Source: Streptomyces sp. NBC_00162
GTDB taxonomy: Bacteria; Actinomycetota; Actinomycetes; Streptomycetales; Streptomycetaceae
Direction: 5' to 3'
Assembly: GCF_024611995.1 (NCBI RefSeq)
Contig: NZ_CP102509.1
Span: forward strand, 6,014,001-6,078,000
DNA length: 64,000 nucleotides
The position numbers were made by a program, and so were the translations under genes. The notes under the pieces are model-generated. The model saw nothing but the letters and a program-made list of their open reading frames with translations, ran no database searches and was not told the DNA's origin. Of the stretch, positions 1 to 64,000 are shown one piece after another. Each line of letters begins with the position of its first letter. The first letter of the stretch is position 1.

Positions 1-296
1 TCGCGGCCGGCGCCTCCTTCGCCGTCAACGCCACCACCGCCCTCGGCCAGGACATCTACGTCACCGGCGACCGCGCCGAGCTCGGTGCCTGGAACACCGG
101 CAGCGCGCTGAAGCTCGACCCGGCCGCCTACCCCGTCTGGAAGCTCGACGTCACGCTCCCGGCCGGGACCTCCTTCGCGTACAAGTACGTACGCAAGGAC
201 GCCTCCGGGAACGTCAGCTGGGAGGGCGGTGCCAACCGCACCGCGACCGTGCCCGCGAGCGGCAAGGTCGCGCTGACCGACACCTGGCGCAGCTGA
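1..296 (+). CDS. C-terminal starch-binding domain of a secreted alpha-amylase (5' end outside window)
   Basis: Only the last ~97 codons are present, reading in frame from base 3 to a TGA. The translation has the features of a CBM20 starch-binding module: an opening strand [17 protein letters not shown], the AELGAWNTG turn with its conserved Trp, then [11 protein letters not shown] and FAYKYV followed by a Trp-containing strand (VSWEGG). CBM20 modules bind granular starch and usually end extracellular GH13 amylases. The next gene downstream is a pullulanase/amylase fusion, so a secreted starch-degrading pair is likely. The catalytic part is outside the window, so the full enzyme type is inferred. 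Confidence 0.85.
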
Positions 297-315
297 ACCG
301 CCCGCCCCACCGACC

Positions 316-360
316 AGGGCCGCCCGGCACCCCTTTCCCCGCCAACCGCCGGGCGGCCCT
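316..360 (+). terminator. Rho-independent-like terminator after the amylase gene
   Basis: Perfect 13-bp inverted repeat (316-328 with 348-360, core GGGCCGCCCGGC) with a 19-base loop, beginning 20 bases after the amylase stop. There is no clear T-tract, as is common in Streptomyces. It separates the amylase from the pulA start. Confidence 0.6.
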
Positions 361-393
361 TATCCACGCGACACGTACACAAGGAGATCCGCC

Positions 394-3300
394 TTGATAC
401 GCCCTGCCGCAGGAGTCCTCGCCGCCGCCCTGGCCGTGACGCTCCTGCCCGCCCTCCCCGCCGCGGCCGCCACGGCGCGGCCACCGGCGCCGCCCTCGGA
501 CGCGAAACTCGCCGCCGAACCGGCCCGGCACGACCTGACCCGGGATCAGTTCTACTTCGTGCTCCCGGACCGGTTCGCGAACGGCGACCCGCGCAACGAC
601 CGGGGCGGCCTCACCGGCTCCCGCCTGGAGACCGGCCTCGACCCGACGGACAAGGGCTTCTACCAGGGCGGCGACCTCAAGGGGCTCACCGACCGGCTCG
701 ACTACATCAAGGACCTGGGGACGACGGCCATCTGGATGGCGCCGATCTTCAAGAACCAGCCGGTGCAGGGGAAGGGCGATGACGTCTCGGCGGGCTACCA
801 CGGGTACTGGATCACCGACTTCACCCAGGTCGACCCGCACTTCGGCACCAACGCCGATCTGGAGCGGCTGATCGACAAGGCGCACGGGAAGGGGATGAAG
901 GTCTTCTTCGACGTCATCACCAACCACACCGCCGATGTCGTCGACTACCGGGAGGCGTCCTACTCGTACCTGTCGAAGGGGGCGTTCCCGTATCTGACCA
1001 AGGACGGCGTTCCTTTCGACGACAAGGACTATGCCGACGGGAAGGGGAAGTTCCCGAAGACCGGAGCCGGATCCTTCCCGCGGACCCCGTTCGTGGCCGA
1101 CGCCAAGAAGAACCTCAAGGCGCCTGCCTGGCTCAACGACCCGCAGATGTACCACAACCGGGGCGACTCCACCTTCGCCGGCGAGTCCTCCGAGCAGGGC
1201 GACTTCTTCGGCCTCGACGACCTGTGGACCGAGCGTCCCGAGGTCGTCAGCGGCATGGAGAAGATCTACGAGAAGTGGGTCGAGGACTTCCGTCTCGACG
1301 GTTTCCGGATCGACACCGTCAAGCACGTCAACATGGAGTTCTGGAGCCAGTGGGCGACCGCGCTCGATCAGTACGCGGCGAAGCGCGGCCGGGACGACTT
1401 CTTCATGTTCGGGGAGGTCTACTCCGGCGACACCGCCGTCACCTCCCCGTACGTGACGCGCGGACGCCTCGACGCCACCCTCGACTTCCCGCTCCAGGAC
1501 GCGATCCGCTCGTACGCCTCCCAGGGCGCGGGAGCCGGGCGGCTGGCCGCCGTCCTCGGCGACGACTACAGGTACACCACCGACAAGGCCAACGCCTACG
1601 AGCAGGTGACCTTCCTCGGCAACCACGACATGGGGCGCTTCGGCGCCTTCCTCAAGCAGGACCGGCCGGGCGCGGGGGAGCAGGAGCTGCTGGACCGCTA
1701 CCGGCTCGCCAACGAGCTGATGTTCCTCTCCCGGGGCAACCCGGTGATCTACTCCGGCGACGAGCAGGGCTTCACGGGCGCGGGCGGTGACAAGGACGCC
1801 CGTCAGCCGCTCTTCGCCTCCCGGGTGGCCGACTACCTGGACGACGACCAGCTCGGAACGGTGCGCACCCACGCGAGCGATGCTTACGATCCGGGACACC
1901 CGCTCTACGAGCAGATCAGTGCTCTCTCGAAGCTGACCAAGGCCCACCCGGCCCTGCGCGACGGCATCCAGAGCGAGCGCCTCGCCGACGGGTCCGTCTA
2001 CGCCTTCGCCCGGACGGACGCCCGCAGCCGCACCGAGTACCTGGTCGCCGCGAACAACGCGGCCGAGCCCCGGACCGTCGAGATCGACGCCCCGGCCGGC
2101 GCCCAGTACCGCACCCTGTACGGCGGCACCGCCCTGCTCCGCGCCTCCGCGGCCGGCAAGCTCACCGTCGTCGTCCCCGCCTTCGGCTCGGTCGTCCTCC
2201 AGGCCACCGCCCCCCTCGCGGCCCCCGCCGCCAAGCCCGCCCTGACCCTCAAGGCCCCGGCCCCCGGCGCCACCGGCACCGTCGAACTCTCCGCCGACGT
2301 CAGCGGCGGCGGCCTGAACCGGGTCGTCTTCGCCACGCAGAGCGGCAACGAGAAGTGGCAGGTCCTCGGCTCCGCCGACCACGCCCCCTACAAGGTCACC
2401 CAGCACGTCACCGCCCCGGCCGGAACCGCCCTGCGCTACAAGGCCGTCGTCGTCGACTCCGCCGGCCGCACCGCGAGCGCCCTCGCCGAGTCCGTCGCCG
2501 GCCAGGCCCCGCCCGTCGAGACCCCCACCGCCACCCAGCGCGACTACGCCGTCGTCCACTACAACCGCCCCGACGGCGACTACACGAACTGGCGGCTCTA
2601 CGCCTGGGGTGACATCGCCGAGGGCGAGGCGACGCCGTGGCCCGCCGGGCACGGCTTCACCGGCCGCGACGCCTACGGCGCCTTCGCGTACGTCAAGCTC
2701 AAGCCCGGTGCCTCCTCCGTCGGTTACCTCGTCATCGACAAGGACGGCAACAAGGACGTCGCCGCCGACCGGACCATCGACGTCACCAAGACCGGCGAGA
2801 TCTGGCTGGAGCAGGGCAAGGAACCCGCCCGCACCGACCGCCCCGCCTACCCGCCGCAGGACACGGCCAAGGCCGTCCTGCACTACCAGCGCCCCGACGG
2901 CGCCTACGACGGCTGGGGACTCCACCTCTGGACCGGCGCCGCGATCCCCACCGACTGGTCCAAGCCGCTGCTCCCCGCCCGCACCGACTCCTACGGCGCG
3001 GTGTACGAGGTCCCGCTCGCGGCCGGGGCGACCAGCCTCAGCTACATCCTCCACAAGGGAGACGAGAAGGACCTCCCCTCCGACCAGTCCCTGGACCTCA
3101 AGGCCACCGGCCACGAGGTCTGGATGCTGGGCGGCCGGCCGAACTACCTCCTCCCGCAGCCCGCGGGCTCCGGCGCCGCCCTGGACCTCACCAAGGCCCA
3201 GGCGGTCTGGATCGACCGGGACACCCTCGCCTGGAACGCCCCTGCTGCCGCCGCCTCCGCCCAGCTCCTCTCCTCCCGCGACGGCGCCGTCAAGGCCGAG

Positions 3301-5739
3301 AACGGCACCCTGCACGAGGGCGGGGCCCGATGGCTGCGCCTGAACCGGACCGAGCTCACCGCCGCCCAGAAGCAGAAGTTCCCGCACCTGGCCGCGTACA
3401 CCGCCTTCACCGTCGATCCGCGCGACCGCGACCGGGTCCGTGAGGCCCTGCGCGGCCAGCTCGTCGCGAGCGCCCGCGCCGCGAACGGCGCCGTCCTCGC
3501 CGCCACCGGAGTACAGCTCGCCGGGGTCCTGGACGACCTGTACGCCACCACCGCATCACTCGGCCCGGTCTTCAAGGACGGCCGCCCCACCCTCTCCGTC
3601 TGGGCCCCGACGGCCCAGCACGTCGCCCTCGAACTCGACGGCCGCACCGTCGCCATGCGCCGCGACGACGCGAGCGGCGTCTGGTCGGTGCGCGGCGAGC
3701 ACTCCTGGACGGCGAAGCCCTACCGCTACGCCGTGACCGTCTGGGCACCGAGCACCGGTCAGGTGGTCCGCAACCTCGTCACCGACCCCTACTCCACCGC
3801 CCTGACCGCCGACTCCACGCACAGCCTCGCCGTGGACCTGGCCGACCCCAAGCTCGCCCCGCCCGGCTGGAAGGAGCTGCGCAAGCCCGCTCCCGTGCCC
3901 TTCACCTCCGCCCAGATCCAGGAGCTCCACATCCGTGACTTCTCGGTCGCGGACCGGACCTCCAAGCACCCCGGCCAGTACCTGGCCTTCACCGACACCG
4001 GCTCGGCGGGCATGACCCACCTGCGCGACCTGGCCGCCGCCGGAACCTCGTACGTCCACCTCCTTCCGGCCTTCGACATCGGCACGATCCCGGAGAAGCC
4101 CGCTGACCGCACCGAGCCCGCCTGCGACCTCAAGGTCTACGCCCCGGACTCGCAGGAGCAGCAGGCCTGCGTGGCCGCCGCGGCCGCGAAGGACGCGTAC
4201 AACTGGGGCTACGACCCGCTGCACTACACCGTCCCCGAGGGCAGCTACGCGAGCGACCCCGACGGCACGGCTCGTACGGTCGAGTTCCGCAGGATGGTCC
4301 AGTCCCTCAACGGGGCCGGGCTGCGCACCGTGATGGACGTGGTCTACAACCACACCGTCGCCTCGGGGCAGGCGGACAAGTCCGTCCTCGACCGGATCGT
4401 CCCCGGCTACTACCAGCGCCTGCTGGCCGACGGCAGCGTCGCCACCTCCACCTGCTGCGCCAACACCGCCCCCGAGAACGCCATGATGGGCCGCCTCGTC
4501 GTGGACTCGATCGTCACCTGGGCGAAGGAGTACAAGGTCGACGGCTTCCGCTTCGACCTGATGGGCCACCACCCGAAGGCCAACATCCTGGCCGTCCGCA
4601 AGGCCCTCGACGAGCTCACCGTCGCCAAGGACGGGGTCGACGGCAAGAAGATCGTCCTCTACGGGGAGGGCTGGAACTTCGGCGAGATCGCCGACGACGC
4701 CCGCTTCGTGCAGGCCACGCAGAAGAACATGGCCGGCACCGGCATCGCCACCTTCTCGGACCGGGCGCGCGACGCGGTACGCGGCGGCGGCCCCTTCGAC
4801 GAGGACCCGCACGTCCAGGGCTTCGCCTCCGGCCTGTTCACCGAGCCCAACGGATCACCCGCCAACGGCACTCCGGCCGAGCAGAAGGCCCGCCTCCTGC
4901 ACGCCCAGGACCTGATCAAGGTCGGCCTGTCCGGCAACCTCGCCCCGTACACCTTCACCGACACCACCGGCCGTACGGTCAAGGGCTCCGAGGTCGACTA
5001 CAACGGCGCCCCGGCCGGTTACGCGGCCGCCCCCGGCGACGCCCTCGCCTACGCGGACGCCCACGACAACGAGACCCTCGCCGACGCCCTGACCTACAAG
5101 CTCCCGCCGGCCACCGGCGCGGCGGACAAGGCCCGGATGCAGGTCCTGGCCATGGCCACGGCCGCCCTCTCCCAGGGTCCGGCCCTCTCCCAGGCGGGCA
5201 CGGACCTGCTCCGCTCCAAGTCCCTGGACCGCAACTCCTACGACAGCGGCGACTGGTTCAACGCCGTCCACTGGGACTGCCGCGACGGCAACGGCTTCGG
5301 CCGCGGCCTGCCCCCGGCCGCCGACAACGCCTCGAAGTGGCTCTACGCGAAGCCCCTGCTGACCGCCCCGGCCCCCGGCTGCGCCGAGATCACCGGAGCC
5401 TCGGCGGCCTACCGCGACCTGCTGAGGATCCGTACGACGGAAGGGGCCTTCGCCCTCACCACCCCGCAGGCGGTCCAGGACCGGCTGTCCTTCCCGCTCT
5501 CCGGCAAGGAGGAGACCCCGGGTGTGATCACCATGGTCCTCGGCGACCTGGTGGTGGTCTTCAACGCCACCCCCACCGCCCGGCCCCAGCGCGTCCCGGC
5601 CCTCGCGGGCACCGCGTACGCCCTGCACCCGGTGCAGGCCGCGGGCTCCGACGCCACGGTGAAGCGGTCCACGTACGACGCGACGACAGGAGAGTTCACC
5701 GCCCCCGCCCGCACGGTGTCGGTCTTCACACGGCGCTGA
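394..5739 (+). CDS. pulA: Secreted double-GH13 enzyme: N-terminal alpha-amylase fused to pullulanase-type alpha-1,6-glucosidase
   Basis: 1781-residue exoenzyme for starch, glycogen or pullulan. The start is TTG, with AAGGAG eight bases upstream, and begins a Sec signal peptide (MIRPAAGVLAAALAVTLLPA). The first GH13 domain (~50-560) carries all four family motifs: DVITNH (~173), GFRIDTVKHV with nucleophile ~D306, GEVYSGD (~340) and GNHDMG (~410). Two pullulanase-associated carbohydrate-binding repeats follow (VVHYNRPDG ~719, VLHYQRPDG ~828), then a CBM48-like module (LSVWAPTAQ ~1068). The second GH13 domain has DVVYNHT (~1315), GFRFDLMGHH (~1384), GEGWNFG (~1425) and AHDNET (~1556). Each catalytic set looks intact, so one polypeptide should cut both alpha-1,4 and alpha-1,6 linkages. 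Similar fusions are known in Streptomyces. It ends 14 bp inside the convergent acetyltransferase gene. Confidence 0.95.
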   Translation: MIRPAAGVLAAALAVTLLPALPAAAATARPPAPPSDAKLAAEPARHDLTRDQFYFVLPDRFANGDPRNDRGGLTGSRLETGLDPTDKGFYQGGDLKGLTDRLDYIKDLGTTAIWMAPIFKNQPVQGKGDDVSAGYHGYWITDFTQVDPHFGTNADLERLIDKAHGKGMKVFFDVITNHTADVVDYREASYSYLSKGAFPYLTKDGVPFDDKDYADGKGKFPKTGAGSFPRTPFVADAKKNLKAPAWLNDPQMYHNRGDSTFAGESSEQGDFFGLDDLWTERPEVVSGMEKIYEKWVEDFRLDGFRIDTVKHVNMEFWSQWATALDQYAAKRGRDDFFMFGEVYSGDTAVTSPYVTRGRLDATLDFPLQDAIRSYASQGAGAGRLAAVLGDDYRYTTDKANAYEQVTFLGNHDMGRFGAFLKQDRPGAGEQELLDRYRLANELMFLSRGNPVIYSGDEQGFTGAGGDKDARQPLFASRVADYLDDDQLGTVRTHASDAYDPGHPLYEQISALSKLTKAHPALRDGIQSERLADGSVYAFARTDARSRTEYLVAANNAAEPRTVEIDAPAGAQYRTLYGGTALLRASAAGKLTVVVPAFGSVVLQATAPLAAPAAKPALTLKAPAPGATGTVELSADVSGGGLNRVVFATQSGNEKWQVLGSADHAPYKVTQHVTAPAGTALRYKAVVVDSAGRTASALAESVAGQAPPVETPTATQRDYAVVHYNRPDGDYTNWRLYAWGDIAEGEATPWPAGHGFTGRDAYGAFAYVKLKPGASSVGYLVIDKDGNKDVAADRTIDVTKTGEIWLEQGKEPARTDRPAYPPQDTAKAVLHYQRPDGAYDGWGLHLWTGAAIPTDWSKPLLPARTDSYGAVYEVPLAAGATSLSYILHKGDEKDLPSDQSLDLKATGHEVWMLGGRPNYLLPQPAGSGAALDLTKAQAVWIDRDTLAWNAPAAAASAQLLSSRDGAVKAENGTLHEGGARWLRLNRTELTAAQKQKFPHLAAYTAFTVDPRDRDRVREALRGQLVASARAANGAVLAATGVQLAGVLDDLYATTASLGPVFKDGRPTLSVWAPTAQHVALELDGRTVAMRRDDASGVWSVRGEHSWTAKPYRYAVTVWAPSTGQVVRNLVTDPYSTALTADSTHSLAVDLADPKLAPPGWKELRKPAPVPFTSAQIQELHIRDFSVADRTSKHPGQYLAFTDTGSAGMTHLRDLAAAGTSYVHLLPAFDIGTIPEKPADRTEPACDLKVYAPDSQEQQACVAAAAAKDAYNWGYDPLHYTVPEGSYASDPDGTARTVEFRRMVQSLNGAGLRTVMDVVYNHTVASGQADKSVLDRIVPGYYQRLLADGSVATSTCCANTAPENAMMGRLVVDSIVTWAKEYKVDGFRFDLMGHHPKANILAVRKALDELTVAKDGVDGKKIVLYGEGWNFGEIADDARFVQATQKNMAGTGIATFSDRARDAVRGGGPFDEDPHVQGFASGLFTEPNGSPANGTPAEQKARLLHAQDLIKVGLSGNLAPYTFTDTTGRTVKGSEVDYNGAPAGYAAAPGDALAYADAHDNETLADALTYKLPPATGAADKARMQVLAMATAALSQGPALSQAGTDLLRSKSLDRNSYDSGDWFNAVHWDCRDGNGFGRGLPPAADNASKWLYAKPLLTAPAPGCAEITGASAAYRDLLRIRTTEGAFALTTPQAVQDRLSFPLSGKEETPGVITMVLGDLVVVFNATPTARPQRVPALAGTAYALHPVQAAGSDATVKRSTYDATTGEFTAPARTVSVFTRR

Positions 5740-6262
5740 GCCGGTCCAGGCGCTTCTCCAGCAGGATCACCCCGTAGATCCTGCCGTCCTTCCCCTCCTT
5801 GTGGGGGAACTCCCCGACCACCCGGTAGCCCGCGCCCCGGTAGTACGCGAGCAGCCGGGGGTTGGTGGAGACGCAGTCCAGCCGCGCCCGCTCCCGCCCG
5901 GTCCTGGCGATCCGCCGCTCGGCATGTTCGAGCATGCGGCGCCCGGCCCCGGCGGGGGCGGCCTCGCGGGCGACCATCAGCCGGTGCACGTAGCCCGCGA
6001 CGGGCGGCTGGACCCCCCAGGCCTCCTCGTCGGACCACCACAGTTCGTAGGCCCCGCAGACGTGTCCGTCGGAGTCGGCCGCGATCCACACCTCGCCGTC
6101 GCGCATCTTCGACCGGAAGTGCGCGGCGTCCTTGTCGCCGGGCTTCCACTGCTCGATCCCGTGCTTCTGCATCCAGCGGGCGGCCTGGTCGTACAGCCGC
6201 ACGAGCAGTCCGGCGTCCTTCTCCTCGGCCGGCCGGAACAAGATCCCGTCGTCAATGATCAC
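5726..6262 (-). CDS. GNAT-family N-acetyltransferase
   Basis: 178 residues with a GNAT fold. FRPAEEKDAGLLVRLYDQA forms the first strand and helix, the central VWIAADSDGHVCGAYEL strand follows, and the acetyl-CoA region reads VHRLMVAREAAPAGAGRRML, a variant of the R/Q-x-x-G-x-G/A loop with GAGRR. NPRLLAYYRGAGYRVVGEF is the typical C-terminal helix and strand. The substrate cannot be read from sequence. The 3' end overlaps the end of pulA tail-to-tail, and the upstream region holds a CGTGATCACG palindrome. The TetR gene upstream on the same strand ends 59 bases away. Confidence 0.85.
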   Translation of the reverse strand: MIIDDGILFRPAEEKDAGLLVRLYDQAARWMQKHGIEQWKPGDKDAAHFRSKMRDGEVWIAADSDGHVCGAYELWWSDEEAWGVQPPVAGYVHRLMVAREAAPAGAGRRMLEHAERRIARTGRERARLDCVSTNPRLLAYYRGAGYRVVGEFPHKEGKDGRIYGVILLEKRLDRLSAV

Positions 6263-6291
6263 GCGGGCAATTATTGGTGATCAAGCGCGCC

Positions 6292-6301
6292 CGTGATCAC
6301 G
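6292..6301. promoter_or_regulatory. CGTGATCACG palindrome upstream of the GNAT gene (possible operator)
   Basis: Ten-base perfect palindrome 30 bases before the GNAT start. Related TGATCACG/TGATCA words recur at 6256-6263 and 6277-6282, which suggests a regulator-binding cluster. The adjacent TetR protein is a possible ligand, but nothing here proves binding. Confidence 0.3.
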
Positions 6302-6321
6302 CGCGGCCACCGGAAGCACGA

Positions 6322-7038
6322 TCACCTCGGGCCGGGCACCCCTGTAGGAACCAGCCCGACCAGCCGCCCGACCAGCTCCCCGAAGGGCCCGTCGGCGGGT
6401 TCGTGGGCCAGGATCCGTACGAGGATGCCGGCCATCTCGGCGTCGTACGCCGCGCTCACGGCGGCCAGCGCCGCGAAATCGTGCACCAGCTGCAACTCCA
6501 GCTCGGCCCGGGGGATCTTCCGCCCGTCCAGCCAGATCAGCGCGGTGGACTCGGCCAGCGACACCCAGGACCGCACCACCAGTTCCAGCCGCGCCGGCGG
6601 GTCCTCCAGGCCGATGTTCAGGTGCGAGAGGATCTGCTCGTACGCCGCCTGCCGCACTTCGTCGATCATGGCGTTGGTCTGACTGCTCCCCACCGCCGGG
6701 CCGCCGCGCATCAACGCCGAGAAACCCGGACCGTGTTCGTCGACGAAGGCGAAGAACCGCCCCATCACGCGCAGCAGCCGGGACCCGAGCGGCCCCTCCT
6801 GCGGCTCCACGAACCGCAGCGCCAGCTCATCGGCCGCCCGTCGCAGCGCGGCCTCGTACAGGCTCAGCTTGCCCGGAAAGTAGTGGTAGACGAGCGGCCG
6901 CGATATCCCCGCGGCCGCCGCGATCTCGTCGATCGACACATCGTCGGGGGAGCGGTGGCTGAACAGCTCCAGGGCAACCCCGATCAGCTGCTGTCGCCGC
7001 TCCTCGACACCCATTCTGCGCCGCACCCCGGTTGTCAT
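6322..7038 (-). CDS. TetR-family transcriptional regulator
   Basis: 238 residues from an ATG start (MTTGVRRRMG). The N-terminal DNA-binding domain is clear: ERRQQLIGVALELFSHRSPD, then VSIDEIAAAAGISRPLVYHY as the helix-turn-helix with the conserved FPGKLSLYEAAL that follows it. The C-terminal ligand-binding part is all-helical and ends in a proline/glycine-rich tail. Its stop is 59 bases before the GNAT start; the ferredoxin reductase gene upstream on the same strand ends 24 bases before its start, so it may sit last in the hydrolase-reductase-TetR operon and regulate it. The ligand is unknown. Confidence 0.88.
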   Translation of the reverse strand: MTTGVRRRMGVEERRQQLIGVALELFSHRSPDDVSIDEIAAAAGISRPLVYHYFPGKLSLYEAALRRAADELALRFVEPQEGPLGSRLLRVMGRFFAFVDEHGPGFSALMRGGPAVGSSQTNAMIDEVRQAAYEQILSHLNIGLEDPPARLELVVRSWVSLAESTALIWLDGRKIPRAELELQLVHDFAALAAVSAAYDAEMAGILVRILAHEPADGPFGELVGRLVGLVPTGVPGPR

Positions 7039-7062
7039 GCGGAACACCCTACTTCGGACAGG

Positions 7063-8106
7063 TCACAGGTCCAGGGCGAGGTGACCGTTCTTCGCGCGCG
7101 AGACGCACAGCAGCATCGAGTCCGCGCGCTCGCCGTCCGTGAGCAGTTCGTCGCGGTGGTCCACCTCGCCCGCCAGCACCCGGTGTTGGCAGGTCCCGCA
7201 GAACCCCTGCTCGCAGGAGTACGGGGTGTCCGGCAGCTCCCGGCGCACCGCGGCGAGCGTGGTCTCGGCGGCGCCCACCTCCACCGTGCGGCCCGAGCGC
7301 CGCAGTTCGACCGTGAAGGGCCGGGCGGGCCCCGGCGCCGCGGGGGCGAAGCGCTCCAGGCGGACTGCCGCCGGGTCCGCGGCCGCCGCCGTGACGGCCC
7401 GCATCAGCGGCTCCGGACCGCAGCAGTAGACCAGCGTGCCCGGCCGGATCCCGGCGAGCGGGGCCAGGTCGGGCAGGCCCGCCTCGTCCTCCGGGAGGAC
7501 CGCGACCCGGTCGCCGTAGGCCGCGAGCTCGGCCAGGAACGGCATCGAGGCGCGCGAGCGGCCCCCGTAGAGGAGGGTCCAGTCGGCGCCCGCCGCCGTG
7601 GCCGCCCGCAGCATCGGCAGGATCGGTGTGATGCCGATGCCGCCCGCGACGAAGACGTACGAGGGCGCCGGGACCAGCTCGAACCGGTTGCGCGGCGGGC
7701 GCAGTTCCAGCTCGGCGCCCTCGACCAGCTGGGCGTGGGCCTCGCGGGAGCCGCCGCGGCCGTCCTCGATCAGCCGGATCGCGATCGTGTACGTACCGGC
7801 GTCCGCCGGGTCACCGCACAGGGAGTACTGGCGGACCAGGCCCGAGGGCAGGATGACGTCCACGTGCGCGCCCGGGGTCCAGGCCGGGAGCTCCGGGGAT
7901 TCCAGGGTCAGCCGGAGCACCCCCTCCGCCGGTTCGGTACGGGAGGTGATCAGCGCGCGCAGCGGGCGGCGCGGCGAGTACCCCGAGACCGGGGTCTCCA
8001 GGGCCGGCAGCGGCCAGAGCGGGGAGGTCCCGATACGGCGGTTCAGGGCGCGCTTGGCCACCCAGGCGGCGCCCGCCACCGCCGTGACCGTCAGGGCGCG
8101 CCTCAC
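7063..8106 (-). CDS. Ferredoxin reductase-type oxidoreductase with C-terminal [2Fe-2S] domain (PDR/VanB-like)
   Basis: 347 residues, GTG start overlapping the previous stop by four bases (GTGA). An N-terminal hydrophobic stretch (VTAVAGAAWVAKRAL) precedes an FMN/FAD-binding barrel with RQYSLCGDPAD, an NAD-binding domain with GGIGITPILPML and YCCGPEPLM, and a plant-type ferredoxin domain at the C-terminus with CEQGFCGTC plus a distal Cys (LLCVSRA) as cluster ligands. This order is that of phthalate dioxygenase reductase and VanB, which pass electrons from NAD(P)H to an oxygenase. No oxygenase is adjacent; the partner is the upstream PF10118-type hydrolase-like protein, which may be the iron-dependent acceptor (inference). 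Confidence 0.9.
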   Translation of the reverse strand: MRRALTVTAVAGAAWVAKRALNRRIGTSPLWPLPALETPVSGYSPRRPLRALITSRTEPAEGVLRLTLESPELPAWTPGAHVDVILPSGLVRQYSLCGDPADAGTYTIAIRLIEDGRGGSREAHAQLVEGAELELRPPRNRFELVPAPSYVFVAGGIGITPILPMLRAATAAGADWTLLYGGRSRASMPFLAELAAYGDRVAVLPEDEAGLPDLAPLAGIRPGTLVYCCGPEPLMRAVTAAAADPAAVRLERFAPAAPGPARPFTVELRRSGRTVEVGAAETTLAAVRRELPDTPYSCEQGFCGTCQHRVLAGEVDHRDELLTDGERADSMLLCVSRAKNGHLALDL

Positions 8107-8999
8107 GCCTTCACCCCGCCGTTCGCCCCGGGAGAAGCGGCGAGATAGGCCACCGCCTGGGCCGTCGAGCCCTCCTGCGAAGGGTGGTAGGTACGGGCGA
8201 GGTACTTCGGTATGGACTGCAGCATGGCGCCCGCGGACGGCAGGACGCCCTGCTGTCCCGCCCGGAAGAACTGGCCGAAGGAGGCCTTGCCGTCCACCAG
8301 CTCCGGGTCGTTCTCCATGAAGAAGCGGACGCCCCGCTGCCACAGGAAGACCAGCGCCGAGAAGGCGGTCGCCCAGGTCCGCGCGCGCCGCCGGTAGCCG
8401 CCGTCCAGGTGCAGGAAAAGGTCGAAGGCCACCGAGCGGTGCTCCACCTCCTCCGCGCCGTGCCAGCGCAGCAGGTCGAGCATCATCGGGTCGGCGCCGC
8501 GCCGGTCCAACTCGTCCGCGTTCAGCACCCAGTCGCCCAGGAACGCCGTGTAGTGCTCGATCGCCGCGATCATCGCGACCCGCTCCATCAGCCACCAGTG
8601 CCGGGCCCGGCCCGGCGGCAGGGTCTTGTCACCCAGCAGCTTCTCGAAGAGCCAGTCGACCTGCGCCGTGTACGGGGTCGGGTCCAGCCCCAGCCGCTTC
8701 AGGTGGGGCAGTACGTCGTCGTGCGCGGCGGCGTGCATGGCCTCCTGGCCGATGAAGCCGACGACGTCCGCGCGCAGTTGCTCGTCCTTGATGTAGGGGA
8801 GCACCTGCTTGTAGACGTGCACGAACCACCGCTCACCCGCGGGGAGCAGCAGGTGCAGCACATTGATCATGTGCCCGGTGAAGGGGTCGTTGGGCAGCCA
8901 GTGGAGCGGGGTGTCCTCCCAGCCGAAGGACACGTTCCGGGGCCTCAGGTCCACGTGTTCCGACGCCACGGGGGCGGGCGCGAGCGGCGTATTAGACAT
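8103..8999 (-). CDS. Predicted metal-dependent hydrolase (PF10118-like), likely di-metal helical protein
   Basis: 298 residues resembling the PF10118 'predicted metal-dependent hydrolase' family. It is helical, with Glu/His-rich motifs that could bind a metal pair: FIGQEAMHAAAHD, MIAAIEHYTA and WHGAEEVEHRSVAFD. The E-x-x-H spacing resembles ferritin-like di-iron proteins. It is translationally coupled by a GTGA overlap to the flavin/2Fe-2S reductase, which fits a redox pair in which this protein is the oxygen-activating or hydrolytic part. The substrate is unknown; family members sit near lipid or hydrocarbon genes in other actinobacteria. Confidence 0.8.
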   Translation of the reverse strand: MSNTPLAPAPVASEHVDLRPRNVSFGWEDTPLHWLPNDPFTGHMINVLHLLLPAGERWFVHVYKQVLPYIKDEQLRADVVGFIGQEAMHAAAHDDVLPHLKRLGLDPTPYTAQVDWLFEKLLGDKTLPPGRARHWWLMERVAMIAAIEHYTAFLGDWVLNADELDRRGADPMMLDLLRWHGAEEVEHRSVAFDLFLHLDGGYRRRARTWATAFSALVFLWQRGVRFFMENDPELVDGKASFGQFFRAGQQGVLPSAGAMLQSIPKYLARTYHPSQEGSTAQAVAYLAASPGANGGVKA

Positions 9000-9054
9000 G
9001 GCGTCAATGTACTGATGGGTAGCGGAGAGGAGAACCCCTCTGCGCGGACTTCTC

Positions 9055-10968
9055 TCAGCGCAGCGCCCCGGCCTTCGTCCCGTCCGTGAGCTTGCCCGAC
9101 AGGTCGACCTGCGCGCCGGCCGGTGCCTTGACCGCCAGCCGGTTGCCGTTGGCCGACCCGTTCACCCCGCCGCCCGAGACCGACAGCGAGGCGAACTGCG
9201 CACTGCCCGCCGCGAGCACGTACCACTGGCCCGCGCGCGACTTCCACAGCACGCCCGCCAGCACCCGCGGCTCCCGCGGCCCGCACGCCGGCGACCCCTC
9301 CGACCGGGCGGCCTGCGCGGCGAGCGGCGCGCCCGGCGCGAGGAACTGCGCCTGCACCCGGTCCGCCGAGCCCTGCCAGGTCTCGGCCCGCGTACAGAGC
9401 CAGGCCGCCGTCCCGTCGCCCTCGGGCAGCGGCTGCTTGGCGTAGGTCCAGGCGTTGACCGTACGGACTCCGTGCGAGCGCACCGACGGCAACAGGCAGG
9501 CGATCCGCGACCAGTCGCCGAGCTCCGCGGCCTCCGTCACGTCGCGCTCGGCGCCCGGCGCGCCCGAGGTGAGCCGGGCCGGGGTCAGCTCACCGAGGTC
9601 GGTGATCAGCCGGGTGGCGCCGTCGCCGGTCAGGGCAAGGGCGTTCCAGCTGGTGCAGTTGCCGGCCGGGGCGGGACCGGGCACCGGCGGGGTCACCCCG
9701 TCCGGGGCCGGCTTCAGCGCCACCGCGGGCTCGCCGGGCTTGAGCAGGTCGCGCAGGGCCGCGCCGCTGACCCAGGGGGCGGTGAGGTAGCGGACGTTGC
9801 CGTCGACCCTGCTCAGCACGAGGGCGGTGGCGGTGTCCGCCGAGGCGCCGTCGGTCCGGGCGAAGTCGAGGGCCGCGCCGGTGGTCCCGGCGCGCGGCTC
9901 GGCGTACCGGACCACGCGCAGCCCGTCGTACAGCAGGACCACGACGGCCTGGTCGACGGCGCCCGCGAACAGCAGCTGCGCAGGACCCATCGGCGGCCCG
10001 GCCGGGGTTCCCGGGGTGGCCGAGACGACCACGGAGGAGCCCGGGCGGGCCCAGACGGCCAGCGCCCGGCGCAGCAGTTCGGCGTCGTCGGCGCGGTCGC
10101 CGCGGGCGGGCCAGGCGGAGAAGTCCGTACGGGAGGACGTACGCCAGAGCGCGGGCGCGGCGCGCAGCAGCTTGCCGGGGTCCAGTGCCTGCTCGGCCGC
10201 GGCGTTGCGGGAGTACAAGGGAGCGGCGGCCCCGTCCGTGCCCCAGCCGCCGCCGGGCAGCGCGAGCAGCGCCCCGCACACGGCGAGGGCGGCCCCGGCG
10301 GCCAGCGCGGCGCGCACGAGCCGGCGCCGCCTCAGCAGGTCGGTGGGCCGGGCCTGGAGCACGCACGGGTCGAACTCGGGGGAGGTGAACAGGGAGTCGT
10401 TCGCCGGATCGCCGGACTCCGCGACCGCGGCGGCCGGGTCCGCGACCCCGGCTTCGTCCAGCACCCGGAGTACCTCCGGCTCGGGCAGCCGCTCCAGGGC
10501 CCGCAGTACGCAGGCGGCCCGGCCGGGCCCGTCGAGGGTGGCCAGCCACTGGTCGAGGGCCAGCTCCTCGGCCCCGCCGGAGCGCGGGAACAGCCGAAGC
10601 CCCCACACCTGCGGCAGCGCCGGCGGGAGCTGCGCGCGGCGGGGCAGGGCCCGGAAGGTCAGCGGAATTCCGGCCTCCAGGGCGGCGCGCAGCACGCGCA
10701 GCCGCACGTAGGCGTACCCGGCCTCACCCTCGCCGCCGCGCTGGCCCGGGACCCCGCCGCGCACGGCGGCCGCCGCGTCCCGCCGCCCGCGCGGCAGCGC
10801 CCGCTGGACCAGCGAGTGGGCGGTGAGCACCCGGCGGTTGCGGCCGAGGGCGGGCGGCAGCACCAGGTAGGCGAGCCGCACCAGCCGCGGGTAGTGCTCG
10901 ACGATGGCGGCCTCGGCCTGCTCGACATCGGGAGACGGGGGGAGGGTGGCGGTATCCGGCGCAGTCAC
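9055..10968 (-). CDS. Membrane-anchored protein with degenerate sigma-factor-like N-terminus
   Basis: 637 residues, GTG start. The cytoplasmic N-terminus resembles an ECF sigma region 2 (IVEHYPRLVRLAYLVLP, then LTAHSLVQRALP) and a weaker region-4-like part (GRAACVLRALERLPEPEVL). One transmembrane segment follows (LVRAALAAGAALAVCGALLA, ~250-272), then a ~360-residue extracytoplasmic domain with several Cys and no family I recognise. The -10 recognition residues of true sigma factors are not obvious, so this is probably a signalling or scaffold protein, not an active sigma factor. It stands alone between the hydrolase operon and the phosphatase gene. Confidence 0.7.
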   Translation of the reverse strand: MTAPDTATLPPSPDVEQAEAAIVEHYPRLVRLAYLVLPPALGRNRRVLTAHSLVQRALPRGRRDAAAAVRGGVPGQRGGEGEAGYAYVRLRVLRAALEAGIPLTFRALPRRAQLPPALPQVWGLRLFPRSGGAEELALDQWLATLDGPGRAACVLRALERLPEPEVLRVLDEAGVADPAAAVAESGDPANDSLFTSPEFDPCVLQARPTDLLRRRRLVRAALAAGAALAVCGALLALPGGGWGTDGAAAPLYSRNAAAEQALDPGKLLRAAPALWRTSSRTDFSAWPARGDRADDAELLRRALAVWARPGSSVVVSATPGTPAGPPMGPAQLLFAGAVDQAVVVLLYDGLRVVRYAEPRAGTTGAALDFARTDGASADTATALVLSRVDGNVRYLTAPWVSGAALRDLLKPGEPAVALKPAPDGVTPPVPGPAPAGNCTSWNALALTGDGATRLITDLGELTPARLTSGAPGAERDVTEAAELGDWSRIACLLPSVRSHGVRTVNAWTYAKQPLPEGDGTAAWLCTRAETWQGSADRVQAQFLAPGAPLAAQAARSEGSPACGPREPRVLAGVLWKSRAGQWYVLAAGSAQFASLSVSGGGVNGSANGNRLAVKAPAGAQVDLSGKLTDGTKAGALR

Positions 10969-11027
10969 GTTCAGCAGAACGAGCGAATCGTCGGATGGTC
11001 ACCCGTCCCCGGCGCGCGCTCCCGCGT

Positions 11028-11819
11028 CTACACCAGACGGGCGCGCAGCGCCTCGACCGTCTCGTCGGAGACGCCGAGCCCCTCGCGCACGTACTTCTCC
11101 ATCGAGCCGTAGCGCGTCTCGACCTCGGTCAGGGCGGCCTCCAGGTAGGAGGGGAAGACGCCGATCAGCGCGAGCGCGATGTCCGGGTCGCCGCCGGCCC
11201 CCGTGAAGCCCTCGATCATCGGGGCGAAGGCCTGCTTGACCGCCGGGTTCACCGACAGGTACTCCGCCATCAGCGTCTCGTCGTCCGCGCCGAGCAGCGA
11301 CAGGATGACCGTGGCGCCCCAGCCGGTGCGGTCCTTGCCGGCCGTGCAGTGGAAGAGCAGCGGGCCGGCCCCGGGGTCGGCGGCCTCGGTGAGCAGCAGC
11401 CGGAACGCGGCCTGGGCCGAGGCCGAGTGCACGAAGAAGCGGTAGAGGTCGGCGAACAGCGCCTGCGCCTTGCCGCCGCCCAGGTGTTCCTCGGCGACGG
11501 CCGGGTCGGACAGCAGGTCCTTGAGCTGGGCGGCGGCGGGCATCCGGCCCGAGCTCACCTTGTCCGCCAGGACGTCGGCGACCAGCAGCCGGGCTCCGGC
11601 CGGCACCCGGTCGGGGTGGTCGGTGCGCTCGGCGTCGGTGCGGAAGTCGATGACGGTCCGCAGGCCCAGCGCGGCCACCACCGGGTCGGCGTCCAGGTCG
11701 AGCCGGTCGAGCTGGCCCGAGCGCAGCACCAGGCCGGGGCGGACGGTGCGGCCGCCGGAGAGCGGGGTGCCGCCGAGGTCGCGGAGGTTGGCGACGGTCG
11801 TGGCGGGGGTGGCGGTCAT
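11028..11819 (-). CDS. Tyrosine-protein phosphatase (PTP/dual-specificity type)
   Basis: 263 residues. The P-loop signature FHCTAGKDRTG supplies the catalytic Cys and Arg, and the N-terminal NLRDLGG plus VIDFRTDAER are hallmarks of the bacterial PtpB/SidD-like tyrosine phosphatase family (Y_phosphatase3). I chose the ATG beginning MTATPATTVANLRDLGG because GGAG lies eight bases upstream and homology starts there. An in-frame extension to 11942 encodes only repetitive His/Glu-rich sequence over a short-repeat tract. It follows the rhomboid-like gene on the same strand. Targets are unknown. Confidence 0.9.
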   Translation of the reverse strand: MTATPATTVANLRDLGGTPLSGGRTVRPGLVLRSGQLDRLDLDADPVVAALGLRTVIDFRTDAERTDHPDRVPAGARLLVADVLADKVSSGRMPAAAQLKDLLSDPAVAEEHLGGGKAQALFADLYRFFVHSASAQAAFRLLLTEAADPGAGPLLFHCTAGKDRTGWGATVILSLLGADDETLMAEYLSVNPAVKQAFAPMIEGFTGAGGDPDIALALIGVFPSYLEAALTEVETRYGSMEKYVREGLGVSDETVEALRARLV

Positions 11820-11868
11820 CGTGGCGACTCCAGCGGTGTGCGAGTTACTCGTGTCAGGAAGCGATCCA

Positions 11869-11945
11869 TGAAGCCGTTCATGAATCGCTTCATGCAGCTC
11901 ATGCGGTTCGTGCAGTGTGTGCGGTTGGTTCAGTTCATGCAATTT
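11869..11945. repeat. Degenerate 9/12-bp direct repeats between phosphatase and rhomboid-like genes
   Basis: On the + strand the tract steps through units starting ATG or GTG: two 12-mers (ATGAAGCCGTTC, ATGAATCGCTTC), then 9-mers such as ATGCAGCTC, ATGCGGTTC, GTGCAGTGT and GTGCGGTTG. It overlaps the last codons of the rhomboid-like gene and the phosphatase 5' region. On the + strand it reads as an Arg/Phe/Met-rich amphipathic stretch; on the - strand as a His/Glu-rich one. Function unknown. Confidence 0.6.
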
Positions 11946-12522
11946 TCTGATGTTTCGCCCCGGAAAGGCAATCCAAGGCCAGCGAGACCCCGATGCCGAT
12001 CCCGAGCGCCGCCAGGTGCCCGGCGTCCGTGAAGGTCCGCTCCCGTTTGGCGACCGGCGCCGCGGCGAGTGCCAGCAGCCCGACCCGGGCGGCCGTTCGG
12101 ACCGCTCCGCGCGGCAGGGCCGAGGTCAGCGCGCCGAGTACGGCGTTGAACCCGTAGCTGGTCCCCACGTCCAGGGCGCGTCGAGTATGCGGATCGGTTG
12201 TCCTGCGCAGGGCGCCGTATACCAGGAGGGTCGCCGTGGCGTGCCCGAACAGGAACACCGCGGCCGTCCACCAGGCGCCGTACGCGTACTCGGCGTATCC
12301 GAGGACGGCGACGAGCAGCAGCGCGTACGGCAGGGGCATGGGCTCCTCGACGACGAGAGCGCTGGTCAGCAGCGTCTCCCAGTGCCCGGCGGCGAGATTG
12401 TCGACATTCGTCGAGCACTCGCGGAGCAGTCCCTCCCGCTCCGCCGGTGCCATCCGCTCCAGGGCGTAGGCCCCGAGCTGGACCCCACCCGTGTACACCG
12501 CTCCCAGTGGTATTGGATTCAC
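11935..12522 (-). CDS. Rhomboid-like integral membrane protein
   Basis: 195 residues, GTG start (MNPIPLGAVYTGG). Multi-pass, with an early segment PLPYALLLVAVLGYAEYAYG and others after it. Two patches recall the rhomboid protease catalytic pair: GTSYGFNAVLG (Ser in a GxS context, like GASG) and GHLAALGIGIG (His before small residues, like AHLxGxxxG). It resembles the 'rhomboid-like' group annotated in Streptomyces; proteolytic activity is unproven. A second member is encoded at 62086-62805. The upstream region is shared with the divergent His/Met-rich membrane gene. Confidence 0.72.
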   Translation of the reverse strand: MNPIPLGAVYTGGVQLGAYALERMAPAEREGLLRECSTNVDNLAAGHWETLLTSALVVEEPMPLPYALLLVAVLGYAEYAYGAWWTAAVFLFGHATATLLVYGALRRTTDPHTRRALDVGTSYGFNAVLGALTSALPRGAVRTAARVGLLALAAAPVAKRERTFTDAGHLAALGIGIGVSLALDCLSGAKHQKIA

Positions 12523-12587
12523 AAGTCCATGATCGGATACGGCCCTCTGGCGCACACCACCGGGCCCCGTGGGAACATGTCCCGGCC

Positions 12588-13265
12588 ATGCCACAGCACC
12601 CCGCGCCGATGCGCGCCACGCGGGCCGCGATGTTCGCGGCGGTGTGCACCGCTTTGGGTGCGGTGGGGCATTCGTACATGTCCGGCACCGACATTCCCCT
12701 TGCGGGGCTTCTGGGTGCTTTCGCGGTGACCGGTGGACTGGCCTGGGCCGCCGCCGGCCGACGGCGGGGACCGGCGGGGATCGCCGCCGCGGTGCTCGCC
12801 GTGCAAGGGGTGCTGCACCTCCTCTTCTCCGGGAGCAACGCGGCGAAGCCCGCGCCCGCGGCGATGCACCACCACATGCCGGGCATGGACATGGGGGCGA
12901 TGGCCGCCGGAACGTCCGGCGGCATGGCGGAATCGGCCGGGCACGGCGGGGCCGCGATGATCGCCGCGCACGTGCTCGCCGGGCTGTTCTGCGCCGCATG
13001 GCTGGCGCGGGGCGAGGCCGCCGTCTTCCGGCTGGCCCGGACCCTGGGCGCCGCCGCGCTGCACGCGGCCCGGCCGCTGTCCCGCGCGCTCGCCCTGGCC
13101 GGGGCTCGGGTGGCCGCCGTACCGGTCCCGCTCGCGCCCTGCCCCCCGTACGAGCGGCCGCGCCGCCTGCGCGGGGCCGTGCACGCCTATGCCGTGGTGC
13201 GGCGCGGCCCGCCCGCGGGCCGCGCCTTCCGAGCCACGGCCCCCGGCCGTCCTGCCCGCGCCTGA
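12588..13265 (+). CDS. His/Met-rich membrane protein, likely copper-associated
   Basis: 225 residues with about four transmembrane segments (for example MFAAVCTALGAVGHSYM, LLGAFAVTGGLAWAAAG, AGIAAAVLAVQGVLHLLF). Between segments lies a dense metal-ligand loop (MHHHMPGMDMGAMAAG, later GMAESAGHGG), the kind of Met/His cluster found in copper-resistance proteins such as CopC/PcoE. The basic C-terminal tail is cytoplasmic in character. The PepSY membrane protein starts 58 bases downstream and also has a His/Met loop, so the two probably work together in copper handling at the membrane. This is inference; no family name is assigned. Confidence 0.75.
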   Translation: MPQHPAPMRATRAAMFAAVCTALGAVGHSYMSGTDIPLAGLLGAFAVTGGLAWAAAGRRRGPAGIAAAVLAVQGVLHLLFSGSNAAKPAPAAMHHHMPGMDMGAMAAGTSGGMAESAGHGGAAMIAAHVLAGLFCAAWLARGEAAVFRLARTLGAAALHAARPLSRALALAGARVAAVPVPLAPCPPYERPRRLRGAVHAYAVVRRGPPAGRAFRATAPGRPARA

Positions 13266-13323
13266 GCGAGGGGGCGAGACCTGGGGCCGCTTCCCCACGT
13301 CTTCGCCAACACCTAGGACCACC

Positions 13324-14778
13324 ATGTCTCTTGACGAGGTTCAGGACGTCCGGACCCCGGACGCCGATCCAGCCGACATATCCAACACGGCCACGTCCCG
13401 CAGCGGCGGCTGGGCCGCCCTGCGGCCGCTGTTCCTGCGCATGCACTTCTACGCGGGCCTGCTGATCGCCCCGCTGCTCTTCCTCGCCGCCGCCACCGGG
13501 CTGCTCTACGCCGGCTCGTGGCAGGCCGAGAAGATCGTCTACGCCGACGAGCTGACCGTCTCCCGCGTCGGCGAGAGCGCCCTGCCGCTCAGCGCCCAGG
13601 TCGTCGCGGCCAAGGGCGCCGCGCCCCAGGGCGAGGTCGTGTCCGTGTGGCCCGCGCCCGAGGCCGACGCGACCACCCGGGTGATCATGGAGAGCAAGGG
13701 GCTCCCGGAGGGCGAGACCCTCACCGTGTTCGTCGACCCGTATACGGCCGAGGTGCGAGGGCAGCTCGCCACCTCCGGCGACGCGCTGCCGCTGCGGGCC
13801 TGGCTGAGCGAGTTCCACGCCAGCCTCCAGCTCGGGGAGTTCGGCCGCAACTACAGCGAGCTCGCCGCGAGCTGGCTGTGGGTGGTCGCGCTCGGCGGAC
13901 TCGCCCTGTGGATCGGCCGCCGCCGCAAGCGCAAGGCCGACCTCGTCCTCCCGGACCGCAAGGCCACCGGCCGGCGCCGGACCCTGTCCTGGCACGGGGT
14001 CGTCGGCCTCTGGTCGGTCGCCGGACTCGTCCTCCTCTCCGCCACCGGCCTGACCTGGTCGAAGTACGCCGGCGAGAACATCGGGCAGCTCCAGGACAGC
14101 CTCGGCGGGGCCACCCCGGCCGTCTCCGCCAAGCTGAACCCGGGCGCGGACTCGGCGGGGGCTGACGAGCACGCCGGGCACACCATGGCCCCCGGTGAGG
14201 AGATGCCGCCGCCCGCCCCCACCGCCGACATCGGCATCGACAAGGCCGTGGACGCCGCCCGGGCCGCCGGGGTCACCGAGTACCTCCAGGTCACGCTCCC
14301 CGCCAAGGGCAAGGGGTACGTGGTCAAGGAGAAGGACCGGCAGCTGCCGGTCCACCTGGACGCCGTCGCCGTCGACCCCGCCGACGGCCGGATCCTGGAC
14401 GAACTGCGCTTCGCCGACTACCCCGTGCTCGCCCAGATGACCCGCTTCGGCATCGACCTGCACATGGGCCTGACCTTCGGGCTCGCCAACCAGATCGCCC
14501 TGGCCGCGCTCGCCGTCGGGCTGATGTTCCTCGTCTTCTGGGGCTACCGGATGTGGTGGCTGCGCCGGCCGACGAAGGACCGCAAGCTGTCCGTCGGCCG
14601 CGCCCAGCCGCGCGGTGCCTGGCGGAAGCTGCCGGTGACCGTGGTGCTGCCGCTGGCCGCGGCGACCGCCGTGGTCGGCTGGTTCGTCCCGATGCTCGGC
14701 ATCAGCCTGCTCGTGTTCCTGGCGGTCGACCTGCTGCTCGGCTTCGTCGCCGCGCGCCGCGCCAAGGCAGCCGCGTAG
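13324..14778 (+). CDS. PepSY-domain integral membrane protein (PepSY-associated TM / iron- or copper-linked)
   Basis: 484 residues. Architecture: cytoplasmic N-terminus, TM1 (FYAGLLIAPLLFLAAATGLL) with LRMHFYAG just before it (a His typical of the family), a PepSY-containing extracytoplasmic loop (EVVSVWPAPEADATTRVIM to FVDPYTAEVRGQL), a Trp-rich TM pair (ELAASWLWVVALGGLALWIG; WHGVVGLWSVAGLVLLSATG), a second loop with EHAGHTMAPGEEMPPP and another PepSY-like unit, then three or four more TM segments. Such proteins act in metal or siderophore reduction and uptake. Spacing from the His/Met-rich gene suggests one transcript, ended by a strong hairpin. Confidence 0.88.
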   Translation: MSLDEVQDVRTPDADPADISNTATSRSGGWAALRPLFLRMHFYAGLLIAPLLFLAAATGLLYAGSWQAEKIVYADELTVSRVGESALPLSAQVVAAKGAAPQGEVVSVWPAPEADATTRVIMESKGLPEGETLTVFVDPYTAEVRGQLATSGDALPLRAWLSEFHASLQLGEFGRNYSELAASWLWVVALGGLALWIGRRRKRKADLVLPDRKATGRRRTLSWHGVVGLWSVAGLVLLSATGLTWSKYAGENIGQLQDSLGGATPAVSAKLNPGADSAGADEHAGHTMAPGEEMPPPAPTADIGIDKAVDAARAAGVTEYLQVTLPAKGKGYVVKEKDRQLPVHLDAVAVDPADGRILDELRFADYPVLAQMTRFGIDLHMGLTFGLANQIALAALAVGLMFLVFWGYRMWWLRRPTKDRKLSVGRAQPRGAWRKLPVTVVLPLAAATAVVGWFVPMLGISLLVFLAVDLLLGFVAARRAKAAA

Positions 14779-14784
14779 CACGCC

Positions 14785-14821
14785 GACGGGCCCGTACTCC
14801 GCTCCGGAGTACGGGCCCGTC
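14785..14821. terminator. Bidirectional terminator between the PepSY and winged-helix genes
   Basis: Perfect 16-bp stem (14785-14800 with 14806-14821; GACGGGCCCGTACTCC) with a 5-base loop, lying between two convergent stops. Its symmetry allows it to serve both transcripts. Confidence 0.85.
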
Positions 14822-14841
14822 GCCCACGTCCGACACGCCGG

Positions 14842-15429
14842 TCAGGGCGCGTACTTGTAGCCCACCCGGCGCACCGTCTGGATGGCGCCTCGGTGCGCGG
14901 CGCCCAGCTTGCGGCGCAGGCGGGCGATGTGGACGTCCACGGTCCGGCCGTCGCCGACGTGGCCGTAGCCCCAGACCGTGGTCACCAGCTGGTCCCGGCT
15001 GTGCACCCGGTGCGGGTGCTTCACCAGGTGGGCCAGGAGCTCGAACTCCAGGTAGGTCAGGTCGAGTACCTGCCCGTCGACCTCGGCGGTGCGCTGCGCC
15101 GGGTCGATGCGGACCAGCTCATCGCCCTCGGGGGCGGACGGTCCCGGCGCCGCCGGGGCGGCCACGGCATGCGGGGCGAAGGCGACCGGCGGCTGCTGGT
15201 CAGCCGGTACCAGGACCAGGTAGCCGACCATCGGCGGCTGGCCGGGCAGCGTCGGGAGCGTGTGCTGCGGCGCGGGCAGCCAGGTGGCGCCGGGCGGGAG
15301 CAGGTCCACCACCCGGGCCACCTCGTCCCGGTCCACGGCCCGCAGCCGGTGGCGCGGACTGGGCGGGAAGGTCAGGTGCGTGGTGGTCGCAGCGGAAGGG
15401 GCAGAAGAGATGGAACGGGTGTTGGCCAT
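14842..15429 (-). CDS. OmpR/PhoB-type winged-helix transcriptional regulator without receiver domain
   Basis: 195 residues. The C-terminal ~90 residues are a trans_reg_C winged helix: DLTYLEFELLAHLVKHPHRV, then SRDQLVTTVWGYG, GRTVDVHIARLRRKLG and TVRRVGYKY at the end. The N-terminal ~100 residues are Pro/Ala-rich with no phospho-acceptor Asp pocket, so this is not a two-component response regulator. It may sense something through the novel N-terminus. It is encoded between the PepSY gene and glnII, with a long 5' leader containing a small cysteine-containing ORF (15543-15662) that could control its expression. Confidence 0.88.
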   Translation of the reverse strand: MANTRSISSAPSAATTTHLTFPPSPRHRLRAVDRDEVARVVDLLPPGATWLPAPQHTLPTLPGQPPMVGYLVLVPADQQPPVAFAPHAVAAPAAPGPSAPEGDELVRIDPAQRTAEVDGQVLDLTYLEFELLAHLVKHPHRVHSRDQLVTTVWGYGHVGDGRTVDVHIARLRRKLGAAHRGAIQTVRRVGYKYAP

Positions 15430-15542
15430 GAGTGGTCAGCTCTTTCACGCGGAGTGGTCGGCAGGAGACGTACGTACGTCGTCGATGTCGTACCGCGCAG
15501 ACCGAAGGCCTCGGCGAAGATCAGGAGGGGGATCCGGAGGCT

Positions 15543-15662
15543 TTAGAGGGCCGGCGCGTTCTTCGCGCGGCAACACACCCGGTCGAAATCGTGGTCCTGA
15601 CGGGACGGCCAGAACGGCTCGAGGTCTCTGCGACCTGACGAGGTGTGCGAGTGGCTGGCCAT
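15543..15662 (-). CDS. Candidate 39-residue leader or small protein upstream of the winged-helix regulator
   Basis: ATG-initiated ORF ending in TAA, beginning MASHSHTSSGRRDLEPF and finishing DFDRVCCRAKNAPAL. It lies 113 bases upstream of, and on the same strand as, the regulator gene. The basic middle part, the Cys-Cys pair followed by RAK, and a D-x-x-RV-C arrangement recall the cysteine-containing leader peptides used for ribosome-mediated attenuation in actinobacteria, although the match is loose. GGGG lies a few bases upstream as a weak ribosome site. It could also be a free-standing small protein or chance. Confidence 0.4.
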   Translation of the reverse strand: MASHSHTSSGRRDLEPFWPSRQDHDFDRVCCRAKNAPAL

Positions 15663-15777
15663 GGCCCCATTCAAGCAGACGCCCGGGCCCGGGGGCAGAC
15701 CCCGTCTCACGTCGTGGAGCGGAATCCCATATTCCCTCCAGCGACTCGCAGCAATCCGGGACATACCGCAAGCGCGA

Positions 15778-15815
15778 CGACGCCCGCCAGGCCTGGGGAG
15801 GCATGACGGGCGTCG
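15778..15815 (-). terminator. Terminator hairpin downstream of glnII
   Basis: Nine-base stem CGACGCCCG/CGGGCGTCG (15778-15786 with 15807-15815), loop of 20 bases, about 50 bases after the glnII stop on the - strand. Confidence 0.55.
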
Positions 15816-15863
15816 GTGGTGTGCGGGGCGGGGTGGGGCAGCGTGGGGAGTTGAGGCGAGGCC

Positions 15864-16892
15864 TCAGACCAGGCCGTCCTTCTCCAGGCCCGCGCAGCAG
15901 GTGTCCGTGATGAGACGGGTCACCACGTACGGGTCCACGTTGGCGTTCGGGCGGCGGTCCTCGATGTAGCCCTTGCCGTCCTTCTCCACCTGCCACGGGA
16001 TGCGGACCGAGGCGCCGCGGTCCGAGACGCCGTAGCTGAACTCGTTCCACGGGGCGGTCTCGTGCAGGCCCGTCAGACGCTCGTCGATGCCGGCGCCGTA
16101 GTTCTTCACGTGGTCCAGCGGCTTGCTGCCCTCGCCCAGCGCCTCGCACGCGGAGATGATCGCGCGGTAGTCCTCGCGCATCGCCTTCGTGGAGAAGTTG
16201 GTGTGCGCGCCCGCGCCGTTCCAGTCGCCCTTCACCGGCTTCGGGTTCAGCGTCGCGGAGACGTTGAAGTCCTCGGCGGTGCGGTAGAGCAGCCAGCGCG
16301 CGATCCACAGCTGGTCGGAGACCTCCAGCGGGCTCACGGGGCCGACCTGGAACTCCCACTGGCCGGGCATGACCTCGGCGTTGATGCCGGAGATGCTCAG
16401 GCCCGCCGCCAGGCAGTGGTCCAGGTGCTTCTCGACGATCTCGCGGCCGAAGATCTCGTCCGAGCCGACGCCGCAGTAGTAGCCGCCCTGCGCGGCCGGG
16501 AAGCCGTTGACCGGGAAGCCGAGCGGGCGGGCGCCGTCGAAGAAGGTGTACTCCTGCTCGATGCCGAAGATCGGCTCCTGACCCGCGAACTTCTCGGCGA
16601 CCGGACGCAGCAGCGCGCGGGTGTTCGACTCGTGCGGGGTCATGTCGATGTTCAGGACCTCGCACAGCACGAGGAGGTTGTCCCCGCCGCGGATCGGGTC
16701 CGGGCAGGAGAACACCGGGTTGAGCACGCGGTCGGAGGCGTGGCCCTCGGCCTGGTTCGTACTCGATCCGTCGAAGCCCCAGATCGGCAGCGCGTCGCCG
16801 TCGGCCAGGATCTTCGTCTTGGAGCGAAGCTTCGCCGTCGGCTCGGTGCCGTCGATCCAGATGTACTCAGCCTTGTAGCTCACGGGCCCCAT
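15864..16892 (-). CDS. glnII: Glutamine synthetase type II (eukaryote-like)
   Basis: 342 residues. ATP-dependent ligation of ammonia to glutamate. The short length and motifs mark GSII: YKAEYIWIDGTEPTAKLRSK at the N-terminus, WGFDGSSTNQA (beta-grasp loop), GIEQEYTFFD for metal ligands, NAEVMPGQWEFQVGP, NGAGAHTNFSTKAMR with the catalytic-loop His, and NPKPVKGDWNG. Streptomyces carry this enzyme beside GSI (GlnA, encoded at 34262 here); GSII is heat-labile and not adenylylated. Upstream lies a four-box GlnR operator, so transcription should follow nitrogen limitation. The gene is divergent from an oxidoreductase gene. Confidence 0.97.
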   Translation of the reverse strand: MGPVSYKAEYIWIDGTEPTAKLRSKTKILADGDALPIWGFDGSSTNQAEGHASDRVLNPVFSCPDPIRGGDNLLVLCEVLNIDMTPHESNTRALLRPVAEKFAGQEPIFGIEQEYTFFDGARPLGFPVNGFPAAQGGYYCGVGSDEIFGREIVEKHLDHCLAAGLSISGINAEVMPGQWEFQVGPVSPLEVSDQLWIARWLLYRTAEDFNVSATLNPKPVKGDWNGAGAHTNFSTKAMREDYRAIISACEALGEGSKPLDHVKNYGAGIDERLTGLHETAPWNEFSYGVSDRGASVRIPWQVEKDGKGYIEDRRPNANVDPYVVTRLITDTCCAGLEKDGLV

Positions 16893-16963
16893 CCTCAGAC
16901 TCTGCGGGTGCTGCTGGTCGCTGCTTCATCGCTGCGGTGATGACCGCAGCGTGCCCGCCCGCG

Positions 16964-17001
16964 ATTTCCCTTCCGTTGCCCATGTGTGAACCCCGTGTTA
17001 C
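16964..17001 (-). promoter_or_regulatory. GlnR-binding site upstream of glnII
   Basis: On the - strand four 5-base boxes separated by exactly six bases each: GTAAC, TTCAC, GCAAC, GAAAT. This matches the a-b-a-b layout of actinobacterial GlnR operators (gTnAC-n6-GaAAC repeated). It lies 72-109 bases before the glnII start. The box pattern is seen; binding by GlnR is known for this gene in S. coelicolor and inferred here. Confidence 0.8.
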
Positions 17002-17089
17002 CGAGGTTTGCACCGCAGGTCGGGTGGGTTGTGCGGGCTGGTCGCGGGTCGCGGGAGGTACACCTGTCCGAGTGGGGCAGACTGGGCGG

Positions 17090-18061
17090 GTGAGCATTTT
17101 GTCTGATCTGAACTCTGCCGGAGACCCCGCCGAGAGTGCCGCCGAGACCCCCGTCACCAGTGCCGCCGCAGGCCCCCGACCCCGGGTCGGACTGCTGGGC
17201 ACCGGCCCCTGGGCGCACCGTACGCACGCACCCGCGCTCGCCGCGCACGCCGGCACCGAGTTCGCCGGAGTGTGGGGCCGCCGGCCCGAGGCCGCGGCCG
17301 ACCTCGCGCAGGAGTACGGCGTGAAGGTGTACGAAGACCCCGACGAGCTGTTCGCCGACTGTGACGCCGTGGCCTTCGCCCTGCCGCCGGACGTCCAGGC
17401 CCCGCTCGCCGTCCGCGCGGCCGCCGCCGGCTGCCACCTGCTGCTCGACAAACCCGTCGCGACCACGGTCGAGGACGCCCGGGCCGTCGCCGACGCCGCC
17501 GCGCGGCACCAGGTCGCCTCCGTCGTCTTCTTCACCCTCCGTTTCGCCGAGCCCACCGCGGACTGGGTCACGGAACAGGCCGCCCGCCCCGGCTGGTTCA
17601 CCGCCTCCGCCCACTGGCTCGGCGCCGTCTTCCCGCCCGACGGCACGCCCAGCGCGTACGCCGACTCGCCCTGGCGCAAGGCCAAGGGCGGGCTGTGGGA
17701 CGTCGGCCCCCACGCGCTCTCCGTACTGATCCCGATCCTCGGCGACGTCACCACGGTCAGCGCCACCCGGGGCCCGTCCGACGTGGTCCAGCTGGCCCTG
17801 CGGCACGCCTCCGGCGCGGCCAGCACCGCCGTGCTCAGCCTGGGCGCGCCGAAGGCGGCGGCCGGGGTGGGGCTGGAGCTGCGCGGGACCGAGGGCGTCC
17901 ACGCGCTGCCCGGCTGGAGCGACGTACCGGGTGCCTACGGGCGCGCCCTGGACGCACTGCTCACCGCGGCCCGGACCGGGGTGCCGGACCCGCGGGGGGC
18001 GGAGTTCGGCGCCAGGCTGACGGAGATCCTGGCGGAGGCGGAGGCGCAGCTTCCGGCTTGA
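17090..18061 (+). CDS. Gfo/Idh/MocA-family NAD(P)-dependent oxidoreductase
   Basis: 323 residues from GTG (MSILSDLNSAGD). The Rossmann fold starts at RVGLLGTGPWAHRTHAPALA with the GxGxxA-type loop, followed by FAGVWGRRPEAAADLAQEYG and the family signature CHLLLDKPVATT (usual EKP replaced by DKP, which keeps the Lys). The C-terminal alpha/beta domain has GGLWDVGPHALSVL, where the His is the usual catalytic position. The sugar or polyol substrate is not evident. It is divergent from glnII and may share its GlnR-controlled promoter region. Confidence 0.9.
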   Translation: MSILSDLNSAGDPAESAAETPVTSAAAGPRPRVGLLGTGPWAHRTHAPALAAHAGTEFAGVWGRRPEAAADLAQEYGVKVYEDPDELFADCDAVAFALPPDVQAPLAVRAAAAGCHLLLDKPVATTVEDARAVADAAARHQVASVVFFTLRFAEPTADWVTEQAARPGWFTASAHWLGAVFPPDGTPSAYADSPWRKAKGGLWDVGPHALSVLIPILGDVTTVSATRGPSDVVQLALRHASGAASTAVLSLGAPKAAAGVGLELRGTEGVHALPGWSDVPGAYGRALDALLTAARTGVPDPRGAEFGARLTEILAEAEAQLPA

Positions 18062-18086
18062 GGGGCGTCGCGCTGCTCGATGGGCG

Positions 18087-18641
18087 TTACTTGATGAGCG
18101 CGTTGGCCACGATGATGGCCAGCCCGATCGTCGCGTCGGCCAGGCCGATGAGCAGCGCGGAGCTCAGCCGGTAGCCGACCCGGACCGCCACGCACGAGCC
18201 CCAGGCGAAGAGCAGGGCGGTGTTCAGGCCGAGGCCGACGGCGGTCACGCCGTACGAGTCCCAGCCGGTGAGCCCGGCGAGGACCAGGAGCAGCACGGTG
18301 GGCAGAGTGGCCGCCACCATCGGCCACTCGTGCCACAGGGCCCGGACCAGCAGCCGCCAGCGGTGTCCTGCGGAGCCCTGGTGATGTGTGGTCATGTGGT
18401 GCGAGTAGCCGTGCGCGAGCCCCGCCGCGGCCGCGGTGACGATCACCCAGCTGGCGTCGTAGAACGGGGTGTAGTCACCGCCCTTCTGATCCAGCGCGGC
18501 CAGCAGCCCACTGGCCAGCACCGTCCCGTACACCCCGCCGAACATCCAGTCGGCCGCCCGCCGAGGCGGGGGGAACGGCGCCGATGTGTCGGCGGGGGTG
18601 GGGGTGGGCGTGGGGTGTGCGTGCGGGTGGGGGTGGCTCAC
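18087..18641 (-). CDS. Small integral membrane protein with His/Pro-rich N-terminus
   Basis: 184 residues, five or so hydrophobic segments (VYGTVLASGLLAAL, WVIVTAAAAGLAHGY, MVAATLPTVLLLVLAGL, YGVTAVGLGLNTALLFAWG, LIGLADATIGLAIIVANAL). The first ~25 residues alternate His/Pro and Thr/Pro (MSHPHPHAHPTPTPTPADT), and a central GYSHHMTTHHQG adds more His, so metal binding is possible. Not a family I can name with certainty. It ends 25 bases from the convergent oxidoreductase stop. Its N-terminal coding DNA carries G-tracts on the opposite strand. Confidence 0.75.
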   Translation of the reverse strand: MSHPHPHAHPTPTPTPADTSAPFPPPRRAADWMFGGVYGTVLASGLLAALDQKGGDYTPFYDASWVIVTAAAAGLAHGYSHHMTTHHQGSAGHRWRLLVRALWHEWPMVAATLPTVLLLVLAGLTGWDSYGVTAVGLGLNTALLFAWGSCVAVRVGYRLSSALLIGLADATIGLAIIVANALIK

Positions 18642-18766
18642 TCCGGGATCCTTCAGGGCTTTTGCTGCGCTTGGTGTTGTATGTGGCGATTTGGCGTGTT
18701 GGGGTCACCTTACGGGGGTGGGGGTGAGGGCGGGATGAATGGGGGCGGGGGCTGCGGGGGTCGGGG
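18594..18766 (+). other. Two G-tract clusters with G-quadruplex potential flanking a promoter region
   Basis: 18594-18635 has runs G5-T-G5-T-G3-CGT-G4 and further G3/G5 runs; 18714-18766 has G5-T-G5-TGA-G3-C-G3 followed by G5-C-G5 and G5-TC-G4. Both are on the + strand (template of the His/Pro-rich membrane gene), one inside its first codons and one ~75 bases upstream of its start. These loops fit intramolecular quadruplexes. The rest of the 346-base gap to 18987 shows nothing else. Confidence 0.5.
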
Positions 18767-18987
18767 TCCCGGCTGACCACCATCAGGGACTGGCTGACTG
18801 ACCCCTGGGGCAGCGTCTGAGCCCGGGCCTGTGGGAGGCGGATCCGGGCCGGGGGCAGCCCAACCCGCACCCGGCAGCGGTGAGATCACCCTCGGCACGC
18901 TCGCGGAAAATGAGACGCGGTGTCGTGCCGGCTTTGACAGGCTGGCGGGTCGGCCCCAGAGTCCTGCAGCTCGTCATAGGAGTGTTC

Positions 18988-19605
18988 GTGATTCCCCCTC
19001 GTCTGGCCCCGTTGCTGGAGCAGTTCGACTTCGCGCGCGAGCGCCTCACCAACCGCATGTCCGGGCCCGTCATGGACAGTGGCGACGGGTCGGACACCAA
19101 GGTCGGGCCCATGACCGGCGAGGAGTTCCTCTGGGAGCCGGTGCCGGGCTGCTGGTCGGTGCGGCGGCGTACGGACGGGCCCGGGCCGCGTGCCACCCTG
19201 CTGGCCGGCACGGGCGACTGGGGTCGCGACGCGGCGACCTACCCGCACCCCTGGCCGCCGCCGTTCACCACCATCGCGTGGCGTCTGAGCCACCTCAGCG
19301 AAATGATGACCCTGCGCGCCGACCACACGGCCGGCAGCCGCACGCGGACCCGGGACGACTATCCCGTCAGCGGGGACGTCGAGGAGGCGGTCGCGGCATT
19401 CGACACCGGCGCCGCCGCCTGGCGGAAGGCGCTGCTGAGCGTCGACGACGCGGCCCTCGACACCGTGGGGTACTGCACCTACCCGCACGGCAGCGACGTG
19501 GAGGAGCCCTTCATCGACATCGCCTGGTGGGTCAACCAGGAGTTGCTGCACCACGGAGCCGAGATCGCCCTGCTCCGCGACCTCCATCGCGAACGCCAGC
19601 ACTGA
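18988..19605 (+). CDS. DinB-like helical metal-binding protein
   Basis: 205 residues, GTG start with TAGGAG upstream. A four-helix DinB/YfiT-type fold: PPRLAPLLEQFDFARERL in helix 1, ISWRLSHL-like WRLSHLSEMMTLRADH in the middle and WVNQELLHHGAEIALLRDL at the end, giving the usual three-His metal site. It contains the family motif EEFLWEPVPGCWSVRRR. Members act as thiol S-transferases (mycothiol-dependent in actinobacteria) or metal-dependent hydrolases; the specific reaction is not evident. It is transcribed alone. Confidence 0.85.
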   Translation: MIPPRLAPLLEQFDFARERLTNRMSGPVMDSGDGSDTKVGPMTGEEFLWEPVPGCWSVRRRTDGPGPRATLLAGTGDWGRDAATYPHPWPPPFTTIAWRLSHLSEMMTLRADHTAGSRTRTRDDYPVSGDVEEAVAAFDTGAAAWRKALLSVDDAALDTVGYCTYPHGSDVEEPFIDIAWWVNQELLHHGAEIALLRDLHRERQH

Positions 19606-19629
19606 CCCTCTCTGATCCCGGCCTCGGGG

Positions 19630-21030
19630 CTACGCCACGACCCCCGCCAGCGCCTCCACCGCCCTCGTGAACGCCGAGTTCGGGGGTGCCGCGTAGCCCA
19701 CCACCAGGCCTTCGCGGGGTGGGGTCGGGTCCGCCCTGTGTTGGTAGGAGGAGAGGCCGTCCAGGGCCAGGCCCGCCGTTCGGGCCGCCGAGAGGGCCGG
19801 GGCCTCGCCGCCCGGCGGGAGTTCCAGTACCGCGTGCAGCCCGGCCGAGATGCCCGTCACCCGGACGTCCGGGGCGCGTGCGGCCAGTACGGAAACCAGC
19901 TGGTCACGCCGCTCCCGATAGCGCTTGCGCATGCGGCGGACATGCCGGTCGTACGCGCCGCAGTCGATGAAGTCGGCCAGCGCCAGCTGGTCCAGCGCGC
20001 TCGCCCAGGACTCCCGCTGCCCCTTCGCCGCCAGGACCTGGTCGATCAGCTGGTCCGGGAGGACCAGCCAGCCGAGGCGGAGCGCCGGGGAGAGGCTTTT
20101 GCTCAGCGAGCCCGCGTACACCACGTGCTCCGGGGCCAGGCCCTGTACGGCGCCGACCGGTTTGCGGTCGTAGCGGAACTCCCCGTCGTAGTCGTCCTCC
20201 ACGATCACGCCGCCGGTCGTACGGGCCCACTCCACGGCGGCGGCGCGCCGTGCGGGCAGCAGACGCCCCCCGGTCGGGAACTGGTGCGCGGGGGTGAGTA
20301 GCAACGTACGGGCCCGGGGCGGGAGTTCTGTCGTCCGGGCACCGTCCTCGTCGACCGCGACGGGGTGCGGGCGGACCCCGGCGGCGTCCAGGATGCCGTG
20401 GTGGAAGGGGAGTCCGTACGCCTCGACGGCCCAGTCCCGCGGCCGGACGGACGCGAGGAGCCGAAGTCCGTTGGCGAAGCCGGAGCAGACCACGATGTTC
20501 TCCGGGCCGGTACGCACGCCCCGCGCCCGGGACAGGTAGCCGGCCAGCGCCCGCCGCAGCTCGGGCCGGCCGCGCGGATCGCCGGGGCCGAAGGCCTCGG
20601 TGGGTGCCTCCGTGAGGGCCCGCCGGGCGCTGGCGGCCCACGGCCCCCGGGGGAAGGAAGCCGGGTCGGGCTTGCCCTGGAGCAGGTCGAGGCGGGGTCC
20701 CGCGGGCGCGGCCGTGGGCGTGGCCGCCGCGGACGGCGGGCCCGAGCCGGCGACTCGTTCGGCGGCCCCTTCGGCGACCCGGGTGCCGGAACCCTGCCGG
20801 GCGGTGAACCAGCCCTCGGCGACCAGCTCGGCGTAGGCGTCGGCGACGGCGTTGCGGGCCAGTCCGAGGTCGGCGGCCAGCGTCCGGTACGGCGGCAGCC
20901 GCGTCCCTCCGGCCAGCCGCCCGCTGCGGACGGCGCTGCGCAGGGCCTGGGCAAGGGCGGTCCGCCGGGCTCCTTCGGCGGGGAGGTCGAGATGCAGGTC
21001 GGCGCCCGTGCCGCCGTCGGGGGCCGTCAT
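19630..21030 (-). CDS. MocR/PdxR-type regulator: GntR winged helix fused to aminotransferase class I domain
   Basis: 466 residues. N-terminal winged helix (~15-80) with ALAQALRSAVRSGRLAGGTR, LPPYRTLAADLGLARNAVAD and GWFTARQGSGTRV. The C-terminal fold-type I PLP domain has GDPRGRPELRRALAGYLSRA, FPTGGRLLP, VIVEDDYDGEFRYD and the PLP-lysine segment YAGSLSKSLSPALRLGW. Such proteins sense PLP or amine ligands and control vitamin B6, GABA or similar genes. Its start overlaps the stop of the MarR gene (ATGA), so both are expressed together; the target may be the divergent hydrolase. Confidence 0.92.
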   Translation of the reverse strand: MTAPDGGTGADLHLDLPAEGARRTALAQALRSAVRSGRLAGGTRLPPYRTLAADLGLARNAVADAYAELVAEGWFTARQGSGTRVAEGAAERVAGSGPPSAAATPTAAPAGPRLDLLQGKPDPASFPRGPWAASARRALTEAPTEAFGPGDPRGRPELRRALAGYLSRARGVRTGPENIVVCSGFANGLRLLASVRPRDWAVEAYGLPFHHGILDAAGVRPHPVAVDEDGARTTELPPRARTLLLTPAHQFPTGGRLLPARRAAAVEWARTTGGVIVEDDYDGEFRYDRKPVGAVQGLAPEHVVYAGSLSKSLSPALRLGWLVLPDQLIDQVLAAKGQRESWASALDQLALADFIDCGAYDRHVRRMRKRYRERRDQLVSVLAARAPDVRVTGISAGLHAVLELPPGGEAPALSAARTAGLALDGLSSYQHRADPTPPREGLVVGYAAPPNSAFTRAVEALAGVVA

Positions 21031-21503
21031 GCGCGGGCCTCCGGTGCGAAGACGGTGTGGGCGGCCGTCAGGAAGCGGCGGACGGTGTCCCGTTCGGCGG
21101 GGTCGAAGGAGTCCAGCACCTGCAGCACCCCGTCGATCAGCGGGCCGAAGAACTCCCGGCCCAGCCGGATGGCCTCCGGCTCCACGCGCAGCAGGATCCG
21201 GCGCCGGTCGCGGTCGTCGCGGACCCGCGCCACGTGGCCGAGCCGTTCCAGCCGGTCGATCACCGAGGTGGTGCCCGCCGAGTTGAGGCCGAGCCGGGCC
21301 CCGAGCAGGCCCGCCGTGGCCGCCTCGCCGGCGCGGGCCGCGTCCAGCAGGCAGATCAGGGCCCGCACATCGGTGGGGTGCATGCCGTTGCGGGCGGCGA
21401 ACTCCGCCTGGCGCAGGCCGAACTCCACGGTCACCGCCCGCAGCAGGTGCACCAACTGCAGGTTGCCGGGCTCCCGGTTGCCGGATTCCCTGTTGTCGCC
21501 CAC
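21027..21503 (-). CDS. MarR-family transcriptional regulator
   Basis: 158 residues. Winged helix typical of MarR: HPTDVRALICLLDAARAGEA, GLLGARLGLNSAGTTSVIDR as the recognition helix, LERLGHVARVRDDRDRRRI as the wing with the conserved DxRDRR. It is first in a two-gene operon with the MocR regulator and is divergent from an alpha/beta hydrolase gene. A TCTCGCT-n-AGCGAGA palindrome sits in the shared promoter, a good candidate operator for autoregulation and control of the hydrolase. Confidence 0.92.
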   Translation of the reverse strand: MGDNRESGNREPGNLQLVHLLRAVTVEFGLRQAEFAARNGMHPTDVRALICLLDAARAGEAATAGLLGARLGLNSAGTTSVIDRLERLGHVARVRDDRDRRRILLRVEPEAIRLGREFFGPLIDGVLQVLDSFDPAERDTVRRFLTAAHTVFAPEARA

Positions 21504-21523
21504 ATCGTCCTCCGCCTAATATC

Positions 21524-21538
21524 TCTCGCTGAGCGAGA
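21524..21538. promoter_or_regulatory. MarR-type operator palindrome TCTCGCT-G-AGCGAGA
   Basis: Perfect 7-bp arms around one base, 21 bases before the MarR start and 19 bases before the hydrolase start. Position and symmetry fit a MarR dimer site controlling both divergent transcripts; binding is inferred. Confidence 0.65.
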
Positions 21539-21556
21539 TTATCGCCCGACGAGGTA

Positions 21557-22411
21557 GTGGAGCCAGCCGTGTTCCGGACGTCTCTCTTCCGTACCGCCTA
21601 CGACGCGGTCCTGGCCCAGTGGCCCGGGCCGGTCGAGACCACCGACCTGCCCACCCCGTACGGCCTCACCCGCGTCAACAGCTGTGGCGCGGCCGGGGCC
21701 CCGCCGCTGGTGCTGCTGCCCGGCGGGGGAGCCACCTCCACGGTGTGGGGAGCCGGCGCCGCGGCCGGGCTCGCGCGCACCCACCGCCTGCACGCCGTGG
21801 ACCTGGTGGGGGAACCCGGGCTCAGCGTCCCGGAGCCCGGGCTCGCCATCCGGTCCGTCGGGGAACTGGTCGGCTGGCTCGACACGGTGATCGACGGGCT
21901 CGGCCTGGACGGCCCGGTCGTCCTCGGCGGCCACTCCTACGGGGCCTGGATCGCCGCCCACTACGCGGCCTCGCGGCCAGCCCGGCTCGGCCGCCTCGTG
22001 CTGCTCGACCCGACCCAGGTCTTCGCCGGGCTCCGGCCCGGCTACGTGCTGCGCGCGCTGCCCGTGCTGGTGCGTCCCACCCCGGAGCGGATCCGCTCCT
22101 TCCTCGCCTGGGAGACCGGCGGAGCCGCTCTCGACCCGGCCTGGCTGCGGCTCCAGGACGAGACCGCGCGCTTTCCCAGCGTCCGGCCGGTCACCGGGCC
22201 GCGCCCGGACCTGACCGGGCTCGGGGAACTGCCCGTACGCGTCCACGTCCTGTTCGCCGGGCGCGCCCGCTGCCACGACGCCGACCGGGCGGCCCGGGCC
22301 GCGCGCCGGGTGCTCCCGGCCGCGCGTGTCGACGTACTGCCCGGGATCTCGCACCACGCGCTGCCGCTGACGGCGGCCGAGGAGATCGCCCGCCTCGTCG
22401 CCGCCGGCTAG
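21557..22411 (+). CDS. Alpha/beta-hydrolase fold protein
   Basis: 284 residues. An alpha/beta hydrolase with oxyanion region LVLLPGGGATSTVW, nucleophile elbow VVLGGHSYGAWIAA (Ser in GxSxG) and a C-terminal GISHHALPL supplying His; the acid is probably in VHVLFAGRARCHD. Start: the first GTG has GAGG very close; a second GTG at 21569 (MFRTSLFR) is an alternative. Divergent from the MarR-MocR operon, with a MarR operator between, so it may detoxify or hydrolyse the MarR ligand. Tail-to-tail overlap of four bases with the ArsC-like gene. Confidence 0.85.
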   Translation: MEPAVFRTSLFRTAYDAVLAQWPGPVETTDLPTPYGLTRVNSCGAAGAPPLVLLPGGGATSTVWGAGAAAGLARTHRLHAVDLVGEPGLSVPEPGLAIRSVGELVGWLDTVIDGLGLDGPVVLGGHSYGAWIAAHYAASRPARLGRLVLLDPTQVFAGLRPGYVLRALPVLVRPTPERIRSFLAWETGGAALDPAWLRLQDETARFPSVRPVTGPRPDLTGLGELPVRVHVLFAGRARCHDADRAARAARRVLPAARVDVLPGISHHALPLTAAEEIARLVAAG

Positions 22412-22779
22412 CCCTTGCGGGACAGGGCCTCGCGGACGGCTTCCTCGGAGCGGGCGACCACCGCCGTGCCGTCCTCGGCGGTGATGATCGGGCGCTGGAT
22501 CAGCTTCGGGTGCGCGGCCAGGTGCGCGATCCAGCGCCCCCGCGCCGCGTCGGTCTCCTCGCGCGGCAGGTCCCGTACGCCCGTCTCCTTGGCCAGCGGG
22601 TCCGAGGTGCGCGTGATGTCCCACGGCTCCAGCCCGAGTCGGCCGAGCACCTCGCGGATCTCGTCCTCGGAGGGCACGTCCTCCAGGTACCGGCGCACGG
22701 TGTAGTCGGCGCCCTCCGCGTCCAGCAGGGTCAGCGCGCTGCGGCACTTGGAACACGCGGGATTGATCCAGATCTCCAT
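22408..22779 (-). CDS. ArsC/Spx-family arsenate reductase-like protein
   Basis: 123 residues of the thioredoxin-fold ArsC family: MEIWINPACSKCRSALTLLD has the redox Cys of ArsC plus a second Cys (CSKC), and the family residues continue with YTVRRYLEDVPSEDEI and LIQRPIITAEDG, the Arg-Pro-Ile-like RPI motif of this group. No arsenic operon is nearby, so a generic disulfide or stress role as in YffB/Spx relatives is also possible. The ATG start is preceded by GGGCATC with no strong ribosome site. Confidence 0.85.
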   Translation of the reverse strand: MEIWINPACSKCRSALTLLDAEGADYTVRRYLEDVPSEDEIREVLGRLGLEPWDITRTSDPLAKETGVRDLPREETDAARGRWIAHLAAHPKLIQRPIITAEDGTAVVARSEEAVREALSRKG

Positions 22780-22920
22780 GATGCCCAGCCTATCGAGAGC
22801 CGGTCCGAAGCCGGTCGGGAAGCCCGCCCCGAGCCTGTCTGGCCAGGGGCTTTTGTCAGTGGTCCCCGGTAAAATCGAGGGAGAACGACAGGAAGCCAAC
22901 TACCGTTTGGGAGGCTGTAG

Positions 22921-23172
22921 ATGGCCACTGCCACCACCATTCAGCACGTCAAGAAGAAGCCGCTGCCGGCGGGCCTGCCCCGCGAGTGGTACGAGAGCCA
23001 CAACCGCCGCCTCAAGGCGATGCGCCTGGCGATATCCCTGCTCGACTCGGGGACTTATGACGCCCGGCGCGCCACCAACCGGAAGATCCGGACGATGGCC
23101 GTCCGGACGGGGATCCACCGGCCGTCCAACGTCACCTGCAAGATGGTGCGCGCCTTCATCCAGGAGGCATGA
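22921..23172 (+). CDS. Small basic conserved-looking protein of unknown function
   Basis: 83 residues with a strong ribosome site (GGGAGG, seven bases before ATG). The sequence is basic and probably helical: HVKKKPLPAGLPREWYESHN, RRLKAMRLAISLLDSGTYDA and a C-terminal KIRTMAVRTGIHRPSNVTCK that resembles a turn between helices of a DNA-binding protein. No family recognised. It is alone, between the ArsC-like and SNase-like genes, both on the other strand. The good ribosome site and coding-like third-position GC support a real gene. Confidence 0.7.
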   Translation: MATATTIQHVKKKPLPAGLPREWYESHNRRLKAMRLAISLLDSGTYDARRATNRKIRTMAVRTGIHRPSNVTCKMVRAFIQEA

Positions 23173-23255
23173 GCCGGCCGTACCGAGTCGTGCGGGCGCC
23201 GGCCCGCCGGGTGGAGGCCCCGGCGGACCGGCGTCGGTGACCGGCGGGCCGGCGG

Positions 23256-24140
23256 TCACTTCTCGTCGAAGACGAGCTCCTCGGGCTGGCGCGTCATCCT
23301 CACGGTGTGGCCGTTGATGACCTCGACCACGCGGTGCAGACCGACCTTCTCCTCGGGTTCCGACGTGATGCGGAACCTGTCCCCGGCTCCGGCCAGGTAG
23401 GAGGGGAAGCAGTTCAGCAACGGTTCATAAGGCTTGAGGTCCAGGTATTCCTTCAGCCGGCGGAACAGCTTCGGGAGGATGACCGCCCCGTCCGCCGCCG
23501 TGATGGAGGGCATTCCGGTGATCTTCGCGCCCTTCATGGTCACGTCGACGTCGTCGGCCCACACCCCCTTCTTGGCCGCCCTCGCCTTCTGGGTCTCGGT
23601 GGTGAGGAACTCGCGCAGTTCCCTGGGGAAGGCCGAGTAGAAGGTCGGGTAGACCAGGCCGAGCGAGATCAGGTGGAAGTTGGCCGTCTTCTTCAGCAGT
23701 TCCTGGTCGACTCTGATCTCGTAGCCGGAGGCCGCGGGCGGGGTGCCGCGGCCGACCAGGGCCACACAGCGGCCGTAGATGTCGGAGCCCCCGGTGAGGA
23801 TGAAGCCGGGCACGCTCTCGGGGATGGTGGCGACGGTCTCGTCCTCGTGCCGGTCGACGCTGGCGAAGCCGACCCAGGCCAGCAGCTCGTTCGCGGCCCG
23901 GTGTGCGAGGTCCAGCGGCTGATGCTGCTCAGGCCCGTAGGCGCCCTCGTAGTGGGTCTCCAGCGCGTCGACGGACTCCAGCCGGACACTGACGCGGCCG
24001 TCCGCCGCGGGCACGATCTGCTTGCACCCGGGCACGAGTTTCCAGTCGGCCACGTTGTCCGGGATGAAGGGGACGGTGTCGCCGTCCGGCTTGGATTTGG
24101 GCGGCACCCGGAAGGTGCCTTTGATCAGCAGCATGGACAT
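23256..24140 (-). CDS. Staphylococcal-nuclease (SNase)-like protein without signal peptide
   Basis: 294 residues from ATG (MSMLLIKGTFRVPPKSK), chosen because GGGAG lies five bases upstream; a start 21 bases earlier is weaker. The first ~200 residues follow the SNase OB-fold: PDGDTVPFIP for the metal Asp, VSVRLESVDALETHY carrying Arg and Glu equivalent to SNase R35 and E43, SDIYGRCVALV carrying the R87 equivalent, then LLKKTANFHLISLGLVYP and TQKARAAKKGVWADD closing the domain. All three catalytic residues appear kept. The last ~95 residues are an extension of unknown fold. Unlike most bacterial SNases there is no export signal, so it may act inside the cell. Identified by motif only. Confidence 0.72.
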   Translation of the reverse strand: MSMLLIKGTFRVPPKSKPDGDTVPFIPDNVADWKLVPGCKQIVPAADGRVSVRLESVDALETHYEGAYGPEQHQPLDLAHRAANELLAWVGFASVDRHEDETVATIPESVPGFILTGGSDIYGRCVALVGRGTPPAASGYEIRVDQELLKKTANFHLISLGLVYPTFYSAFPRELREFLTTETQKARAAKKGVWADDVDVTMKGAKITGMPSITAADGAVILPKLFRRLKEYLDLKPYEPLLNCFPSYLAGAGDRFRITSEPEEKVGLHRVVEVINGHTVRMTRQPEELVFDEK

Positions 24141-24215
24141 GGTGTCTCCCACCGCAGTCATCGCTGTGTGTGCTGGACGGTTACGTACGGTACACGCGCG
24201 GGTCGGACATCGCGG

Positions 24216-25301
24216 TCATTCCGGGCCGTCCAGTGTCAGCAACAGCAGCGCCACGTCGTCCCGCGGGCCGCCGTCCGTGAAGGCCGCGAGGTCCCGCCAG
24301 ACCGCCCGGACCAGGCCCTCGGGGTCCCTCGTCACCACGGGCAGCCGCGCGGCCAGGGGGTAGAAGTGCCCGGCCGCGTCCCGTGCCTCCGTCACCCCGT
24401 CCGTGTGCAGCAGGAAGCGGTCCCCGGCGCGCACCGTCAGCTCCGCCACCGTCGGCGGGGCCGGACCCGCGAGCCCCAGACCCAGCGGCGGGCCCGGATC
24501 CACGGCCACCTCATCGACCGCCGGCCCGCGCAGGCGCAGTGCGGGCGGATGCCCGCACGAGACGATCCGTACGAGGTCCAGCCCGGGCGGGAACTCCAGC
24601 AGCAGGGCCGTCGCGAACAGCTCGGGGTGCCCGTCGGGGGCGGCCGCCGCGTCCGACGCCAGCCGCCGGTTCAGCCGGGCCGCGACCGCCGCCAGTTCGG
24701 CGTCGTCGAGCACCGCCTCCCGGAAGGCCCCGAGCAGCGCGGCCACCGTGCCGACCGCCGCCAGGCCGTGGCCCTGTACGTCCCCGACCAGCGCCCGGAC
24801 CCCGTACGGCCCGGCCCGTACGTCGTACAGGTCGCCGCCGACCAGGGTGCCGCGCTGCGCCGCCCGGTAGAGGCCGGAGCAGCGCACCGGACCCACCCGT
24901 TCCGCCAGCGGCGGGAGGACCGCCAGCTGAGCGGCCTCCGCCACCGTCCGTACGCTGACGAGCTGCGCGTCCCGGCGCCGCCGGACCCAGGCGATCACCA
25001 CGCTCAGCAGCCCGATGACGGCCACCGTGGCCAGGTCCGTCCCCCGGGCGTGGCCGATGCCGAGGGAGGGCGCCCCGAGCAGCACGAGGACGATGGCGGC
25101 GAAGATCGCGGTCCCGCCCGGCCCGTACGCGAAGGCGGCCACCGGTGGCAGACCGGCCAGGAAGAAGCCGAGCTCCACATCGCCCGGGGTGAGCAGCTGC
25201 GCGAGGACGAGCCCCACCAGGGCCGCCGCAGGCGCGATCCGGGCCCAGCGCGGCGGCGGCTCCCCGTGCAGCCGGCCCGGTTCCTCGCGTCCGCGTCTCA
25301 C
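24216..25301 (-). CDS. Membrane-anchored SpoIIE/RsbU-type PP2C phosphatase
   Basis: 361 residues, GTG start. Three or four TM segments (IAPAAALVGLVLAQLL, LGFFLAGLPPVAAFAYG, TAIFAAIVLVLLGAP, LATVAVIGLLSVVIAWV) precede a PPM/PP2C domain with GGDLYDVRAG, VGDVQGHGLAA, SCGHPPALRL, LLHTDGVTEARD and a final RDDVALLLL, which includes the metal-binding Asp residues. In Streptomyces such proteins dephosphorylate anti-sigma antagonists. No anti-sigma factor or antagonist is next to it, so the partner is elsewhere. Divergent from the VIT gene. Confidence 0.93.
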   Translation of the reverse strand: MRRGREEPGRLHGEPPPRWARIAPAAALVGLVLAQLLTPGDVELGFFLAGLPPVAAFAYGPGGTAIFAAIVLVLLGAPSLGIGHARGTDLATVAVIGLLSVVIAWVRRRRDAQLVSVRTVAEAAQLAVLPPLAERVGPVRCSGLYRAAQRGTLVGGDLYDVRAGPYGVRALVGDVQGHGLAAVGTVAALLGAFREAVLDDAELAAVAARLNRRLASDAAAAPDGHPELFATALLLEFPPGLDLVRIVSCGHPPALRLRGPAVDEVAVDPGPPLGLGLAGPAPPTVAELTVRAGDRFLLHTDGVTEARDAAGHFYPLAARLPVVTRDPEGLVRAVWRDLAAFTDGGPRDDVALLLLTLDGPE

Positions 25302-25390
25302 CCCTCCACCCTGGTACCGGGGCCAGGTGCGCGCACCCCGGACCGGTCCGCCGGGTGGCCCGGCGCGGCACGTGCCACGACAGTGGTGGC

Positions 25391-26167
25391 GTGACGGAAG
25401 ACGATGCCTCCGGGGAGCCGGGACGCAAGGCCCCGACGAGGGCGCACCTCGAGGCCCACGGCGGCGGCAGCAGCGGTGACGGGTCGCAGAGCGCGGAGAT
25501 CAGCACGCGGCTGAACTGGCTGCGCGCGGGGGTGCTCGGCGCCAACGACGGGATCATCTCCACCGCGGGCCTGGTGGTCGGCGTGGCCGGGGCCACCACC
25601 TCGCGCGCGGCGATCCTGGCGGCGGGCGTCGCCGGGCTGCTGGCGGGCTCGCTGTCGATGGCGGCGGGGGAGTACGTGTCGGTCAGCTCGCAGCGGGACT
25701 CCGAACAGGCCGCGCTGGAGCTGGAACGCCGGGAGCTGGCCGAGGAGCCGGAGGCGGAGCTCGAGGAGCTCACCGACCTGCTCGCCGCGCGCGGGCTGAG
25801 CCGGCGGCTGGCCCGGGAGGCCGCCGAGCAGCTGACGGAACGGGACGCGCTGCGGGCCCATGCCCGGGTGGAGCTCGGCATCAACCCCGACGAGCTGGCC
25901 AACCCGTGGCACGCGGCCTTCGCCAGCTTCGTCGCCTTCACGGTGGGCGCGCTGCTCCCGCTGCTGGCGATCGTCCTCACCGACGCGTCCGTCAGGGTCC
26001 CGGTGACGGCGGCGGCCGTCCTGGCGGCGCTCACCCTGTGCGGCGTGATCAGCTCCCGGCTGGGCGGCGCGCCCGCGCTCCGCGCGGTCCTGCGCAACGT
26101 CGCGGGCGGCGCCCTGGCCATGGCCGTCACCTACGCGGTGGGCACCTGGCTCGGCACGACCGCCTGA
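25391..26167 (+). CDS. VIT1/CCC1-family membrane transporter (iron/manganese)
   Basis: 258 residues from GTG. Conserved VIT1 features: LNWLRAGVLGANDGIISTAG in TM1 with the Asp of the metal-translocation pathway, GLLAGSLSMAAGEYVSVSSQ in TM2, a long charged cytoplasmic helix region (QAALELERRELAEEPEAELE), NPWHAAFASFVAFTVGALLP and three final TM segments. The family moves Fe2+ or Mn2+ across membranes by proton antiport. The bacterial members probably export metal. The gene ends 18 bases before the TIGR01777 gene, so the two may be cotranscribed. Confidence 0.92.
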   Translation: MTEDDASGEPGRKAPTRAHLEAHGGGSSGDGSQSAEISTRLNWLRAGVLGANDGIISTAGLVVGVAGATTSRAAILAAGVAGLLAGSLSMAAGEYVSVSSQRDSEQAALELERRELAEEPEAELEELTDLLAARGLSRRLAREAAEQLTERDALRAHARVELGINPDELANPWHAAFASFVAFTVGALLPLLAIVLTDASVRVPVTAAAVLAALTLCGVISSRLGGAPALRAVLRNVAGGALAMAVTYAVGTWLGTTA

Positions 26168-26185
26168 GCCCGGCAGGATGGGGGC

Positions 26186-27073
26186 ATGCGTATCGCGGTC
26201 ACCGGTTCCACCGGTCTCATCGGCAGCGCCCTCGTGCGGTCCCTCCGGGCGGACGGGCACGAGGTGGTGCGGTTCGTGCGCCGCCCGCCCGCCTCAGGCG
26301 ACGAGGCGCGGTGGGATCCCGCAGGGGGGTACGTCGATCCCGCCGGGCTGGCCGGGTGCGCGGCTGTCGTGCACCTGGCCGGGGCCGGGGTGGGGGAGCA
26401 CCGCTGGACCTCCGCGTACAAGAAGGAGATCCGGGACAGCCGGGTGCTCGGCACGGCCGCCCTCGCCCGGGCCCTCGCCGCGCTCGGCGAGCCGCCCGCC
26501 GTGTTCGTCAGCGGTTCCGCGGTCGGCTATTACGGGGACACCGGCGACCGGGCCGTCGACGAGGACGCCCCGGCCGGGCACGGCTTCCTGCCCTCCGTCT
26601 GCGTGGAGTGGGAGGCGGCCGCGGAACCCGCACGCGCGGCCGGGATCCGTACCGCCTTCGCCCGTACCGGCCTGGTCGTCGCCCGCGAGGGCGGGGCCTG
26701 GGGGAAGCTGTTCCCCATCTTCAGGGCGGGAGTCGGCGGCCGGCTCGGCAACGGGCGGCAGTACTGGTCGTACATCTCCCTCCATGACGAGATCGCGGCC
26801 CTGCGGCACATCATCGACACCCCCGGCATCGAAGGCCCCGTCAACCTCACGGCCCCCGAGCCGCTGACCAACCGCCAGGTCACCGCCGCCATGGGCCGGG
26901 TGCTGCACCGGCCCGCGCTGCTGCCCGTACCCGCCCTGGCCCTGCGCATCGTGCTGGGGGAGTTCGCCGAGGACGTGCTCGGCAGCCAGCGGGCCCGGCC
27001 CGCCCGGCTGCTGGAGTCCGGCTTCGTCTTCCGCCACCCCGGCATCGAGGACGCCATCCGCGCCGCCATGTAG
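26186..27073 (+). CDS. TIGR01777-family NAD(P)-binding epimerase-like protein (SDR39U1/YfcH type)
   Basis: 295 residues. Rossmann start MRIAVTGSTGLIGSALVRSL, then VVRFVRRPP, the family motif VVHLAGAGVGEHRWT with KKEIRDSRV, FVSGSAVGYYGDTGDRAVDE (active-site Tyr within YYG), RTGLVVAREGGAWGKLFPIF, and the C-terminal DUF1731 part ending EFAEDVLGSQRARPARL. Function in bacteria is unclear; relatives affect cell division or thiamine-like cofactors. The gene is followed by the phased repeat tract of the next promoter. Confidence 0.93.
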   Translation: MRIAVTGSTGLIGSALVRSLRADGHEVVRFVRRPPASGDEARWDPAGGYVDPAGLAGCAAVVHLAGAGVGEHRWTSAYKKEIRDSRVLGTAALARALAALGEPPAVFVSGSAVGYYGDTGDRAVDEDAPAGHGFLPSVCVEWEAAAEPARAAGIRTAFARTGLVVAREGGAWGKLFPIFRAGVGGRLGNGRQYWSYISLHDEIAALRHIIDTPGIEGPVNLTAPEPLTNRQVTAAMGRVLHRPALLPVPALALRIVLGEFAEDVLGSQRARPARLLESGFVFRHPGIEDAIRAAM

Positions 27074-27115
27074 CAGTACCTGTCCGGCCGCGCGGCGCGG
27101 CTGCCCGGCGTGGCT

Positions 27116-27203
27116 GTGCGACCAGCGTGCGACCGGTTGTGACCCGGATGCGACCACCGTGCGACCGGAGTTGACCACAATCCCGCAATACCCCGGTCAA
27201 CTC
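27116..27203. promoter_or_regulatory. Six helically phased TGCGACC-type repeats and a GAGTTGACC inverted repeat upstream of the FAD oxidoreductase
   Basis: GTGCGACC occurs at 27116, 27127 and 27159, ATGCGACC at 27148, with diverged TTGTGACC at 27137 and AGTTGACC at 27169, giving spacings of 11, 10, 11, 11 and 10 bases, i.e. one per helical turn. The last repeat is also the left arm of a perfect 9-bp inverted repeat GAGTTGACC (27168-27176) / GGTCAACTC (27195-27203) with an 18-base spacer. The element ends 68 bases before the start codon. It looks like an operator for a cooperatively binding regulator; which one is unknown. Confidence 0.65.
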
Positions 27204-27271
27204 GGGTTCCCCTGGAGTCGGTTGGGGGAAGGAGGTCGAGACACAGCCGCGCCGACCTCGGGGAGGGGCAC

Positions 27272-28543
27272 GTGCTCAGCAGCTCACACCATTCCGCACA
27301 CCATGCGGACGTCGTCATCGTAGGAGCCGGAGTCTCAGGACTCGCGGCCGCGCACCACCTGATCGCAGCGGGGGTAACGGTCACCGTCCTGGAGGCGTCG
27401 GGCGACCCCGGCGGCCGGATGGCCACCGTGTCGGCCGACGGGTTCCGGCTGGACCGGATCGGCCAGTTGCTCAACACCTCGTACCCGGAACTCGAAAGCA
27501 CTCCGGGTCTGGCAGGCCTGCCCCTGCGCAACTTCGCGCCCGGGGTCCTGGTCCACACCGACGGCAAACAGCTCCGGGCCGGAGCCCTCACCCCGGCCCG
27601 CGCCCTGGCCAGCGGCTCCCTCGACCAGGCCCGGCTCAGCGCCGCGCTCGGCCGGCTCGCCGCCCTGCCCGAGGAACGCCTGCTCGCCCGGCCCGAACGC
27701 ACCGCACTGGCCGCCCTGCGCTCCCGCGGCCTGCCACCGCGCACCGCGGCCGGCGTGCTCCGGCCGCTGCTCTCGACCCTGCTCCGCGATCCGGCACTCA
27801 CCACCTCCAGCCGGGTCGCCGACCTGGCCCTGCGCACCTTCGCCCGCGGCCGCCTCGCCGTGCCCGAGGGGGGAGCCGCGGCCCTGCCCGACCGGCTCGC
27901 CGCCGGCCTGCCGCCCGGCACCGTCCGCACCGGGGTCCGGGTCCGGTCGGTGGCGACCAACCTGGTCACCACCGAGGAGCACGGCGACTTCAGCTGCCGC
28001 TCCGTCCTCCTGGCCACTGGGGCCCGCGCCGCCGCCGAACTCCTGCCCGGCCTGCGCGTGCCCGCCTTCCACGAGGTCACCGTCCTGCACCACGCCACCG
28101 CCGCACCCCTGCCCTGGGACGGCTCGCTGCTCCTGGACGGCGACCCCAAGTGGCCCGTCTCCCACACCACCGTGATGAGCGCGGTCGACCCGACACGGGC
28201 CCCGGCCGGGCGGAGCCTGGTCACCACCACCGTGCTCGGCCCGCCGCCACCCCCGCGTACGGTCGCCTCACGGCTCGCCCGGCTCTACGACACCGCCACC
28301 CGCGACTGGCAGCTCCTGGCCGTCCACCACACCCCGGAGGCCGTCCCCGCCATGCCCCCGCCCTACGACGTACGGCGCCCGGTGCGCGTCCTGGCCGGGC
28401 TGTACGTGTGCGGGGACCACCGCGACACCAACACCGTCCAGGGCGCGCTGCACTCGGCCCGCCGCGCCACCACCGCCGTCCTGCGAGACTTCGGCATCCC
28501 GCTCCCGGCCGCCCGGGAGCCCGCACTCCCGGTGGCGGCCTGA
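27272..28543 (+). CDS. FAD-dependent amine-oxidase/phytoene-desaturase-like oxidoreductase
   Basis: 423 residues, GTG start with GGGAGGGG eight bases upstream. N-terminal FAD-binding fold DVVIVGAGVSGLAAAHHLIA, followed by TVLEASGDPGGRMATV (GGR motif) and the C-terminal FAD contact YVCGDHRDTNTVQGALHSAR, where G-D and the Gly-Ala helix start are kept. It resembles the amine-oxidase superfamily that includes protoporphyrinogen oxidase and carotenoid desaturases. The substrate is not clear and no pathway partner is next to it; the unusual phased-repeat operator upstream could be informative. Convergent with the XRE-like/TPR gene. Confidence 0.9.
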   Translation: MLSSSHHSAHHADVVIVGAGVSGLAAAHHLIAAGVTVTVLEASGDPGGRMATVSADGFRLDRIGQLLNTSYPELESTPGLAGLPLRNFAPGVLVHTDGKQLRAGALTPARALASGSLDQARLSAALGRLAALPEERLLARPERTALAALRSRGLPPRTAAGVLRPLLSTLLRDPALTTSSRVADLALRTFARGRLAVPEGGAAALPDRLAAGLPPGTVRTGVRVRSVATNLVTTEEHGDFSCRSVLLATGARAAAELLPGLRVPAFHEVTVLHHATAAPLPWDGSLLLDGDPKWPVSHTTVMSAVDPTRAPAGRSLVTTTVLGPPPPPRTVASRLARLYDTATRDWQLLAVHHTPEAVPAMPPPYDVRRPVRVLAGLYVCGDHRDTNTVQGALHSARRATTAVLRDFGIPLPAAREPALPVAA

Positions 28544-28557
28544 GAACCACCAAGTGA

Positions 28558-28589
28558 GGGGCCCGGCACCCTGCGGGGAGCCGGGCCCC
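28558..28589. terminator. Bidirectional terminator between FAD oxidoreductase and XRE-like/TPR regulator
   Basis: Ten-base perfect stem GGGGCCCGGC/GCCGGGCCCC (28558-28567 with 28580-28589), 12-base loop, between two convergent stops. Confidence 0.75.
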
Positions 28590-28593
28590 GGGT

Positions 28594-30033
28594 TCACGAC
28601 AAGGCCGCCACCCGGTCCCGGTACGTCCGCACGGCCGAGGCGTCCCGGTACGGCTCCAGCCGCCGCTCGAAGTCCCGTACGTACTCCACTGCCCGCACCG
28701 ACCGCATCTCCATCGCCTGCTGCGCCGCCTCCGCTCCCAGCGCGCACGCCTGGTCCAGCTCGCCCAGCCCCAGCCGGGCCGTGGCCAGCACCACCCGGCA
28801 GAACAGCCGGGACCGCGCGTAGGCCGGCGCCCGCAACTGGAGCGACCGCTCCGCGTGCTGCGCCGAGGCCCGGTACTGCTGGAGGTCCCGGTGGCAGTGC
28901 CCGAACTCGTCCGCCAGCTGCGCCTCGTCGAAGTACCGCGCCCAGTGCGGCACGTCGTCCCCGGGCCGGGCCGCGCCCAGCGCCCGCTCGGCCCGCACCA
29001 GCGAGGCCGTCGACGCCCGCACCTCGCCGAGGACCGCGTGCCCCCGCGCCTCCGCCGAGTGCAGCAGCGCCTGCACCACCGGCGGGGGACCCGAGCCGAC
29101 GCCCTGCTGGGCGACGCGGGCCAGTTGCACCGCCTCCCGGCCGTGGCCCAGGTAGACCGCCTGCCGGCTCATGGTGACCAGCACGTACGAGCCGTACGGT
29201 CGGTCCCCGGCGGCCTGGGCGAGCCGCAGCGCCTGCACGAAGTACCGCTGGGCGAGACCGTGCGCGGCGATGTCGTACGAGGTCCAGCCCGCGAGCCGGG
29301 TCAGGTCGGCGGCGGCCGAGAACAGCCGTCGCCCGGTGGTCTCCCCGTAGGTCCCCCGGAGCATCGGCTCGGCCTCGTGCTCCAGGTACCGGACCAGGGC
29401 CTGCCGGGCGTGCCCGCCGCCGTAGGCGTGGTCCAGGGCGCGGAAGAGCTCGCTCACCGAGCGCAGCGCCGCGATGTCCCCGCCCGTCACCCGTTGCCCG
29501 GGCCCCCGGTCGATCTGCCGCTGCCGGGGCACCGAGGATCGCCCCTGCACCGGAACCCGGGCCGCCACCGGGTCCGTGCCCCGCCCCACCCGTTCATCGG
29601 CCCGCCCGATCAGCCAGTCCCGGCTGGGCACGACCAGCCCGGCCGGGGTGAAGGCGATCTTCCGGAGCTCGGCGTGGGATCCGGAGTCCTTGCGCCACAG
29701 GCCGCTGGCGATGTCCACGGCCTCCTCCGGGGTCGCCGCGAACTCCAGGCCCGCGTAGACGGGCGCGCAGGCGTCCAGGCCCAGATCCTGCGCGGAGAGC
29801 CGCCGCCCGAGCCGCCGGGTGAAGACCTCGGCGATCAGCGCGGGGGTGGTCCCGCGCGGCTGCTGCCCGCGCAGCCATCGGGTCACGGAGGTTTTGTCGT
29901 ACCGCAGATCGAGACCGTGTTCCAGGCCGAGCTGATCGACGCGGCGGGCTAGCCCGGCGTTGGAGAACCCGGCTTCCGCGATCAGCGCCGCGAGCTGCCG
30001 GTTGGGGACGCGCTGGGCAGGTCGTTCCGTCAT
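28594..30033 (-). CDS. XRE-like/TPR regulatory protein (NsdA-like architecture)
   Basis: 479 residues from ATG (MTERPAQRVPNRQLAAL). The N-terminus looks like a helix-turn-helix (LIAEAGFSNAGLARRVDQLG, then YDKTSVTRWLRGQQPRG, which is a common Streptomyces regulator signature). The rest is helical with TPR-like pairs, e.g. DIAAHGLAQRYFVQALRLAQ, GHGREAVQLARVAQQG and YRASAQHAERSLQLRAPA. The plan resembles Streptomyces pleiotropic regulators such as NsdA, which affect antibiotic production and sporulation; identity with a named gene is not claimed. Divergent from the zinc-ribbon gene, 172 bases away. Confidence 0.82.
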   Translation of the reverse strand: MTERPAQRVPNRQLAALIAEAGFSNAGLARRVDQLGLEHGLDLRYDKTSVTRWLRGQQPRGTTPALIAEVFTRRLGRRLSAQDLGLDACAPVYAGLEFAATPEEAVDIASGLWRKDSGSHAELRKIAFTPAGLVVPSRDWLIGRADERVGRGTDPVAARVPVQGRSSVPRQRQIDRGPGQRVTGGDIAALRSVSELFRALDHAYGGGHARQALVRYLEHEAEPMLRGTYGETTGRRLFSAAADLTRLAGWTSYDIAAHGLAQRYFVQALRLAQAAGDRPYGSYVLVTMSRQAVYLGHGREAVQLARVAQQGVGSGPPPVVQALLHSAEARGHAVLGEVRASTASLVRAERALGAARPGDDVPHWARYFDEAQLADEFGHCHRDLQQYRASAQHAERSLQLRAPAYARSRLFCRVVLATARLGLGELDQACALGAEAAQQAMEMRSVRAVEYVRDFERRLEPYRDASAVRTYRDRVAALS

Positions 30034-30205
30034 CGGCTCCACGGTTTCCGTACGTGACGGACCGGAGTCCCGGCCCTGTGAACGGCGTGAATGTAGCGGC
30101 GAACCTCGTCCACACCGCCCTCTCTGCCCCACATTCATCCGATCGTGTGCAGAATCGGTAGGACCCTTTACGGACTGACCCCTTCCGTCCGCGTACGCTG
30201 CGCCC

Positions 30206-30502
30206 ATGACCCGCCGGCCCCACCGTGCGCGCCTTCCCCAGGAGCGTTCCGAATCCACCGCTCCGCTGTCTCCGCCCGAGCTGACCGAGGCGGAGTGCCG
30301 CAGGTGCGGTACCTACATCGCGGGGCTCGACGGCCGGTACGCGTGCGGGGTGTGCGGCTGGGTCAACGACCACTCGGAGGGCCACCGGCGGCTGCCGACT
30401 GCGGACGAGGACCCGGACCGGCCGCCGAAGGGCCGGCGCCGGCCCAAGCAGCTGCCGTGGCCCCCTCCGGAGCCTCCGGAAGGGCCGCCGTACCCTTGCT
30501 GA
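30206..30502 (+). CDS. Small zinc-ribbon protein
   Basis: 98 residues. A single CxxC pair-of-pairs: [20 protein letters not shown] followed by GVCGW, i.e. C-x2-C-x13-C-x2-C, which should bind one zinc. Both flanks look disordered, with a basic N-terminus and a Pro-rich tail ending in Cys (PPEGPPYPC). It starts 172 bases from the divergent XRE-like/TPR regulator and precedes lipB by 43 bases. Function unknown; it might be a nucleic-acid or protein adaptor. Confidence 0.75.
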
Positions 30503-30545
30503 GTGCGATACGTGCACACAGCAGGTTCAACGAGGAGGCGCTGCG

Positions 30546-31343
30546 GTGGCTGAGCTTGGGTTTGTCCATCTGGGCTTCGGACCGGAATCCGTCGAGTACA
30601 CCCGGGCCTGGGAAGAGCAGCGCCGGGTGCACACCGCCCGCTTCGCGGACGAGATCGAGGACACCTGCCTGCTGCTGGAGCACCTGCCGGTGTACACGGC
30701 CGGCCGGCGCACCGACCCCAGCGAGCGCCCCCTCGACGGCACGCCCGTAGTCGACGTGGACCGCGGCGGCAAGATCACCTGGCACGGCCCGGGCCAGCTG
30801 GTCGGCTACCCGATCATGAAGCTGCCCCGCCCGGTGGACGTGGTCGCCCACGTCCGCCGCCTGGAGGAGGCGCTGATCCGCACCGCCGCCGAGTTCGGCC
30901 TGGAGACCACCCGCGTCGAGGGCCGCAGCGGCGTCTGGGTCCTGGGTGACCCCATCGAGGAGCGCCCCAAGATCGGCGGCCTCTCCCTCGACTTCGACCC
31001 CCGGATCGGCGACGACGAGTTCGACGCCCGTCTGAACGGCCCCGAGTACGCCCCGTCCAACGCCGGCCAGCGCCGCGAGGACCGCAAGCTCGCCGCCATC
31101 GGCATCCGCGTCGCCAAGGGCGTCACGATGCACGGCTTCGCGATCAACGTGAACCCCGACAACACCTGGTTTGACCGGATCGTCCCCTGCGGCATCCGCG
31201 ACGCGGGTGTGACCTCGCTCTCGTACGAACTGGGCCGCGAGATCACCATCGCCGAGGTGCTGCCGGTCATCGAGCGCCACCTGAAGGACGTACTGGAGCA
31301 CGCGGAGCTGAAGCCCCGCGAAACAGAGCCGGCCGCGAGCTAG
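30546..31343 (+). CDS. lipB: Octanoyl-[ACP]:protein N-octanoyltransferase
   Basis: 265 residues, GTG start with GAGGAGG upstream. LipB moves the octanoyl group from acyl carrier protein to the lipoyl domains of E2 enzymes and GcvH. Family motifs: [20 protein letters not shown], then [19 protein letters not shown] (lysine and HGPGQ), [14 protein letters not shown] [20 protein letters not shown] and [12 protein letters not shown] with the catalytic Cys. Two small insertions lengthen the middle relative to the ~215-residue E. coli protein. Upstream of lipA by 110 bases; the likely client is SucB (two lipoyl domains), also encoded in this window. Confidence 0.97.
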
Positions 31344-31453
31344 CCGCCTGGGAATGGGTCCGGCCTCTCGCAGGTTGGCCGACGTAAGAGCGTACGAAAT
31401 TACGGGCGTACCCTGGTGGGCGCCCGAACAATCGAAGTCACAGGGAGCCGGTC

Positions 31454-32404
31454 GTGTCCGCAGTCGCACCCGACGGACGCAAGATGCTGCGCCTGGAGGT
31501 CCGTAACGCCCAGACCCCCATCGAGCGCAAGCCCGAGTGGATCAAGACCCGGGCGAAGATGGGTCCCGAGTACACCAAGATGCAGGCCCTGGTGAAGGGC
31601 GAAGGACTGCACACGGTGTGCCAGGAAGCCGGTTGTCCGAACATCTACGAGTGCTGGGAGGACCGCGAGGCCACCTTCCTCATCGGTGGCGACCAGTGCA
31701 CCCGGCGCTGTGACTTCTGCCAGATCGACACCGGTAAGCCCGAGGCCCTGGACCGGGACGAGCCGCGCCGTGTCGGCGAGTCCGTGGTCACCATGGACCT
31801 GAACTACGCCACCATCACCGGCGTCGCGCGCGACGACCTGGCGGACGGCGGCGCCTGGCTGTACGCGGAGACCGTGCGCCAGATCCACCAGCAGACGGCC
31901 GGCCGCGAGGCCGGGCACACCAAGGTCGAGCTGCTGGCCCCCGACTTCAACGCGGTCCCGGAGCTGCTGGAGGAGGTCTTCGCCTCCCGCCCCGAGGTCT
32001 TCGCGCACAACGTCGAGACGGTGCCGCGGATCTTCAAGCGGATCCGCCCCGGCTTCCGCTACGAGCGCTCGCTCGAGGTGATCACCAAGGCGCGCGCCTA
32101 CGGCCTGGTCACCAAGTCGAACCTGATCCTCGGCATGGGCGAGGAGCGCGAGGAGGTCTCGCAGGCCCTGAAGGACCTGCACGAGGCCGGCTGCGAGCTC
32201 ATCACCATCACCCAGTACCTGCGGCCCTCGCCGCGGCACCACCCCGTGGAGCGCTGGGTGAAGCCGGCCGAGTTCGTGGAGCTGGCGAAGGAGGCCGAGG
32301 AGATCGGCTTCTCCGGTGTGATGTCCGGCCCGCTGGTCCGGTCGTCGTACAGGGCCGGGCGTCTCTACACCCAGGCGATGGAGAAGCGCGCGTCGGCCGT
32401 GTGA
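31454..32404 (+). CDS. lipA: Lipoyl synthase (radical SAM)
   Basis: 316 residues, GTG start. Inserts two sulfurs into protein-bound octanoate. Both iron-sulfur sites are visible: the auxiliary cluster Cys set [13 protein letters not shown] (C-x4-C-x5-C) and the radical-[11 protein letters not shown] (C-x3-C-x2-C). The C-terminal RSSYRAG Ser, a ligand of the auxiliary cluster, is kept, and [20 protein letters not shown] stretches match LipA. It forms the lipoylation pair with lipB. A nested hairpin follows it. Confidence 0.98.
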
Positions 32405-32445
32405 ACTCGCGCACAAAACCTTACTAGGCAGTAACACCGCATCGG

Positions 32446-32489
32446 CGCGGCCCCTAGGCTCTTTCACAGGAAGAGCCCGGTGGGCCGCG
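32446..32489 (+). terminator. Nested hairpin downstream of lipA
   Basis: Outer stem CGCGGCCC/GGGCCGCG (32446-32453 with 32482-32489) encloses inner stem GGCTCTT/AAGAGCC (32457-32463 with 32471-32477). Starts 42 bases after the lipA stop. Probably a terminator; no T-tract. Confidence 0.55.
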
Positions 32490-32508
32490 TCAATGTTTCG
32501 AAAACGTT

Positions 32509-32522
32509 TGACCAGCTGGTCA
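32509..32522. promoter_or_regulatory. 14-bp perfect palindrome TGACCAGCTGGTCA (candidate operator)
   Basis: Perfect dyad 96 bases before the small-protein start and just after AAAACGTTT. It lies between the lipA terminator and the next gene, in promoter position. The binding factor is unknown. Confidence 0.4.
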
Positions 32523-32617
32523 TGCGCTGGTAACACCAATCAGTGACGATGGATCCACGCACCGCACACACCCCCGCACGCCATGCAGACGTGAGCACCG
32601 TGAAAGGGATCGACATC

Positions 32618-32815
32618 ATGCAGGCCGCGCCCGTACGCGCCATCGCCATCCCGACCTTCTCCGACGCCTTCCGCGGCATCGAGTCGCTGCTCATGAGCGG
32701 CGCCCGGCGCAACGCCTGGACGGCGGTGCTGGAGGACCGCCGCAGGGCCAAGGATCGGGTCGAAACCGAACACGTACTTGAGGCCGCGGCGACCCGGACC
32801 CCGCAGGCCACGTAA
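32618..32815 (+). CDS. Small conserved actinobacterial protein of unknown function
   Basis: 65 residues from ATG (MQAAPVRAIAIPTFSDAFRG) with GGGA eight bases upstream; longer in-frame starts are less likely. Predicted helical after the first 15 residues (IESLLMSGARRNAWTAVLED), then charged RRRAKDRVETEHVLEAAA. A short protein in this position, between lipA and a DUF4191 gene, recurs in Streptomyces (from memory, SCO2195-like). No function known. Confidence 0.72.
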   Translation: MQAAPVRAIAIPTFSDAFRGIESLLMSGARRNAWTAVLEDRRRAKDRVETEHVLEAAATRTPQAT

Positions 32816-32825
32816 ACTTCGCTTT

Positions 32826-33524
32826 ATGGCGAGGAAGTCAAACGCAGAGACTGCTGCGAACCCCGGGCGACTGAAGCAGATCGCCCTGACGTACAAGATG
32901 ACGCGCAAGGCCGACCCGAAGGTCGGTCTGATCGTCGCGGGCGTGGGAATCGTCACCTTCGGTGTCTTTCTTGCGATCGGCTTCCTGATCGGCCACCCGG
33001 TCTACCTGGGCATCCTGGGCTTCCTGGTGGCGTTCCTCGCAATGGCGATCGTCTTCGGACGACGGGCCGAGCGGGCTGCCTTCGGGCAGATGGAGGGACA
33101 GCCGGGAGCGGCCGCGGCCGTACTGGACAACGTGGGCCGGGGCTGGACGACCACCCCCGCCGTCGCGATGACCCGGCAGCAGGACATCGTCCACCGGGCC
33201 GTCGGCAAGGCCGGCGTCGTGCTGATCGCGGAGGGCAACCCGAACCGGGTGAAGCCGCTGCTCGCGAACGAGAAGAAGAAGCTGGCCCGGATCATGCCGG
33301 ACGTGCCGGTGCACACCTTCATCGTGGGCACGGGCGAGGGCGAGGTGCCGCTCAAGAAGGTGCGCACCACCCTGCTCAAGCTGCCGCGCGTGCTGGCCGG
33401 CCCGCAGATCACCGAGGTCAACGACAAGCTGCGTGCCATGGGTGACCTCATGAGCAACATGCCGCTGCCGAAGGGCCCGATGCCCAAGGGCATGCGGATG
33501 CCGCGCGGCGGAAAGATGCGCTGA
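32826..33524 (+). CDS. DUF4191 integral membrane protein
   Basis: 232 residues. Two TM segments (VGLIVAGVGIVTFGVFLAIG and VYLGILGFLVAFLAMAIVFG) separated by a short loop, as in the DUF4191 family, then a soluble part with GQMEGQPGAAAAVLDNVGRG, HRAVGKAGVVLIAEGNPNRV and KLPRVLAGPQITEVNDKLRA. The C-terminus has Met/Pro/Lys repeats (MPLPKGPMPKGMRMPRGG). The function is unknown; its adjacency to lipA and an RDD protein is conserved in actinobacteria. It starts 10 bases after the small gene, so they may be one transcript. Confidence 0.92.
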   Translation: MARKSNAETAANPGRLKQIALTYKMTRKADPKVGLIVAGVGIVTFGVFLAIGFLIGHPVYLGILGFLVAFLAMAIVFGRRAERAAFGQMEGQPGAAAAVLDNVGRGWTTTPAVAMTRQQDIVHRAVGKAGVVLIAEGNPNRVKPLLANEKKKLARIMPDVPVHTFIVGTGEGEVPLKKVRTTLLKLPRVLAGPQITEVNDKLRAMGDLMSNMPLPKGPMPKGMRMPRGGKMR

Positions 33525-33545
33525 CCCGCTGAGCTGATTTTCGTA

Positions 33546-33601
33546 TACGACACAGGGGCGCCCCCCGAACCGGCCGGTTCGGGGGGCGCCCCTGTGTCGT
33601 A
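33546..33601. terminator. 56-bp perfect palindrome acting as bidirectional terminator
   Basis: 28-bp arms with no spacer (33546-33573 with 33574-33601; centre CCGG|CCGG), containing GGGGCGCCCCCCGAACC. It lies between the convergent DUF4191 and RDD genes, with eight bases to spare from the RDD stop. In RNA a ~26-bp hairpin with a minimal loop; in DNA it could extrude as a cruciform. Confidence 0.85.
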
Positions 33602-33608
33602 GGTCTTC

Positions 33609-34076
33609 TCAGATGCGGACCTGCACGGCGCGCGCCAGCCGGTCGTGCAGGCCGCGGCCGTCCCGGTCCCAGATCAGCGCCGGGATGACCAGGGCCAGCA
33701 GCGCCGTGCGCAGCACCACCCGGCCGATGCCGAGGCGGCCGCCGCCCTCCGCGATCACCCGGAGTCCTACGATCCGCTTGCCGGGGGTGAAGCCCACCGT
33801 GCCGACCGTCAGGATGCTCAGGGCGACGAAGAGACCGAGCGTCCAGTTCCCCGTAGCGCCCAGGTTGCCGCCCGTGATGAGCCCGTACGCAATCACCTGG
33901 CAGCCGACCCAGTCGAGGAGGACGGCCCCGAGCCGGCGGCCGAACCGCGCCACCGAGCCTGGCCCCTGCTGCGGCAGGCCGAGCCGCTGACCCGGATGGC
34001 CGAAGTCGACGCCCATCTCCTCCGCGGCCGCGCGAGGGCCGGAGAGCCACGATCCGATTGCTTGCCTGTTGTCCAC
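33609..34076 (-). CDS. RDD-family membrane protein
   Basis: 155 residues, GTG start. An RDD (Arg-Asp-Asp) membrane protein: ARFGRRLGAVLLDWVGCQVI in place of the RxxxxxxD pattern, then GNWTLGLFVALSILTVGTVG, FTPGKRIVGLRVIAEGGGRL (the conserved TPGK motif) and a terminal RDGRGLHDRLARAVQVRI. Family members can be Na+/H+ antiporters or of unknown function. It is divergent from glnA and shares its promoter region. Confidence 0.9.
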   Translation of the reverse strand: MDNRQAIGSWLSGPRAAAEEMGVDFGHPGQRLGLPQQGPGSVARFGRRLGAVLLDWVGCQVIAYGLITGGNLGATGNWTLGLFVALSILTVGTVGFTPGKRIVGLRVIAEGGGRLGIGRVVLRTALLALVIPALIWDRDGRGLHDRLARAVQVRI

Positions 34077-34124
34077 CCGAACACGGTACCGGTGCGGCCT
34101 CGCGGCCTTCGGGCGGGACCCTGG

Positions 34125-34162
34125 TTAACTTGTGCGAAACAAATGGGTCATGCTTGAGAAAT
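34125..34162 (+). promoter_or_regulatory. GlnR-binding site upstream of glnA
   Basis: Four boxes at exact six-base spacing: TTAAC, GAAAC, GTCAT, GAAAT (34125, 34136, 34147, 34158). This is the a-b-a-b GlnR operator. It ends 99 bases before the glnA start, whose ribosome site is AGGAGG. In S. coelicolor GlnR activates glnA at low nitrogen; inferred here. Confidence 0.82.
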
Positions 34163-34261
34163 CCCGTCTGCTTATGGTCGGGTCAGCGTGCGGCACCGCA
34201 CTGACGCACCACGAGCTATAAAGCCCGTCCCTCCCCCGGGACCGGGAGTAGGAGGAGTTGG

Positions 34262-35671
34262 ATGTTCCAGAACGCCGACGAAGTGAAGCAGTACATCGAG
34301 GAGAACGACGTCAAGTTCGTCGACGTCCGCTTCTGCGACCTGCCTGGTGTGATGCAGCACTTCACCATTCCGGCGCGGGCGTTCGACCCGGCGGAGGAGC
34401 TCGCCTTCGACGGATCCTCCATCCGTGGCTTCCAGGCGATCCACGAGTCCGACATGGCGCTGCGTGCCGACATCACCACCGCGCGCCTGGACCCGTTCCG
34501 CAAGGACAAGACGCTCAACATCAACTTCTTCATCCACGACCCGATCACGGGTGAGGCCTACAGCCGCGACCCGCGCAACATCGCGAAGAAGGCCGAGGCG
34601 TACCTCGCCTCGACCGGCATCGCCGACACCGCGTTCTTCGGCCCCGAGGCCGAGTTCTACGTGTTCGACAGCGTGCGCTTCGCGACCTCCGCGAACGAGG
34701 GCTTCTACCACATCGACTCCGAGGCCGGCGCCTGGAACACCGGTTCCGAGGAGAACAACCGTGGCTACAAGGTCCGCTACAAGGGTGGTTACTTCCCCGT
34801 AGCCCCGGTCGACCACTTCGCCGACCTGCGCGCCGAGATTTCCCTCGAGCTGGACGCCCAGGGCCTCCAGGTCGAGCGCCAGCACCACGAGGTCGGCACC
34901 GGTGGCCAGGCCGAGATCAACTACAAGTTCAACACGCTGCTGGCCGCGGCCGACGACCTGATGCTCTTCAAGTACGTCGTGAAGAACGTCGCCTGGCGCA
35001 ACGGCAAGACCGCGACCTTCATGCCGAAGCCGATCTTCGGTGACAACGGCTCGGGCATGCACGTGCACCAGTCGCTGTGGGCGAACGGCGACCCGCTGTT
35101 CTACGACGAGGCCGGCTACGCGGGCCTGTCGGACACCGCGCGCTACTACATCGGCGGCATCCTCAAGCACGCCCCGTCGCTGCTGGCGTTCACCAACCCG
35201 ACGGTGAACTCCTACCACCGCCTGGTGCCGGGCTTCGAGGCGCCGGTCAACATGGTGTACTCGCAGCGCAACCGCTCCGCCGCCATGCGCATCCCGATCA
35301 CGGGCTCGAACCCGAAGGCCAAGCGCGTCGAGTTCCGTGCTCCGGACCCGTCCTCGAACCCGTACCTCGCCTTCTCGGCGCTGCTCCTCGCGGGCCTCGA
35401 CGGCATCAAGAACAAGATCGAGCCGATGGAGCCGATCGACAAGGACCTCTACGAGCTCTCGCCCGACGAGCACGCGAGCGTCCCGCAGGTCCCGACCAGC
35501 CTCGAGGACGTCCTCAAGGCCCTGGAAGCCGACCACGAGTACCTCCTGGCCGGCGGTGTCTTCACCCCCGACCTGATCGAGACCTGGATCGACTACAAGC
35601 GCACGCACGAGATCGCCCCGATCCAGCTGCGTCCGCACCCGCACGAGTTCGAGCTCTACTTCGACCTCTAA
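34262..35671 (+). CDS. glnA: Glutamine synthetase type I (beta subdivision)
   Basis: 469 residues, dodecameric GSI. Motifs: [15 protein letters not shown] [22 protein letters not shown] (metal ligands), [25 protein letters not shown] with catalytic His region, [13 protein letters not shown] and [13 protein letters not shown]. The adenylylation loop [13 protein letters not shown] (Tyr near 397) marks the GlnE-controlled beta type. The insertion typical of GSI-beta is present. It pairs with GSII (glnII at 15864) to cover nitrogen limitation and abundance. The gene is preceded by a GlnR operator and followed by a strong terminator. Confidence 0.99.
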
Positions 35672-35685
35672 AAATGCCTGATGGG

Positions 35686-35725
35686 AGGCCCCCCGCCGCA
35701 CTCCACGGAGTGCGGCGGGGGGCCT
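35686..35725 (+). terminator. Strong intrinsic terminator of glnA
   Basis: 19-bp perfect stem (35686-35704 with 35707-35725; core CCCCCCGCCGCACTCC) followed by TTTCTGCTTT. Begins 15 bases after the TAA stop. Confidence 0.93.
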
Positions 35726-35807
35726 TTCTGCTTTGACAGCCCGCCGAGCCCGGGCGAGGGTGGAAATGACCCTAAAGGCCCGATAAGCGATATATGTTCG
35801 GAGGTGC

Positions 35808-36320
35808 ATGAAGATGCGCCGTAGGATCGTCGCGGCAGCCATGGCGGGCGCCGCAGGAGTCGCGATCGGCCTGATGCCGGTCGGCATAGCTTCCGCCAGT
35901 TCCACCGGTGGTGGCGGTTCGTGGAGGTGCTCGGACGGGCGCTGGAACGACTGGCGCTGGGACGAATGCTGCAACCGCGACTGGCGGGACCGTCCGAGCT
36001 GGTGCTGGGACGACGGCGGAGTCGGCGGCAACGGCGGCAACGGCCGCTACGACCGTTACGACTGGGGCAACTGGAACGACTCGAACTGGCGTGACTGGAA
36101 CTGGAACGACTCCGGCCGTGGCGGCAACGGTAACTGGGGCAACGACGACTGGGGCAACGGTCGCGGCGGTGACGGCGACTGGGGCAACGGCCGTGGTGGC
36201 AACGGTGACTGGGGCAACGGCGGTGGCGGCGGCAACGGTGACTGGGGCGGTGGCGGCGGCAACGGTGACTGGGGCGGAGGTGGCGGCGGCGGTAACGGTG
36301 ACTGGGGTGGCGGCCGCTGA
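35808..36320 (+). CDS. Secreted Trp/Gly/Asn/Asp-repeat protein
   Basis: 170 residues. Sec signal peptide (RRRIVAAAMAGAAGVAIGLM, cleavage near ASA). The ATG at 35814 has better GGAGG spacing than the one used here. The mature part opens with a Cys/Trp-rich block (WRCSDGRWNDWRWDECC, CWDD) holding four Cys, followed by ~100 residues of reiterated NGDWGNG, GGNGDWG and WNDSN units. No enzymatic domain; it is low complexity and probably disordered or amyloid-like, possibly a cell-wall or aerial-hypha surface protein. It lies alone downstream of the glnA terminator. Not a family I know. Confidence 0.75.
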   Translation: MKMRRRIVAAAMAGAAGVAIGLMPVGIASASSTGGGGSWRCSDGRWNDWRWDECCNRDWRDRPSWCWDDGGVGGNGGNGRYDRYDWGNWNDSNWRDWNWNDSGRGGNGNWGNDDWGNGRGGDGDWGNGRGGNGDWGNGGGGGNGDWGGGGGNGDWGGGGGGGNGDWGGGR

Positions 36321-36377
36321 CGCAGGTCAGGACACAGGCTGAAGCAGGTCAAGGCACCCAGGGCCACCGGGCCGATC

Positions 36378-36419
36378 CGATGCCCCTGTTCCGCTGAGCT
36401 CAGCGGAACAGGGGCATCG
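36378..36419. terminator. 42-bp perfect palindrome spanning the TetR stop codon
   Basis: 21-bp arms without spacer (36378-36398 with 36399-36419; CGATGCCCCTGTTCCGCTGA arm). Its right half encodes the last six codons and stop of the TetR gene (AMPLFR). It lies 58 bases after the stop of the secreted-repeat gene, so it probably terminates both convergent transcripts. Confidence 0.75.
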
Positions 36420-37053
36420 CGCCTGTGAGGTCGCGCAGGCAGCGGACCGCGAGTTCGGCGGGGGAGCCGGGGCCCGAGACCGGGTCGTCCGTGGTCGACC
36501 ACAGCTCCAGGGAGATCCGGATCGCGTCCGTCGCCGCCGCGGCGAGCAGGCGGACGTCGAGGGGGTCGGCAGCCGGGCCCGCCAGCCGCGCGACCACCGG
36601 GACCAGGCGCTCTTCGGAGTCCTGGTTGACGCGGTACCAGACCGCCCGCAGGGCCTGGTCGGTCGCCGCCGCGCGCAGCAGGCCGCGGGTCACCTCCAGG
36701 CCTTCCTCTATCGCCTGGAGGTCGCTCAGCGACCGCGTGACCGCGCGTTCCAGGGCCTCGGCGAGCGGTGTGCCGGGGTCCTCTTCGGCGAGCAGGGCGC
36801 GCCAGGCGTCGCCGCCGCCCGCGAGCAGCGGGGCCACCGCCTCCTGCTTGTTGCGGAAGTAGCGGTAGAACGTACGCAGCGCCACGCCCGCGCGGTGGGC
36901 GATGTCCTCGGCGGTCGTGCCGTCGGGGCCGTGCTCGGCGAAGAGTTCGCAGGCCGCGCGGGCGATGTCGAGCTGGGTGGCGGCCTTGCGGCGCTCGGTC
37001 AGCGACTGGGCTCCGGGGCCGGCCTGGGGAGAGTACGGACGAGGGGATCTCAC
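36400..37053 (-). CDS. TetR-family transcriptional regulator
   Basis: 217 residues from GTG (MRSPRPYSPQAG). N-terminal DNA-binding domain: TQLDIARAACELFAEHGPDG, TTAEDIAHRAGVALRTFYRY and FRNKQEAVAPLLAG. The C-terminal ligand domain is all helical. It is divergent from an SDR gene whose start is 87 bases away, and that gene is its likely target. The 3' end is embedded in a perfect palindrome. The inducer is unknown. Confidence 0.9.
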   Translation of the reverse strand: MRSPRPYSPQAGPGAQSLTERRKAATQLDIARAACELFAEHGPDGTTAEDIAHRAGVALRTFYRYFRNKQEAVAPLLAGGGDAWRALLAEEDPGTPLAEALERAVTRSLSDLQAIEEGLEVTRGLLRAAATDQALRAVWYRVNQDSEERLVPVVARLAGPAADPLDVRLLAAAATDAIRISLELWSTTDDPVSGPGSPAELAVRCLRDLTGAMPLFR

Positions 37054-37140
37054 GCAGTGAAGCGTACCCCTCGGAAGCAAGCCTGATTGCACTCTTTGTC
37101 ACCCTGGCAAAACGTGTCACCGCTTCGGTACGCTCACCCC

Positions 37141-37911
37141 ATGAACCGTTACGAAGGACGTCGCGTCCTCATCACCGGCGGCGGCTCCGGCATTGGCCAG
37201 GCCACCGTCCACCGCATCCTCGCCGAGGGCGGCCGGGTCCACACGGCCGACGTCAGCGAGGCCGGTCTCAAGGCCACCGCCGAGCGGGCCGCCTCGGACG
37301 GTACGGCGGACCGCCTCACCACCGCGGTCCTGGACATATCCGACGAGAACGCGGTCAAGGAGGGCGTGGCCGCCGCGGTCGGCGCCCTCGGCGGGATCGA
37401 CGTACTGGTCAACGCCGCCGGTATCCTGCGCTCCGCGCACACCCACCAGACCACGCTCGACCTCTGGAACCAGGTCATCGGGGTCAACCTGACCGGCACC
37501 TTCCTGATGATCCGCGAAGCGCTCCCGGCGCTGCTGGCGGGCGACCAGCCGGTCGTCGTGAACTTCAGCTCCACCTCGGCGTCCTTCGCCCACCCCTACA
37601 TGTCCGCCTACGCGGCCAGCAAGGGCGGCATCCAGTCCATGACCCACGCGCTGGCGGCCGAGTACAGCAAGCAGGGCCTGCGCTTCGTGGCCGTCGCGCC
37701 CGGATCCATCGAGAGCGGCATGACCACCGGCAACGGCCCCGGCCTGCCCGAGGACACCGACTGGTCGCTCTTCGCCAAGCTCGCCCCGGCCATCGGCCAG
37801 GGCTTCGCCGGCCCGCAGACCGTGGCCGGCGTGGTCGCCATGCTGGGGTCCGAGGACGGCGCGTTCATCACCGGCACGGAGATCCGTATCGACGGCGGTA
37901 CCCACTGCTGA
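37141..37911 (+). CDS. Short-chain dehydrogenase/reductase
   Basis: 256 residues, classical SDR: VLITGGGSGIGQATVHRILA (cofactor loop), LVNAAGIL, the conserved N in GVNLTGTF, Ser in NFSSTSASF, YAASKGGIQ for the Tyr-x3-Lys pair, then VAVAPGSIESGM and ITGTEIRIDGGTHC at the end. HTADVSEAG after strand 2 has Asp at the position that favours NAD. The substrate is unknown; neighbours suggest control by the divergent TetR protein. Confidence 0.94.
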   Translation: MNRYEGRRVLITGGGSGIGQATVHRILAEGGRVHTADVSEAGLKATAERAASDGTADRLTTAVLDISDENAVKEGVAAAVGALGGIDVLVNAAGILRSAHTHQTTLDLWNQVIGVNLTGTFLMIREALPALLAGDQPVVVNFSSTSASFAHPYMSAYAASKGGIQSMTHALAAEYSKQGLRFVAVAPGSIESGMTTGNGPGLPEDTDWSLFAKLAPAIGQGFAGPQTVAGVVAMLGSEDGAFITGTEIRIDGGTHC

Positions 37912-37920
37912 GCGGCGGCC

Positions 37921-38439
37921 TCAGCTCCTGAAGCGGTCCCAGAGCCGGGGGAAGCGCTCCGCGAGCACGGCTTCGTTCTCGAAGTCCAGCGCGGCGCCCT
38001 CCGGCTCTGCCGGCTGCAGCGGGACGCCCAGGTCCGGCGCCACCGAGCCGGTCAGCTGCTCGTACGCCTCGTCGGCCGCGTACCCCAGCTCCTCGCCGTC
38101 ACCGTCGATCTCCTCGTCGAACTCGCCCAGGAGCTCCGCGAGCTGGTCGGGATCGTGCACCCCGCCCTCGAAGACCTCCCGGCCCTGGCCGATCAGCCAG
38201 CAGCGGAAGTAGTCGAAGGCGTCGTCGCTCGCCCCGTCGAGCAGTACCCAGGCCGCGCCCCACAGGTCCCAGGTGTACGCCCGGTTGTACCGCGACTCGA
38301 AGTGCCGGGCGAAGTCCAGGACGGAGTCCGGGTCGAGCTGGGCCAGCCGCTCCACGAGCAGCTCGGCGTGTTCCTCGGGGTCGCCGTCGGCGGCCTCGCG
38401 GGTACGGTCGACGATCTCCCAGAACTCCGTCTCGTCCAT
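37921..38439 (-). CDS. DUF4240 protein
   Basis: 172 residues, acidic. The sequence matches DUF4240: MDETEFWEIVDRTREAADGD, LDFARHFESRYNRAYTWDLW, GAAWVLLDGASDDAFDYFRC and WLIGQGREVFEGGVHDPDQL. Function unknown; members often lie near immunity or toxin-related or SMI1-like genes, but no toxin is seen here. Convergent with the SDR gene, with nine bases between stops. Confidence 0.92.
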   Translation of the reverse strand: MDETEFWEIVDRTREAADGDPEEHAELLVERLAQLDPDSVLDFARHFESRYNRAYTWDLWGAAWVLLDGASDDAFDYFRCWLIGQGREVFEGGVHDPDQLAELLGEFDEEIDGDGEELGYAADEAYEQLTGSVAPDLGVPLQPAEPEGAALDFENEAVLAERFPRLWDRFRS

Positions 38440-38488
38440 CACCGCTCCAGCATCACGGGTTCGCCCCCGCGCCGCCACCGCGCGTACG

Positions 38489-38536
38489 GCGAAAGGCCGG
38501 TGTCCGACCCCTTCGGGGCGGACACCGGCCTTTCGC
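38489..38536 (-). terminator. Terminator of aceE
   Basis: 18-bp perfect stem (38489-38506 with 38519-38536; GCGAAAGGCCGGTGTCCG) capped by CCCC-TTC-GGGG, so almost continuous. It starts 16 bases after the aceE stop on the - strand, in front of the DUF4240 start. Confidence 0.9.
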
Positions 38537-38551
38537 GGTCGGTCACTCGAC

Positions 38552-41236
38552 TCAGAGGCCGTAGCGCTCCCGGGCCTCCTTGACGGAGGACGCCGGTACC
38601 TCGCCGCGACGGGCGAGCTGGGCCAGTGCGGCCACCACGATCGACTGAGCGTCGACACCGAAGTGGCGGCGGGCGCCCTCACGGGTGTCGGACAGACCGA
38701 AACCGTCCGTGCCCAGCGAGGTCCAGTCCTGCTCCACCCACTGGCTGATCTGGTCCGGGACCTGACGCATCCAGTCGGACACGGCCAGGACCGGGCTCGT
38801 GACACCCTCCAGCGCGCGGGTGACGTACGGGGTGCGGACCTCGCCGCGCAGCAGCGCCTCGTCGCACTCCAGCGCCTCGCGGCGCAGCTCGCCCCAGGAG
38901 GTGGCGGACCAGACGTCGGCGGCCACGTTCCACTCGGCGGCGAGCAGCTTCTGCGCTTCCAGCACCCAGTGGATCGCGGTGCCGGAGGCCATCAGCTGGA
39001 CCTTCGGGGCGTCCGCGGCCGGGGCCGCCTCCGCCAGGTCCGCCGCCGTGTTGAAGCGGTAGAGGCCCTTGAGGATGCCTTCCTCGACGCCCTCGGGCAT
39101 CGCGGGCTGCACCTTCGGCTCGTTGTAGACCGTGAGGTAGTAGAAGACGTCTTCCGGCTGCTCGCCGTACATCCGGCGCAGACCGTCCTTGACGATCACC
39201 GCGATCTCGTACGCGAAGGCCGGGTCGTAGTTGAGCGACGCCGGGTTCGTGGACGCGATCAGGTGCGAGTGGCCGTCCGCGTGCTGCAGGCCCTCACCGG
39301 TCAGCGTGGTGCGGCCGGCGGTGGCGCCGACGATGAAGCCCTTGCCGAGCTGGTCGGCGAGCTGCCACATCTGGTCGGCGGTGCGCTGCCAGCCGAACAT
39401 CGAGTAGAAGATGTAGAAGGGGATCATCGGCTCGCCGTGCGTCGCGTACGACGTGCAGGCGGCGATGAAGTCGGCCATGGCGCCGGCCTCGGTGATCCCC
39501 TCGTTGAGGATCTGGCCGTCCTTGGCTTCCTTGTAGTACATGAGCTGGTCGCGGTCGACCGGCTCGTACGTCTGGCCCAGCGGCGAGTAGATGCCGGCCG
39601 ACGGGAAGAGGGACTCCATACCGAAGGTACGGGCCTCGTCGGGGACGATCGGCACCCAGCGCTTGCCGGTCTCCTTGTCCCGCATCAGGTCCTTGACGAG
39701 CCGGACGAAGGCCATGGTGGTGGCCATCTCCTGCTTGCCGGAGCCCTTGAGCAGCGGGGCGAAGGAACGGTCCGCCGGAGCCGGCAGGGCCACGTGCTTG
39801 ACCTTGCGGGCCGGGGCCGGACCGCCGAGGGCCGCGCGGCGCTCGTTCAGGTACTGCACCTCGGGGCTGTTGGCGCCCGGGTGGCCGTACGGGACCTGGC
39901 CGTCGGCGAAGGCGCTGTCCGGGATCGGGAGGCCAAGGAGGTCACGCATGTCCTTGAACTCGTCGATCGTCAGCTTCTTCATCTGGTGGTTCGCGTTCTT
40001 CGACTCGAACCCGGCACCCAGCGTGTAGCCCTTGACGGTCTGCGCGAGGATGACCGTCGGCGCGCCCTTGTGCTCCAGGGCGGCCTTGTACGCGGCGTAG
40101 ACCTTGCGGGGCTCGTGGCCGCCGCGGGAGCTGTGGAAGCACTCGGCGATCTTCGCGTCGGACAGCACGCCGGCCAGCTGCACGAGCTCGGCGTTGGCGC
40201 CGAAGAAGTGCTGGCGGATGTAGGCCACGTCGCGGGTCGCGTACGTCTGGAACTGCGCGTCGGGTACCTCGCGCAGGCGGCGTACCAGGGCGCCCGTGGT
40301 GTCGAGCTGGAACAGCTCGTCCCAGGCGGAGCCCCACAGCGACTTGATGACGTTCCAGCCGGCGCCGCGGAACTGGGCCTCCAGCTCCTGGACCACGCGG
40401 AAGTTGGCGCGGACCGGACCGTCGAGGCGCTGCAGGTTGCAGTTGATGACGAAGGTCAGGTTGTCGAGCTGCTCGCGGGAGGCGAGGGCCAGGGCGGCGG
40501 TCGACTCGGGCTCGTCCATCTCGCCGTCGCCCAGGAAGGCCCAGACGTGCGAGTTGGCGGTGTCCTTGATGCTCCGGTTCTGCAGGTAGCGGTTGAAGCG
40601 CGCCTGGTAGATCGCGGAGAGCGGGCCGAGGCCCATGGACACCGTCGGGAACTCCCACAGCCACGGCAGGCGCCGCGGGTGCGGGTAGGACGGCAGGCCG
40701 TTGCCGCCGGACTCCTGGCGGAAGTTGTCGAGCTGCTGCTCGGAGATCCGGCCGTCGAGGAAGGCGCGGGCGTAGATGCCGGGGGAGGCGTGGCCCTGGA
40801 TGTAGAGCTGGTCGCCCGATCCGTCGGCCTCCTTCCCGCGGAAGAAGTGCTGGAAGCCGGTCTCGTAGAGCCACGCGGCGGAGGCGAAGGTGGCGATGTG
40901 GCCGCCGACGCCGTACTTGGAGCCGCGGGTCACCATGGCGGCCGCGTTCCAGCGGTTCCAGGCGGTGATCCTGGCTTCCATCGCCTCGTCACCCGGGAAC
41001 TCGGGCTCCGCGGCGGTGGGGATGGTGTTGACGTAGTCCGTCTCCAGCAGCTTCGGCAGGGCGAGGCCGGCGGCCTCGGCGTGCTGGAGGGTGCGGCGGA
41101 GCAGGTATTCGGCGCGGCGCGTACCGGCGGCCTGGGCGACGGCGTCGAGGGAGGCCGCCCATTCGGCGGTCTCCTCGGTGTCGCGGTCCGGGAGCTGGTC
41201 GAGCTCGCTCGGAAGCTTTCCTACGGGGTCGGACAT
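38552..41236 (-). CDS. aceE: Pyruvate dehydrogenase E1 component (homodimeric)
   Basis: 894 residues, decarboxylates pyruvate and acetylates the lipoyl group of E2. The TPP motif is clear: [12 protein letters not shown] followed by [13 protein letters not shown] (GDG-x-n-NCN). Other AceE signatures: [52 protein letters not shown] and [20 protein letters not shown]. In actinobacteria AceE shares the E2 (SucB/AceF) and E3 (Lpd) with 2-oxoglutarate dehydrogenase; both are encoded at 48710 and 50545. A GntR regulator is directly upstream and a palindrome lies in the promoter. Confidence 0.98.
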
Positions 41237-41341
41237 CGGTGTGCGCCGCCTTCCGGACAAAGGAGAGGTGGTGAAAAAATCCCTGACGGGCAGGACAGGG
41301 TCGTTGGACCTGGTTGAGGCCCGCCGATGACTGTAAATCGC

Positions 41342-41358
41342 TGATCGATGATCGATCA
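41342..41358. promoter_or_regulatory. Palindrome TGATCGAT-G-ATCGATCA in the aceE promoter region
   Basis: Perfect 8-bp arms around one base, 106 bases before the aceE start and ~100 bases after the GntR stop. A candidate operator for aceE control, possibly by the adjacent GntR protein; not tested. Confidence 0.5.
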
Positions 41359-41458
41359 AATGAAAGTGACAAAGAAACGTCCATCTGACGAAAGTCGGCA
41401 CCGCGTGCCAGGAGATAAGGCACCCGGTGCCGGTCAAATGGGGGCAATCCGGGCGGGC

Positions 41459-42085
41459 TCACGCCCTCGGGGCGCACCCCAGAACGTGCCGCTTCACGAG
41501 CAGACCGATCTCCGGGTCCTGGCTGCGGAACGCCTCGACGAGGGCCTCGTGCTCCTCCGCGTAGGACTTCTGGACCGTTCCCAGCCAGCGGATGGACAGG
41601 GCCGTGAACACCTCGATGCCCAGGCTCTCCCAGGTGTGCAGCAGCACGCTGTTCCCGGCCGCCCGCACCATCTCCCGGTGGAAGCCCACCGTGTGCCGCA
41701 CCTGCGCCGTGCCGTCCTCGCTGCGGTCGGCCTCCCACAGGGCGGCGACGTGCGGCTCCAGCGCCGAGCAGTCCGCCGCCAGCCGGGGCGCGGCCAGCTC
41801 GGCCGCGATCTGCTCCAGACCGGCCCGGACCGGGTAGATCTCCTCCAGGTCCGCCGCGGACAGGTTCCGTACGCGCACGCCCTTGTTCGGCGCCGACTCG
41901 ATCAGCCGCAGCGTCTCCAGCTCGCGCAGAGCCTCGCGTACGGGCGTCTGGCTGACCTCCAGCTCCACGGCGATCCGGCGCTCGACGATCCGCTCGCCGG
42001 GCTTCCAGCGCCCGCTGACGATCCCCTCCACGATGTGCTCGCGGATCTGCTCGCGCAGCGAGTGCACGACGGGTGGGGTGATCAT
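41459..42085 (-). CDS. GntR-family regulator (FCD subfamily)
   Basis: 208 residues. N-terminal winged helix: LREQIREHIVEGIVSGRWKP, GERIVERRIAVELEVSQTPV and REALRELETLRLIESAPNKG. The FCD helical ligand domain follows with EIYPVRAGLEQIAAELAAPR and three His/Asp metal positions in VRHTVGFHREMVRAAGN and the terminal VKRHVLG. FCD regulators bind organic acids. Upstream of aceE on the same strand, 222 bases away, so pyruvate-linked control of aceE is plausible. From memory, S. coelicolor has the same pair (SCO2182-SCO2183). Confidence 0.92.
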   Translation of the reverse strand: MITPPVVHSLREQIREHIVEGIVSGRWKPGERIVERRIAVELEVSQTPVREALRELETLRLIESAPNKGVRVRNLSAADLEEIYPVRAGLEQIAAELAAPRLAADCSALEPHVAALWEADRSEDGTAQVRHTVGFHREMVRAAGNSVLLHTWESLGIEVFTALSIRWLGTVQKSYAEEHEALVEAFRSQDPEIGLLVKRHVLGCAPRA

Positions 42086-42107
42086 CCGGGCTTCATCTCC
42101 TGTGGGG

Positions 42108-42126
42108 GCATGCAGAGCTCTGATGC
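42108..42126. promoter_or_regulatory. Near-palindrome before the GntR gene (GCATgCAGAG/CTCTGATGC)
   Basis: CAGAG/CTCTG core with GCAT/ATGC flanks and one extra base on one side, 22 bases upstream of the start. A plausible autoregulatory site for the GntR protein. Confidence 0.35.
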
Positions 42127-42204
42127 GTAGACAATACGGCGCAGTAGCCCGGCGCGAAGCGTTCCCGGTCAGGGACTCCGGGTGAGGCTGGTTACAAGGG
42201 CCGG

Positions 42205-45200
42205 TTACGCGGCCAGGAGGCTCTGGATGAGGGCGCTCAGGGCTGCGGCGTGCGTGGGGTGCCGCCCGATGAGCACGGCGACCTCGGAGATGACCCGGTC
42301 CCGGTCGGCGGGTTCGGCGGGGGGCCAGACCGTGGGCGTGCCCGGCTCCCCCGCCAGGACGCCGGCGAGGGCGAGGTGGGCTGTCGCGGTGAACGGCTCC
42401 CGGTGGACGACGAACTCCAGGAAGGCGATGGCCTGCAGGAGGTCGGCCCCGGCCGCAGGCTCGGCGAGGAGCTGCTGGAGCCTGCTGTCCAGGGCGGGGC
42501 GCTCCTCGGCGTACTGGTAGGCGGAGGGGATTCCGTCCGCGCGGGCGAGGGTGATCAGTGCGTAGTGCACGGCCGACTCGACCGTATCGATGTCGGAGCC
42601 GAGCAGTTCGAGGGCCTGGTCGTGCAGGAGATCCGCCGCGTGGTCGGTGAGGTAGGCCTGGGACTCCTCCCAGGTGGAGAGATCCATCCAGGTGTGGAGG
42701 AGCTCGCCGGTGAGGTATGGGCGGAAGGCGCTGTCCGGGCCGGCTGCCGCCGCCTCGCGCGCGATCGGGATATGGGCCTCGGCGGTCTGGCTGGCCAAGG
42801 CGAGCTCTTCCAAGGCGGCCGCGGTGTCGTCTGACCCGAGGTCTTCGGCGTGCTCGTCCCAGAAGGCACGGGATTCCGCCCAGGTCGGGCTGTTGATCCA
42901 CTCGACGGCAAGTTCGATCGCGGCCTGGGGGAGTGTCAGCCAGGACGGGGGCTCTTCTCCGGTCGCGTCGTGCCAGAGGGTGCTGATGTGGGAAGCGCTC
43001 GCGGTACCGGCCTGGCTGTGAGCGCGGAGAAGATGCCGCGCCTGGAAAGCAGTCGGATCCGGGTTCCGTGTCTGCGCCGCTCCGTGGGTGAGGGCGATGA
43101 GGGTGCGGAAGCCGACGGCCGAGTCCGCGTGGGCGATCTCGAGCTCCGCGCGCCGTAGCGCCAGATAGCGCATCGCCTCCGGATGAGCGGCCAGGGCCTG
43201 CTCTGCCTCGGCGTAGGCCGCGAGAGCGTCCTGCACCGTGGCTATGTGCGTGAGGTTGTTGAGGGTCGCAGCGAGGCTGGGAAGGTAGGCGGCCGGGTTG
43301 CTGTCGGCGAGTGCCCGGTAGAGGGTGGTGGCTTCGGTGTGGGTGGCCAGTGCGCCCTGCCGGTCCCCGATATCGCTCTGGGCGTTGGCGAGGTTGTTGA
43401 GAGACGTGGCGAGGTTGGGGAGGTAGGCGGCCGGATTGATGTCGGCGAGCGCCCGGTAAATGTGGGTGCCTTCGGTGATGGTGGCCAACGCGCCATGTCG
43501 GCCGTCCGTCTGGCTCTGGGCGTTGGAGAGATTGTTGAGGGACATGGCGAGGCGGGGGAGGTAGGCGGCCGGGTTGGTGTCGGCGAGCGCCCGGTAGAGG
43601 GTGGTGGCTTCGGTGATGGTGGCCAGTGCGCCCTGCCGGTCCCCGGTGTCGCCCTGGGCGGTGGCGAGGTTGTTGAGGGCGCCGGCGAGGTCGGGGAGGT
43701 AGGCGGCCGGGTTGGTGTCGGCGAGTGCCCGGTAGAGGGTGGTGGCTTCGGTGATGGTGGCCAGTGCGCCCTGCCGGTTCCCGGTGTCGCCCTGGGCGGT
43801 GGCGAGGTTGTTGAGTGTGCCGGCGAGGTCGGGGAGGTAGGCGGCCGGGTTGGTGTCGGCGAGCGCCCGGTAAATGTGGGTGGCTTCGGTGATGGTGGCC
43901 AGTGCGCCCTGCCGGTCCCCGATTTCGATCTGGGCGGTGGCGAGGTTGTTGAGGGCGCTGGCGAGGTCGGGAAGGTAGGCGGCCGGGTTGCTGTCGGCCA
44001 GTTCTCGGCGGAGAGCGGCGGCTTCGGTGATGGTGGCCAGTGCGCCGTGCCGGTCCCCGATATCGCCCTGGGCGTTGGCCAGATTGTTGAGGGACATGGC
44101 GAGGTCGGGGAGGTAGGCGGCCGGGTTGGCGTCGGCGAGCGCCCGGTAGAGGGTGGTGGCTTCGGTGATCGTGGCCAGCGCGCCCTGCCGGTCCCCGATA
44201 TCGCCCTGGGCGTTGCCGAGATTGTTGAGTGTGCCGGCGAGGTCGGGAAGGTAGGCGGCAGGGTTGGTGCTGGCGAGCGCCCGGCAGATGTGGGTGGCTT
44301 CGGTGATGGTGGCCAGTGCGCTCTCCCGGTCTCCGGTCCCGCCCTGGGCGGTGGCGAGGTTGTTGAGGGCGCTGGCGAGGTCGGGGAGGTAGACGGCCGG
44401 GTTGGTGTCGGCGAGGCTCCGGCGGAGGGTGGTGGCTTCGGTGATGGTGGCCAGTGCGCCCTGTCGGTCCCCGGTCTGGCCTTGGGCGTTGGCGAGGTTG
44501 TTGAGACACGTGGCGAGGTTGGGGAGGTAGGCGGCCGGGTTGGTGTCGGCGAGTGCCCGGTAGAGGGTGGTGGCTTCGGTGATGGTGGCCAGTGCGCCCT
44601 GTCGGTCCCCGGTCTGGCCTTGGGCGGTGGCGAGGTTGTTGAGGGACATGGCGAGGTTGGGGAGGTAGGCGGCCGGGTTGGTGTCGGCGAGTGCCCGGTA
44701 GAGGGTGGTGGCTTCGGTGATGGTGGCCAGCGCGCCGTGCCGGTCCCCGGTGTCGCCCTGGGCGTTGGCGAGGTTGTTGAGGGCGCCCGCGAGGTCGGGA
44801 AGGTAGGCGGCGGCGTTGGTGTCAGCCAGCTTTCGGCGGAGGGTGGTGGCTTCGGTGATGCTGGCCAGTGCGCCCTGCCGGTCCCCGGCCCCGCCTTGAG
44901 CGGTGGCGAGGTTGTTGAGGGCGCCGGCGAGGTCGGGGAGGTAGGCGGCCGGGTTGGTGTCGGCGAGGTCCCGATAGAGGTCGGTGGCCTCCCGCGCCGG
45001 TGCGACAGCATCCGGGCGCCTCCCGGCCTGGAACAGGGAGACCGACACGTTGCCCAGCACGCGTGCGAGCTCAGGTCGGAACGCGTCCTCCCGTCCGGCG
45101 ACGAGTTCACGGACCAGTGCGATGCCGCGCTCGCCGGCCATGGCCGCGTGTGCCGCGAGCGACCGGCGCAGGTACGGGTTCGCGGTCTCGATCACCGTGG

Positions 45201-47205
45201 CGTCGGCCGTCTGCTCGCGCAGGAGGATGACCAACGCGCTCGCCACGTGGTACGCCGCGTCAGAGTCCTCCGCGGTGTTCCGCAGGTGGCCGATGAACTC
45301 GCGGTGGTAGAGGCGGTACACCGCCTGCACGCCGTCGGTGTCTTCCACAACGTAGCGGCCGTACGTGTTCAGCAGCCAGTCCACGTCCTCGGGGCCGTAC
45401 GCGGTCCCCTCGGAGGAGAGGGCCGAGGCCGCCGCCTCCCAGACCCCCCGCGCCGGCATGCCGTTCCCGACGCTCCAGGCCAGCGCGGTCAGCAGATCCT
45501 GGGCGGCATGCGGAAGGATCTCGCCGTCCCGCTCCCGCTTCAGGCCCTCTGCCAGGTCCTGGTGGAAGGCGGCGTTGATGGAGGCCGGAATGGCCTCCGC
45601 CCAGTCCTCCGTATCCGATGCGGCGGCGAACCGCCTGATCACGGCGTCGGTCGCCATCCTGGCGAAGAGGAAGCCGCCGGTGTGGGCTGACGCGCGGTTC
45701 GCGATGAGCCCGGCCGCCGTCGCCGCGTCCTCCGGCGGCAGCTCGCGGGCCTCCAGGCGGTGCCGACAGTAGGTCCGGATGTCGTTCTCGGTGTCGGTCT
45801 CGTCGTCCAGGTCGGACGCCCGGGCCCGGACGTCCAGCAGTCGGCTCACCGCCTCGTCCAGCGGCTCCTGGAGTTCCTCCTGCGGGCGGAAGGGGCGGTC
45901 CCGGGAGCCGAGCAGCACGCAGACCAGGCGGCTCAAGGGGGCCAGGAGCTGTTCGACGATCGGGTAGGCCTGGTCGGGGGCCGCCTCGTCCAGGCCGTCC
46001 AGGACCAGGGCCGGGAGGCGGTCCCGGCAGGCCGCGGGCCACTTCTTCTCCACCTCGGCGATCAGCGCGGCGGGAGTCTGCGGGACGGGAAGGTCCAGTT
46101 CGCGGGCGATGGCCTCGGCCAGCTGCTGCACCGTGTAGCCCCGCAGGTGCAGGGAGGCGTCCACCGAGTCCTCGCCCGGATCCGGATCCTCGGGAGCGAG
46201 GGCCCCGTGCTCCAGGATGTCCGCCCGGTGGACGGGGTCGGACAGCGTCGCGATGCGGCCGAGGACGGCCGACTTGCCGCATCCCGCGCTGCCCGTCACC
46301 AGGAACAGGCCCGGCTGCCGTGCGTCCAGCCACTCGGTGATCTGCCCGAGCACGTTGCGGCGGCCGCTGAAGAACCAGCCCCCGTCGTCCACGGGCGCTC
46401 CACGGCTCGCCTGCACCAGGTGCTCGACCAGCTCCGGCTCCGAGGCGGTCTTCCGCAGCGGGTTGTCGAACATCAGCCGGGGCTCGCCGAACATGGCCGG
46501 AACCGGCTTGTGGCCGACCTCCTCGGGCCACTGGGCGAGCACGGTGTGGATGACCGTGGCACCGCTGACCTGCCCGTTCCGGCTGCTCCACTCGTGGCGG
46601 TAGTCCTCGCTGCCCGGGCCCTCGCGCAGCACCCGGGTGAGGGTTTCCAGCAGGATGCCAGCGGCCTCGGCCTTCTCTTGAGGACGGCTGCTCGCGAGCA
46701 CCCCGAGCCAGCTGGATCGGCCCCGGGGCAGGTTCTTCGCGGACAGCTTGCCGAACGCCGTGTCCAGGGACTCCATGACCCCCGCGCCCGCATGACAGGT
46801 GTCGATGAGCAGCAGCATCTGGTCCGCCCCGCTGCGCACGGCCGCCTCCGTCAGGAGGTTGGCCGAATATGTCTCATCTCCGTACTGGGCGTCCTCGGTG
46901 TCGTGCAGGACCAGGCGCAGCCCCCAGGGGTCGAGCACGCCGTGGCCGGACCAGAGGATGACAGCGGGGCCGCGGCCCTGTGCCGCGGTCCGGCCCGTCG
47001 CCCAGTCCTTCACCGCGGCCTTGATGTCCGGCTGCCCTGGGTCCGGCAGCACGGTCGGCGTGTAGCCGCGCTCCTCCAGGAGTGCGCACAGCTCCCGCAT
47101 CTGGGAGATCGCGCCGGTCAGGGTGCGGAACTTCTTCGAGAACCGGTAGTTCTCGACCACGATCCCGAGAGCCGTCCCCGAGATCTCGTCGGCGCGCTCA
47201 CTCAC
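42205..47205 (-). CDS. Caspase-like protease - STAND NTPase - TPR protein
   Basis: 1666 residues, GTG start overlapping the lipase stop by eight bases. N-terminal peptidase C14 caspase fold (~8-215) with His88 in WSGHG and Cys137 in LLLIDTCHAG, the catalytic dyad. An NTPase of the STAND/AAA type follows: Walker A TGSAGCGKS (~305-312) and Walker B-like ALVLDGLDEA (~400-408). Then helical regions and 13 TPR units of 46 residues (~732-1330), nearly identical, followed by a ~335-residue helical C-terminus. Such proteins are proposed triggers of abortive defence or programmed cell death: the NTPase oligomerises on a signal bound by the TPRs, activating the protease. It is coupled to an LCAT-like lipase gene, which could be its substrate or effector. 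Confidence 0.9.
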   Translation of the reverse strand: MSERADEISGTALGIVVENYRFSKKFRTLTGAISQMRELCALLEERGYTPTVLPDPGQPDIKAAVKDWATGRTAAQGRGPAVILWSGHGVLDPWGLRLVLHDTEDAQYGDETYSANLLTEAAVRSGADQMLLLIDTCHAGAGVMESLDTAFGKLSAKNLPRGRSSWLGVLASSRPQEKAEAAGILLETLTRVLREGPGSEDYRHEWSSRNGQVSGATVIHTVLAQWPEEVGHKPVPAMFGEPRLMFDNPLRKTASEPELVEHLVQASRGAPVDDGGWFFSGRRNVLGQITEWLDARQPGLFLVTGSAGCGKSAVLGRIATLSDPVHRADILEHGALAPEDPDPGEDSVDASLHLRGYTVQQLAEAIARELDLPVPQTPAALIAEVEKKWPAACRDRLPALVLDGLDEAAPDQAYPIVEQLLAPLSRLVCVLLGSRDRPFRPQEELQEPLDEAVSRLLDVRARASDLDDETDTENDIRTYCRHRLEARELPPEDAATAAGLIANRASAHTGGFLFARMATDAVIRRFAAASDTEDWAEAIPASINAAFHQDLAEGLKRERDGEILPHAAQDLLTALAWSVGNGMPARGVWEAAASALSSEGTAYGPEDVDWLLNTYGRYVVEDTDGVQAVYRLYHREFIGHLRNTAEDSDAAYHVASALVILLREQTADATVIETANPYLRRSLAAHAAMAGERGIALVRELVAGREDAFRPELARVLGNVSVSLFQAGRRPDAVAPAREATDLYRDLADTNPAAYLPDLAGALNNLATAQGGAGDRQGALASITEATTLRRKLADTNAAAYLPDLAGALNNLANAQGDTGDRHGALATITEATTLYRALADTNPAAYLPNLAMSLNNLATAQGQTGDRQGALATITEATTLYRALADTNPAAYLPNLATCLNNLANAQGQTGDRQGALATITEATTLRRSLADTNPAVYLPDLASALNNLATAQGGTGDRESALATITEATHICRALASTNPAAYLPDLAGTLNNLGNAQGDIGDRQGALATITEATTLYRALADANPAAYLPDLAMSLNNLANAQGDIGDRHGALATITEAAALRRELADSNPAAYLPDLASALNNLATAQIEIGDRQGALATITEATHIYRALADTNPAAYLPDLAGTLNNLATAQGDTGNRQGALATITEATTLYRALADTNPAAYLPDLAGALNNLATAQGDTGDRQGALATITEATTLYRALADTNPAAYLPRLAMSLNNLSNAQSQTDGRHGALATITEGTHIYRALADINPAAYLPNLATSLNNLANAQSDIGDRQGALATHTEATTLYRALADSNPAAYLPSLAATLNNLTHIATVQDALAAYAEAEQALAAHPEAMRYLALRRAELEIAHADSAVGFRTLIALTHGAAQTRNPDPTAFQARHLLRAHSQAGTASASHISTLWHDATGEEPPSWLTLPQAAIELAVEWINSPTWAESRAFWDEHAEDLGSDDTAAALEELALASQTAEAHIPIAREAAAAGPDSAFRPYLTGELLHTWMDLSTWEESQAYLTDHAADLLHDQALELLGSDIDTVESAVHYALITLARADGIPSAYQYAEERPALDSRLQQLLAEPAAGADLLQAIAFLEFVVHREPFTATAHLALAGVLAGEPGTPTVWPPAEPADRDRVISEVAVLIGRHPTHAAALSALIQSLLAA
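43240..45010 (-). repeat. 13 tandem 138-bp TPR-coding repeats
   Basis: Unit length is 138 bp (46 codons), verified by identical words 138 bases apart (for example GGCCAGTGCGCC at 43621 and 43759). Each unit reads GDRQGALATITEATTLYRAL followed by ADTNPAAYLPDLAGALNNLA and a 4-6 residue linker, which is two TPR helices. Units differ by few substitutions, with block-like sharing of THIY, TLRR or TLYR variants. This suggests recent duplication and gene conversion. End positions are approximate. Confidence 0.9.
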
Positions 47206-48595
47206 CGGTTCCTCCCACCAGGGTCAGCGCCGTCACCGTCGTCTCCGCATGTGCGGTCACCCGTACCGCCAGCCGGTACGCCCCGGGGTCCGGCGCCGGA
47301 AAGGCCGCGATGTACCGGCCCTCGCCGAGGGGCCGCAGCGTCCGCTCGAGCTGCTGTGCGCCATCGGCCGCGCGGAGCTCTGCCGTGAGGTGGAGCGCGT
47401 CGTGGTCCGGGATCTCCGGCGGGACCGTCACCGCGACCTCGTACGGGTCGCCGGGCTCCAGCAGTGGGGGAGCGAGCACGCTCAGCGGGACGTCGTCGTC
47501 CTCGCCGCGGTGGAAGGGGCGCTCGTGGCCCAGGAGGCCGCTCAGGGCGTCCCGTACGCCCCGGTTGTTCTGGAGGGAGCCGTGCTGCTCGCAGGGGGTG
47601 TGGGCCTCGTCGACCGCGTAACCCGTGTTGTCGGCGTTCGTGGGGCGCGCGGCGAGGCGGGGGACCGTGCCGTCGCCGCGTTCGTCGACGCCGTCGATGA
47701 GCCACAGCGGGGTCAGCCCGCCGTCGGTGATCTCCGCCGTCGTCAGGGTCGGCTGGCGGATGCCCGTGATGGCGCGCAGGAGGGTGGGGTCAGGGCGGTC
47801 GGCGGACCGGCGCAGGTCCGCGTGGAAGCGGGCCGCGTCCGCCAGCAGCTCCGGGTCGACACCGGGCAGGCCCGGCAGGTCACGGGCGTACGCGAGGCCT
47901 CCCGGACCCGCCACGCACGCGTAGTCGGGAGCCAGCTGGTGCAGCGACGGCAGGCTGCGCGCGAACGCGCTGAGATCGACGCCCAAGGGTCCCCAGCCCT
48001 TGCGCAAGCCGTTGACCAGATGGCCGAGGGCGTCCAGGGAGCCGCGGTGCGGGGTGCCCAGGGTGATCAGGCGGCGGGTGACCTCGTGACCCCCGAGGAG
48101 TTCCACGTAGTGGCGGGCCACCAGCCCGCCCATGGAGTGGCAGATGAAGATCACCCTGGCGTCGCCGCGCTCGGGGGCGGAGGTCCGCCATCGTTCCAGC
48201 TCGCGGGCGACGACCTTCTTCAGCCGCTCCGCGTTGTAGCGGCACGACAGGCGCCAGTCGTACGGGAAGGGAACGAGGTTGCCCCCGAGGGACAGGCTGA
48301 AGGACCGCTCCAGCCAGCCCAGGAGGTCCGTATAGCCGTCGACCGGCTGCCAGATGCCGGGAATCGCGTGCACGTCGGGCATGACCCCGACGGGGACCAC
48401 CCCGTCGCCGGGATGGTCGTTTCCGATGTCCTTCGGGAGGCACAGGCGCTTCACCGAGCCGCCGAAGGTGTGCAGGCCACGCCACAGGGCGCCGCCCGAC
48501 AGGTCCCAGACCGGCTTGCCGTCGGCATCGGCCAGCCGGCTCCCCATGATGCCCGGCAGTACCACCACAAGATCGTTCACCCGTGCACGTGACAT
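47198..48595 (-). CDS. LCAT-like alpha/beta hydrolase (lecithin:cholesterol acyltransferase / phospholipase type)
   Basis: 465 residues from ATG (MSRARVNDLVVVLPGIMGSR). The N-terminal VVLPGIMGSRL and DGKPVWDLSGGALW are marks of PF02450. The nucleophile is Ser154 in FICHSMGGLVARHYVE; the family acid and His probably sit in DERGDGTVPRLAAR and EAHTPCEQHGSL. A short Ig-like beta domain closes the protein (from about residue 385; LSVLAPPLLEPGDPYEVAVT onward). No signal peptide is visible, so it stays in the cytoplasm unless released. It is the first gene of the two-gene unit and overlaps the caspase-STAND-TPR start, so the products are made together. Membrane-lipid attack is a reasonable guess. 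Confidence 0.88.
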   Translation of the reverse strand: MSRARVNDLVVVLPGIMGSRLADADGKPVWDLSGGALWRGLHTFGGSVKRLCLPKDIGNDHPGDGVVPVGVMPDVHAIPGIWQPVDGYTDLLGWLERSFSLSLGGNLVPFPYDWRLSCRYNAERLKKVVARELERWRTSAPERGDARVIFICHSMGGLVARHYVELLGGHEVTRRLITLGTPHRGSLDALGHLVNGLRKGWGPLGVDLSAFARSLPSLHQLAPDYACVAGPGGLAYARDLPGLPGVDPELLADAARFHADLRRSADRPDPTLLRAITGIRQPTLTTAEITDGGLTPLWLIDGVDERGDGTVPRLAARPTNADNTGYAVDEAHTPCEQHGSLQNNRGVRDALSGLLGHERPFHRGEDDDVPLSVLAPPLLEPGDPYEVAVTVPPEIPDHDALHLTAELRAADGAQQLERTLRPLGEGRYIAAFPAPDPGAYRLAVRVTAHAETTVTALTLVGGTGE

Positions 48596-48637
48596 GCATG
48601 CCCCCGCTGGTCGTCCCTGGACCGGCAGGGTAAGACG

Positions 48638-48679
48638 ACGGCGCCCCTGCCCGGAGTGGTTTCCGGACAAGGGCGCCGT
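48638..48679 (-). terminator. Terminator downstream of sucB
   Basis: Outer stem ACGGCGCCC/GGGCGCCGT (48638-48646 with 48671-48679) and inner stem CCGGA/TCCGG. It lies between the sucB stop and the lipase start and separates the core operon from the lipase-caspase cassette. Confidence 0.7.
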
Positions 48680-48709
48680 ACGTGTGACTGCCGTCCTGCG
48701 GCGAGAGCC

Positions 48710-50491
48710 TTACAGGCCGAGCTCGACCTCGAACTCGCCGGCTTCCAGGATGGCCTTGACGGCCGAGAGGTACCGGGCCGCGTCCGCGCCGTCCACCAGG
48801 CGGTGGTCGTAGGACAGGGTCAGGTACGTCATGTCGCGGATGCCGATGTTGGTGCCCTCGGCGGTCTCGATGACCACCGGGCGCTTCACCGTGGCACCGA
48901 TGCCCAGGATGGCGACCTGGTTCGGCGGCACGATGACCGTGTCGAACAGGGCACCGCGCGAGCCGGTGTTGCTGATGGTGAAGGTCGCGCCCGACAGCTC
49001 GTCCGGCGTGATCTTGTTGCCGCGGACCTTGGCGGCCAGGTCGGCGGTCGCCTTGGAGATGCCCGCCAGGTTGAGGTCACCGGCACCCTTGATGACCGGG
49101 GTCATCAGGCCCTTCTCGGAGTCGACGGCGATGCCGATGTTCTCCGAGTCGAAGTAGGTGATGGTGCCCTCGTCCTCGTTGATCCGGGCGTTGACGACCG
49201 CGTGGGCCTTCAGCGCCTGGGCAGCGGCCTTGACGAAGAACGGCATCGGCGAGAGCTTGACGCCCTCGCGGGCCAGGAACGCGCCCTTGGCCTTCTCGCG
49301 CAGCTTCATGATCTTGGTGATGTCCACCTCGACCACGGAGCTGAGCTGCGCCTGCGAGTGCAGGGCCTTCATCATGTTGTCGCCGATGACCTTGCGCATG
49401 CGGGTCATCTTGACGGTCTGACCGCGCAGCTCGGACACCGCGGCGGCCGGGGCCTTCGCGGCCGGAGCGGCGGCCGGAGCCGGGGCAGCGGCGGCGGCCT
49501 TGGCGGCCTCGGCGGCGGCCAGGACGTCCTGCTTGCGGATACGGCCACCGACGCCGGTGCCCGTGACCGTGTTCAGGTTGACGCCGGACTCCGTGGCGAG
49601 CTTGCGCACCAGCGGGGTCACGTACGCGCCCTCGTCACCGGCGGAAACCGGGGCGGCGGGAGCGGCGGGGGCGACCGGAGCCGGAGCGGCCACCGGGGCC
49701 GGGGCGGCAACCGGGGCCGGGGCGGCAACCGGAGCCGGAGCGGCAACGGGGGCCGGAGCGGCGACCGGAGCCGGGGCCGGAGCAGCCGGAGCGGCCACGA
49801 CCGGAGCCGGGGCGGCGACCGGAGCGGCAGCCTGGACCGGAGCCGGGGCGGCGGCGGCCGGGGCGGCGGCGGGAGCCGCACCGGCGACGCCGATGACGGC
49901 CAGACGGGCGCCGACCTCGGCGGTCTCGTCCTCGCCGACCAGGATCTCCAGCAGCGTGCCGGAGACCGGCGCCGGGATCTCGGTGTCGACCTTGTCCGTG
50001 GAGACCTCGAGCAGCGGCTCGTCGGCCTCGACGGACTCGCCGACCTGCTTCAGCCAGCGGGTGACGGTGCCCTCGGTGACGGACTCGCCCAGGGCGGGGA
50101 GCACGACATCGGTGCCGGACGCGGCCGGGGCAGCGGCGGCGGGGGCCTCGGCGACCGGGGCCGCAGCCGGAGCCGCGGGGGCCTCGGCGACGGGAGCCGG
50201 AGCGGCGGCGACCGGCTCGGCGGCCGGAGCCGCGGCCGCGGCAGGCGCGCCGGAGCCGTCGTCGATGACGGCCAGCTCGGCGCCGACCTCGACGGTCTCG
50301 TCCTCGGCGACCTTGATGGAGGCCAGGATGCCGGAGACGGGCGAGGGGATCTCGGTGTCGACCTTGTCGGTCGACACTTCGAGAAGCGGCTCGTCGGCCT
50401 CGACGCGCTCGCCCTCGGCCTTCAGCCAGCGGGTGACAGTGCCCTCGGACACGCTCTCTCCGAGCGCCGGAAGGGTTACGGAAACCGACAT
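48710..50491 (-). CDS. sucB: Dihydrolipoamide acyltransferase E2 (shared by 2-oxoglutarate and pyruvate dehydrogenase)
   Basis: 593 residues. Two lipoyl domains, each with [18 protein letters not shown] or its APVSG variant (Lys modified by LipA/LipB); a long Ala-Pro-Val linker ([12 protein letters not shown] repeats); a peripheral subunit-binding domain ([30 protein letters not shown]); and the catalytic domain ([23 protein letters not shown] [26 protein letters not shown] with catalytic His and Asp). In actinobacteria the same E2 core serves AceE and the OdhA E1. The start is ATG; lpdA lies 53 bases upstream on the same strand. Confidence 0.97.
49686..49775 (-). repeat. 18-bp tandem repeats in the sucB Ala/Pro linker
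   Basis: Five 18-base units such as GCGGCAACCGGGGCCGGG, with adjoining diverged copies, encoding the hexapeptide PVAAPA. Length variation in such flexible linkers between lipoyl domains is expected to be tolerated. Confidence 0.8.
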
Positions 50492-50544
50492 GGTTTCAGT
50501 TGCTCCTAACGAATGTGCGGAAGTGGTCGTCGCGCCCGTGACGA

Positions 50545-51933
50545 TTAGTCGTGGGAGTGAAGCGGCTTGCCGGCGAGGGCCAGGTGGGCCTCGCCCATCG
50601 CTTCGTTCTGGGTCGGGTGCGCGTGGATGAGCTGCGCGACCTCGGCTGGCAGAGCCTCCCAGTTGTAGATCAGCTGGGCCTCGCCGACCTGCTCGCCCAT
50701 CCGGTCACCGACCATGTGGACGCCGACCACGGCACCGTCCTTGACCTGGACGAGCTTGATCTCGCCCGCGGTCTTGAGGATCTTGCTCTTGCCGTTGCCC
50801 GCGAGGTTGTACTTCAGGGCCACGACCTTGTCCGCGCCGTAGATCTCCTTGGCCTTGGCCTCGGTGATGCCGACGGACGCGACCTCGGGGTGGCAGTAGG
50901 TGACGCGCGGGACACCGTCGTAGTCGATCGGGACGGTCTTGAGACCGGCCAGACGCTCCGCGACCAGGATGCCCTCGGCGAAGCCGACGTGCGCGAGCTG
51001 GAGGGTCGGGACGAGGTCGCCGACGGCCGAGATGGTCGGCACGTTGGTCTGCATGTACTCGTCGACCAGGACGTAGCCGCGGTCCATCGCGACGCCCTGC
51101 TCCTCGTAGCCCAGGCCCTGCGAGACCGGCCCGCGGCCGATGGCGACCAGCAGCACCTCGGCCTCGAAGGTCTTGCCGTCGGCCAGCGTCACGCGGACGC
51201 CGGTCTCGGTGTACTCGGCCTTGTCGAAGAAGGTGCCGAGGTTGAACTTGATGCCCCGCTTGCGGAACGCGCGCTCCAGCAGCTTCGAGCTGTTCTCGTC
51301 CTCGACCGGGACGAGGTGCTTGAGGCCCTCGACGACGGTCACGTCGGTGCCGAAGGACTTCCACGCCGAGGCGAACTCGACGCCGATGACGCCGCCGCCC
51401 AGGACGATCGCGGACTCGGGCACGCGGTCCAGGACCAGCGCGTGGTCCGAGGAGATGATGCGGTTGCCGTCGATGTTCAGGCCCGGCAGCGACTTCGGCA
51501 CGGAGCCGGTCGCCAGGAGCACGTGGCGCCCCTGGATGCGCTGGCCGTTCACGTCGACGGAAGTCGGCGAGGAGAGGCGGCCCTCACCCTCGATGTAGGT
51601 CACCTTGCGAGAGGCGACCAGGCCCTGCAGGCCCTTGTACAGGCCCGAGATGACCTCGTCCTTGTACTTGTGGACACCCGCGATGTCGATGCCCTCGAAG
51701 GAGGTCTTGACACCGAACTGGGCGGCTTCACGAGCCTGGTCCGCGATCTCGCCCGCGTGCAGCAGAGCCTTCGTGGGGATGCAGCCGTTGTGCAGGCAGG
51801 TGCCACCGAGCTTGTTCTTCTCGATAAGGGCAACGTCCAGACCCAGCTGGGATGCGCGCAGCGCCGCGGCGTAACCGCCACTGCCACCGCCGAGGATCAC
51901 TAGGTCGAAAACGGTGCTGGCGTCGTTCGCCAC
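50545..51933 (-). CDS. lpdA: Dihydrolipoyl dehydrogenase (E3)
   Basis: 462 residues from GTG with GGAGG seven bases upstream. Class I flavin disulfide reductase: [20 protein letters not shown] (FAD), [20 protein letters not shown] (redox disulfide), [31 protein letters not shown] (NAD), and the C-terminal [15 protein letters not shown] with the active-site His-Glu. It reoxidises dihydrolipoamide of SucB. It lies just upstream of sucB on the same strand; the 53-base gap suggests an operon. Confidence 0.98.
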
Positions 51934-52233
51934 GTCACGTCCTCCATGCATGTGCGCCGGGCACCGGTCCTCTGTGACCGGGCGGCGGCTGGTAATCGGC
52001 CGCTAGTTCTTCGGCCCTGTGGTGGGGGCCCTGTCCTGCCGAGAACCCATCTTCGCATTTGTCGGCGGAACGCGGGACGCCGGGCCCACGATGTGGCAGG
52101 GCGTTCTGCCCGAAGTGAGGGTTACCAGTGCGTAGAAACCTACGGATTTCGTTGTCAGTGAACATGGCTCAAGCCTTGATCGAGTGGACGATCAAGGCTT
52201 GAGACATGTCACATCCGGCGCTACGGGGCTACG
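51934..52233. other. 300-base gap: lpdA promoter region and pepA terminator
   Basis: A strong hairpin, CTCAAGCCTTGATCG/CGATCAAGGCTTGAG (52168-52182 with 52189-52203, loop of 6, with CATG flanks), sits 30 bases after the pepA stop and should terminate pepA on the - strand. The remainder (51934-52160) is the lpdA upstream region; no operator or RNA structure was recognised in it. Confidence 0.7.
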
Positions 52234-53775
52234 TCAGCCCAGGTCGCCGGTGGCGGTGCGCTCGGCCAGCCGCACCAGGGTGCGCACGGCGGAGCCGGTG
52301 CCGCCCTTGGGGGTGTAGCCGTACGGAGCGCCCTCGTGGAAGGCCGGGCCCGCGATGTCGAGGTGGGCCCAGGTGATGCCCTCGCCGACGAACTCCTTCA
52401 GGAAGATGCCGGCCACCAGGCCGCCGCCCATGCGCTCGCCCATGTTCGCGATGTCGGCGGTGGGGGAGTCGATGGACTTGCGCAGCTCGGCGGGGAGCGG
52501 CATCGGCCACGAGGACTCGCCGACCTCCTCGGCGATCTCGTGGACCGAGGTACGGAAGGCGTCGTCGTTCGACATGATGGCGAAGGTGCGGTTGCCCAGG
52601 GCCACCATCATCGCGCCGGTCAGGGTGGCGACGTCGACGATCGCGTCCGGGTTGTCCTCGGAGGCCCGGGTCAGCGCGTCACCGAGGACCAGGCGGCCCT
52701 CGGCGTCCGTGTTGAGGACCTCGACGGTCTTGCCGCTGTACATGCGCAGGACGTCGCCCGGCTTGGTGGCGGTGCCGGAGGGCATGTTCTCGGCGAGCGC
52801 GAGCCAGCCGGTGACGTTGACCTGCAGGCCCAGCTTCGCGGCCGCGACGACGGAGGCGAAGACGGCGGCGGCGCCGGCCATGTCGCACTTCATCGTCTCG
52901 TTGTGGCCGGCCGGCTTGAGGGAGATGCCGCCCGAGTCGTAGGTGATGCCCTTGCCGACGAAGGCCAGGGTCTTCTCCGCCTTGGGGTGGGTGTAGGAGA
53001 GCTTCACCAGGCGCGGCGGGTTGTCGGAGCCCTTGCCGACGCCCATGATGCCGCCGTAGCCGCCCTTGATCAGGGCCTTCTCGTCCAGGATCTGGACCTT
53101 GATGCCGTTCTCCTTCGCGGTCGCGGAGGCGACGGCGGCGAAGGCCTCGGGGGTGAGGTCGTTCGGCGGGGTGTTGACGAGGTCGCGGGCGATGTTGACC
53201 TCGGTCGCGACGACCGTGGCGCGCTCGGCCGCGGCCTTGTGCTCCTTGTCGCGCGGCTTGGCGCCGAGCAGGGCGATCTCGCCGAGCGGCAGCTTGGGGC
53301 CGCCGTTCTTGTCGGCGTTCTTGGCGGTCTTCGTCTCGCCGCCCTGGTAGGCGGTGAAGGCGTACGCGCCCAGCAGCGCGCCCTCGGCGACGGCGGTGAC
53401 GGCGGAGGCGTCGTCCAGGGGAAGGGCGAAGGCGGCCTTCTTGAAGCCGTGCAGGGCGCGGGCGGCGGCGCCGGCGGCGCGGCGCAGCACCTCCTCGTCG
53501 AACGACTCGTCCTTCTCGGGGACGGAGCCGAGTCCGACCGCCAGCACGACCGGGACCTTCAGGCCCGCCGGGGCCGGCAGCTTGGTGATCTCGCTTTCGG
53601 TGCCCGAGGCGCCGACGGCGTCGAGCACGGCGGCGAGCTTACCGTCGTACGCCTTGTCCACGGCCTCGGCGCCCGCGGCGACGACCGGACCCTTGGGGCC
53701 CTTGGCGACACCGACGACGAGGGCGTCGGCGCGCAGCGTCGCCGCGCCGGCAGTGCTGAGAGTCAGAGCAGTCAC
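52234..53775 (-). CDS. pepA: Leucyl aminopeptidase (M17)
   Basis: 513 residues, GTG start (MTALTLSTAGAATLRAD). M17 metallopeptidase: N-terminal macro-like domain, then AFVGKGITYDSGGISLKPAG with metal-binding Lys/Asp, MKCDMAGAAAV, the family signature NTDAEGRLVLGD and GMVAMGNRT-like MMVALGNRTFAI. It releases N-terminal residues from peptides, and E. coli PepA also binds DNA at recombination sites. Next to lpdA in Streptomyces (from memory SCO2179). Ends with the strong hairpin at 52168. Confidence 0.97.
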   Translation of the reverse strand: MTALTLSTAGAATLRADALVVGVAKGPKGPVVAAGAEAVDKAYDGKLAAVLDAVGASGTESEITKLPAPAGLKVPVVLAVGLGSVPEKDESFDEEVLRRAAGAAARALHGFKKAAFALPLDDASAVTAVAEGALLGAYAFTAYQGGETKTAKNADKNGGPKLPLGEIALLGAKPRDKEHKAAAERATVVATEVNIARDLVNTPPNDLTPEAFAAVASATAKENGIKVQILDEKALIKGGYGGIMGVGKGSDNPPRLVKLSYTHPKAEKTLAFVGKGITYDSGGISLKPAGHNETMKCDMAGAAAVFASVVAAAKLGLQVNVTGWLALAENMPSGTATKPGDVLRMYSGKTVEVLNTDAEGRLVLGDALTRASEDNPDAIVDVATLTGAMMVALGNRTFAIMSNDDAFRTSVHEIAEEVGESSWPMPLPAELRKSIDSPTADIANMGERMGGGLVAGIFLKEFVGEGITWAHLDIAGPAFHEGAPYGYTPKGGTGSAVRTLVRLAERTATGDLG

Positions 53776-54120
53776 GGTGGTGAAGTCTCGCTTCCGTTTG
53801 TGTGTGTGGGCCGAGTGGGTGGACGGCCATCCATGGCGATCGTATTCCGGCCCGACGGCTGCCAGAAATGAGCCTACGCGCACGGACTCTTCCGTACGTC
53901 ACTCGAAGGTTTGGCAAGTTGTTCGATCAAGGGGCCAGGAGGTTCACCCATCTGTGGACTCTGCTCCAGGTTTGCCCCGTAGACCTGACGAGGTCCGAAA
54001 GACTCGGTCCACTCTCGCAAGGGGACGCGGGGTTCCTTTGCATGATTTCCACAGAGCCTCCCCGGCCCGGCCGACCGCCTAGGGCCGTGTCGAGGGATGC
54101 CTGCGGGGGGAAAGGCCGAA
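53776..54120. other. 345-base divergent promoter region between pepA and the exopolysaccharide deacetylase gene
   Basis: A long AT-richer stretch (around 53880-54070) that should carry both promoters. I see no clear operator palindrome, known riboswitch core or convincing ORF. A GGTTTGCCCC word on the + strand made me test for a cyclic-di-GMP riboswitch on the - strand; the rest of its core is missing. Confidence 0.4.
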
Positions 54121-56148
54121 ATGGTCAACAAGAACCGGATGAACAGGGTCGCCGCCGCCATGGCCGCGGCAGCCCTGGTGTCCGTGGCAGTACCCGCCGC
54201 GACCGCCCAGGCGGCCACGGCTCCGCGCATCGACCTGAAGGTGCTGGTCGTCGACGACGGCGGCAGCTCGGTCGAGGCGATCACCGCGGAACTCCGCGAC
54301 ACCGGAGTCCCGTACACCCGTGTCCAACTGGGCGGCAGCGGCCGCCCGGTCATCGACGCGGGCTTCCTCAGCGACACGGTGGACGGCCGTCCCCGTGCCA
54401 AGTACCAGGGCGTCGTCCTGCCGAACGAGAACCCCTTCGGCGAGGGCTCCGCCGAGATGGCCGCCCTCGCCGCGTACGAGACGACGTACGGGATCCGTCA
54501 GGTCGACGCCTACACCTGGGCCCACCCGGGGGTCGGCCTGGAGTACACCGACAACGGCGGCTTCAGCGGCCAGCTCGACGGCACCCAGGCCGCGGTCACC
54601 GCGGCCGGCAAGGCGGGGCCCTTCGGCTACCTCGGAGGTCAAGTCGCCTTCGAGGACAACTCCGCCCTCGTTCCAGAGAGCTTCGGGTTCATGGGCAAGC
54701 CGCGGCCCGGCTACACCAGCTACCTCGACGCCCCCGTCGGCTCCGGACGGGCCTCGCTCGTCGGCGAGTACGCCCACGACGGGCGCAGCGAGCTGGTCGT
54801 CACCTTCGGCTACAACCAGTACCAGCAGCAGTTCCGGCTGCTGGCCCGCGGCATCGTCGACTGGCTCACCCAGGGGGTCCACCTCGGCCAGAGCCGCAAC
54901 TACTTCGCGGTCCACGTCGACGACGTCTTCGCCCCGGACGCCCGCTGGAACAAGGAGCTCAACTGCACGCCCGGCGACTACGCCTGCGCCGGCGGCGAGG
55001 GCAAGGAGAGCACCATCCGGATGACCGCCGCCGACGCCCAGTACGCGGCGCAGTGGCAGACGTCCAAGAGCTTCAAGCTCGACATGCTCTTCAACGCGGG
55101 CGCCGGTGAGGAGTGGAAGACCGAGAACGGCGGCACCGACGCCCTCACCGCCCAGCTCGTCGCCGACCGGGCCAAGTACCGCTGGATGAACCACACCTAC
55201 ACGCACCCCTTCCTCGGCTGCGTCCAGAACACCACCACCACCCCGTGGACCTGCGTCAAGAACGCCCAGGGCGCCGTCCAGTACATGAGCCGCGCGGACA
55301 TCTCCGCGCAGATCCGCGACAACAACAACTGGGCCGCCGCCAAGGGCATCACCACCGACCGGACCGAGCTCGTCACCGGCGAGCACTCGGGCCTCAAGAC
55401 CAACCCGCAGCAGCCCCAGGACAACCCCAACCTGGCTGGCGCGCTCGCCGACAACGGCGTGAAGTGGGCGGGCAGCGACAACTCCCGCGAACCCGTGCAG
55501 CGGGCGGTCGGCGCCGCCCTGACCGTGCCCCGCCACCCGATGAACGTGTACTACAACACGGGCACCAACGCGGAGATGGCCGACGAGTACAACTGGATCT
55601 ACACCAGCCGCGCACACGGCGGCAGCGGCATCTGCGAGGACAACCCGGCGACCTCGACCTGTCTGCCGGCCCCGGTGGACGCCAACACCGGCTACCTGGA
55701 CCAGATCGTCCCCCAGGAGGCCCGGACCGCGCTGCGACACGTACTGGCCAACGACCCGCGCCCGCACTACGTCCACCAGTCCAACCTCGCCGAGGACCGC
55801 ACCCTCTACCCGGTGCTCAACCAGGTCCTCGACACGTACCGGAGCCTCTACGCGCCCAGCGCCCCGATCGTCAACCAGACCATGAAGGAGGCCGGCGTCG
55901 AGCTCGGCCGCCGCGCTGCCTGGGACAAGGCCCTCGCCGAGGGCAAGGTCACCGCCTACCGCATCGGCACAGCCGTCACCGTCAAGGCGCCCTCCGGAGT
56001 CGTCGCCCCGGTCACCGCCCCCAACGGCACCAAGAAGCAACTCCTCCTGGGCACCGCCGACTTCGGCACCGCCTACGCGGGCACCCGCTCCACCTGGACC
56101 GGACCCGAGCTGCTCCAGAGCGCCGTCACGCTCAAGCTGCCCAGCTGA
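54121..56148 (+). CDS. Secreted Agd3-like polysaccharide deacetylase (CE18-type)
   Basis: 675 residues from ATG (MVNKNRMNRVAAAMAAAALV) with GGGGGGAAAGG upstream; Sec signal peptide ending near AQA. An N-terminal ~220-residue domain (LKVLVVDDGGSSVEAITAEL, FGYLGGQVAFEDNS) precedes a catalytic domain like Agd3 of Aspergillus fumigatus: FAVHVDDVFAPDARW (His265, Asp267, Asp268), MNHTYTHPFLG (His358-x3-His362, metal ligands), TGEHSGLKTN and RHPMNVYYNTGT. Agd3 deacetylates galactosaminogalactan. First gene of a five-gene unit with a PelF-like glycosyltransferase, a membrane protein, a spherulin-4 family protein and a GH114 lipoprotein, which supports a GalNAc-polymer substrate. Identification rests on motifs and context; a different cell-surface polysaccharide is possible. 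Confidence 0.8.
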   Translation: MVNKNRMNRVAAAMAAAALVSVAVPAATAQAATAPRIDLKVLVVDDGGSSVEAITAELRDTGVPYTRVQLGGSGRPVIDAGFLSDTVDGRPRAKYQGVVLPNENPFGEGSAEMAALAAYETTYGIRQVDAYTWAHPGVGLEYTDNGGFSGQLDGTQAAVTAAGKAGPFGYLGGQVAFEDNSALVPESFGFMGKPRPGYTSYLDAPVGSGRASLVGEYAHDGRSELVVTFGYNQYQQQFRLLARGIVDWLTQGVHLGQSRNYFAVHVDDVFAPDARWNKELNCTPGDYACAGGEGKESTIRMTAADAQYAAQWQTSKSFKLDMLFNAGAGEEWKTENGGTDALTAQLVADRAKYRWMNHTYTHPFLGCVQNTTTTPWTCVKNAQGAVQYMSRADISAQIRDNNNWAAAKGITTDRTELVTGEHSGLKTNPQQPQDNPNLAGALADNGVKWAGSDNSREPVQRAVGAALTVPRHPMNVYYNTGTNAEMADEYNWIYTSRAHGGSGICEDNPATSTCLPAPVDANTGYLDQIVPQEARTALRHVLANDPRPHYVHQSNLAEDRTLYPVLNQVLDTYRSLYAPSAPIVNQTMKEAGVELGRRAAWDKALAEGKVTAYRIGTAVTVKAPSGVVAPVTAPNGTKKQLLLGTADFGTAYAGTRSTWTGPELLQSAVTLKLPS

Positions 56149-56243
56149 CCGTACGGGCAGACCGCAAGCCGAGTATCACGAGCGCCGGCGCTCCGCGAAC
56201 CTACGGGCGCCGGCCCCTTTCACGTCCTGGGGGGACACACCGC

Positions 56244-57758
56244 ATGAGCCATGGGCGTCATGTCACCATGCTCACCGAAGGCACCTATCCGCACGTCCAC
56301 GGGGGCGTCAGCACCTGGTGCGACCAACTGGTCCGCGGCATGCCGGAGGTCGACTTCAACGTCATAGCCCTGACCGGCTCCGGGCGCGAGCCGGTCACCT
56401 GGGAACTTCCGCGCAACGTCTACCGGCACACCTCCGTACCGCTCTGGGGGGCTCCTCCCGGACGAGGCCGCCGGAGCGCCCTGCGGGGCAAGGCCCACCG
56501 CCGCTTCACCGAGGTCTACGAAACCTTCCTGCTCTCCCTGCTCGACCCTGGCCACGGAGGATTCTCCGCGGCCCTGCGCGAACTGGCCCTCCTGGCCCGC
56601 GCCGGCCGGCTCGCCCCGGCCCTGCGCTCCGAGTCCGTGCTCCGCCTGCTGATGACCGTGTGGACCCGCCCCGGCCTGACCACCGCCGCCGCCGAGCCCA
56701 CCATCCACGACGCGCTCACCGCCACCGACCTGCTGGAACACGCGCTGCGCCCGCTCTGCGTGCGGATCCCGCCCGACAGCGTCGCGCACGCCGTCAGCAG
56801 CGGCCTCGCCACCCTCCCGGCCCTCGCCGCCAAGTACCTCGACGAGGTGCCCTTCCTCCTCACCGAGCACGGCATCTACCTGCGCGAGCGCTACCTCGGC
56901 TACCGCTCGGCCGCCCAGCGCTGGCCCGTCAAGGCCCTCATGCTCGGCTTCTACCGCGAGCTCAACACCGAGGGGTACCGGCAGGCCGACCTGATCACCC
57001 CGTGCAACCAGTACAACCGCCGCTGGGAGGAGCGCGGAGGCGCCGCCTCCGACCGCATCCGCACCGTCTACAACGGCGTCGACCCGCACGCCTTCCCCGA
57101 GGCCGGCCCGGAGCCCGAGGTGCCCACCCTCAGCTGGTGCGGCCGCATCGACCCCATCAAGGACCTCGAAACCCTCATCCGGGCCTACGCCTTCATGCGC
57201 GAGGAACTGCCCGCCCTGCGGCTGCGCCTCTTCGGACCCGTCCCGGCCGGCTGCGAGGAGTACCGGCTCCGCCTGGAGAAACTCGCCGCCGAACTGGGCG
57301 TGACCGACGGGATCTCGTACGAGGGCCGCATCGAGCAGGTCGCCCGGGCCTACGCGGCCGGCAGCATCGTGATGCTCTCCTCCATCAGCGAGGGCTTCCC
57401 CTTCAGCATCATCGAGGCCATGTCCTGCGGCCGCACCACCGTCTCCACCGACGTCGGCGGGGTCCGCGAGGCCGTCGGCGACACCGGCCTCGTCGTCCCG
57501 CCGCGCGAGCCCGAGACCATGGCCCGCGCCACCCTCGCCCTGCTCCGCGACGACGAACGCCGCGCCGAGCTGGGCCGGGCGGCCCGTAAACGGGTGGTGG
57601 AGAAGTTCACGCTCCACCAGTCCGTGGACGGCTTCCGGCACATCTACAAAGAACTCGCCGGCCAGCCCGTCCTGCCCGTCCGCGAAGGCGACGACTGGAC
57701 CCAGCGGCTCGCCGACCCCTGGTACCGCGAGCTCGCGGCCGACGGGAGCCTGTGGTGA
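56244..57758 (+). CDS. PelF-like GT4 glycosyltransferase (DUF3492)
   Basis: 504 residues. The N-terminal TEGTYPHVHGGVSTWCDQLV and TEHGIYLRERYLGY are hallmarks of PelF and related glycosyltransferases, which polymerise the Pel polysaccharide. The C-terminal half is a GT4/GT-B fold: VYNGVDPHAFPEAG, WCGRIDPIKDLETLIRAY (K for UDP), then LSSISEGFPFSIIEAMSCGR and STDVGGVREAVGDTG, giving the E-x7-E motif. It lacks a signal peptide or membrane segment, as expected for a cytoplasmic enzyme using UDP-GlcNAc/UDP-GalNAc. The start codon follows GGGGGG in the deacetylase intergenic region. Its stop overlaps the membrane-protein start by four bases. Confidence 0.9.
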   Translation: MSHGRHVTMLTEGTYPHVHGGVSTWCDQLVRGMPEVDFNVIALTGSGREPVTWELPRNVYRHTSVPLWGAPPGRGRRSALRGKAHRRFTEVYETFLLSLLDPGHGGFSAALRELALLARAGRLAPALRSESVLRLLMTVWTRPGLTTAAAEPTIHDALTATDLLEHALRPLCVRIPPDSVAHAVSSGLATLPALAAKYLDEVPFLLTEHGIYLRERYLGYRSAAQRWPVKALMLGFYRELNTEGYRQADLITPCNQYNRRWEERGGAASDRIRTVYNGVDPHAFPEAGPEPEVPTLSWCGRIDPIKDLETLIRAYAFMREELPALRLRLFGPVPAGCEEYRLRLEKLAAELGVTDGISYEGRIEQVARAYAAGSIVMLSSISEGFPFSIIEAMSCGRTTVSTDVGGVREAVGDTGLVVPPREPETMARATLALLRDDERRAELGRAARKRVVEKFTLHQSVDGFRHIYKELAGQPVLPVREGDDWTQRLADPWYRELAADGSLW

Positions 57759-59287
57759 GCGGATCCCTCTGGCTCAAGCCGCCCGGCGCAGCCGCCGACA
57801 CCCTCCTGGCTGTCCCCCGGCCGCGCGCCGAAGGGCCGGCGGCCGCCGACCCGATGGACGAACTGGCCGAGCGCCTCCACCCGTTCATCGCCGCCGCCGT
57901 CCACCCCGACGAGATCGCCGCTGTCCTCGAATCCGACGGCATGACGGACGAGTACATCCGGCTCACCTACGGCCGCCACGACTCCTTCGCACTCGCCGAG
58001 GAGCTCTACACCCGGGTGCCGCGCTCCTTCCCGGAGCCCGCGGACACCCCCGACCCCTGGAAGGTCTCCCTCACCGCCTGCCTCCTGCGCGGGGTGATCT
58101 TCGCCCTGCCCGGGCTCGCCTACGTCCTCGGCGCGCCCCTGCTCGACGGCCCGCCCGACCGCCTCGGCCTGCCCGCCGGAACCCTGACCCTGCTCGCCGG
58201 AGCGCTCATAGGGTGGGTCTGGGACCAGACCCTCTCCCACCGGGCCTACTCCTGGCTCGGGCTCGGCGACCGGGCCGCCGCCGGGCGGACCCTGCTCGCC
58301 GGCGCCCCCGCCGGGTCCCTGCTGGGCACCGCCGCCGCGCTGGCCGTGCCCGGCGGGCCGCCCTTCTCGTACGCCTTCGCCGCCGGACAGTCCCTCTACG
58401 TCGGGGCCGCCACCGTCCTGCTCGTCCTCGGCCGGGAGCGGGTGCTGCTCGCCGCCCTCGGCCCGATGGCCGCCGGGGCCGTGCTCGCGCTCTTCGTGGA
58501 CCTGCCCGTGCCGGTACGGATGACCCTGCTCGGGGCGTCCCTGCTGACCGCCTGCACCCTGGCCGTACGGGAACTCCCGCTGGCCGAGGGCGCCCGGGCC
58601 GCCGCCGCCCGGGTCCGGGGCTGGTGGGTACGCCGGCCCGGAACCGGCCCGGTGCGCTGGCGGATGCTGCGCGGCGCGGAGGAGGAGCACGGGCCGCGCG
58701 GCCCCCGGCTGGGGGACTCCGTCCCGTACGGGGTCTTCGGCCTCGGCACCGGCCTGCTCGTGCTGTACGCCGCCCTCGGCGAGGTGCTCGCCGGGGGTCC
58801 CGCCGAGGCGGTCGCCGCCCCGTCGGCGGTCGCCCTCACCCTCAGCATGGGTCCCGCCGAATGGCTGCTGCACCGGTTCCGCAGCGGCAGCCTCGCCGGG
58901 CTCCGGGCGGCCCGCTCGCCCCGGTCCTTCCGGCGGCGGATGCTCAGCACGCTGGCCCGGTGCCTCGCCGTGTACCTGGTGGTGCTGCTCGCCCTGGGGC
59001 TGGCCGGAACCCTGCTCTGGCCCGGTGCCCCGGCCCTCACCGCGGCCCGCGCCCTGACCCTGCTCCTGCTCGGCGCCGTCATGTGGACCGGACTGCTGCT
59101 CCAGTCCTTCGGCGCGGTCCGGCCGGCGGCCGTGGTCTGCGCCTCGGCCGCCGTCGCCCAGAGCCTGGCCCTGCTGACCGGACTGGGGCAGCCCCGGCTG
59201 GTCCAGCTGGCGGTGGCGGGCGCGGCCGCCGCGGCGCTGGCCGCGCTGGTCTGCCTGCTGCTGGGGCGTGCGACGGCGCACCGCTGA
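57755..59287 (+). CDS. 12-segment membrane protein, candidate polysaccharide exporter/flippase
   Basis: 510 residues, GTG start overlapping the glycosyltransferase stop (GTGA). About 105 cytoplasmic residues (DELAERLHPFIAAAVHPDEI) precede twelve hydrophobic segments, for example LRGVIFALPGLAYVLG, PYGVFGLGTGLLVLYAALG and LAVYLVVLLALGLAGTLLW. No family motif is obvious. The topology (12 helices) and location next to a PelF-like enzyme match PelG, a MATE/MOP-type protein that exports Pel polymer, but the sequence does not look like PelG to me. It is a good candidate for the missing export function of this locus; alternatively it may be a regulatory or sensor membrane protein. Confidence 0.75.
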   Translation: MSGSLWLKPPGAAADTLLAVPRPRAEGPAAADPMDELAERLHPFIAAAVHPDEIAAVLESDGMTDEYIRLTYGRHDSFALAEELYTRVPRSFPEPADTPDPWKVSLTACLLRGVIFALPGLAYVLGAPLLDGPPDRLGLPAGTLTLLAGALIGWVWDQTLSHRAYSWLGLGDRAAAGRTLLAGAPAGSLLGTAAALAVPGGPPFSYAFAAGQSLYVGAATVLLVLGRERVLLAALGPMAAGAVLALFVDLPVPVRMTLLGASLLTACTLAVRELPLAEGARAAAARVRGWWVRRPGTGPVRWRMLRGAEEEHGPRGPRLGDSVPYGVFGLGTGLLVLYAALGEVLAGGPAEAVAAPSAVALTLSMGPAEWLLHRFRSGSLAGLRAARSPRSFRRRMLSTLARCLAVYLVVLLALGLAGTLLWPGAPALTAARALTLLLLGAVMWTGLLLQSFGAVRPAAVVCASAAVAQSLALLTGLGQPRLVQLAVAGAAAAALAALVCLLLGRATAHR

Positions 59288-59357
59288 TGCCACGACCGCT
59301 GATGCCCCGACCGCCGAGTCACCGCCGATCCCCGTGACCCCGTACGAGAAGGACCCC

Positions 59358-60008
59358 ATGCTGCTGGTGCCGCTCTACGAGCACCCCGCCGACCGGCCCG
59401 AGGAGTGGGAGCTGCTGATCCGCTCCGCCGGGCGGCTGCACTCCGTGGTGCTCAACCCTGACAGCGGGCCGGGCCGGGCCCCCGACGAACGGTTTGCCGC
59501 CGTCGCCGGGCGGCTGCGGGCGGCCGGGGTACCCGTCCTCGGCTACGTCGACACCGACTACGGGCGGCGCCCGCACGCGGACGTCGTCCAGGACCTGCTG
59601 CGCCACCGCGACTGGTACGCCACCGACGGCGCCTTCCTGGACCAGGCCTCCGCCGATCCGGAACTGCTGCCCCACTACGGGCGGCTCGCCGTCGCCGCCC
59701 GGGCCTCGGGCGCCCGTACCCTCGTCCTGAACCACGGCGTCCACCCGCACCCCGGGTACGCCGGACTCGCCGATCTGCTCGTCACCTTCGAGGGCCCCTG
59801 GGACGCCTACCGGGACGCGGCCACCGCGCCGCCCTGGACCGCCGACCACCCCGCCCAGCGGTTCTGCCACCTCGTGTACGCCGTCCCGCCGGGCGCGCCC
59901 GCCGCCGAACTCGCCCAGGAGCGGCGGGCGGGGGTGCACTGCGCGGTCCCCGGGACCGGCGCACACCCGTGGGGGACCCTCCCGTACGCCCTGGAGGCAG
60001 CCGGATGA
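59358..60008 (+). CDS. Spherulin-4/Sph3-like (GH135 family) protein without signal peptide
   Basis: 216 residues from ATG (MLLVPLYEHPADRPEEWELL); a longer in-frame start would overlap the previous gene. Motifs of the spherulation-specific family 4: VPLYEHP, SVVLNPDSGPGRAPDERF, VLGYVDTDYGRRP (the GYVxTxYGxR core), GAFLDQAS and VLNHGVHPHPGYAGLADLLV. Fungal Sph3 (GH135) cleaves alpha-1,4-GalNAc links of galactosaminogalactan; the acids in these motifs are likely catalytic. Unlike secreted Sph3 I see no signal peptide. It sits 70 bases after the membrane gene and overlaps the GH114 gene (ATGA), so it is co-translated. A cytoplasmic role or export by an unusual route is possible. Confidence 0.83.
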   Translation: MLLVPLYEHPADRPEEWELLIRSAGRLHSVVLNPDSGPGRAPDERFAAVAGRLRAAGVPVLGYVDTDYGRRPHADVVQDLLRHRDWYATDGAFLDQASADPELLPHYGRLAVAARASGARTLVLNHGVHPHPGYAGLADLLVTFEGPWDAYRDAATAPPWTADHPAQRFCHLVYAVPPGAPAAELAQERRAGVHCAVPGTGAHPWGTLPYALEAAG

Positions 60009-60823
60009 AGCGTTTCGCCACCGTGCTGGTCGCGGCGCTGCTGCTGCTCACCGCCTGCACCACCGCGGAGCCGGGGGACGACGGCGAGGACGAGCCGTAC
60101 CCGTGGCCCGGCCAGGCGCCGGGGGAGCGCTGGCGGCCCCCGCCCGGCGTCGGCTGGCAGTGGCAGCTCACCGGGAAGCTCGACACGTCGGTGAAGGCGC
60201 CCGTCTACGACGTCGACGGGTTCACCACCACCAAGGAACAGGTCGCCGCCCTGAAGAAGGCCGGCCGCAAGACCATCTGCTACATCTCCACCGGCGCCTG
60301 GGAGGACTTCCGGCCCGACGCGGACGCCTTCCCGAAGGCGACGATCGGCCAGGGCAACGGCTGGGAGGGCGAGCGCTGGCTGGATATCCGGCAGCTGACT
60401 GAACTGGAACCGCTGATCGCCAAACGGTTCGACATGTGCCGGGACAAGGGCTTCGACGCGGTGGAGCCCGACAACATGGACGGCTACCGCAACACCTCCG
60501 GCTTCCCGCTGACCGCCGAGGACCAGCTGAGCTACAACCGGCTGATCGCGAAGCTGGCCCACGACCGGGGCCTGGCGGTCGGTCTGAAGAACGACCTCGA
60601 CCAGATCCCGCAGCTGGTCGGCGAGTTCGACTTCGCGGTCAACGAGCAGTGCGCCCAGTACCGGGAGTGCGAGAAGCTGACCCCCTTCATCGAAGCGGGG
60701 AAGGCCGTCTTCCACGTGGAGTACGAACTGCCGGCCGGCCGCTTCTGCGAACGCGCGCGCGAGCTGAAGCTGAGCTCCCTGCAGAAGCGCTACGACCTCG
60801 ACGCCTGGCGCCGCCCCTGCTGA
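60005..60823 (+). CDS. GH114 lipoprotein, endo-alpha-1,4-polygalactosaminidase-like
   Basis: 272 residues. Lipoprotein signal: MKRFATVLVAALLLLTAC with Cys18 in an LTAC lipobox, so anchored on the outer face of the membrane. The GH114 domain starts at WQWQLTGKLDTSVKAPVYDV and has ICYISTGAWEDFRPDA, FDAVEPDNMDGYRNTSGFPL (Asp/Glu-rich strand end) and FAVNEQCAQYREC with a Glu likely in the active site. Related enzymes (Ega3 of A. fumigatus, bacterial polygalactosaminidase) cut alpha-1,4-galactosamine polymers. It is the last gene of the exopolysaccharide unit and could trim or release the product. The convergent sensor-kinase gene ends three bases later. Confidence 0.9.
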   Translation: MKRFATVLVAALLLLTACTTAEPGDDGEDEPYPWPGQAPGERWRPPPGVGWQWQLTGKLDTSVKAPVYDVDGFTTTKEQVAALKKAGRKTICYISTGAWEDFRPDADAFPKATIGQGNGWEGERWLDIRQLTELEPLIAKRFDMCRDKGFDAVEPDNMDGYRNTSGFPLTAEDQLSYNRLIAKLAHDRGLAVGLKNDLDQIPQLVGEFDFAVNEQCAQYRECEKLTPFIEAGKAVFHVEYELPAGRFCERARELKLSSLQKRYDLDAWRRPC

Positions 60824-60826
60824 CCC

Positions 60827-62032
60827 TCAGACCGGCAGGATCGCGTGGACCCGGTAGCCGCCCCCGTACCGGGGACCGGCGAAGCAGGACCCGCCCAGCG
60901 CGCCGGTGCGCTCGCGCATGCCCAGCAGTCCGTGGCCCCCGCCGGGCTCGGCGTCGGACGCCTCCGTGCCGCCGTCGTCGAGCACCGTCACCTCCACCGA
61001 GGGACCCACCCGCACCACGCTGACCTCGGCCCGGGCCCCCGGACCCGCGTGCTTGCGCACGTTGGTCAGCGCCTCCTGGACCACCCGGTACGCCGCCAGG
61101 TCCACCGCGGCCGGCAGCGGCCCCGGCTCGGGCCCCAGCTGGACGATCACCTCCACCGGCAGCCCGGCGTGCCGGAAGGTGTCCACCAGCTCGTCCAGGA
61201 CGGCCAGCCCGGGCGCGGGCTCGGTCGGCGCCTCCGGGTCACCGGACTGCCGCAGCAGCCCGACCGTGGCCCGCAGTTCGTTCAGCGCCGACCGGCTGGC
61301 GTCCCGTACGTGGGCCAGGGCCTCCTTGGCCTGGTCCGGCCGCTTGTCCATGACGTGCGCCGCCACCCCGGCCTGCACGTTGACCAGGGCGATGTGGTGG
61401 GCCACCACGTCGTGCAGGTCCCGGGCGATCCGCAGCCGTTCCTCGGCGACCCGGCGCCGCGCCTCCTCGTCCCGGGTCCGCTCGGCGCGCTCGGCCCGCT
61501 CCCGGATGGCGTCGATGAAGGCCCGCCTGCTGCGCACGGCGTCCCCGGCGGCGGCGGCCATCCCGGTCCAGGCGAAGATCCCGATGTTCTCCTGCGCGTA
61601 CCAGGGCAGCGGCCCGGCGAGCATGGCCACGCCCGTCAGACCGGCCATGGTGAGCAGCCCGATCCGCCAGGTCGTGGGCCGGTCGGTGCACGCGGCCACC
61701 GTGTACAGGGCGATCACCGTGCACATGGCGACGGGTGCCCGCGGCTCCCCGGTGGTCAGCTCAAGCAGCGAGAGCCCGCAGGTCACGGCGAGCACCGCGC
61801 GCGGCCGGCGGCGCCGGAACACCAGGACGGCCGCGCCGAGCAGCATCAGCAGCAGAGAGAAGGGATCGGGGTTGCGCGTCCCGAAGGTGGGCCCGTGTGG
61901 CCCGTGCGGATCGGCGAAGGACCCGAGAACCATGCAGACGAGTGCCCCGAACGCGAGCACGGCATCGGTGGCGAGCGGGTGGGCCCGCATCCACTGCCGG
62001 GTGGGCGCGAACCGCCCGAGGTCTGTCGTCAC
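60827..62032 (-). CDS. NarL-type two-component sensor histidine kinase (no adjacent regulator seen)
   Basis: 401 residues, GTG start. About five or six N-terminal TM segments (e.g. DAVLAFGALVCMVLGSFA, FSLLLMLLGAAVLVFRRRRP, APVAMCTVIALYTVAACTDR) precede a coiled region (RERAERAERTRDEEARRRVA), the HisKA_3 motif RIARDLHDVVAHHIALVNVQ with phospho-His, then VVQEALTNVRKHAG (N box) and HGLLGMRERTGALGG (G box). The response regulator is usually adjacent but is absent between 60824 and 62086, so the partner is elsewhere. Gap of 53 bases from the upstream rhomboid-like gene. Confidence 0.93.
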   Translation of the reverse strand: MTTDLGRFAPTRQWMRAHPLATDAVLAFGALVCMVLGSFADPHGPHGPTFGTRNPDPFSLLLMLLGAAVLVFRRRRPRAVLAVTCGLSLLELTTGEPRAPVAMCTVIALYTVAACTDRPTTWRIGLLTMAGLTGVAMLAGPLPWYAQENIGIFAWTGMAAAAGDAVRSRRAFIDAIRERAERAERTRDEEARRRVAEERLRIARDLHDVVAHHIALVNVQAGVAAHVMDKRPDQAKEALAHVRDASRSALNELRATVGLLRQSGDPEAPTEPAPGLAVLDELVDTFRHAGLPVEVIVQLGPEPGPLPAAVDLAAYRVVQEALTNVRKHAGPGARAEVSVVRVGPSVEVTVLDDGGTEASDAEPGGGHGLLGMRERTGALGGSCFAGPRYGGGYRVHAILPV

Positions 62033-62085
62033 CCCGATACGGTACGGCCTGCTCCGCCCGGCTCATCCGGTCGCCTCCGGTGGCC

Positions 62086-62805
62086 TCAGTGCGGCCGGGT
62101 GTCCAGCGGCGGCGGGCGCCCGCCCAGCGGTGCCCGGGAGCGCTCCGGCCCCCACTTCGCCCGGACCACGCACACCGCCATCACGGCGGCGATGGCCGCC
62201 AGGTGCTCCTTGCCCGCGAGGTTGTTCTTGACCAGCACCTCGCCGATCATCACGAGGACCACCACGGCGCCGGTGAGGTACGCCCGGTACCGCCAGCAGA
62301 CGTAGATGGCGAGGCCGACCACCGCCGCCGAGGGCCCGGTGTCGTTGACGATCCGGTCGGACACCGGCAGGCCCAGGGGGTGGTCCGGGCCCAGCGAGAG
62401 CCCGATCCGCGCGTACGTGGTCCCGGCGAGCGTGGCCACGTAGCCGATCACCAGCGTGCGCCACCAGCCGATGCAGATCTCCGAGATCCCGAAGACGAGC
62501 AGGATCTGCGCGAGCGCCCCCCACACCGGCAGGTCGAGGGCGGGCACGAACAGCGACAGGGGGGTTCGCAGCAGGGCCAGCCAGAGCGGGTCGACGGCCT
62601 TGACCGACCCGAGGTTCTGGACCGGCTGGAAGCCCCAGGAGGTGTTCTGCACGATCTGGAAGACCGAGGTCAGGCAGACCGCGCCGATGGTCATCGGGAT
62701 CGCGCGCCACTTGTCGCGGGCGAGCGCGCCCCGGACGGTCCAGAACAGGGGACCCCACTCGCGGCGGGCGAACCGCCGGAGTGCGGGGGTGTTCCACGCT
62801 GTCAA
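62086..62805 (-). CDS. Rhomboid-like integral membrane protein
   Basis: 239 residues, TTG start overlapping the stop of the upstream gene (TTGA). Multi-pass: PMTIGAVCLTSVFQIVQNTS, LAQILLVFGISEICIGWWRT, LVIGYVATLAGTTYARIG, GPSAAVVGLAIYVCWRYRAY, LTGAVVVLVMIGEVLVKNN and AAIAAVMAVCVVRAKWGP. DTGPSAAVVG and KEHLAAIAAV could mirror the Ser and His of rhomboid proteases, but these signatures are weak. The four-base overlap with the lysyltransferase-like gene means they are made together, suggesting a joint role in membrane-lipid or envelope stress. A second rhomboid-like protein is at 11935. Confidence 0.75.
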   Translation of the reverse strand: MTAWNTPALRRFARREWGPLFWTVRGALARDKWRAIPMTIGAVCLTSVFQIVQNTSWGFQPVQNLGSVKAVDPLWLALLRTPLSLFVPALDLPVWGALAQILLVFGISEICIGWWRTLVIGYVATLAGTTYARIGLSLGPDHPLGLPVSDRIVNDTGPSAAVVGLAIYVCWRYRAYLTGAVVVLVMIGEVLVKNNLAGKEHLAAIAAVMAVCVVRAKWGPERSRAPLGGRPPPLDTRPH

Positions 62806-64000
62806 CGGCGGGTCTCCAGGTGTCTGCGGTGCAGCCACTTCGGCAGGCCGGGGGCTTCCAGGAAGCCTTCGGCCCGGCCCGCCGCGATACCGATCCGCAA
62901 CAGGTCCGAACTCTTCTCGAAGAGCATGAACCGCGGTTCCCAGATCGGCCGGTATTTGGCGTTGGCCCGGTAGAGGGACTCGATCTGCCACCAGCGGGAG
63001 AAGAAGCTGAGCAGGGAACGCCACATCCGGAGCACCGGACCCGCGCCGAGGCGGGACCCGCGCTCGAAGACGGACCGGAACATCGCGAAGTTCAGCGAGA
63101 CCTGGGTGACCCCGATCTCCTTGGAGCGTTCGAGGAGTTCGATGACCATGAACTCCATCAGGCCGTTCTCGGAGTCCCGGTCACGGCGCATCAGGTCGAG
63201 CGACAGGCCCTTGGGCCCCCACGGCACGAAGGACAGCACGGCCCGCAGATCGCCGTTGCCGTCGGTGCACTCCAGCATCACGCACTGGCCGTCGCCGGGG
63301 TCGCCCAGTCGGCCCAGTGCCATCGAGAAGCCGCGCTCGGTCGCGCCGTCGCGCCAGTCGTCGGCCCGCTTGACCAGCTCGTCCATCTCCTCGGCGGGGA
63401 TGTCGGCGTGGCGGCGGATCCGTACGGTGTACCCGGCCCGCTTGACGCGGTTGTACGCCTGCCGGACGGTCCGCATGGCGCGGCCCTCCAGGGTGAACTC
63501 GGCGGTCTCCACGATCGCCTCGTCGCCGAGCTCCAGCGCGTCCAGGCCGTGCCGCGCGTAGATCTGCCCGGCCTCCTCGCTCGCGCCCATCACGGCCGGC
63601 ACCCAGCCGTGCTCACGGGCCTCGGCCAGCCACGGGTCGATGGCCCCGGGCCAGGCCTCGGGGTCGCCGATCGGGTCGCCGGAGGCCAGCGAGACCCCGC
63701 CGACGACGCGGTAGGTGACGGCGGCCTTGCCGGTGGGGGACCAGGTGACGGACTTCTCGCGGCGCAGCGCGAAGTAGCCGAGCGAGTCGCGGTCGCCCTG
63801 CCGGGCGAGCAGCGCCCGCAGCCGTTCCTCGTCGTCCTCGGAGAGCGGGTCGACGGCGCGGCGCGAGCGGAAGGCCGCGAACAGCACGGCGAGCAGCAGC
63901 AGCATCGACATCACGTTGACGAAGACGTCCACCCAGCCGGGGGTGTCGATCGTGCTGAAGGCCTTGGCGTCCGGGTCCAGGGTGATCAGCCGCATCGCCC
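62802..64000 (-). CDS. Phosphatidylglycerol lysyltransferase-like protein (DUF2156), 5' end possibly outside window
   Basis: At least 397 residues. A hydrophobic segment near the N-terminus (VDVFVNVMSMLLLLAVLFAA) is followed by the DUF2156/MprF synthase domain: GYFALRREKSVTWSPTGKAA, VGGVSLASGDPIGDP, GWVPAVMGASEEAGQIYARH, VKRAGYTVRIRRHADIPAEE, FSMALGRLGDPGDGQCVMLE and FRSVFERGSRLGAGP. This domain moves Lys from Lys-tRNA onto phosphatidylglycerol, reducing surface charge. An ATG at 63995 is possible, but the frame stays open to the edge and full MprF-type proteins have more TM segments, so the gene probably extends further. Confidence 0.85.
   Translation of the reverse strand, partial: AMRLITLDPDAKAFSTIDTPGWVDVFVNVMSMLLLLAVLFAAFRSRRAVDPLSEDDEERLRALLARQGDRDSLGYFALRREKSVTWSPTGKAAVTYRVVGGVSLASGDPIGDPEAWPGAIDPWLAEAREHGWVPAVMGASEEAGQIYARHGLDALELGDEAIVETAEFTLEGRAMRTVRQAYNRVKRAGYTVRIRRHADIPAEEMDELVKRADDWRDGATERGFSMALGRLGDPGDGQCVMLECTDGNGDLRAVLSFVPWGPKGLSLDLMRRDRDSENGLMEFMVIELLERSKEIGVTQVSLNFAMFRSVFERGSRLGAGPVLRMWRSLLSFFSRWWQIESLYRANAKYRPIWEPRFMLFEKSSDLLRIGIAAGRAEGFLEAPGLPKWLHRRHLETRR

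Follow-up and report, generated by a model that had tools for sequence, protein, structure and literature searches.

A Streptomyces locus with Agd3-, PelF-, spherulin-4- and GH114-like products as a candidate unit for a galactosamine-containing exopolysaccharide

Five genes on the + strand of the window (the whole analysed stretch of 64,000 nucleotides from Streptomyces sp. NBC_00162) occupy positions 54121-60823. With a probability of roughly two in three, they constitute an exopolysaccharide unit making a partly deacetylated, cationic polymer, most likely of GalNAc and comparable to the biofilm polymers of Aspergillus and Pseudomonas. A match to NDST1 weighs somewhat against this reading, as does Y550 of the deacetylase, which stands at the position of M666, the conserved Met of CM4. 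What we observe is which genes are present, how they relate to known families, which folds are predicted, how catalytic residues are conserved and which genes co-occur. The constituent genes are:

54121..56148, + strand: Agd3-like (CE18-type) polysaccharide de-N-acetylase, 675 aa, predicted secreted
56244..57758, + strand: PelF-class GT4 glycosyltransferase (GT), 504 aa, predicted cytoplasmic
57755..59287, + strand: membrane protein (MP), 510 aa, with 12 transmembrane helices and a predicted MOP-superfamily fold, proposed PelG-equivalent exporter
59334..60008, + strand: spherulin-4 (GH135-like) protein (Sph4), alternative starts at 59268 or 59358
60005..60823, + strand: GH114 endo-alpha-1,4-galactosaminidase-like lipoprotein, 272 aa, LLTAC lipobox assigned by eye

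An earlier note on this DNA had placed five same-strand genes here, and all are present, as are the motifs it named: V-D-D and H-x3-H in the deacetylase, TEGTYP and E-x7-E in the GT. It had counted three junctions with 4-bp overlaps, of which only two exist, namely GT/MP (GTGA, 57755-57758) and Sph4/GH114 (ATGA, 60005-60008). If Sph4 starts at the GTG at 59268, it overlaps MP by 20 bp; with a start at 59334 or 59358 the two genes are separate. No RNA element of Rfam matches 5' of the unit, and the counts of predicted sigma-70 promoters (0) and terminators (1) are not above those in shuffled sequences.

The deacetylase had been proposed to be Agd3-like, and the evidence supports placing it closest to Agd3/CE18 and not in CE4; its activity is predicted. 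The structural model consists of a CBM87-type N-terminal domain followed by a CE barrel and fits Agd3 better than CE4; C-terminal residues 624-675 have a pLDDT below 50, though the structural alignment reaches residue 674. CE4 identity was rejected, as no CE4 family of Pfam matches (E <=1) and structural matches to CE4 enzymes are weaker and mostly cover one domain. The N-terminus carries a hydrophobic segment near residue 10 and, judged by eye, an AxA-type cleavage site. The key residues are D267/D268 (CM1), H358-x3-H362 (CM2) and H552 (CM4), the last placed in a weak stretch of the alignment to 6nwz (YMFHQ), with residue roles taken from the consulted parts of PMC7229062. The CM1, CM2 and CM4 residues are conserved in 84/84 window-like and 8/8 type B rows; R456, our guess for the CM3 Arg, is kept in all 84 window-like rows. 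Row counts for residues and hydrophobic segments exclude gaps as stated, and the agd3 rows of the group 'otherActino' include fragments. With 22.5 bits the window deacetylase remains below the gathering threshold (27.6) of Pfam Agd3_CE; PF25115.2 is assigned in a precomputed list to several homologues that are 86-92% identical to it, and a relative in locus L136 reaches 93.5 bits with Agd3_CE. In the orphan agd3 relative L029, neither the second CM1 Asp nor the two CM2 His residues are retained.

The five genes co-occur in other genomes, and the unit is syntenic across Streptomyces. Among 80 named Streptomyces loci, chosen by close similarity to the window deacetylase, 56 have the exact order agd3-GT-MP-Sph4-GH114. 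For the 55 named loci with full flanks, all five families lie on one strand in 46, agd3, GT and MP occur together in 54, and pepA-lpdA-sucB is found upstream of the unit in all 55. An even draw of 81 genomes of the genus, whose match lists exclude matches far from any agd3, contains 29 window-like agd3 loci. GT and MP are found within 12 kb in 26 of these, and the five families are complete in 17, counting as present a partial MP match (G017), a partial GH114 match (G057) and a GH114 match below the cut-off (G022). Types A and B were split in this draw by identity (>=63% for A, 57-62% for B), with the architecture checked only in the loci read. The unit might instead serve to attack or use foreign fungal galactosaminogalactan (GAG), which the deacetylase, predicted to be secreted, and the lipoprotein hydrolase would digest, GT and MP then being unrelated; GH114 is widespread in the genus whether or not agd3 is present (74/81 versus 41/81 genomes). 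We regard this explanation as highly improbable: GT and MP accompany agd3 more constantly than the other families do in both samples, the five products have no match to a sugar-uptake family, and nucleotide-sugar genes are added in the type B loci described below.

The choice of galactosamine as the putative polymer sugar comes from enzyme families only. The GH114 product (284.7 bits with Pfam GH114) is Ega3-like, as had been claimed: it matches Ega3 (6oj1) with an E-value of 1.2e-58, 98 of 218 aligned residues (45%) being identical, and its catalytic D and E are conserved in 63/63 window-like rows. For the fungal FsGH114 a lower identity of 33-35% is given (PMC12054363). Ega3 acts on deacetylated GAG, according to the consulted parts of PMC7229062. 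The window-type GH114 is a candidate family for the endo-galactosaminidase described from S. griseus in 1975, for which no sequence is available (PMC12054363). The same machine might instead make another amino-sugar polymer, for example of a 6-deoxy or 4-modified N-acetylhexosamine. Between MP and Sph4, sister loci of type B encode a LegB-like 4,6-dehydratase (448 bits versus a cut-off of 475, one representative), a nucleotidyltransferase and an SDR, all three being present in 7 of the 8 type B loci read. A LegB-like homologue with 53% identity also occurs elsewhere in the window's genome, and these enzyme families have few characterised members. We nevertheless consider another sugar unlikely, given the identity to Ega3, an endo-alpha-1,4-galactosaminidase, and since the three sugar genes are absent from all 80 window-like loci of named strains. 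The earlier note had stated that no epimerase is present. This holds for the unit, where neither the open reading frames nor a family search of the five products reveal a Uge3-type epimerase, but GalE-type epimerases above the cut-off are encoded at three other places in the window's genome.

The GT passes the NCBIfam PelF equivalog model NF038011 (169.2 bits, cut-off 100), and only this model among the NCBIfam cut-offs shown, which bears out its description as PelF-like; it also matches DUF3492 with 189.2 bits. No transmembrane window was found in it, and E-x7-E is present in 81/82 window-like rows (1 gap). The MP, described beforehand as having 12 segments, consists in its AF2 model of 12 long transmembrane helices and an N-terminal soluble helical region (residues ~33-87). 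It has no match in Pfam or NCBIfam. A structure search with the model yields MOP members in 49 of the 50 listed PDB entries by title (one is untitled), and with Foldseek ranks 1-40 are all MOP, at modest scores. We predict that MP is a polymer exporter of an unnamed sequence family. In fold, the model belongs with the MOP exporters; by sequence, MP is not PelG. The PelG family PF16933 matches neither MP nor any other product of the window's genome, with a Thermotoga control giving the expected signal, and hhalign yields a probability of 0.1-0.2 against a profile of only three PelG sequences, which makes this weak evidence. Compared with the MOP exporters MATE, WzxE, MurJ and PelG, MP has the additional N-terminal soluble helical region, for which Pfam scans of five pieces give nothing above cut-off and a PDB profile search gives a best E of 2.3. 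A strict text pattern for this region matched 74/78 type A, 0/8 type B, 1/1 type C, 0/7 type D and 2/2 other loci; these counts were not used because the pattern is too strict for type B, whose residues do align (alignment A2).

As an alternative, MP could be a flippase resembling Wzx that acts on a lipid-linked repeat; the GT4 enzyme would then add few residues, giving a lipid- or wall-linked oligosaccharide and not a synthase-type exopolymer. This is quite unlikely in our assessment: no family of initiating transferases or polymerases matches any of the five products, PelF is the only model the GT passes among the NCBIfam cut-offs shown, and a true PelG (459 and 471 bits) takes the place of MP, between agd3 and a GT found by profile, in L136 and L139, two genomes of one non-Streptomyces actinobacterial genus.

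Sph4 is a relative of Sph3, confirming the assignment to the spherulin-4 family (108 bits with Pfam Spherulin4 for the query starting at 59268; E-value of 1.3e-9 with the Sph3 structure 5c5g). It keeps D and E at the aligned catalytic positions of Sph3, while the E beside that D is replaced by Q; the catalytic pair is found in 72/74 window-like rows, with 2 gaps. By our own count D precedes E by 56 residues in the Sph3 alignment, which fits Asp166, presumably the catalytic D of Sph3. The catalytic residues are printed as Asp196/Glu222 (PMC12054363). An extracellular role as in the fungal scheme finds no support in the sequence: no hydrophobic segment is found in 74/74 window-like and 8/8 type B rows, also when searched upstream, so that by this test Sph4 lacks the Sph3 trait of being membrane-bound and acting outside. 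The test is crude and misses some segments, flagging 67/84 agd3 and 51/63 GH114 window-like rows. The Sph4 proteins of the two PelG loci do show a hydrophobic segment. In a widespread paralogous GT/MP/SDR/Sph4 unit without agd3 (7 loci read), the Sph4 active site is degraded. Of the seven type D rows of Sph4, three show a lipobox-like pattern without hydrophobic segment.

For the exopolysaccharide unit we infer sugar identity, linkage, transport direction, deacetylation and every activity as follows. The cytoplasmic GT would build an alpha-1,4 chain from a UDP-N-acetylhexosamine, for which UDP-GalNAc is the best candidate, and this chain would cross the membrane via MP, encoded in an overlapping reading frame and taking the part that PelG has in Pel systems. 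Partial removal of the acetyl groups by the secreted CE18-type enzyme would make the polymer cationic, and the membrane-anchored GH114 lipoprotein may cut its deacetylated stretches. Sph4, if it acts at all, would work at the inner face on the acetylated chain, either as a hydrolase that trims or releases chains or as a non-catalytic partner.

The label 'compact hybrid' given to the locus is misleading in view of the sister loci with nucleotide-sugar genes, the GalE-type epimerases elsewhere in the genome and the fact that this kind of operon has been in print since 2020. Bacterial operons with an agd3 homologue, a cytoplasmic GT, a multi-spanning protein, usually GH114 and, in some Actinobacteria, spherulin-4 have been described (Bamford et al. 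2020, PMC7229062). The section on bacterial operons in that paper leaves the families of the GT and the membrane protein unnamed, which here are PelF-class and MOP-fold, and we tell subtypes A, B, C and D apart. For a Streptomyces Pel/GAG-like locus this general description was the only one among the results listed in our search, which most subscription papers lay outside of; a term search of an S. toxytricini pellet paper gave no mention related to the locus. New are the predicted fold of the unnamed membrane protein of agd3 operons, Sph4 without hydrophobic segment and the paralogue without agd3. The unit shares relatives of Agd3, Ega3 and Sph3 as well as a GT with membrane passage with the fungal GAG cluster (uge3, sph3, ega3, agd3, gtb3), but contains no epimerase, has GT and membrane part as separate genes and an Sph4 without detected signal or transmembrane segment. 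With the Gram-positive Pel system (pelDEA_DAFG) it shares a PelF-class GT, a MOP-fold protein in the place of PelG and a separate extracellular deacetylase; it differs in having no PelG family member, a CE18-like deacetylase and additional GH114 and spherulin-4 genes. PelD (PF16963) matches 0/81 genomes, a count to be read with the 0/14 control genomes that gave a signal.

Tentatively, at somewhat less than even odds, the loci may represent a third actinobacterial machine for galactosamine polymers. It would combine a PelF-class synthase with a new family of MOP exporters having a cytosolic N-terminal helical domain, without PelG and perhaps without PelD/PelE, and a GH135-like protein acting inside would replace the extracellular one. 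The eight-gene type B of Streptomyces, with its own nucleotide sugar, would be the full form, while the window would contain a reduced version that has become fixed next to pepA, and the widespread relative without deacetylase may make a related neutral or oligomeric glycan. A galactosamine-containing polysaccharide has been reported from Streptomyces walls (cited in the consulted parts of PMC7229062), for which the unit offers a concrete candidate gene set. That a bacterial enzyme shares 45% identity with Ega3 and is encoded in one unit with relatives of Agd3 and Sph3 bears on the proposed bacterial origin of the fungal cluster, for which harmless Streptomyces strains may serve as models. Pellet formation in industrial Streptomyces is affected by surface polymers and has so far been tied, in the sources consulted, to MatAB and CslA.

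Outside Streptomyces, a GT is part of the agd3 unit in 6 of 7 actinobacterial loci; L137 has agd3 and no GT match within the stretch read. The low-GC PelG locus L151 has no agd3 match, so that agd3 is found in two of the three PelG loci examined, both of one genus. Type C is represented by L021, whose genome is 79% complete on ~630 contigs and possibly contaminated. In L138, agd3 and GT are each split over several frames.

The unit consists of five genes, all on the + strand from 54121 to 60823 as the earlier note had described, which encode an Agd3-like, CE18-type deacetylase (agd3), a PelF-class GT4 glycosyltransferase (GT), a 12-helix membrane protein proposed as exporter (MP), a spherulin-4 protein (Sph4) and an Ega3-like GH114 lipoprotein. 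Three 4-bp overlaps had been claimed between them; this holds for GT/MP and Sph4/GH114, but not for a third junction. The window corresponds to positions 6014001-6078000 of contig C1 in a host genome of 9.02 Mb and two contigs, and Streptomyces is the source of nearly all close protein relatives and named records found for the unit. It is flanked by the following genes:

52234-53775, strand opposite to the unit: pepA, flanking the agd3 side
pepA side of the unit, strand opposite to the unit: dihydrolipoamide dehydrogenase gene
pepA side of the unit, strand opposite to the unit: sucB-like gene, named by eye
60827-62032, strand opposite to the unit: histidine kinase gene, on the other flank past GH114

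Near the unit, at 62802-63995, lies a gene with a phosphatidylglycerol lysyltransferase C-terminal domain (348.5 bits), which has a tblastn match in 43 of the 55 full-flank type A (window-like agd3) loci. About 70-85 nt 5' of the agd3 start, at 54036-54052, the motif CTTTGCATGATTTCCAC is largely kept across aligned type A upstream regions (n = 23), and is possibly a promoter or regulator site.

Operons of this kind have precedents. According to PMC7229062, agd3 lies in or near carbohydrate operons in 30 of the 35 bacterial species of its tree; every agd3 operon identified there has genes for a cytoplasmic GT and for a membrane protein with several spans, GH114 is highly consistent in the bacterial operons, and spherulin-4 occurs in those of some Actinobacteria. 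The same paper cites galactosamine-containing polysaccharides in Streptomyces walls, and PMC7112168 reports that actinobacteria are among the groups with a pelDEA_DAFG locus. The window unit therefore belongs to a kind already described, to which the present analysis adds the exporter assignment, the subtypes and the puzzle of Sph4 location.

The spread of the families was assessed in an even draw of 81 Streptomyces genomes, the window's own among them. The deacetylase is found in 41 genomes, DUF3492 in 78, Spherulin4 in 56 and GH114 in 74. GT and MP lie within 12 kb of agd3 in 26 of the 29 type A loci of the draw; GH114 is also present in 18 of these 26, and all five families occur together in 17 of the 29. 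Among the sister loci of type B in the same draw, 17 of 18 contain GT, MP and Sph4, with a GH114 match in 12 of the 17 (one partial, one below the cut-off). GH114, and sometimes Sph4, seem to be dispensable. The genes pepA, lpdA and sucB are located upstream on the opposite strand in all 55 named full-flank loci, a neighbourhood found in none of eight type B loci. Three type A cases consist of agd3 only; two were read (L152 and L153), each with a solitary gene close to the pepA site (pepA recognised by eye), and the third is located at the end of a contig. A further orphan has lost catalytic residues:

L152, 6737-8839: solitary agd3
L153, 6425-8518: solitary agd3
L029, 5450-7615: orphan agd3, catalytic residues lost

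A search of 396 genomes in 236 genera across the phylum gave agd3-profile matches in 13 genomes, from 7 genera that include Streptomyces. A GT match falls within the agd3 unit in six of the seven non-Streptomyces loci. The MP profile recognises the unit's multi-helix protein in three of the seven; in two (L136 and L139) that protein is PelG, the Pel exporter; locus L134 has a multi-helix protein with 8 hydrophobic segments and without an MP-profile match, and in L137 neither a GT match nor a multi-helix protein accompanies agd3. In L136 and L139, Pel and fungal-type galactosaminogalactan enzymes are joined with a true PelG. Their gene order is GT-PelG-agd3, and a spherulin-4 gene with a hydrophobic segment lies on the opposite strand. 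The PelD domain was found in none of the 81 Streptomyces genomes, and the control genomes gave no match either.

In the fungal scheme, Sph3 is a membrane-bound protein close to the synthase's outer side (PMC12054363). A hydrophobic segment was sought in the 80 residues N-terminal to the Sph4 domain, by a crude test that flags 67 of 84 agd3 and 51 of 63 GH114 window-like rows. None was found in 74 type A, eight type B and seven type D rows, nor in L134, the third non-Streptomyces Sph4 row; both PelG loci have one. Exporter type may be linked with Sph4 location, a lead rather than a law because the PelG loci are few (two, from one genus).

Type D is a second, widespread locus that consists of a PelF-like GT, an MP-like protein, an SDR and Sph4, without adjoining agd3 or GH114. 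Seven such loci were read (L022, L023-L027 and L030), including that of the window's genome, which likewise has no agd3 or GH114 adjoining:

G000:C1:3424762-3428979: type D locus L022, with GT, MP-like protein, SDR and Sph4

Its GT scores 85.6 bits against the PelF model, below the cut-off, with a start set by the gene caller. The active site of type D Sph4 is degraded: the acid/base E is missing in all seven rows and the D also in two, the window's genome among them.

Type B loci combine agd3, GT, MP and Sph4 with three extra genes, for a LegB-like 4,6-dehydratase (which scores 448 bits against a cut-off of 475), a nucleotidyltransferase and an SDR; GH114 is often present too. Eight were read (L014-L020 and L031), with representatives of each extra gene tested; dehydratase, nucleotidyltransferase and SDR sit between MP and Sph4, and all three are called in seven. 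Since sister loci carry these extra sugar genes, their absence here characterises the subtype to which the unit belongs. The type B genes also leave room for a polymer built from a sugar other than GalNAc; the whole chemistry of the window unit is inferred. Away from the unit, the window's genome encodes a LegB-like homologue that shares 53% identity with the enzyme of type B (G000:C1:6190623-6191585).
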